From a virus: a DNA stretch of 23,128 bases. The stretch's first letter is position 1; every line of letters starts with the position of its first letter. This document shows, piece by piece, positions 1-23,128 of this stretch. Both the position numbers and the translations under genes were made by a program. Location: positions 1 through 23,128 of the IMG/VR virus record IMGVR_UViG_3300047095_001900. One strand, written 5' to 3'. The notes beneath the pieces are model-generated. The model ran no database searches. It saw only the letters and a list, made by a program, of their open reading frames with translations, and was not told the DNA's origin.

Positions 1-157
1 ATTTGCAGGACCAGTTAGACTGGTTGTCAAAACATCTTGATGTTTACATCCCTAATGCCAACCCATTTAGGTCTATATCGTCCAAGGCGCAATAGCTGAT
101 CGTTGAATACACTACGAAAACATCAAAGAATTTTGAGCAAAGCACACGACGGTCTGA

Positions 158-337
158 GCACGCCACCAGCGTATGACACAGCGCCAGATCGAACCAGAAA
201 AGCTGGGCCAGAACACCTACATTCAATCGTTCAATGGCTGACTCCGTGACAAGTACCTGAACGAGCACTGGTTTACCAGCAAGCTATAAGCACAAACACT
301 AATCGAACGATGGCGTCGCGAATACAACGCGGAGTGA
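158..337 (+). pseudogene. IS3-family transposase (OrfB) C-terminal remnant
   Basis: Reading the plus strand in one frame gives a recognisable piece of an IS3-type DDE integrase: RQIEPEKLGQNTYIQSFNG, then LRDKYLNEHWFTS, then LIERWRREYNAE. Functional family members have the same order (I-x-PGKP-x-QNA-x-IESFNG-x-x-RDE-x-LN-x-HWF, then a WRREYN block). The glutamate of the catalytic triad (normally in IESFNG) is glutamine here. Stops interrupt the frame before the block (155-157), after SFNG, after TSK, and at 335-337. There is no N-terminal part and no OrfA, so this is a dead fragment. The surrounding sequence is AT-richer than the rest of the window. Element name and group (IS407/IS2-like) cannot be fixed from so short a piece. 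Confidence 0.8.
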
Positions 338-370
338 CCCAAGAAAGCAAAAGCCAGCCACAGCTGTGTC

Positions 371-523
371 CTCAAAAAAGCAATCTATCTTTGACGCTAC
401 GAGATCGAGTGGCTATTCAGAAGACTGAATGGCTTCCCGCGCATCTTTAGCAGATACGACAAACTCGACATCTTGTTTGTCGGTTTCATTCATATCGCAT
501 TGAACATCGAAGCGCTGCGGTAG
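371..523 (+). pseudogene. IS5-family transposase C-terminal remnant
   Basis: In the same plus-strand frame as the preceding IS3 scar, translation gives KKAIYL, a stop, then RYEIEWLFRRLNGFPRIFSR and YDKLDILFVGFIHIALNIEALR before a natural stop at 521-523. The pattern Y-x-x-R-x-x-I-E-x-x-F-x-R-L-K-x-x-R-R-I-x-x-R-(Y/F)-D-K-L, then a hydrophobic tail, is the C-terminal signature of IS4/IS5-superfamily transposases and contains the last catalytic acidic residue (the E of IEW). An in-frame stop at 392-394 and absence of the rest of the protein make it a remnant. It abuts the IS3 piece without a recognisable junction repeat. No gene is seen from 524 to 639. Confidence 0.75.
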
Positions 524-639
524 TATTACTGAGAAGTCAGTAACTTTGGGAACACAGCCGCGGTGAAAGCACCTTGTTTTTCAGTGGCTTCCTTCGCAAG
601 TTGTTCCGAAAATTACGCACTTTTGAGTAGTAGGCGGCC

Positions 640-3570
640 CTAGCCACCGACCACGACGAAAGCGCCCCATACGCGCGGATCGGCGAAGCGCGAATCGCTT
701 GAGCTCATCATCAGTTGCTGCATTTGAATCTGAAGCCTCCGGGCTAATTCCTGCGGGCTTGGGCTCGCGGCGCCTCCGATGGCACCGGTGACGAGTTCTG
801 CGGCTGCAGCATCAACCACCGGCCAATGCGTAGCAATCACGGTCTGCCCCCCGGCGAAAAGGAACGAGAGCGCTAAGCCGCTCAGCACTTCACCGCCACG
901 GCCGTCGGAACTTGTAGTGCTGCACGCGGACAGGATCACAATGTCCGCGCCGATCGGCAACAATGCGACTTCGTCCGCGCTGAGGAAGCCGTCGTTGGTC
1001 GCACCGGCCAGATTACGCGGATCGCGCGCAAGCACCAGCCCGGGGTAGGGTGATTCTGGGGCTCCGCCCGGCTTGGCATGCGTAGCGAAGGCAAGGATCG
1101 CAGTGCTGCGCAGGTCCGTCGCGCGCAACCTGGCCTCGGTGGCATTGGGACCTGTAAGTAGGACGACTGGACCACCACGTCGACTCTCGCCGAGCTTCTT
1201 CAACTCCGCTGCCGCAAATTTTAGTTGCCTGTCCTCGTCGGTGCGCACCTCCTCTTCCGGCAGCGGCGAGGCGCCGGGGGGGGCGCCGATCCCGATGAGC
1301 GCGTCGCGACGGTTCACTCGCTTGTTCGCCTTCAAGGAGCGAAGCGACGCGACCGAAGGCAGCGAAACTAGCGCATGATTGCGCATCAGCCAAGCGGTGT
1401 CGCGCAGTGCCTGCGGCGCAACATCGGAGCCGCGCGGCCTCTCGGTCACCAAGATCTGAAGTGGAACTTCTGCGAGCGGCCCGTTTGCAGAAATGAAAAG
1501 GAGGCGATTGCCGAATTGGCCCGTGAGGGGCGCCAGAATGCGCTGGTAGAGCATATAAGCAGCGTTCCTGTCAAACCCTTGCGGATCACCTCGGGGATTG
1601 TCCAGGTGGCGCCGGAGCTTCTCGACCTCGGCTTGCACCCATGCCTCGCTTGCTGGCGCGGTCACCCAGGTGACCCCTGCTGTAGTGATCGCCATCGCCT
1701 CGATGCGATCATCAAGTTGAGTGAGCACCACCAGCGCTTCGTCAGGCGTCAGCGCAGCTCTTGCTGAATCGAGATCCAGCGCCGCGAACGTGGTGCGGCG
1801 CTCGAATTCGCTTGCCGAGAAGGGCAGCTGGCGCTCGAGCAAGGCGATGCGGCCAGCCACCGCCTCGCTCGCGGCGCGATCATTTCGGACGCGGAACCGC
1901 TCCTCTTGAAGAACTTGCCGCTGCTGTAGGATGAGCTGATGCTCAGCGGTCCCGCTGGCACCACGCGCGATGGCTGAACGCAAACCAGCTTCTACACGGT
2001 TGAACTGAAGGAGCTGTACTGCTTCAAATGCACGCGCCTTGGCAGCATCGGCCTCTGGCCCACTTCCTTGAGCGATGCGAGCGAAGATGCCAAGCCGTTC
2101 GCTCTCCAGCCAGCGTCGCTGTTTGAGCGTCTGCAGTACGTCCTGTTGCGTGGGCCAATTGCGGGCCAGCCAATTCTGAAGCACGCGTGTACCGCGCTCA
2201 TCGATCAACAGTGCTTCCGAGACGTTCCCCGCATCCGCCTCGATCAAAGCACGTTCGTGCAGTAGCTCGGAGACGAAAGCGTTGGCATAGCTGTCGATTG
2301 AATCCTCGTTCCATGCCTTGCACTCGGCCAAGTGCATGCGCCCTGGGGGGCAAGTAGGGCCTCTCGGGCCAAAATCCAGCCGCAACGGTAGTGAGGGTGC
2401 GACAAAGCCAGGCACGTAGTAGAGCGCCTGGTCACTATATTGACGCGCGCGGACGAAGTCTCGCTTGAGACGGTACTGCATGGCGAGCGCCCTGAGAATT
2501 TCGCTGGCGTTCTTCATGCTGCCGGTGTTAGCTTGCGGGCCCCCGATCCAAGGCGTAACCGTAATCAGATTGGGAGTGACCTCGTCCAGCGCGCGTTCGT
2601 TACTGGCAATTGCCTCGTCGAGCGTATCGCTAGAGTATGGATTCGCCGAAGGTAGTGCTGCGGCGGTGGCGGGCGACGATTCAATGTCGCGAGTCCAAGC
2701 TTCGAGCGAGCGAAAGAACTCCCCGCCCGCGGCTGCCAGTTCCGTGTCGGTGCGAGCAGCACGTATGAGCGCAGCAGCCTCAGCATCACGATTTCGAAGC
2801 CTGAACCAGTTGAATAGGAGCAACGTGGCATCGAAGCGTACCGCCCCTGCTTCTCCTGCGGCGACAAAGCGCAGATCGGTGGCCGCGAACACTGCGAGCC
2901 TTGCAAATGGCTCCACCAGATCCGAGCGCGATAAAGCTTCGGCAATCTCTGCCGACTGAATAAATGCGGTCGCTGGACACAGCCCCCGCGGTCCACGCTT
3001 CACCAGAGACCAGTCAATCGTGATCGTCTTGGCCATCACCTGGCGACAAGTCTTGCTATACAATGAAATTGAACATGATGCCCCCGTCGCACACGGCGTC
3101 TCGGCGAGGAGCACGGTGGATTCGTGAAATCGGCCATCCAGCGCAAGCGCGGTCGCGCGCGCGCGCGCGAGATCGGAAAGATCCTCGCGCTCCTGCTCCG
3201 ATCGTTCAGCGAGTGTGATTGCCTCCGCGAACCGCCGTTCAGCCTCAGCAAATTGGCCCTCATAGATCGCCAGCATGCCGAGTAGCCGGTGCACCTTTAC
3301 GGGGCCGAAATGAGTCGGGTTCCACGTATGGTAACTGGGGCCCAGCCGGATCACGCGTTCATACGCAGCTTCGAGCGCCAGCCGCCTTTCTCTAATTTGT
3401 TCCTTGGTAGCATTGTTCTCTTGCGATTCAACCAATCGCTCGGCCCACACCACCGAATCGTCGATCTCGCGAGAACGCGCCCGGTCCTCTGCCAGAACGA
3501 GGCTGACCGTTAGGGGCAACAGCAGGGCCAGCGCCTGCCGGCCCAAGCGTCGGAGCGATGAACGGCTCAT
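640..3570 (-). CDS. exported TPR-CHAT domain protein (caspase-like protease)
   Basis: 976 residues. The N-terminus (arginines followed by ALALLLPLTVSLVLA) is a Sec-type signal peptide, predicting a periplasmic or envelope protein. Residues about 65-500 hold TPR-like helical repeats (e.g. GQFAEAERRFAEAITLAE; DFVRARQYSDQALYYVPG). From about 640 to the end is a CHAT domain, a caspase-related peptidase fold: the catalytic pair is His831 in LAFATHAKPGG and Cys883 in DIVILSACSTTSSDGRGGE, followed by the typical LSGLALSFLFAGGQTVIATHWPV. Both residues are present, so activity is plausible. CHAT proteins are known to cleave partner proteins in some bacterial immunity systems; the target here is unknown. 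The ATG overlaps the stop of the upstream FecR-like gene (ATGA), so the two are translationally coupled. A weak hairpin overlaps the stop codon (633-648) but no strong terminator is visible. Confidence 0.92.
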   Translation of the reverse strand: MSRSSLRRLGRQALALLLPLTVSLVLAEDRARSREIDDSVVWAERLVESQENNATKEQIRERRLALEAAYERVIRLGPSYHTWNPTHFGPVKVHRLLGMLAIYEGQFAEAERRFAEAITLAERSEQEREDLSDLARARATALALDGRFHESTVLLAETPCATGASCSISLYSKTCRQVMAKTITIDWSLVKRGPRGLCPATAFIQSAEIAEALSRSDLVEPFARLAVFAATDLRFVAAGEAGAVRFDATLLLFNWFRLRNRDAEAAALIRAARTDTELAAAGGEFFRSLEAWTRDIESSPATAAALPSANPYSSDTLDEAIASNERALDEVTPNLITVTPWIGGPQANTGSMKNASEILRALAMQYRLKRDFVRARQYSDQALYYVPGFVAPSLPLRLDFGPRGPTCPPGRMHLAECKAWNEDSIDSYANAFVSELLHERALIEADAGNVSEALLIDERGTRVLQNWLARNWPTQQDVLQTLKQRRWLESERLGIFARIAQGSGPEADAAKARAFEAVQLLQFNRVEAGLRSAIARGASGTAEHQLILQQRQVLQEERFRVRNDRAASEAVAGRIALLERQLPFSASEFERRTTFAALDLDSARAALTPDEALVVLTQLDDRIEAMAITTAGVTWVTAPASEAWVQAEVEKLRRHLDNPRGDPQGFDRNAAYMLYQRILAPLTGQFGNRLLFISANGPLAEVPLQILVTERPRGSDVAPQALRDTAWLMRNHALVSLPSVASLRSLKANKRVNRRDALIGIGAPPGASPLPEEEVRTDEDRQLKFAAAELKKLGESRRGGPVVLLTGPNATEARLRATDLRSTAILAFATHAKPGGAPESPYPGLVLARDPRNLAGATNDGFLSADEVALLPIGADIVILSACSTTSSDGRGGEVLSGLALSFLFAGGQTVIATHWPVVDAAAAELVTGAIGGAASPSPQELARRLQIQMQQLMMSSSDSRFADPRVWGAFVVVGG

Positions 3571-4403
3571 TTGACCTTGGATATGATGTTCATGAGGTCG
3601 GACGCAGCCTTACTATCACGGCGATACGGGCTAAGCAGCAAAAACGCTTCGTACAATTGCGCTGGCTCGGCGGCAAGAAGCGCACCGGCACGCGCGAGCG
3701 CTTCGTCGCTGCCGTCCGGGAGGTCGACGCTGCCCGAGGCAGTGAAACTCCCGGTAACGGTGCGTCCATCCGCGTCGCGGACCTCGACGGTATAAGTTCC
3801 TGGTGCCACATCACGCACTGCCGACGTCAGCCTCAACAACCGTGCGTTGATATTTGTCTCCGCGACTAATGCAGACTGGCCCGGCTTCGATATTGTGACG
3901 TTGAACGGCGCTTCTCCACCAAACCACGATAGGGCGAGATAACGCTTCCCTGTACCGATCCGAGCAGTCCCAGCCGCGACATCCCGTGGCGCGATTTGAA
4001 AGGACTCGTCGTTGCGCGTCAGCAGGTCATCCACGCCATCCTGCTCGACAGTAAGCAGTTCGCCAATCGAGCGAGTCGCATTGTTCCACCAAGTTAGCCG
4101 GGGTCCAGCGACGATGCAGAACCATGAACCCATCTCTTGGATGGAAACGAATTGCCCATTGGCCTGCTGAATGCGCAGCAGCCCTGCAGCGACCATCCGG
4201 ATGCGGTCTCCCTCTTGCAATTCAGTGTAATAGCCAACCTTTGTGCGCTGACCTTTGCGCATGAGTTCGAATGCCTGCGAACCGCCCTCCATGACGATAA
4301 CCACGCCAGGATTGAGTGAGCGGCATTGCTTCGCCTGTGCAATTGCCGATCCCGAAGAGACCAACATTAGCGCGAGAGTCAGGACCGAAACTATACCCCG
4401 CAT
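3567..4403 (-). CDS. exported FecR-like / hypothetical periplasmic protein
   Basis: 278 residues starting at an ATG preceded by a good ribosome site (GGGAGAAAGG). Residues 1-23 (RGIVSVLTLALMLVSSGSAIAQA) form a signal peptide with an AQA cleavage site. Residues about 30-100 (EGGSQAFELMRKGQRTKVG, ELQEGDRIRMVAAGLLRI, then a Q-x-x-NGQF stretch) resemble the beta-rich FecR-like sensory fold in which a 'level/threshold' strand pattern follows L-x-x-GD-x-I. The C-terminal half has an Ig-like strand pattern (APFNVTISKPGQSALVAET, then VAPGTYTVEVRDADGRTVTG) and a short helical end. It lies between the CHASE2 gene (18 bases upstream) and the CHAT gene (4-base overlap), so it is probably a partner or scaffold of the CHAT protein. 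The FecR relation is a pattern-level guess; no anti-sigma transmembrane segment is present. Confidence 0.8.
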   Translation of the reverse strand: MRGIVSVLTLALMLVSSGSAIAQAKQCRSLNPGVVIVMEGGSQAFELMRKGQRTKVGYYTELQEGDRIRMVAAGLLRIQQANGQFVSIQEMGSWFCIVAGPRLTWWNNATRSIGELLTVEQDGVDDLLTRNDESFQIAPRDVAAGTARIGTGKRYLALSWFGGEAPFNVTISKPGQSALVAETNINARLLRLTSAVRDVAPGTYTVEVRDADGRTVTGSFTASGSVDLPDGSDEALARAGALLAAEPAQLYEAFLLLSPYRRDSKAASDLMNIISKVK

Positions 4404-4421
4404 ACACCTTTCTCCCTGTCG

Positions 4422-5885
4422 TTAAGCACGACTCAGTCTATACGCGAAAGTCTCGAAAAAGACGCTTCCCGATACCACGACATAGGCCGTCACTACAAGT
4501 CCCACCGAGACCGCCGGGTTGCCGTAGACGAGGAATACGGCCCAGAGAATCCCGGTCAGCAACGGCGCGAGCCACTTGCGCAGACGGGCCAGCAGCGGTG
4601 ACAGTCGACCGTAAAGCCGCGCGGCCATGGAAGTCTTGGGCAACCGATCTAAAGCTACGCTGATCTGCCGCAGCAATTGCAGCAGAATCGAAAGTGTCAG
4701 CGTGGCAAGCAGCACAAGACATAGCCCCTCGAAAAAGGAATCTCGCCGAGGCCCGAACTCGATCCAGTCGCGAGCTGCATTCGCGATGACATATGCTCCG
4801 GGCATGGTCTCGATTGGCGTGGGGCGCTGGTCACGGCGCCCCGCTGTTGCGCCCACCACCACCAAGGAGTCACGGAACAGCGCAGGATCATGCTGGCCAT
4901 TTCCGAATACAAAAGGGTGAATCGAGGCCAATGCAGTCTGTGGCCTGCTGCCGGCGCCGTCAGGGATCCGAGGCAGTCCCAGCGCGGCCGGAATGGGCCA
5001 TTTCAGGGTGTAGTCGATCGGCAGCGCCGGCTTTTCTGTAACTGAGAACGCTCCCGACCGCGTACAGAAAATAAAGCTGTCCCGCGCGCGCGCTCCGCAG
5101 GTAGACTGGCCAGCCAGACCAGCTGCTACCAAGCCGTCGAGCCGTTCGGCGCTTCCATCCATCGTGAGCAGCTTGAGCACCAGCGGGACCGACGGCAGGA
5201 CGACTGGCCTGCCATCTAAGCTGGCGCTCTGGATCGGCCAGATTCGGCGCACTACCCGGTTTGGCTCAGCCGCATAGGTAGCGGTAGCCCAGAGCACGCG
5301 TGGTGTTTTCGCGACGAAATCGTCAAGCGCCGACGCACGCAGCCGCAGGCTATCGGGATCGTCAATCCCTGGAAGCGTCTCGCGTACGAGAATAACAACC
5401 GTGCCCGCCTCAGCCAGCGTCCTGATGGCACGCCGCAAGGCATCGAGTCCACGCCACGCTTCAAGCGACGCCGGCCCTGATATCGTTGAATCTTGTTGCT
5501 TATTGGTCAGATAGCCAAGATCGAAGTCGACCACCACCGCCCATGGGCGGAAATCCGCCAGCGTTGACAGGGTCTTAGCAGTGACTTCCGAAGGGATGAG
5601 TACTGGATCTCGCAGCGCGGCGGCGGTCACTTCGTCATAGTTGAGGAAGACAATCGAACGTGCGCCCACGCGCGACTCATAAGTGTTGGCAAAGATGCTC
5701 ATGCGCGTGGCAAGCGCCTGATCAGCGAGGTCGCCGACATACTTACTTTGACCGGCGATTTGAAATAAGCTAAAAGAAAGTGCCGCGATCAGGAGTGGGG
5801 GAACGACTGTGATGATTGGTGCTATCAGCGGGTGGGTTCGGGTCGCGCGCCGTAACCTCACTAAAAATCGTTTCCAAGTGCGCAT
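4422..5885 (-). CDS. CHASE2-domain membrane sensor lacking an output domain
   Basis: 487 residues. One transmembrane helix (about 20-44, PLIAPIITVVPPLLIAALSF) is followed by a large extracytoplasmic region (about 45-380) with CHASE2 features: ALATRMSIFANTYESRVGAR, IVFLNYDEVTAAALRD, and ADFRPWAVVVDFDLGYLTN, the last matching the conserved 'P-x-A-V-x-x-D' strand. Three helices close the protein (about 384-405, 439-455, 459-480). CHASE2 is an extracellular sensory domain usually joined, after exactly such a three-helix unit, to a cyclase, kinase or phosphatase. Here the protein stops about seven residues after the last helix, so signalling must go to separate partners, most simply the exported FecR-like and CHAT proteins encoded next. 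Start ATG chosen because a perfect AAGGAGG (5894-5900, minus strand) lies eight bases upstream. Confidence 0.88.
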   Translation of the reverse strand: MRTWKRFLVRLRRATRTHPLIAPIITVVPPLLIAALSFSLFQIAGQSKYVGDLADQALATRMSIFANTYESRVGARSIVFLNYDEVTAAALRDPVLIPSEVTAKTLSTLADFRPWAVVVDFDLGYLTNKQQDSTISGPASLEAWRGLDALRRAIRTLAEAGTVVILVRETLPGIDDPDSLRLRASALDDFVAKTPRVLWATATYAAEPNRVVRRIWPIQSASLDGRPVVLPSVPLVLKLLTMDGSAERLDGLVAAGLAGQSTCGARARDSFIFCTRSGAFSVTEKPALPIDYTLKWPIPAALGLPRIPDGAGSRPQTALASIHPFVFGNGQHDPALFRDSLVVVGATAGRRDQRPTPIETMPGAYVIANAARDWIEFGPRRDSFFEGLCLVLLATLTLSILLQLLRQISVALDRLPKTSMAARLYGRLSPLLARLRKWLAPLLTGILWAVFLVYGNPAVSVGLVVTAYVVVSGSVFFETFAYRLSRA

Positions 5886-5893
5886 AGAACTTT

Positions 5894-5900
5894 CCTCCTT
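5894..5900 (-). promoter_or_regulatory. Shine-Dalgarno of the CHASE2 operon
   Basis: Minus-strand AAGGAGG eight bases before the ATG at 5885. It fixes the CHASE2 start. A TATAGT hexamer (5906-5911, minus) just upstream could be a -10 box but has no good -35 partner and would leave almost no leader, so no promoter is claimed. Confidence 0.7.
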
Positions 5901-5913
5901 GAGCGACTATACC

Positions 5914-6993
5914 GTGCCACGGACTGCAGGAACATGTCGAACTTTAGGGAGGCTCTTATTATCAGTGGTCGCGCTCGGACTGCTTACCTCAATCCCAGTC
6001 GGCTTATCGGCACAACAGACCAATCCGGCTGGCGAAGGTGCCATCGAAGTACTGGGGACCTTGGCGCGCACGGGCCCCTTTCAGCCAACAGAGGTCGCCG
6101 GGCTACTGCGCCGGGCCACGCAGCCGGGTCAGGCGCCGGCCATCGAGGTGGCTGGCGAACAGATCGCGCTTGATGCAGCCAGCCAGCGGTTGTTGGGCGA
6201 GGTTGCGGCGCTTCCCCGCACGATTGAAGCGGTTGACGTCCGCTCCAAGAGCCACGTGATGCTAGTGGATGCGAAGGGTGCCATCCACCTGGTTGACCTA
6301 GCTGTGCCGAGACCGACTCTGGTGCTGTTTCATCCGCCGTTCAGCAAGTCGGAGGCAGCAATGATCGACGCTACGTACCGCGACATTGTTTGGTACAGAG
6401 ATAATGGATGGGATCCTCCGCCTACCGAGTCCCACGCGCTCAAACTTGGCATTCCGTTTGAGAGTGGAATCTTACGCAACCCACCTAAGCCTTGGATCGC
6501 AGTTGTTCCTACCGAACAGCCAGATCCAAATAGTCAGTGCAGCCTGTACACCATCCGGAACGGTGGAATGGCCACTTTGTTTTCGGTGTGCCGCGTCGCA
6601 AAAGGATTTGTGCGGCGCAAACTGGCGCATGGACCGTTCGCTCGCATCTTGGGGGCACGTGACGCATCTATTGCAGCGGTTGAGACTGAGGGAAAGCTCA
6701 TATTGGTTGCCGCCGCTGGGCGGGAGATCGCTCAAATTCCAGCAAAGAACCCGGGGCTGGGTTGGATCGGTGCCACGGACCTTCTTGTATACGGCAACGA
6801 TCTCGGCCAACGTGATTCCGTGATTGACAGTAGTACTGGAGCATCGCGCCCTGTATTGCGATGCGATTCCACGGCGCTCGAAGCAATTGACCGCTTCGAG
6901 GCTGGCGCGCCTGGAAAGCGAGCTGCCTTCCTCCTTGTCGATGGACAGGTGGTCGAGTGGGATGAAGCTCGCGGATGCGCAGTAGAGACCTGA
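5914..6993 (+). CDS. exported protein of unknown family, divergent from CHASE2 operon
   Basis: About 359 residues from a GTG at 5914. The reading frame is open further upstream (to 5809) but that part overlaps the CHASE2 gene antisense and would bury the signal peptide. From GTG 5914 the N-terminus has arginines and then LGRLLLSVVALGLLTSIPVG ending LSAQQ, a convincing Sec signal peptide. No clear ribosome site precedes it; GTG 5965, with AGGGAGG upstream, is the alternative start. The mature part shows repeated short strands (SHVMLVDAKGAIHLVDLAVP; GKLILVAAAGREIAQIPAKN; RAAFLLVDGQVVEWDEARG) suggestive of a beta-propeller-like fold, and five scattered cysteines. I do not recognise a family. It is the only plus-strand gene, head-to-head with the sensor operon, and may be co-regulated with it. 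Confidence 0.72.
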   Translation: MPRTAGTCRTLGRLLLSVVALGLLTSIPVGLSAQQTNPAGEGAIEVLGTLARTGPFQPTEVAGLLRRATQPGQAPAIEVAGEQIALDAASQRLLGEVAALPRTIEAVDVRSKSHVMLVDAKGAIHLVDLAVPRPTLVLFHPPFSKSEAAMIDATYRDIVWYRDNGWDPPPTESHALKLGIPFESGILRNPPKPWIAVVPTEQPDPNSQCSLYTIRNGGMATLFSVCRVAKGFVRRKLAHGPFARILGARDASIAAVETEGKLILVAAAGREIAQIPAKNPGLGWIGATDLLVYGNDLGQRDSVIDSSTGASRPVLRCDSTALEAIDRFEAGAPGKRAAFLLVDGQVVEWDEARGCAVET

Positions 6994-7545
6994 GTATGAG
7001 CATAGCTGGCTGCTGCAATACTTATTGACAGAAGTACGCCAAGCCGCTTGACCTCGCGCTCCTTGGCGCCTAGTAATGGGGAAGGTGGCAGATTCATGCG
7101 CGATCTAGGTAATCGCCACCGACACCTTCGTCCCCTCCAGAGTTGAGTCGAGGGCGGCAGCCTTCGGGACCGTCGCCTCGAACATCTCCGGTGCGCGTAG
7201 CCGTTTCACTATGTGCTTCAGCGAGCGGGGTGGCATGCACGCCTGCAATGCACGGCTAGCTGGAGACTGTATGCACTCGGCGCTTTCGTGTGCGTCACCA
7301 CAGCGCAGGCGTCGAGGCCCAGTACGAGGAGTGAGGCGGCCTCCGTCCGCCGCTGAGCCTGCGTGAAGCGCGCAGGGACGTGCAAGCTGGAAAAGTTCAC
7401 GGGCATTCTGCCGGAACGTAAAACGGACTTGCAGTGCCCCGTCGGAATCATGCTTCTATTAGCGCCTCTCGTGTTGCACTTGGAGTTTGAGGCCGCGCAG
7501 CAATCTGATCAATCGCGTTGCTGCTGTAGCAAGATATGTTCGCCG
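6994..7545. other. gene-poor stretch between the chromosomal locus and the small-gene array
   Basis: No gene here can be supported. Two minus-strand frames are open (7105-7236, 43 codons, beginning MPPRSLKHIVKRLRAPEMFE; and 7218-7451, 77 codons) but neither has a ribosome site, a family resemblance, or neighbours that need it. A weak inverted repeat CGCCAAG/CTTGGCG (7037-7043 / 7062-7068) lies just after the plus-strand gene and could help end its transcription, though it has a long loop and no T-run. This is a likely place for the prophage edge or for decayed DNA. Confidence 0.5.
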
Positions 7546-7788
7546 TCACTCATCAGCGGTCGATTTTCGCAGTGCGCCAGAGATCTCCAGAGCGAACTCG
7601 CAAAGGTATGCTATTCCTCCGTCAAGGCCCGTCTCTGTTCCAAGCAATAGCAGGCGACGAACCGAATCTTCAAGGTCGGCAGCTTCACGAAGTGCGATGG
7701 CGACTTCTACACCAGAGGCGACCAACAGCAATGGGCGCTGGTCGATAGGGATGATGCGGAACGGGATCTCGCGCGTGGTTTCGCTCAT
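7546..7788 (-). CDS. DUF3077-like small protein
   Basis: 80 residues (MSETTREIPFRIIPIDQR...). Pattern: F-x-I near the N-terminus, G-V-E-V-A-I-A-L-R-E-A-A-D-L-E in the middle, and a final helix G-I-A-Y-L-C-E-F-A-L-E-I-S-G-A-L. This matches the layout of DUF3077 proteins (F-x-V-x-x-G-V-x-x-x-x-A-L-x-x-A-S-x-L-L, then Y-L-x-x-M-A-x-A-L), a small family of unknown function in pseudomonads and xanthomonads. The ATG at 7788 has GGAG seven bases upstream and overlaps (ATGA) the stop of a 29-codon leader frame. The frame is open much further upstream, but that part crosses a strong hairpin and the decayed repeat and lacks coding character. It is the last gene of the small-gene array. Family assignment is by eye. 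Confidence 0.6.
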   Translation of the reverse strand: MSETTREIPFRIIPIDQRPLLLVASGVEVAIALREAADLEDSVRRLLLLGTETGLDGGIAYLCEFALEISGALRKSTADE

Positions 7789-7874
7789 GTTCGCGCTCCG
7801 GAAGCGGCCACGGCCGCTAGGCGCCAAGAACGATGTTCGACCCGAATCGGGCCTGATAGAGTATTTGCAGCCAT
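7785..7874 (-). CDS. 29-residue leader ORF coupled to the DUF3077-like gene
   Basis: ATG at 7874 preceded by AGAGGAA at good spacing, encoding MAANTLSGPIRVEHRSWRLA plus nine residues (AVAASGART). Its stop overlaps the next start as ATGA, the arrangement of translational coupling. Immediately upstream is a 14-pair hairpin (7905-7938). The peptide matches nothing I recognise; it may be a regulatory leader rather than a functional product. Confidence 0.4.
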   Translation of the reverse strand: MAANTLSGPIRVEHRSWRLAAVAASGART

Positions 7875-7904
7875 TGTCGTTCCTCTCGTGAACGGTGGTG
7901 GTCA

Positions 7905-7938
7905 GGGCGGCCGGGGTGTTGACGCACCTCGGCCGTCC
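7905..7938. terminator. strong GC hairpin upstream of the leader ORF
   Basis: Arms 7905-7918 and 7925-7938 pair over 14 positions (two G-T wobbles on one strand, mismatched as A/C on the other), with a 6-base loop. No T-run follows on the minus strand, so it may act as an attenuator or RNA-stability hairpin rather than a classical intrinsic terminator. Confidence 0.45.
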
Positions 7939-8046
7939 GCATGTACGGTATGTGCCGGCATTCGATTTTGATGGCGGCGCACCTGCCGGCTCCTGTGCGC
8001 TATCGGCCACTGACGCTTGATGCTTCCTCCTGATTCGGCATGTACA

Positions 8047-8077
8047 TATAAACGCGCTTTTTTCGATAAAAGCCAAG
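8047..8077 (-). repeat. R0: decayed copy of the 31-base array repeat
   Basis: Aligns without gaps to the five good copies R1-R5: the same 9-base and 16-base blocks with the same 6-base spacer, and 5 changes in the 25 conserved positions, all but one being transitions toward A/T. On the minus strand it reads CTTGGCTTT-N6-AAAAAGCGCGTTTATA. It lies 172 bases before the leader ORF of the DUF3077-like gene. On this strand it offers TTGGCT and, 18 bases on, TTTATA, a passable promoter pair. Confidence 0.6.
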
Positions 8078-8253
8078 TCTACTGGCTGCTTTTCTCTCGA
8101 TTGGTCGAATGCCCGCGATGTCTTCATCCGTAGGGTGACTGGACGGATGCACCACGAGGAGCACTGCCACGCTGCGGATTACCCCCAGCCACAATTCGGC
8201 ATCTCAAACCACATTCGACTTCGCCCCGCCCCCGAGCGCCGCAAGCAAGCATA

Positions 8254-8281
8254 GCCCCGACACGGGGTTCCGTGCCGGGGC
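8254..8281. terminator. 12-pair hairpin after the RGLN-type small gene
   Basis: Arms 8254-8265 (GCCCCGACACGG) and 8270-8281 pair with one mismatch and a 4-base loop. It lies about 50 bases beyond the stop of the minus-strand gene ending at 8332. There is no T-run on either side, so termination would need help from Rho or the stem may protect the transcript end. Confidence 0.5.
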
Positions 8282-8331
8282 GTATGCCAACTCCGAGTTG
8301 TCGCCGGCGCGCGCGGTGCCGGCGGGCAGTG

Positions 8332-8532
8332 CTAGACGCCCAGCAGTTCGCCCGCCTTCGCAAATCCGACCCACCGACCATCACCGTTGAGCCCTCGATT
8401 CATCAGCTCTTCGCGTGCAAGTTTCACAATATCGACATCGCCGTGATGGATTGCCACGAGGAAGCGTGTGTCGAAGATCTGGAGCGCCTCGGCCAGATCG
8501 TGGTCGACACCCTGCGAGATGCGCCCGCTCAT
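8332..8532 (-). CDS. small protein of the D-x-R-F-L-x-A-I-H-x-G-D family
   Basis: 66 residues. Core: ALQIFDTRFLVAIHHGDVDI, then an amphipathic helix, then EELMNRGLNGDGRWVGF. The last block (RGL-x-x-x-G-x-W-V-G-F) resembles small proteins found on integrative elements and plasmids; function unknown. The core is shared with the genes at 8974-9156 and 9564-9932, so these three are paralogues of different length. The ATG overlaps the stop of the DUF6900-like gene (ATGA), so the two form one translational unit downstream of repeat R1. Confidence 0.75.
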   Translation of the reverse strand: MSGRISQGVDHDLAEALQIFDTRFLVAIHHGDVDIVKLAREELMNRGLNGDGRWVGFAKAGELLGV

Positions 8533-8726
8533 GCGCGCACCGCCTTGGCAGCCGCCGACGTGGCACCGGCGGCATAGGCCGCTTCGAGTGCGGCACGAAT
8601 CGAGGCGACCGACAATTCATGAAAATCCAACCGATCCACGCCTCGCTCTTCGAGAGTGGGCAGGCCGAGATGCTTTGTGGCGATCTCGGCAATGACGCGA
8701 CGACAACGTTCCGGTGGCTTGCTCAT
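8529..8726 (-). CDS. DUF6900-like small protein
   Basis: 65 residues. The stretch ATKHLGLPTLEERGVDRLDF followed by HELSVASIRAALEAAYAAGA matches the compact pattern of DUF6900 (A-x-x-x-L-G-I-x-T-L-E-x-R-x-x-D-x-L-D-F-H-x-x-x-V-x-S-I-x-x-A-L-E-A-A-Y-x-A-G), small proteins of unknown function common on conjugative elements and phages. The ATG has AAGGGA upstream at workable spacing. It is preceded by repeat R1 (52 bases away) and followed, with a 4-base overlap, by the RGLN-type gene. Family naming is from memory of the pattern and should be confirmed by a profile search. Confidence 0.78.
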   Translation of the reverse strand: MSKPPERCRRVIAEIATKHLGLPTLEERGVDRLDFHELSVASIRAALEAAYAAGATSAAAKAVRA

Positions 8727-8778
8727 GAGTGAATTCCCTTGGGTGTGGGTTTGCGGCGCACCGTGCGCCGCGTGACGG

Positions 8779-8809
8779 CATGAACGCGCTGTTCGGATGT
8801 GAAGCCAAG
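8779..8809 (-). repeat. R1: array repeat
   Basis: Minus strand CTTGGCTTC-N6-GAACAGCGCGTTCATG, with spacer ACATCC. It lies in the 247-base gap between the small genes at 8974 and 8726 and points toward the DUF6900-like gene. The second block contains the inverted pair GAAC/GTTC around a 5-base centre. Confidence 0.85.
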
Positions 8810-8915
8810 TCCAAGACGCGTCAGTGGAATGGCAGACAGGTTCGGTACGGCATCACCCGCCGGCACCTGCGCGTGCCACCGGCACGCGAGGCCCAATCCA
8901 CCGGCTATCGGCCGA

Positions 8916-8957
8916 CACCGCCCCGGTACCGCACATCGCGCAACCGTGCGGGCGGTG
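8916..8957. terminator. interrupted hairpin between small-gene modules
   Basis: CACCGCCC (8916-8923) pairs with GGGCGGTG (8950-8957), with an inner GCAC/GTGC stem (8931-8934 / 8946-8949). It lies just after the stop of the minus-strand gene ending at 8974 and before R1, a position expected for an end-of-module transcript structure. No T-run. Confidence 0.4.
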
Positions 8958-8973
8958 GGCGATATTGCGCGGG

Positions 8974-9156
8974 TCAGCAAGCACCGTCGCCTTCGCCCGC
9001 TCCGTCGCCATGCCATCGCCGATTGAGGTCGCAGCGGACTGCGGCCAGCAGGTCGTCATCGGCATGCTGCATCGCCAGCGGCAGCCGGGCATCGAGCGCG
9101 CGGATCGCCTCGAGGGGATCGCGCGCATTGTCCGGTGAGGTGCGGACCACGCTCAT
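8974..9156 (-). CDS. short paralogue of the D-x-R-F-L-x-A-I-H-x-G-D family
   Basis: 60 residues (MSVVRTSPDNARDPLEAIRA...). The core LDARLPLAMQHADDDLLAAV corresponds to FDTRFLVAIHHGDVDI in the gene at 8332-8532 and LDTAFLLAIHRGDADLRAQV in the gene at 9564-9932. The protein ends soon after in a Gly/Asp-rich tail and lacks the RGL...WVGF block. The ATG was chosen because it overlaps the upstream stop as ATGA; the open frame extends 30 codons further but that would run inside the preceding gene. Function unknown. Confidence 0.65.
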   Translation of the reverse strand: MSVVRTSPDNARDPLEAIRALDARLPLAMQHADDDLLAAVRCDLNRRWHGDGAGEGDGAC

Positions 9157-9437
9157 GTCGCATCCGCCCGCAGGCCAAGCGCGTGCAATTGGGCTTGCGC
9201 GCCGGCAGCGAGGTCGATTCGTGCGTTTGGCATGATGCTGGTGCAAATGTGGTTGATCGCCCAGTTCAGGACCTTGGCCTTCTGGCCGAGGTCTGCAGCC
9301 TCCTGAAATTGAATTTCATATCGCGCGATCTCCTGCGCAGTACGTTCGATGGCTTCGCGCATGCTTTGCAGGGCCTCTGCGCCGTTGCGCAGGGCGAGAT
9401 GCGTTTCGAGATCACGCGGGTTGATTCCGGTACTCAT
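9153..9437 (-). CDS. small helical protein, module R2
   Basis: 94 residues from the ATG at 9437. Almost entirely predicted helix: LALRNGAEALQSMREAIERT, then an acidic/aliphatic helix, then KAKVLNWAINHICTSIMPNA and a short C-terminal helix. It aligns loosely with the 86-residue protein at 10890-11150 (shared V-L-x-x-A-I, then P-x-x-R-x-x-L-A near the end), so these may be duplicates. No clear ribosome site precedes ATG 9437; the ATG inside repeat R2 (9470) is in frame and would add 11 residues. Its stop overlaps the start of the next small gene. Function unknown. Confidence 0.7.
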   Translation of the reverse strand: MSTGINPRDLETHLALRNGAEALQSMREAIERTAQEIARYEIQFQEAADLGQKAKVLNWAINHICTSIMPNARIDLAAGAQAQLHALGLRADAT

Positions 9438-9467
9438 GCAAGCTGCTGATGTGGGTGGGTGTGTGTC

Positions 9468-9498
9468 CATGAACGCGCTGTTCGCGAGTGAAGCCAAG
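9468..9498 (-). repeat. R2: array repeat
   Basis: Minus strand CTTGGCTTC-N6-GAACAGCGCGTTCATG, with spacer ACTCGC. It sits in the 126-base gap between the genes at 9564 and 9437. Its final ATG is in frame with the following gene. Confidence 0.88.
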
Positions 9499-9563
9499 CG
9501 CGAACTCGCCGCTTCCCCGGCGGAGACAGGCGACAGACAGCTTCCGTATTCCAACAGCAGCGT

Positions 9564-9932
9564 TCATCCGTGCTGTTCGGAAAGTGGTGGTGCGAAGGCG
9601 ACAATGGGATCGGAGCCGATGCCGGCCCGGCTTGAGATCTCGGCAATGACTTGGGCACGCAGGTCGGCGTCGCCGCGATGGATCGCGAGCAGAAACGCGG
9701 TGTCGAGAGTGGTGACGCATTCGTCCAGCGGCACATCATTGCTGGTGACGTAGTGTTCGCCGTCTTCGAAGCCAATCTCGTAGGCTTCGGCGAGCGCATC
9801 GAGCAGGGTCTGGACGCGCTTGATTTCGGCGGGGTCGCCGGAGGTCGCGGCGGCTTCGACGTCGATGCCGAAACGCTGCCTTGCGATCCGCAGGTACGGG
9901 TCTTGCGCGTTGCTGAAAGTGGAAATTGTCAT
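9564..9932 (-). CDS. longest paralogue of the D-x-R-F-L-x-A-I-H-x-G-D family
   Basis: 122 residues. The N-terminal half (SNAQDPYLRIARQRFGIDVE, then KRVQTLLDALAEAYEIGFED) is a separate helical segment; residues about 72-108 carry the family core TLDTAFLLAIHRGDADLRAQ followed by VIAEISSRAGIGSDPIVAF, an end comparable to the WVGF block of the 66-residue paralogue. The start ATG has GAAGGAGAA upstream, overlapping the stop of the preceding gene, so it is translated with it. Belongs to module R3. Function unknown. Confidence 0.75.
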   Translation of the reverse strand: MTISTFSNAQDPYLRIARQRFGIDVEAAATSGDPAEIKRVQTLLDALAEAYEIGFEDGEHYVTSNDVPLDECVTTLDTAFLLAIHRGDADLRAQVIAEISSRAGIGSDPIVAFAPPLSEQHG

Positions 9933-9946
9933 GTCGGCTTTCTCCT

Positions 9947-10270
9947 TCACCACACAAGGCCGGTCGGACTCGCGGCGATACGCGCGAGCAGATCGTCGAG
10001 CGGCTCGACTTTTGCGCCGTCCGCAATCGGTGCCAAGAGCAGGTCGCCGGCCTCGATCAGCTCGATCCGCACCACATCGATCCCGTTGCTGGCGTAGGCG
10101 AAGTGTTTGCGACCGTCGATCTGGCGCAGGAGTGCGCGGGGTGTGCGTGCGCGCAGCACTTCGCGCCGCCAAGCGTGGCGGCCACGTCGGCCGGGGACGT
10201 GCACGAGCAGGGAGGCGAGATAGAACTCCTTGACGCGCTTGCGGATCTTGCGAGAGGGTGCGTATGTCAT
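9947..10270 (-). CDS. small basic protein, module R3
   Basis: 107 residues. Very basic N-terminal half (SRKIRKRVKEFYLASLLVHV, then Arg/His-rich RRGRHAWRREVLRARTPRA), then a beta-rich C-terminal half (KHFAYASNGIDVVRIELIEA; GDLLLAPIADGAKVEPLDDL). The charge pattern would suit nucleic-acid binding but no motif is recognised. The ATG at 10270 overlaps (ATGA) the stop of a 10-codon frame starting at the ATG of repeat R3. The next gene starts 14 bases after its stop. Confidence 0.7.
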   Translation of the reverse strand: MTYAPSRKIRKRVKEFYLASLLVHVPGRRGRHAWRREVLRARTPRALLRQIDGRKHFAYASNGIDVVRIELIEAGDLLLAPIADGAKVEPLDDLLARIAASPTGLVW

Positions 10271-10296
10271 GGGGTCGAATTCCGTGTCGGGGGTTG

Positions 10297-10327
10297 CATG
10301 TACGCGCTGTTCGGGGAAGAAGCCAAG
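10297..10327 (-). repeat. R3: array repeat
   Basis: Minus strand CTTGGCTTC-N6-GAACAGCGCGTACATG (one change in the second block), with spacer TTCCCC. It lies in the 88-base gap between the genes at 10359 and 10270. Confidence 0.88.
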
Positions 10328-10340
10328 CCCAGCCGGGCTT
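10325..10340. terminator. short hairpin overlapping R3
   Basis: AAGCCC (10325-10330) and GGGCTT (10335-10340) pair around a 4-base loop. On the plus strand CTTTT follows, so it looks like an intrinsic terminator in that direction, although no plus-strand gene needs it. On the minus strand the stem leads directly into the repeat and shares its first bases. Confidence 0.3.
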
Positions 10341-10358
10341 CTTTTCGAGGCTGTTCGG

Positions 10359-10741
10359 TTACCCCAGACGCGCCACGTAACGGGCGTAGTCGCCGCCCGA
10401 GGGATCGACGTAGAGGTAGGGACGGCTGGGCGCGTGGACTTCGACGCACAGGCAGCCATCGGCGACGTTGCCGCCCTTGCCGGCGAGCCACGGCTGCGGC
10501 CGGGTCAGGTCCCTCGTAAAGTCATCGAACTGCGCGATGGTCAATTCGACCGTTTCGGTGATGTAGATGCGGTGCTCGCCGGTGGCGCACATCTCGCGCA
10601 GGTTGTCGGGCTTGCACGCGAAGGGAAGGCGCACGCCGAGTTGTTCGACGCGCAGCGATTGCCCCGGAATTGAACGATGCGCGGTGTGCGGGGGATGTGG
10701 AGGGTCATGGTGTACGGACTGGCGAGCGTCATCGTGGGCAT
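10359..10741 (-). pseudogene. small gene with apparent 1-base frameshift, module R4
   Basis: The intact frame 10359-10634 begins at a GTG (VRLPFACKPDNLREMCATGE...) without a ribosome site, and its upstream codons QSLRVEQLG look coding. The frame opening at ATG 10741 (MPTMTLASPYTMTLHIPRTP, then RIVQFRG) runs straight into it if one C is added to the C4 run at 10662-10665. The joined protein would be about 127 residues, ending DGCLCVEVHAPSRPYLYVDP and YARYVARLG. Either a sequencing/assembly error or a real inactivating indel. ATG 10732 is an alternative start whose ATGA overlaps a 17-codon frame beginning at repeat R4. Family not recognised. Confidence 0.6.
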
Positions 10742-10779
10742 GTGTGTTCTCGGTGTGGGCGTCGGCGATTCGACGTCGT

Positions 10780-10810
10780 CATGAACGCGCTGTTCTGGAG
10801 GGAAGCCAAG
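10780..10810 (-). repeat. R4: array repeat
   Basis: Minus strand CTTGGCTTC-N6-GAACAGCGCGTTCATG, with spacer CCTCCA. It lies in the 148-base gap between the genes at 10890 and 10741. Confidence 0.88.
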
Positions 10811-10855
10811 CGCCACACGCACGCAGATCGTCGACGTACAGGTGAGCGCATCGCT

Positions 10856-10878
10856 GCCCCGCGCCGTACGCGCGGGGC
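10856..10878. terminator. 9-pair hairpin between modules R5 and R4
   Basis: Perfect arms GCCCCGCGC (10856-10864) and GCGCGGGGC (10870-10878) with a 5-base loop, 11 bases beyond the stop of the gene ending at 10890 on the minus strand. No T-run follows. Confidence 0.5.
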
Positions 10879-10889
10879 ACTTGCCGACC

Positions 10890-11150
10890 TCAGCGGCGGC
10901 TCGTTCCTGTGATGAGGTCGTAGGCGTCGCCCAGCCGCGCCAATTGGGCGAGGCGCTCTTGCGGGCTGAGGCGGTCTTCGACCGCGACGATGGCATCGCG
11001 CAGCACATCGCCGCGTTCCGCCAGCGATGTCGCCTGCTCGAGGCGCTGCAGTTGCAGTCCGATATCCAGGCGCGTGGCTTCGAGCGCGTCGATCAGCGCG
11101 CGCAGGTGGCGCTCGCCTTCGTCTTTGGCGTCGGGTCTGTTGTCGTTCAT
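10890..11150 (-). CDS. small helical (coiled-coil-like) protein, module R5
   Basis: 86 residues from ATG 11150, which has GGAGA upstream. Sequence is strongly helical with heptad-like leucines: RHLRALIDALEATRLDIGLQ, LQRLEQATSLAERGDVLRDA, then a Ser-Pro turn and ERLAQLARLGDAYDLI. It resembles the helical protein at 9153-9437. The ATG within R5 (11177) is in frame and would add nine residues; the ribosome site favours 11150. First gene after the tail-tip gene; function unknown. Confidence 0.75.
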   Translation of the reverse strand: MNDNRPDAKDEGERHLRALIDALEATRLDIGLQLQRLEQATSLAERGDVLRDAIVAVEDRLSPQERLAQLARLGDAYDLITGTSRR

Positions 11151-11174
11151 GGGCGTCTCCGGGATGTGTGGTCG

Positions 11175-11205
11175 CATGAACGCGCTGTGCGGGATGGAAG
11201 CCAAG
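11175..11205 (-). repeat. R5: array repeat
   Basis: Minus strand CTTGGCTTC-N6-GCACAGCGCGTTCATG (one change in the second block), with spacer CATCCC. It lies in the 132-base gap between the tail-tip gene (ends 11283) and the next small gene (starts 11150), marking the beginning of the array. Confidence 0.87.
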
Positions 11206-11214
11206 CGCCGATGC

Positions 11215-11231
11215 ATGTCGCGCCGCGACAT
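11215..11231. terminator. 7-pair hairpin after the tail operon
   Basis: Perfect arms ATGTCGC (11215-11221) and GCGACAT (11225-11231), 3-base loop, located between the tail-tip stop and repeat R5. No T-run on the minus strand, so its role as a terminator is uncertain. Confidence 0.35.
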
Positions 11232-11282
11232 CCGGACACCTGTCGTACAGGCTTCGATGCAGGCGTTGACTTCGTCCGCGAA

Positions 11283-13769
11283 CTACGCCAATCGGCGCAG
11301 ACTGACGCGTTCGACGCGACCGGCGAAGGCAGCGTCTGCGGCAACGCGCAGCGCGGTGTGCGCGCTGGCCGTGAACACGTCGATGGAGGTGCCGCTGCCG
11401 GCGCGCGCCTCGCCCTGCACGGGCGTAGCGCCGTCCAGCACGACGCGCGCGCTGCCGGCGGTCACCTGGGACAACACCCATTCGACGCGGTACAGCGCGC
11501 CATCGACGAACGCGAAGGTCTGTGCCATGTCGGTCGCGGTACCGGCGACCTTGATCGCCGCACTGCCGGCGATCGACCAGCCGGCACCGGGTGTCCACGC
11601 GGCCTGGGTATCGAAGTCGGCATTCGCCAACTTCTCGCCACACTCGCACTGGAGCGTGCGCACGTGCGTCTGGCGACTGGCGAGCGCGCCACGCTGGCTG
11701 CGGATTTCGACGCGGATGGTGGCGTCGCTGGCCAGCAGCACCTCGACCGTATGGCTCGTTCCGGCGATACCCGTCGTTTCGTGCAGCACCGCCCCGCTGA
11801 GCGCGTGCAGCACGCGCACGGTCGTCGTCGTGCCCGGTTCGGGGCCGATGCTGCCGGCCTCGTGTTCGATCAGGCGATCGCCCTGCAGCATGCGATCGCG
11901 GTGCGCCCAGGCGAAGTCGAGTCGCGCGAAGGCCGTCGGCGGCCACGCGGCGCCGTTGATCCGCAACCGCCCCGGCGGATAGGGCCGGGCGTGGCGCGCG
12001 TCGAGGCGCACCTGCGCAACGGGCGCGAGTGCGGGATCGAGCGTGCCCTGTTGCGTGCGCGTCAGCAGTTTCGCCTGGACGGTATCCCCGGCGAGGTATT
12101 CGGTCGGATCGGCGCCGACGTAGATGTCCGTACACCACACCCGCGCGCCCGCCGCATGCGGCACCGGCACGGTGTCGACACATCCGCGGGCGAGCGTGAG
12201 CGTCCCTGCGACAGGATCGATGGCATCGATGCGCACCAGTTCCTCGTCGATCAGCGCCTCGCTGCCGACGGCGACTTGATCCAGGTCGCGCATATCCGCG
12301 AGCATCGCCACCGTGTCGGTCGATCCCAGAGCACCCGCGAGGGTTGCGGTGGCGGAGAAGTCCCCGCCCGCGACCTCGACGAAGTCGCCCGCACCTGTGC
12401 GCGTGGTGAGCATGTAGCCGTAGGCCGGCCCGTTCGGCCGCGCGCCGAGCGCGACGACGAACCCGGCATCGTCCTCGACCTGCGCCAGATCCGCGGGGCG
12501 CAGGCGGCCGGCGAGATCGCGATATGTCGCCTCGACGAGGCGCTGTGCCGGCACCGCAACCGGACGCGTGTCCGGCGGCGTCCACGGCCCGATCACCGGC
12601 CGCAGGTAGGCGGTCGCGGCCATGCCGTCGATGTCCTGCACTAGCACCAGCGCGAGCGCACCGTCCGTGCGCGTGCCCTCGTCCACCTCCAGCACCCGCA
12701 CGGGCATGCGCTGCACGCCCTTGCGCCGCCACGACAACGCGAGCACGTCACCGCGCTTCACACCCCACCAGCGGCGGTCGACGGTGAGCTTGATCCGCTG
12801 CAGCAGGCTGCTCGCCGCGGCGGTCTCGCGCGCGGCGACGCGCTCGCACAGCGTGCGATTCCAAAGCCCAGGCAACGCACGGCGATCGGCGACGACGCGG
12901 CCCTGTGCCTGGACGTTCGCCATGTTCTGGAACGTCGCGGCGATCTCGAGGTTGGTTACGCAGTCGCGGCCGAGCACCGTCACCTCGTTCACCGAACCAT
13001 CCAGCAGCGGCGTCTGCCAGCTCTCCAGCGCCAGCACGCTGGTTTCGTCGAGCAGCGGCAACGTGGCGACGTCGTAGTCCGGTCGGAACAACCGGTACAC
13101 GAACTGGCCGCGCATCGGATCGAACGCCCACAGCCCGCCGACGTGGGTGTTCACCGTCTGCAGGAAATTCCCGATCGAGTCCCCGCGTCGCCAACCGAGG
13201 CACAACCCGAAGGCCTCGTCGTGCAACTGCTCGGCCGCGCGCAGGAAGCTCTCGCCATCGATCAGGGCGGGATCCAGACCGCAGCCCCAGACCGTGTCGG
13301 TCAGGCACTGGTAGTGGATGTGCGCCGCGTTCATGCCGCGACCGATGCGCGCGAGCTGCGGCTGCCACACCGGCGTCGACCAGCCCTGCACGAAGCGTCC
13401 CCAACGCTTGGCCCACAGCTTCAGGTAGGGGTTCATCGCCCCCACCATCCCGCGGTAGAGCGTGGTGCAGAGGCCGCGCGCGGCGGGCCACGGACCGGGC
13501 ACCTGCTGCTGCAGGTAAGGCACCGGCAGTTGGTCCGGCTCGCCCATACGGATCTGCAGCGTGCCGACGAGCCCGCCTTCCTTCTTGTCGCCTCCGAACA
13601 GTTGCGGCAGGTTGATCGCCAGCGTGCCGCTGCCGGCGCGTTCGCCCTCGAACACCGTCTGCCCGCCGACCTTCACGCCTGCGAGGTAGTCGTTCGGGCC
13701 GATCGACTCGCCCATGTACAGGTACATGAAGTGCCGGTAGCCGATGGTCGGCTTGCTCGACTTACCCAC
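11283..13769 (-). CDS. phage tail-tip / host-specificity (J-like) protein
   Basis: 828 residues from a GTG at 13769 that overlaps the upstream stop by 8 bases; longer in-frame starts fall inside that gene. The N-terminus (GKSSKPTIGYRHFMYLYMGE, then PNDYLAGVKVGGQTVFEGE) is typical of the tail-tip proteins of siphophages that follow a DUF2163-like gene. The middle (about 110-420) has W-rich hub-like segments (RRGDSIGNFLQTVNTHVGGL; FDPMRGQFVYRLFRPDYDV). Residues about 440-700 contain strand-rich fibronectin-like sections. Residues 710-828 (CGEKLANADFDTQAAWTPGA, GWSIAG..., ending VERVSLRRL) have the layout of galactose-binding/CBM-like modules (N-x-D-F, then G-W, A-x-Q-x-x-x-x-x-x-G-x-x-Y-R-V, and final V-S-L-R), suggesting surface sugar recognition. 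It would sit at the distal tail end and contact the host. Confidence 0.82.
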   Translation of the reverse strand: MGKSSKPTIGYRHFMYLYMGESIGPNDYLAGVKVGGQTVFEGERAGSGTLAINLPQLFGGDKKEGGLVGTLQIRMGEPDQLPVPYLQQQVPGPWPAARGLCTTLYRGMVGAMNPYLKLWAKRWGRFVQGWSTPVWQPQLARIGRGMNAAHIHYQCLTDTVWGCGLDPALIDGESFLRAAEQLHDEAFGLCLGWRRGDSIGNFLQTVNTHVGGLWAFDPMRGQFVYRLFRPDYDVATLPLLDETSVLALESWQTPLLDGSVNEVTVLGRDCVTNLEIAATFQNMANVQAQGRVVADRRALPGLWNRTLCERVAARETAAASSLLQRIKLTVDRRWWGVKRGDVLALSWRRKGVQRMPVRVLEVDEGTRTDGALALVLVQDIDGMAATAYLRPVIGPWTPPDTRPVAVPAQRLVEATYRDLAGRLRPADLAQVEDDAGFVVALGARPNGPAYGYMLTTRTGAGDFVEVAGGDFSATATLAGALGSTDTVAMLADMRDLDQVAVGSEALIDEELVRIDAIDPVAGTLTLARGCVDTVPVPHAAGARVWCTDIYVGADPTEYLAGDTVQAKLLTRTQQGTLDPALAPVAQVRLDARHARPYPPGRLRINGAAWPPTAFARLDFAWAHRDRMLQGDRLIEHEAGSIGPEPGTTTTVRVLHALSGAVLHETTGIAGTSHTVEVLLASDATIRVEIRSQRGALASRQTHVRTLQCECGEKLANADFDTQAAWTPGAGWSIAGSAAIKVAGTATDMAQTFAFVDGALYRVEWVLSQVTAGSARVVLDGATPVQGEARAGSGTSIDVFTASAHTALRVAADAAFAGRVERVSLRRLA

Positions 13770-14043
13770 GGCGACGGCCCCAGGCGCGCAGGCGCTGCAG
13801 CCGGGTATGCCGCGGCGGCGAGACCACAATCGGGCGCAGCGTGGGGATCACGATCGGACGTCGTCGCCAGCGCCCACGCACGAGCGCGCGCAGATCCAGG
13901 CCCCACACCGCGTGGAACAGGCCCGCCGCGATGCCGAAGGCGCCGAACGGGCGTTCGCCCGCCATCCACAGCGCCGCGCCGGAGACGATCGAGGCCACGC
14001 AGGCGACCACGATCCAGCCGCGATACATCGACTCACGTCGCAT
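13762..14043 (-). CDS. small membrane protein in the tail-tip cluster
   Basis: 93 residues from ATG 14043 (MRRESMYRGWIVVACVASIV...); ATGs at 14058/14064 are possible but lie deeper in the preceding gene. Two hydrophobic helices (about 10-27 and 34-52) are followed by a very basic tail rich in Arg and Pro. It overlaps the genes on both sides, so it belongs to the operon. Small two-helix proteins at this spot occur in some tailed phages but I do not recognise this one; it could affect the host membrane rather than the virion. Confidence 0.65.
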   Translation of the reverse strand: MRRESMYRGWIVVACVASIVSGAALWMAGERPFGAFGIAAGLFHAVWGLDLRALVRGRWRRRPIVIPTLRPIVVSPPRHTRLQRLRAWGRRRG

Positions 14044-14278
14044 CGGGCACTCCGGCATCGCCACCTGCCTGGTCGGCGCGCGCGATCTCGATCACGCGGA
14101 CGACGAAGGGATCGTCGTGCAGATGGGGGAGGTCGTCGACGGCGATGCCGTCCTCACGCAACGCGCGCAGATCGATGTCGTGCTGGCGGCACCACGCGCG
14201 AATGCCCGGCGTACACAGCGGCCCGCCCGCCGGATCGATCGCGCGCACATGCCGAAGGTGAATGCGCAGAACGTCCAT
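14033..14278 (-). CDS. small conserved phage tail-cluster protein
   Basis: 81 residues (MDVLRIHLRHVRAIDPAGGP...). Pattern V-x-H-L-R-x-x-x, then C-x-x-G-I-R-A-W-C-R-x-H-x-I-D-x-x-x-L-x-x-x-G-I, then D-P-x-x-x-R-V-I-E-I-A-R-A. Similar short proteins with a C-x-x-G-x-R-x-W-x-x-x-H core occur beside tail-tip genes in other prophages; role unknown. Its ATG shares one base with the preceding stop (TGATG). Confidence 0.7.
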   Translation of the reverse strand: MDVLRIHLRHVRAIDPAGGPLCTPGIRAWCRQHDIDLRALREDGIAVDDLPHLHDDPFVVRVIEIARADQAGGDAGVPDAT

Positions 14279-14505
14279 CACTTCCCGCCGCTGGCCTTGA
14301 TCGGCGTGGTGCGCAGATCGCCGTAGGCGAGCACGTTGGGATCGTCCACCCACACCTCGCCGAAGATCACCATGACCTCGCGGCCCTCTTCGGCGGTCGG
14401 CACCGAGAAGTCGGCGAGCGAAGGCGGCTTGGTCGATTGCGGTTTGGGGCGCATCGCGACGCTGAGCGCGATGGCGAGAATCAGCACGAAGACGTAGACC
14501 CACAT
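14278..14505 (-). CDS. small membrane-anchored tail assembly protein
   Basis: 75 residues. One N-terminal hydrophobic helix (WVYVFVLILAIALSVAM) followed by a soluble part with TAEEGREVMVIFGEVWVDDP and NVLAYGDLRTTPIKASGGK. The motif G-R-x-x-x-V-x-F-G-x-V-x-x-x-x-P-N-V-x-x-Y-G-D-L-x-x-x-P-I-K is shared by small proteins encoded between DUF2163-type and tail-tip genes in siphophage tails; there it is thought to aid tail-tip assembly. It starts 80 bases after the baseplate gene and ends in a TGATG junction. Confidence 0.72.
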   Translation of the reverse strand: MWVYVFVLILAIALSVAMRPKPQSTKPPSLADFSVPTAEEGREVMVIFGEVWVDDPNVLAYGDLRTTPIKASGGK

Positions 14506-14585
14506 CGTGGACGGGTTCCTGGGGGCGGGACGCGCGCAGCCGTCGCCCGGCGCGATGGCGTCGGGCGGTGCTCGGGAAGGGGAAT

Positions 14586-15383
14586 TCAGAAGACCGGGTC
14601 GCTGCCGAAGGGATTGCGCATGCCCTTCAAGGTCGGCTGGCCGCCGTAGTTCAGTTCGTTGCGGAATTTCGGGCAGCCGTTCGGCCCCAGCGTGCGGTCG
14701 CAGCCGGGGAACGCGACGACGCGCGCGTCGGGCGCGAGCGCGGCTGGGGTGAGCAGGCGCAGGGTGGTGCCCACGTGACTGACCACGAAGCGGCGTTCGA
14801 CGCCGAGCGTCGCCGTCCACTGCAGCACGCCGCCGTCGAAGTGACCGTCGTCGAACGCATCGAAGGCGGCCGACGACACGGTGTAGCCGGTCGCGTCGCT
14901 GAGCACCGCCAGCACCGCGTGCGCGTCCGGATCGGCATTGCACAATCCGAGCCCCTGGCTGTAGAGCACCAGCGGACAGTTCGACTGCCAGCTGCGGCGC
15001 AGGCCGAGGGTCTCGACGGCGGCGGCGAGCGACTCGCAGCGCAGCTTGGCGACGCTGTGGGTTTCGTCGAGGTTGGCGACGTGCCCAGTCCAGCCCAGGC
15101 GCACCTGACCGTCGCGCACTCTGACGCGCTTGAGGTCCAGGCGCAGGCGCAGCCCCGGTGGCACCGGGCGGAACAGGTTCAGCAGCGGCAGATCCAGCGG
15201 CGCGGTGATCTGCAGCGCGTTCTTCGATTCTTCCGCCGACTGCACGATCTTCTCGCGCGTGAGCGTGACCGGGGCGTAACGCTGGCCTTCGACGATCGCT
15301 TCGCGTTTGGCATCGGTGTAGCGCCAGTGGTGCAGGCCGATCGAGAAGTCGTAGAGCTCGATCTCGCGCGAGAGCAAGGCCAT
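14586..15383 (-). CDS. DUF2163 / BR0599-like phage baseplate hub protein
   Basis: 265 residues. N-terminal part EIELYDFSIGLHHWRYTDAK and RYAPVTLTREKIVQSAEESK matches the beginning of the DUF2163 family ('...L-Y-x-F-x-x-G-x-x-x-x-R-Y-T'), baseplate proteins related to gene-transfer-agent gp13. The C-terminus carries the cysteine-containing end GCDRTLGPNGCPKFRNELNY followed by GGQP (Cys228, Cys237), as in the BR0599 domain, plus two more cysteines near 135-150 (SNCPLVLY...GLGLCNADP). It follows the 574-residue tail gene after 2 bases. In gene-transfer agents this protein joins the tail tube end to the hub. Confidence 0.85.
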   Translation of the reverse strand: MALLSREIELYDFSIGLHHWRYTDAKREAIVEGQRYAPVTLTREKIVQSAEESKNALQITAPLDLPLLNLFRPVPPGLRLRLDLKRVRVRDGQVRLGWTGHVANLDETHSVAKLRCESLAAAVETLGLRRSWQSNCPLVLYSQGLGLCNADPDAHAVLAVLSDATGYTVSSAAFDAFDDGHFDGGVLQWTATLGVERRFVVSHVGTTLRLLTPAALAPDARVVAFPGCDRTLGPNGCPKFRNELNYGGQPTLKGMRNPFGSDPVF

Positions 15384-15385
15384 GC

Positions 15386-17110
15386 TTACGGCTCCTCCGC
15401 CGGAACCCCTGCGAAGGACACGGCGCAGTCGAGCAGACCGTCGCTGTCGGCGTGGTGGCGCAGTTCGACCGTGTCGCCCGCCAGCGTGACCAACGCCATC
15501 CAGCTCACCAGCCGGACCCGTTCGGGTCTGACAACGAGACCCAGCGCGACGTCGATCCGCACACGTTCCACACGTTCGCGTGTTTCAGGGTGGGGCGATT
15601 CGAGTTCGGTGGATGCTTCGACGGCGCGGTAGAAGACCGTGCCGTCGACGAGTTCGATGCGGAGGTGACGACGGCCGGCCTGCTGGCGCAGGCTGCGACT
15701 GACGCCGCAGGCGGCGACGGTGAACGTGAGTGCGGTCTCGCCGATCGTCTCGATCACCTCGAGATCGTCGGTCCAGGTCGGCAGCCACAGCGCCTCCGCC
15801 CGCCCCTGCAGGCCATAGAGCAGGCTGCGGTGTGCGGCGCGTTCGGCGCGGCCGAACAACCGCCAGGCGTGCGACTGCGTGGTCCACGCCAGGCCCGACG
15901 CATCGTCGACCTGCGTGCGGCCGACGTCGCCATCGAGCAGATCGAAGCGACGGGCCAGGATCGCGCTCGGGTCCCGGGTTTCGTCCGGGCGGTGTTCGAG
16001 CACGGGGAACCCGCGGTAGCGCGTCGCCGGCAACGCCGCCGGCCAGTCGCACGGCTCGGCCGCCTCGAAGCGCAGCTGCGCGGACATCAGCCGGTCGGTG
16101 TGGCGCCGCAACTCCGGCGCATCGGTCAGGCGCGCGGTGCGGCAGGGCATCAGGCGCGTGCCGACCGGCCACGCGCGGCGCGTCGGCGCACGCAAGGACA
16201 CACGACCGTTCGCGATCTGCGCGACTTCGACCAGTTCGTAGCTCGCCACGTCGCGCCAGAGCATGGCGAGGCTGCCGACCGCAAAATCCAACCCCCTGGC
16301 GTCGACCGGGATCTCGACCGCGCCCGCCGCCAGTGGCGCACCGAGCCGCCGCGTATCGACGAACACCGGCAGCGCCCACACCCGCGCCGTCCAGTCGAAC
16401 AGCGCGTGCTCGACCCAGCGCCGCTCGCGCCGGTCGGCGAGGATGGCGAACTCCCACGACCGGTGCGGCGCCTCGCGCAGCGGCGTGCGGGTGACGGTGC
16501 CGGCGACGGCGATCTGGACGTCGGTGAGCCAGGCGAGCGTTTCGGTCAGCGGCTCGGACCAGTCCGGCGGCAGCGTCCACGCCTGCAGGCGCAGGCCGTC
16601 GATGCGGATCGACCAGTTCGCGCCGTCCGCGAAGGACAGCGCCGCCACCGCGTCGATCACCGGCGGGCCGTCGAGGCCGACGGTGAGGGTCAGCACCCGC
16701 TCCTGCAGCGGATGCAGCGCCAGCGGCAGCGCCCCCGGCGCGGTGAGCGTGCTGCCGGCATCGCCGTCCAGTCGCAGCGCGACCAGCGTCTGCGGCAGCC
16801 TGCGCCAGGCGTTCCACACCGCGATCTCGCGGGTCAGTTCGGAGACGACGTTGCCCAGCGACAGCGCGGTCGGCAGGACGTGGACGCGGTCGAACAGATC
16901 CTCCGCGAACCGGTGCGCGAGGCGCCCGGTCGCGGGCCAGCGCAGCGCCTCCGGCGCCCGAAACGCCCCCGCCCCTGCGGTCAGCCGCTCGCGGGCGTAA
17001 GTGCCGGGGGCGAACGCCCCCTCGCCGAGCGCATTCAGTTCGATCGAGAGCAACGGGTTGGCCGCACCGAACGCCCGCGGCGTCGGCGCAAGGCCGATCA
17101 GTCCGGCCAT
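15386..17110 (-). CDS. phage tail structural protein, unknown family
   Basis: 574 residues from ATG 17110, which shares one base with the stop of the gene before (TGATG); the much longer open frame upstream is a shadow of that gene. N-terminal region: GLAPTPRAFGAANPLLSIEL, then RVHVLPTALSLGNVVSELTR and REIAVWNAWRRLPQTL, a stretch I associate with virion proteins of siphophages. The rest is strand-rich with no recognised domain, e.g. RTRLTDAPELRR-like turns and a C-terminal PERVRLVSWMALVTLAGDTV. Its place between the tape measure and the baseplate gene suggests a distal tail component. Confidence 0.75.
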   Translation of the reverse strand: MAGLIGLAPTPRAFGAANPLLSIELNALGEGAFAPGTYARERLTAGAGAFRAPEALRWPATGRLAHRFAEDLFDRVHVLPTALSLGNVVSELTREIAVWNAWRRLPQTLVALRLDGDAGSTLTAPGALPLALHPLQERVLTLTVGLDGPPVIDAVAALSFADGANWSIRIDGLRLQAWTLPPDWSEPLTETLAWLTDVQIAVAGTVTRTPLREAPHRSWEFAILADRRERRWVEHALFDWTARVWALPVFVDTRRLGAPLAAGAVEIPVDARGLDFAVGSLAMLWRDVASYELVEVAQIANGRVSLRAPTRRAWPVGTRLMPCRTARLTDAPELRRHTDRLMSAQLRFEAAEPCDWPAALPATRYRGFPVLEHRPDETRDPSAILARRFDLLDGDVGRTQVDDASGLAWTTQSHAWRLFGRAERAAHRSLLYGLQGRAEALWLPTWTDDLEVIETIGETALTFTVAACGVSRSLRQQAGRRHLRIELVDGTVFYRAVEASTELESPHPETRERVERVRIDVALGLVVRPERVRLVSWMALVTLAGDTVELRHHADSDGLLDCAVSFAGVPAEEP

Positions 17111-18030
17111 CAGGGCGCATCCCGCAGCGCGACGCCGAAGGTGCCGCTGTGCTGCGCACCGATCGGCCAACCGGCGCCGTTGCGCTGCACCGGGTGGACC
17201 GCATGCAGCGGATACGGCGTCCAGCGTTCGGGGCCGTAGACCAGCGGTTGACTCAGATCGAGGTGGTCGAGCCGGCAGTAGCGCGCGTGCGCGAACGTGG
17301 CGACGATCGTCTGGCCCTGCGCCTGTCGCGCGAGCAGCACGTCGATCGGCAGCAGCACGGTGGCCTGATTGAACTGCGAAGGCAGCGCGTGCAGCAGGCC
17401 CGCCTTGTGCGAGACGCCGAGCAGATCGCCGGTCGCGCCGCCATAGGACGTGCGCCAGGCCGGCGCACCCTCGAGCCCGCAGTGAATGAACGACGAGTGA
17501 TACGTACCCGCCATGCTCGCGAAGAAGAACCCGAGCCCGTGGCCGTCGTAGGGCGCGGCGCCGAGCTGGGTGCCGGCGTTGGTGTCGATGTACGCCTTCA
17601 CGCCCGCGCGCGTGCCATCGACATCGCCACGGAAGGTCCCCGAGCACCACAGGCCGGTGCCGCCGATCTGCGGCATCGCCGACACGCCCCAGTTGAGGTG
17701 CTGGTGGCGGTCGACGTTGTAGCGCAGCACGACATAGATCTCGTCGGGCGCATCGAACGCATGGAGCACGTACACCGCCGGCCACTGGATCGGCGCATTG
17801 GCGAAGGACAACAGCTTCACCGACTGCGGGCAGGCGCCGGTCAGCGCCCCACCCGCCTGCCCGGTTCCGGCCTGCAGGCGCAGTTCCGTCGCCGTCGCGG
17901 TCAGTTGCACGAAGGCGACGCCCTTGCTGAGGATGCCGTTCGCCAGCGTCCAGCCGCGTGCCGTGAGCGTGGTCTCGATAGCGACCTTCAGCGCCGCGAA
18001 GCTGGCGATCGGTCCGGTGAACGTCGCCAT
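17110..18030 (-). CDS. phage virion-associated protein, unknown family
   Basis: 306 residues. N-terminus MATFTGPIASFAALKVAIET, then LTARGWTLANGILSKG and ATELRLQAGTG; middle DEIYVVLRYNVDRHQHLNWG, then QIGGTGLWCSGTF; later a Gly/His-rich region (YDGHGLGFFFASMAGTYHSS). The N-terminal pattern (L-x-x-x-x-x-x-GWT..., then an E-L-x-L strand and an I-Y-x-x-x-x-Y strand) also occurs in the 341-residue protein encoded just before it. Both junctions are TGATG. Probably a structural tail component; no catalytic motif seen. Confidence 0.72.
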   Translation of the reverse strand: MATFTGPIASFAALKVAIETTLTARGWTLANGILSKGVAFVQLTATATELRLQAGTGQAGGALTGACPQSVKLLSFANAPIQWPAVYVLHAFDAPDEIYVVLRYNVDRHQHLNWGVSAMPQIGGTGLWCSGTFRGDVDGTRAGVKAYIDTNAGTQLGAAPYDGHGLGFFFASMAGTYHSSFIHCGLEGAPAWRTSYGGATGDLLGVSHKAGLLHALPSQFNQATVLLPIDVLLARQAQGQTIVATFAHARYCRLDHLDLSQPLVYGPERWTPYPLHAVHPVQRNGAGWPIGAQHSGTFGVALRDAP

Positions 18031-19055
18031 CAGTTCATCTCCACCGCGACGTAGTCGCGCCAGGTCGTGCGCGCGCCGTCCTGCAGCACCACGAACGCAC
18101 GACCATTCACGGCCCGGATCGCATCGACCGCCTGGCGCACGCTCATCCCGGTTTGATCGACGACCGCGCTGCCTTCGAGCTGCAGCACGTTCTCCGAGGC
18201 ATTGTTGAAGCCGGAGACGAAGCTCACGCCGTCGAGGACGCCGTAGAGATTGCCGCTGCTGCTGTAGCCGCGCACGTCGTTGTCGTAGGTGCCGAAGCTC
18301 ATCTCGTACAGTTCCAGCGGCTGCGGCTGGTGCAAGGTGCCGGCCGGCACCAGACAGCGGTAGCCGCTGCCATTGCGACCGACGTACTCGCCGGCCAGCC
18401 CGGCATAGGTGGTCTCGCTCGCCTGGCCGTTGCCGAAGGGCGAGATCTGCACCTTCTTCCAGGTGCCGCCGGCATCGCGCAGGAACAGGAACCCGTCGGT
18501 GTAGCCGCTGTCGCTGCTCCCCTTGCGGCCCTTGTAGGGGAACCAGTGCAGGTCGCTGTAGCGGCGTGCGTCGCGGCCGTCGAAGTGCCCGGCGACGACC
18601 AGCGGCGAGGGAAATTCCTTCGGCCGCGCGTACGCAAGCGCCTTGCCGACGTAGACGTGTGCGTAGATCGGCGAGCCCACCTTGAGGGCGCCGACGATCC
18701 GGCGCGGATTGGCGGTCAGGAAGTACGTCACCGCCTGGTTGTGACCAGGCACGCCGCTGGTCTTGATGCCGGGTTGCGCCTCGAACGGTGCAGCCGGCAC
18801 ATAGCCCACCATCGTCGCGGCGAGCAGGTTGTAGTAATCGGCGGCGACGTTCTGATAGGCCTTGAAACCGACCGTGATCCCCTCCTCGCCCGTAGTGCCG
18901 GTCGAGCGCAGGATCAGTTCGCGCTCAGGGATCGACGTGTCGAAGCGCAACGTCGTCCAGCCGGCGTTTTCTGCCAGCGCGCGCAGGACATCGAGCAATT
19001 GCAGATGGGCGTCCGGGCCTGCGCCCTTGACCACGGTGTCGATGGCGTAGGCCAT
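18030..19055 (-). CDS. phage virion-associated protein, unknown family
   Basis: 341 residues from ATG 19055 (TGATG with the tape measure stop). N-terminus AHLQLLDVLRALAENAGWTT, LRFDTSIPERELILRSTG; middle SPIYAHVYVGKALAYARPKE, then FPSPLVVAGHFDG; C-terminal part GNLYGVLDGVSFVSGFNNAS, then ENVLQLEGSAVVDQ and a final strand YVAVEMN. The 'LDGV-x-x-V-S-G-F-x-x-A-S-E-N' stretch recurs in structural proteins of other siphophages in this gene position. Likely a tail surface or tip protein. The specific role is not recognisable. Confidence 0.74.
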   Translation of the reverse strand: MAYAIDTVVKGAGPDAHLQLLDVLRALAENAGWTTLRFDTSIPERELILRSTGTTGEEGITVGFKAYQNVAADYYNLLAATMVGYVPAAPFEAQPGIKTSGVPGHNQAVTYFLTANPRRIVGALKVGSPIYAHVYVGKALAYARPKEFPSPLVVAGHFDGRDARRYSDLHWFPYKGRKGSSDSGYTDGFLFLRDAGGTWKKVQISPFGNGQASETTYAGLAGEYVGRNGSGYRCLVPAGTLHQPQPLELYEMSFGTYDNDVRGYSSSGNLYGVLDGVSFVSGFNNASENVLQLEGSAVVDQTGMSVRQAVDAIRAVNGRAFVVLQDGARTTWRDYVAVEMN

Positions 19056-22000
19056 CAGGCGCCTCCGATCCGCTGGCGCAGGAAACTGCCGTTGCGGTCG
19101 ATCACGTTGAGAATGGTCTGCTCCAGCCCCCGGCTCTGCGCCATCGACTCGGCGAGCGCATCGGTGTTGATCGCATTGATCAGGCGCAGATTGAGTTGCG
19201 GGTTCAGACCCGAGGCTGCCCGCGCGAGGCCGCCTTCGGCGAAGTGCATGCGCGGCGGACGCGGCAGCCATACGGCCGGCGGCGTGGCGCCCGCGAAGCG
19301 GCGCGCGTGCCAGGCCTCCAGCGCAGGCATGCCGCGACGGTTGAAGTCTTCGAGGAAAGGCAACGCCCCGGGCTGGCGCACGACGGCGGCGCGGGTGACG
19401 AACTCGAAGTCCGACAGCCACGCCGGGATGCTGTCGCTGGTTGCCGTACCCGGCCCGCGCACATGGCCGCCGCCCGCATAGCCGCCCCCGCCGTTGAAGG
19501 TGGCCTGCGCGATCAGTCCGGCGATGGTCGCGCCCTGGGCGATGGCGCCCGCGATGAAGGGGATGTTCTGCGGAAAACCGACCTTGCTCGCTTCGGCCAC
19601 ATTGTTGGCGAGCGCGAGCGCCGCCTGCGCGATGGCGAACGCCTTCGACAGCGCGAACAGGGCGCGGTAGGTCGCGCTCTGCTCGCCGCCGAAGGATTTG
19701 GCGATGTCGGCGAGCTGGCCGAAGGTCGCGGAGGCACCGGCGAGCAGCACCTGCGTCTGCGCCGATTGCAGTTGCGCGAGCGCCGCCTGGTGCTGGCGCT
19801 CGATCGTCTCTTCCTGCGCATCCCACTGCGCGTTCAGATCGGCGCGCTGCGAACGGAACTGCGCGAGCAGCGCAAGCTGTTCGGCGTGCCAGGCTTCGAG
19901 CCGCGTACGCGACTGTTCGATCTGCGCGAGATCGCTGCCGGTCTGCCCGAGATCCGGTGTCGCGCCGGGGACGCGGTCGAGCGCCGCATCGGGCTTACGG
20001 AAACTCGTCTGCGCCACGCGCGCCATCGCCGCGTCGAACGCGGCCTTGGTCGCGATCCCCTCTTGCAGCGCATCGTTCAGCAGCGTCACCTGCGCCCGCG
20101 CCTCTTCCAGCGCGACTTCGGCCGGCGTGCGCAGACTGGCGCGCAGCGTCTCGTAGGCGCGCGTGGTCTTCTCGAGTTCGGCCTTGCGTTCGCGTTCGGC
20201 CTCGGCGGCGGCGCGGGCCTTGTCGAGGGCTTCAGCTTCCTGGAGGAGTTGCGCCTTCAGGGCCGGCGCAAGGGATTTGAGCGCGCCCTGTGTCGTCTCG
20301 TAGCGCACACGCGCAGCCTCGCCCGCGCGCGTCTGCCCCACCTCGACTTCGGCCAGTAGAGCGATCTCGCGGCGCAAGGACTCCAGTTCGCGCTCGGCGG
20401 ACTCGCGGGCGCGATCGGCGTCGGTCGCCTTGGGCTTCGGGACGCGCGGTCCCTTCGGCGCCTGGAACTGCGCGTCGATCTGCGCGCGACGGGTCTTCTC
20501 GAAAGCCGCGAGCGAGACGCCCTCGACCTGCGTCACACCGCCCGCACGCAGCGCCGCGATATCGCGTTCAAGCTCGCGCAGTTGCTGCGCCTTGGCGACC
20601 GCACGGTCCTGACCGAGCGCCGCCTGCGCGCGACCTAGGGCGTTGATCGCGTTGGTCTGCCTGGCCTGCGTCGCCGCCTGCGCGTCGGCCTTCGCCTGTT
20701 CGGCATTGGCCTCGCGCTGCAGGGTCGCCTGCTCCTGCCGTAGCGCGCGAATGCGCTGCTTCGTGTCGGCATCGACATCGGCGCTGGCCAGCACCGCATC
20801 GAGCGAGTTCAGGCCGCCGAGTTCTCGCCACTCGTTGCCGATCCGGTTCAGCTCGTCGGTGGTCTTCGACAGCCGGAACGCGAGATCATCGCGACCGATG
20901 TTGCGGATCGTCTGCCAGACCCCGCTGATGACCTTGCCGAGCGCGATCCACGCGCGCTCGAGCGAACCGGCGCGCGCGTAGGCGTCCTGCACGCGCTGCT
21001 CGTGGACCCGCGCGAACGTCTCGATCGCGAGACGAGCGGCGTCCTGCGCGCGACCCTGCGCTTCGAGCGCGCGCACATGCTGGTACACCTCGACGGAGAG
21101 GAAACGGTACTGCTGATTGAGTTCGAGCAGTTGCGCGGACGGTGCGCGCGCCAGCGCAATCACCTTCTGCGTCGTGTCCTCGATCGACGCGCCGGTGAGT
21201 TCCGACAGATTGACCGCGGCGCTCGCAGCCGCCTCGAGCGTGTCGCCCGCGACAGAGCCTGCGGCGGCCAGTGCGGTCAGCGCGGCTTCGGCATTGCCGT
21301 ACTCGCCGGTCGCGCCGCCGACGCTGTCCTTCACCACCCGCAGTTGCCCGGCCGTGGTCGCGGCGGCGTTGCCGCTGGCGATCAGCGCACGTTCGTAGGC
21401 CTGCGTCTCGCGGTAGCCGGACACCGCCGCGACGGCGACCGCGCCGATCGCGGCAGCGGTCAGGCCCAGGCCGATCACCATCGGCGAGAGCGCCCCCAGC
21501 AGAGCACGTGCGGCGGGGACGATGCCGCCGAAGGAATCCTTCAGCTGGCCGCCCTGCTGGATCGCGACCAGCCACGGCTTCTGACCGCCGGCCAGCGAGG
21601 TGAAGATGTCCGTGATCTGCGCCGGCAGCTGGCGCATCGCCTGCCGGGTCTGGCCGACCGAGATTCCGTACTGGTCCACCGCGCGGCGACCGACATCGGT
21701 CGCCCGCGCGGCGGTGACGGTCGCGGTGGCGAGCCCGGTACGCGTCGTTGCCAGCCGCGCTTCCAGCGCGTCGGCGCGGCGGTTGATCTCCAGCATCCGC
21801 AGCGCGGCGTCGCGCTGCAGGGCCTGCGCCTGCCCGAGGGCCGCGGTGCGGTCGGCCGGCGTGCGCAGCTGCTCCGGCGTTGCTGCAGAGAACACCGCGG
21901 TGGACGCGGCGCGACGTTCGGCGATGCGCGCCTGCTCGACCGCCTGCTGGCGCAAGGCGGCGGCGTTGCGGGCCGCGGCATCGGCTTCCAGGCGCGTGCG

Positions 22001-22204
22001 TCGCTCGACCTCGGCGGTGATCGCGCGCTGCGCCGCGAGCGCGGGCGCGGCCTGCGCATCGACGGTCACCTCCCGACCGGCCGCGCGCACCTGGCCCAGC
22101 GCACGGTCGACCTGCACGAGCGCAGTCTGCAACCGGCCGAGACTGGTCTCGGCCTGCGCGGAATCGCCGCGAACCTTGAGATTGAGGACGAAATCCTGAT
22201 TCAT
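19055..22204 (-). CDS. phage tail tape measure protein (lambda H-like, TMP_2 family)
   Basis: 1049 residues. Long Ala/Gln/Arg-rich helical segments (1-175; about 420-790) flank a family landmark at 192-227: RQLPAQITDIFTSLAGGQ, then LVAIQQGGQLKDSFGG. This matches the TMP_2 domain of lambda-H-type tape measures. A hydrophobic stretch follows (about 233-262). Near the C-terminus is GGGYAGGGHVRGPGTATSDS, then IPAWLSDFEFV, an ending common in these proteins. The tape measure sets tail length and helps DNA injection. At about 0.15 nm per residue, 1049 residues imply a flexible tail of roughly 150 nm. It starts 25 bases downstream of the G-T stop and directly follows the tail chaperones, the canonical order. 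Confidence 0.95.
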   Translation of the reverse strand: MNQDFVLNLKVRGDSAQAETSLGRLQTALVQVDRALGQVRAAGREVTVDAQAAPALAAQRAITAEVERRTRLEADAAARNAAALRQQAVEQARIAERRAASTAVFSAATPEQLRTPADRTAALGQAQALQRDAALRMLEINRRADALEARLATTRTGLATATVTAARATDVGRRAVDQYGISVGQTRQAMRQLPAQITDIFTSLAGGQKPWLVAIQQGGQLKDSFGGIVPAARALLGALSPMVIGLGLTAAAIGAVAVAAVSGYRETQAYERALIASGNAAATTAGQLRVVKDSVGGATGEYGNAEAALTALAAAGSVAGDTLEAAASAAVNLSELTGASIEDTTQKVIALARAPSAQLLELNQQYRFLSVEVYQHVRALEAQGRAQDAARLAIETFARVHEQRVQDAYARAGSLERAWIALGKVISGVWQTIRNIGRDDLAFRLSKTTDELNRIGNEWRELGGLNSLDAVLASADVDADTKQRIRALRQEQATLQREANAEQAKADAQAATQARQTNAINALGRAQAALGQDRAVAKAQQLRELERDIAALRAGGVTQVEGVSLAAFEKTRRAQIDAQFQAPKGPRVPKPKATDADRARESAERELESLRREIALLAEVEVGQTRAGEAARVRYETTQGALKSLAPALKAQLLQEAEALDKARAAAEAERERKAELEKTTRAYETLRASLRTPAEVALEEARAQVTLLNDALQEGIATKAAFDAAMARVAQTSFRKPDAALDRVPGATPDLGQTGSDLAQIEQSRTRLEAWHAEQLALLAQFRSQRADLNAQWDAQEETIERQHQAALAQLQSAQTQVLLAGASATFGQLADIAKSFGGEQSATYRALFALSKAFAIAQAALALANNVAEASKVGFPQNIPFIAGAIAQGATIAGLIAQATFNGGGGYAGGGHVRGPGTATSDSIPAWLSDFEFVTRAAVVRQPGALPFLEDFNRRGMPALEAWHARRFAGATPPAVWLPRPPRMHFAEGGLARAASGLNPQLNLRLINAINTDALAESMAQSRGLEQTILNVIDRNGSFLRQRIGGA

Positions 22205-22228
22205 CGGGATCGATTCACAGCACTTGGA

Positions 22229-22531
22229 TCACAGCCCGCCGCGCAGGGACTTCACGCGCGCCTCGGCAGCCTCCCCGCCCCATACGGCGGTGGCCACGTC
22301 CTCGATGAAGTCCGCGCGACGGTGGCGATCGGCGCGCTCCAGCGCCTCGAACGCGGCGATCAACTGGCGCTCGGTGCGTCGTCCGAGCTGATCGGGCGTG
22401 CCGTGTCCGGCGGCGGCGAGTTGGGCGAAGAGATCGCTCCAGCCGAGGCGCCGGCCGCGAGATCCTGCGCCGCGCGCAGCTGTGCCTCGCGCAGGTGTTC
22501 CTCGCGTAGTTCTGCCAGCACCTCGCGCACG
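22229..22531 (-). CDS. T frame of the G-T tail assembly chaperone (-1 frameshift extension)
   Basis: An open frame with no usable start codon follows the G gene in the -1 frame. From 22531 it is open for 100 codons to a stop at 22229-22231. After an Arg/Gly-rich linker it reads RRLGWSDLFAQLAAAGHGTP, then DQLGRRTERQLIAAFEALER and ADFIEDVATAVWGGEAAEAR, clearly coding-like and typical of the short helical T domains encoded between chaperone G and the tape measure. The G frame holds a perfect slippery heptamer T TTT TTC (22537-22531, minus; Ala-Phe-Phe codons GCT TTT TTC). Slipping there gives a 225-residue G-T protein (125 G residues plus 100). Lambda and many other phages make G-T this way. Confidence 0.75.
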   Translation of the reverse strand, partial: RARGAGRTTRGTPARGTAARGAGSRGRRLGWSDLFAQLAAAGHGTPDQLGRRTERQLIAAFEALERADRHRRADFIEDVATAVWGGEAAEARVKSLRGGL

Positions 22532-22905
22532 AAAAAAGCGGCGTTCACCGCGAACCAGGTCGCGAGGTACAGTTCCAGGTCGTCCGGCGGCAGCGCTTCG
22601 AGCCAGGCGGCCTCGACATCGCCCGCCTGCGCCGCGATCTCCGGGATCACCGCGCGGTGGCGACCGAACAGCCGGCGCACGTGCGCGTACCGCAGCGCGC
22701 CGTCGTCGCTGGCGTCGACGAGGTCGGCGATGAAGCCGGCCGCGCGATCGGCGACGTCCAGGCCCTCGAAGAAACCGTACTCGCGCAGGACAATCGTGCG
22801 ACCGCCGATGACGAGCGTGCGATCGGGGTGCAGGACGGCGAGTTCATCGGTGGCGCTCGCCGCCTCGGACGCGGACGGCGATGAGGCGGGAAGTTTGGTG
22901 GCCAT
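22360..22905 (-). CDS. phage tail assembly chaperone (G-like)
   Basis: 181 residues. After a Ser/Ala-rich start it reads VLHPDRTLVIGGRTIVLREY, GFFEGLDVADRAAGFIADLV, then helices ending in ELYLATWFAVNAAFFVREVL and LREEHLREAQLRAAQD, and a low-complexity tail rich in Ser, Pro and Asp. The opening (D-x-x-x-x-I-G-G-x-x-I-x-x-R-E-x) is that of small phage tail chaperones that coat the tape measure during assembly. Position between the tube gene and the tape measure agrees. The codons GCT TTT TTC for Ala-Phe-Phe form the presumed frameshift site for G-T. The ATG shares one base with the preceding stop (TGATG). Confidence 0.85.
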   Translation of the reverse strand: MATKLPASSPSASEAASATDELAVLHPDRTLVIGGRTIVLREYGFFEGLDVADRAAGFIADLVDASDDGALRYAHVRRLFGRHRAVIPEIAAQAGDVEAAWLEALPPDDLELYLATWFAVNAAFFVREVLAELREEHLREAQLRAAQDLAAGASAGAISSPNSPPPDTARPISSDDAPSAS

Positions 22906-23128
22906 CAGACGACCTCCGGCAGATCGAGCCGCCCGAAACCGCCGAGCAACGGGTCGGCCGCCGCTTCGGCATCGAACAGCACCGACGCGCTCAGCTCGAA
23001 CTGGCCGAACGACTCGTGGATCAGGCCGAGGTTGCTCACCGGATTGAACTGCACGCGGTACAGGCGCACCTGCACCGGCGCGTTGTCGATCGAGTTGGTG
23101 CCGTCCAGATACAGGAAGCGTTCGGGCG
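22905..23128 (-). CDS. phage tail tube (major tail) protein, C-terminal end, partial
   Basis: Only the last 73 residues lie in the window; the gene continues past 23128. The visible part is strand-rich: PERFLYLDGTNSIDNAPVQV, RLYRVQFNPVSNLGLIHESF, then GQFELSASVLFDAEAA and LGGFGRLDLPEVV. The position immediately before the tail chaperones and the FGQFE-x-x-x-x-V-L-x-D strand pattern near the end suggest a major tail tube protein (the F-ELSASVL strand being a tube beta-strand). The identification rests mainly on gene order. The stop overlaps the chaperone start (TGATG). Confidence 0.68.
   Translation of the reverse strand, partial: PERFLYLDGTNSIDNAPVQVRLYRVQFNPVSNLGLIHESFGQFELSASVLFDAEAAADPLLGGFGRLDLPEVV

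Follow-up and report, generated by a model that had tools for sequence, protein, structure and literature searches.

In T4-type lytic phages, PeSLs, which combine an early promoter with a stem-loop terminator, have been described as 'mobile regulatory cassettes' (Arbiol et al. 2010; Comeau et al. 2014; PMC4503421). Cluster K mycobacteriophages harbor the SAS, a 13-bp, Shine-Dalgarno (SD)-like element (GGGATAGGAGCCC) at the ribosome site, and the ESAS, composed of 17-bp inverted repeats with a variable spacer (PMC3203893). For archaeal viruses, a conserved regulatory motif of early genes was used to find anti-defence genes, with early expression and anti-defence function being tested for some of them (PMC11065993), and for conjugative plasmids, the anti-defence content of leading regions and their order of entry are treated as central (PMC11541004). 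A search of the accessible literature revealed no description of the repeat or promoter family reported here, and a search with the sequence TTGGCTTC yielded nothing relevant.

Analysis of the window, i.e., the whole stretch of 23,128 nt, revealed five matches to a 31-base repeat with 0–1 mismatches (at 8779, 9468, 10297, 10780, and 11175), while 0 were expected according to 100 dinucleotide shuffles. As the original prediction had it, these near-identical elements are intergenic and share one orientation, all five being located on the minus strand and each between small minus-strand genes. Their blocks include TTGGCTT and AGCGCGTT, and the spacer, claimed to be constant in length, always comprised 6 bases in 543 copies gathered outside the window, with 3–9 bases allowed. 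Family-wide, the conserved core reads CTTGGCTT-N11-AGCGCGTTnnT. A sixth copy (8047–8078) was rightly noticed, but calling it decayed was too strong, as it keeps CTTGGCTT-N11-AGCGCGTTTAT, differs from the other copies only at positions that vary within the family, and has an orthologue in a related genome (Table 1). As a point against a promoter role, this copy lacks a start codon preceded by an SD at suitable spacing. For the five near-perfect copies, the distance from the first T of TTGG to the next start codon amounted to 54–82 nt. Paralogous genes within the modules, also anticipated, were found in two families, one comprising 8332, 8974, and the C-terminus of 9564, the other 9153 and 10890, and none of 500 shuffles reached the score. 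The frame of the module 2 gene (repeat 10780) appears to be broken between about 10634 and 10708 compared to its homologues, and homologues of the module 1 gene are located behind the same promoter in L224, L189, and L129.

Table 1. Genes and putative promoter copies of the array in the window.
Feature	Position	Strand	Remarks
Tail tip (gpJ-like) gene upstream of the array	11283..13829	-	tblastn relatives in L224, L189, L129; end of tail operon; no match in Pfam search
Putative promoter copy 1	11169..11206	-	core match; transcription predicted to start at 11169, -35 box at 11204
Module 1 gene, 86 aa	10890..11150	-	paralogue of 9153-9437; start 54 nt from TTGG, GGAG
Putative promoter copy 2	10774..10811	-	core match
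Module 2 gene, family 'c3'	10359..10741	-	relatives in 64 of the loci searched
Putative promoter copy 3, GTACAT -10 variant	10291..10328	-	
Module 3 gene a, 107 aa	9947..10270	-	
Module 3 gene b, 122 aa	9564..9932	-	C-terminus paralogous to 8332 and 8974
Putative promoter copy 4	9462..9499	-	
Module 4 gene a, 94 aa	9153..9437	-	
Module 4 gene b, 60 aa	8974..9156	-	paralogue of 8332
Putative promoter copy 5	8773..8810	-	
Module 5 gene a, DUF6900 (PF21841)	8529..8726	-	core gene of islands; Pfam E=1.3e-20
Module 5 gene b, 66 aa	8332..8532	-	paralogous to 8974 and to the C-terminus of 9564
Putative promoter copy 6 ('decayed' copy)	8041..8078	-	core intact; orthologue G053:C62:75210
Module 6 gene	7546..8010	-	conserved part 7546-7788 (80 aa); open back to GTG at 8010, 66 nt from TTGG

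Based on comparison of related loci, the repeat is likely to be a dedicated phage promoter serving small-gene islands and an integration operon, with modules being exchanged by recombination between its copies; promoter anatomy, phage-exclusive distribution, regulon membership, and module boundaries all point to this reading. Concerning anatomy, the copies displayed a -35 box, a distance of 17 bp, an unusual -10 region (GTTcaT), and a start-site signature (Y-1 R+1 Y+2), followed by a leader of about 30 nt, an SD, and a start codon. By comparative evidence, this corresponds to a bacterial -35/-10 promoter with boxes about 17 bp apart, a predicted start about 7 nt downstream, and a gene following. 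A logo of 171 copies with <60% flank identity placed the -35 box at -35 and revealed C/T at -1 in 97%, a purine at +1 in 80%, and a pyrimidine at +2 in 94%. SD and start codon were located at 60–69 nt in 434 of 543 copies, with random controls being flat. Counting against this reading, the -10 box is not TATAAT-like and lacks the A at -11 that sigma-70 needs; -11 is a T in 98% of the copies, and the box reads GTTCAT. Like SAS and ESAS, the repeat is phage-specific, occurs in many copies per genome in front of different gene families, and is nearly absent from the host (PMC3203893), but it differs from both in being a putative two-box promoter of fixed spacing upstream of a leader with its own SD.

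Since offsets of 63, 64, and 65 nt to the start codon were about equally common, the repeat is not coding, and a translated repeat (LASxxNSAFM) was rejected, as copies occur in every reading frame with respect to the gene that follows. Rejected as well was a hairpin or RNA element, as no covariation was detected between GAAC and GTTC or across the spacer, folding z-scores were near 0, and no Rfam family was assigned (an Rfam scan resulted in only two sub-threshold matches, neither at the repeats and neither reaching the gathering score). Genes downstream of the repeat belong to unrelated families (33 clusters); the conservation could partly reflect common descent of the core trio DUF6900/DUF3489/phrog_8020.

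With respect to its reader, the repeat might instead be an operator or activator site over a weak sigma-70 promoter, which host polymerase reads only with a phage regulator bound or absent, a serious possibility that we rate somewhat below even. A GAAC-N5-GTTC dyad spans the -10 region in about three quarters of the copies, a diverged version from Agarilytica (TTGATG-17-GTTAAT) is nearer to the sigma-70 consensus, host chromosomes carry no copies, and a suitable regulator may exist in DUF3489, present in 31 of 32 phage records. However, the left half of the dyad varies without a matching change in the right half and is displaced by a single base in the Agarilytica version, and the T at -11 is almost invariant. 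The predicted fold of DUF3489, two winged-helix domains as in MarR/ArsR regulators, together with its co-occurrence, would make it the best candidate for an autoregulating reader of the promoter, an assignment that we consider doubtful. An AlpA-like protein (c8), found in 24 of 32 records by single-sequence search, was considered as reader as well but not retained, this count not being decisive.

A promoter for an alternative sigma factor, either phage- or host-encoded, appears unlikely, though its layout of an 8-bp box, N11, and an 8-bp box would be that of sigma-28-type promoters. Two fully conserved boxes with rigid spacing, an extended conservation around the -10 region (-17 to -10), and a -10 box unlike that of sigma-70 are consistent with it, whereas no sigma-factor family was identified among the conserved phage genes examined, and chromosomal targets, which a host sigma factor should have, were not found in 200 genomes of one order. 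The HTH protein DUF6362, sigma-region-4-like by eye and present in 27 of 32 records, was rejected as reader, since two records and AcaML1 truly lack it yet keep intact repeats; judging from island position, three of the five gaps appear to be records ending before that region.

Comparison of relatives showed gain and loss of whole modules, with homology stopping at the end of one repeat and resuming at the start of the next. Homology of the right flank began within -10 to +9 of the repeat in 3,035 pairwise comparisons, which are non-independent, the next largest bin containing 79. This analysis replaced an unfiltered breakpoint count in which indels unrelated to whole modules prevailed, probably reflecting length variation inside DUF3489 genes. 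Altogether, 73 gene orders were found among 214 islands. Such exact boundaries, as well as co-oriented copies with one per module, would also be expected from an integron-like site-specific recombination site lacking a promoter role. We regard this as very unlikely: conservation runs through the start-site signature and the fixed SD/ATG distance, the integration operon has a copy as well although no module exchange was seen there, and inverted core sites or a hairpin are lacking. Unlike integron attC sites and cassettes, the repeat displays neither a hairpin nor covariation, and no integrase or other recombinase adjoins the array, the serine integrase of the phage being located elsewhere. Homologous recombination between promoter repeats would be enough for module exchange, making a dedicated recombinase dispensable.

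The two readings offered by the original prediction, a shared promoter (TTGGCT-17-GTTCAT) and cassettes built at a shared sequence, are both supported and turn out to be the same thing, since promoter anatomy and unrelated downstream genes argue for the former and module breakpoints at the repeat for the latter. The repeat resembles PeSLs in that both comprise a repeated promoter (early in PeSLs, putative here) through whose copies gene modules are shuffled, the module boundaries lying at the promoter. Unlike in T4-type phages, no terminator-like hairpin was found upstream in 150 copies (upstream fold z = -0.3); moreover, the putative promoter does not resemble sigma-70 promoters, it occurs in temperate phages unrelated to the T4 type, and the integrase shares it.

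Regarding distribution, hundreds of prophages contain the core, most of them from Burkholderiales, Lysobacterales, and Rhodocyclales; strains carrying such a prophage include Stenotrophomonas acidaminiphila JCM 13310 and Comamonas testosteroni SWCO2. Genome-wide scatter as for REP-like repeats, which would have refuted the original prediction, was not observed: within host genomes, the core was confined to prophage clusters (reversed control 0). Of 200 genomes of one bacterial order, 5 contained it and 195 did not. Among phages selected by DUF6362, and thus independently of the repeat, those whose sequence continued for 5 kb or more downstream all carried the array (38 of 38). When the 32-mer was compared with plasmids by BLAST, mostly chance matches resulted. 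That the repeat is REP-like or acts in translation (as a leader) but not in transcription would fit the proximity to start codons, but can practically be dismissed given the absence outside prophages, the position upstream of the putative start site, the lack of structure, and the occurrence in all three frames.

The location of the array at the end of the tail operon was predicted correctly, though not as its only site, as it represents the second of two islands in the same phage, found behind tail genes in the Lysobacterales branch. The first island, which lies between the DNA-methyltransferases and terS, consists of small reverse-strand genes; its core comprises DUF6900, DUF3489, and phrog_8020. 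The strand of the array was opposite to that of TerL (130/130), methyltransferase (173/173), and portal (72/72). In mapped prophages and in the window's own phage, the same putative promoter precedes a DUF2924-serine recombinase-c5 integration operon. Most island genes are without a named Pfam family, and phrog_8020 revealed no PDB relative by sequence or fold; an accessory, possibly anti-defence, role of the island genes is tentatively suggested. Similar to the archaeal-virus motif, one conserved, here putative, promoter precedes many small genes, the promoter there being archaeal (PMC11065993). With plasmid leading regions, the islands share small variable genes in a fixed place (PMC11541004). 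The putative island promoter is mostly 30–60 nt away from terS, which is too short for a lambda-like cos, and the hypothesis of an island lying beside cos and being the first part to enter the cell is therefore not supported.

If the repeat is a dedicated phage promoter, it would consist of the -35 box CTTGGCTT, 17 bp between hexamers, a -10 region AGCGCGTTcaT, a start 7 nt further, and a leader of about 30 nt without structure. Within a single lineage of temperate phages, it would drive the methyltransferase-terS island, the tail-side second island, and the DUF2924-serine recombinase-c5 operon. Transcription would presumably start from the repeats, be carried out by RNA polymerase whose specificity factor is under phage control, and take place, along with that of the integrase, at infection or during establishment. 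Island genes, singly or in pairs, would each move with a promoter of their own; modules would be added, removed, or moved by recombination between the copies, and new genes would therefore join the regulon ready for expression. More speculative still than the role of DUF3489 as reader is a 'plug-in' regulon in which this protein reads a private promoter class and the cassettes amount to a rich store of uncharacterised counter-defence genes; in the hundreds of temperate phages concerned, any small gene arriving with the promoter might then be expressed along with the integrase when the phage becomes established.

Most likely, the repeat is a phage-only promoter, near-identical across hundreds of temperate phages, in front of a changing set of tiny genes and of the integrase, the genes coming and going as promoter-plus-gene cassettes. 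If so, a single 31-base pattern would mark the genes expressed with the integrase in hundreds of Proteobacteria prophages and provide a direct route to listing candidate establishment or counter-defence genes, nearly all of unknown function. It would also name a phage-only promoter class, and promoter-carrying cassettes, whose shuffling has been described for lytic T4-like phages, would be a means by which temperate phages, too, exchange genes.

Five near-identical minus-strand copies of CTTGGCTTC-N6-GAACAGCGCGTTCATG were found in the window against an expectation of 0 in shuffles, which confirmed the predicted 31-base element ahead of small genes. A sixth copy, originally described as decayed, looks so relative to the five-copy consensus, yet it retains the family-wide core. 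Small minus-strand genes follow every copy, singly or in pairs; a DUF6900 protein is encoded by one of them and the rest are without a Pfam family, and the paralogy proposed among modules was borne out by two paralogue sets. The gene of module 2 is split into two reading frames where many homologues have one, which points either to an assembly error or to a frameshift carried by this population.

Positions of repeats, islands and associated genes
Feature	Record	Position	Strand	Content
Repeat copies 1-5	Window	11175, 10780, 10297, 9468, 8779	minus	
Repeat copy 6	Window	8047-8078	minus	
Module 2 gene	Window	10359-10741	minus	Family c3, split
CHAT/CHASE2 region	Window	640-5885	minus	TPR-CHAT protease-like gene, 278-aa gene, CHASE2 gene
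Island 1	IMGVR_UViG_3300044641_010325	12.6 and 13.4 kb (two repeat copies)	opposite	DUF3489, phrog_8020
Island 2	IMGVR_UViG_3300044641_010325	35.8-39 kb		Window array
One-mismatch repeat copy	IMGVR_UViG_3300044641_010325	52.2 kb		Directly ahead of DUF2924, serine recombinase, c5
Repeat copies	Acidithiobacillus phage AcaML1 (L243)	3043, 20462, 21140, 22272		
DUF6362 (PF19889)	Compared locus L264, and many loci	6094-6381		Small protein ending early operon
Distant island	Agarilytica rhodophyticola plasmid pSU2 (L348)	2500-6100		Small genes behind CTTGATGT-N11-AGAGCGTTAAT copies, adjoining methyltransferase
Alphaproteobacterial phage-like island	Roseicitreum antarcticum pRA03 (L345)	1690-3558		DUF6900-like and DUF3489 genes, same place; a different promoter-like repeat, GAGCGATnCTG, present twice

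Exact scans detected the repeat in at least 120 stretches of IMG/VR and at least 117 from one genome per GTDB species. Hosts among the matches listed were mostly Burkholderiales, Lysobacterales, and Rhodocyclales, besides Pseudomonas, Halotalea, Nitrospira, and others, and a few of the stranger MAG assignments may stem from faulty binning. A relaxed scan permitting spacers of 3-9 yielded 543 distinct copies, not one of which departed from a 6-base spacer, and a family core of CTTGGCTT-N11-AGCGCGTTnnT, in which the two bases ahead of the final T are CA or AC; GAAC was variable across the family. Within 20 host genomes with a match, the core was confined to one to a few clusters, prophages wherever mapped, plus single copies nearby, and the reversed pattern, used as a control, gave no matches. 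Among 200 genomes of one order, five (including the centre genome) carried the core and 195 had none; the element is thus not a chromosomal, REP-like repeat. AcaML1 was the only named phage found with the probable promoter in the phage collection, and is a possible experimental system.

The repeat has promoter-like anatomy and is probably a promoter. With the first T of TTGGCT numbered -35, a set of 171 copies whose flanks were less than 60% identical revealed a pyrimidine at -1 (97%), a purine at +1 (80%), and a pyrimidine at +2 (94%). Beyond the repeat come a leader rich in A and C, an SD, and a start codon; SD-preceded starts lay 60-69 nt from TTGG in 434/543 copies, random controls giving a flat background. 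Since offsets of 63, 64, and 65 were roughly equal in frequency, the repeat and the downstream gene are not translated together. Folding of repeat and leader revealed no structure.

Compared with three related loci (L224, L189, and L129), homology of the window continues to the end of repeat 3, breaks, and restarts where the relative's next repeat begins; in the relative the break is occupied by the DUF6900 module, which the window carries two places further along. Module 1 is missing from locus L045, with equally precise boundaries. Altogether, 214 distinct islands displayed 73 gene orders. Across module indels of 142 kinds, homology on the right flank started at the repeat (-10 to +9) in 3,035 comparisons, against 79 in the next bin; these comparisons are pairwise and not independent, the sharp boundary being clear nonetheless. 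Left-flank homology ended either 30-60 nt ahead of the repeat or at the repeat's end. Recombination between the 31-base promoter repeats is sufficient to explain module exchange and does not imply a dedicated recombinase. The shared promoter and the cassette boundary, originally proposed as separate readings, are both supported and merge into one. Repeated phage promoters serving as recombination boundaries are a known kind of system; this element was not described in the literature searched, most subscription journals being outside the search's reach.

In the 54.5-kb record IMGVR_UViG_3300044641_010325, a longer record of the window's own phage, the window's island genes were present at 100% identity. 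The gene order is early operon, DUF6362, island 1, terS, TerL, portal, and then island 2, with the core trio (DUF6900, DUF3489, phrog_8020) divided between the islands and DUF6900 in island 2, a two-island layout common to related Lysobacterales prophages. The stretch from island 2 to the integrase includes the CHAT and CHASE2 genes in that record; both were absent from five related Lysobacterales genomes, and the region is probably prophage cargo, not host flank, and perhaps a CHAT-based system.

Across the fetched stretches, the array ran opposite to TerL (130/130), TerS (79/79), methyltransferase (173/173), portal (72/72), and primase (30/30); it is a reverse island placed between the early operon and terS. 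Detailed mapping showed that the prophages concerned, AcaML1 among them, share the early operon and have a further copy ahead of DUF2924 and a serine recombinase (in three of them weak, with 2 mismatches). Among phages chosen independently by DUF6362, all 38 with enough downstream sequence carried the array, 3.7-7 kb away. Entry of the island into the cell first was not supported, the gap beside terS, checked for cos room, being mostly 30-60 nt.

Concerning the reader of the promoter, DUF3489 is a lead. It was present in 31/32 large records, the exception's sequence stopping inside the island, and its gene itself belongs to the regulon. Its predicted fold, for the most part at pLDDT above 90, comprises a pair of winged-helix domains, whose per-domain similarity to MarR/ArsR-type regulators (E about 0.01-0.1) is only suggestive. 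In the distant relatives Agarilytica, Eleftheria, and Roseicitreum, DUF3489 is similarly placed and the repeats are diverged, that of Agarilytica with unchanged geometry, which would be the expectation under joint divergence of reader and site. DUF6362, the C-terminal HTH of which looks by eye like sigma region 4, is a candidate late-gene regulator; as the reader it was rejected, being missing from AcaML1 and two viral records. In AcaML1, gp20, an unrelated HTH-like protein, occupies its slot. Plain sigma-70 promoters have A at -11; the -10 box GTTCAT has T there, which makes recognition by plain sigma-70 doubtful. Chromosomal targets, which an alternative sigma factor of the host should have, were not found in the 200 genomes.

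Proteins downstream of the repeats fell into 33 unrelated clusters, mainly DUF3489, DUF6900, phrog_8020 (structural search gave no relative), and the unnamed c3 and c4. The probable promoter common to island genes and integrase suggests that they are expressed during establishment of the phage. The small, variable, and modular nature of the island genes suggests that they may have accessory or counter-defence roles; archaeal viruses offer a parallel case, in which anti-defence function was tested for some of the small genes (PMC11065993).
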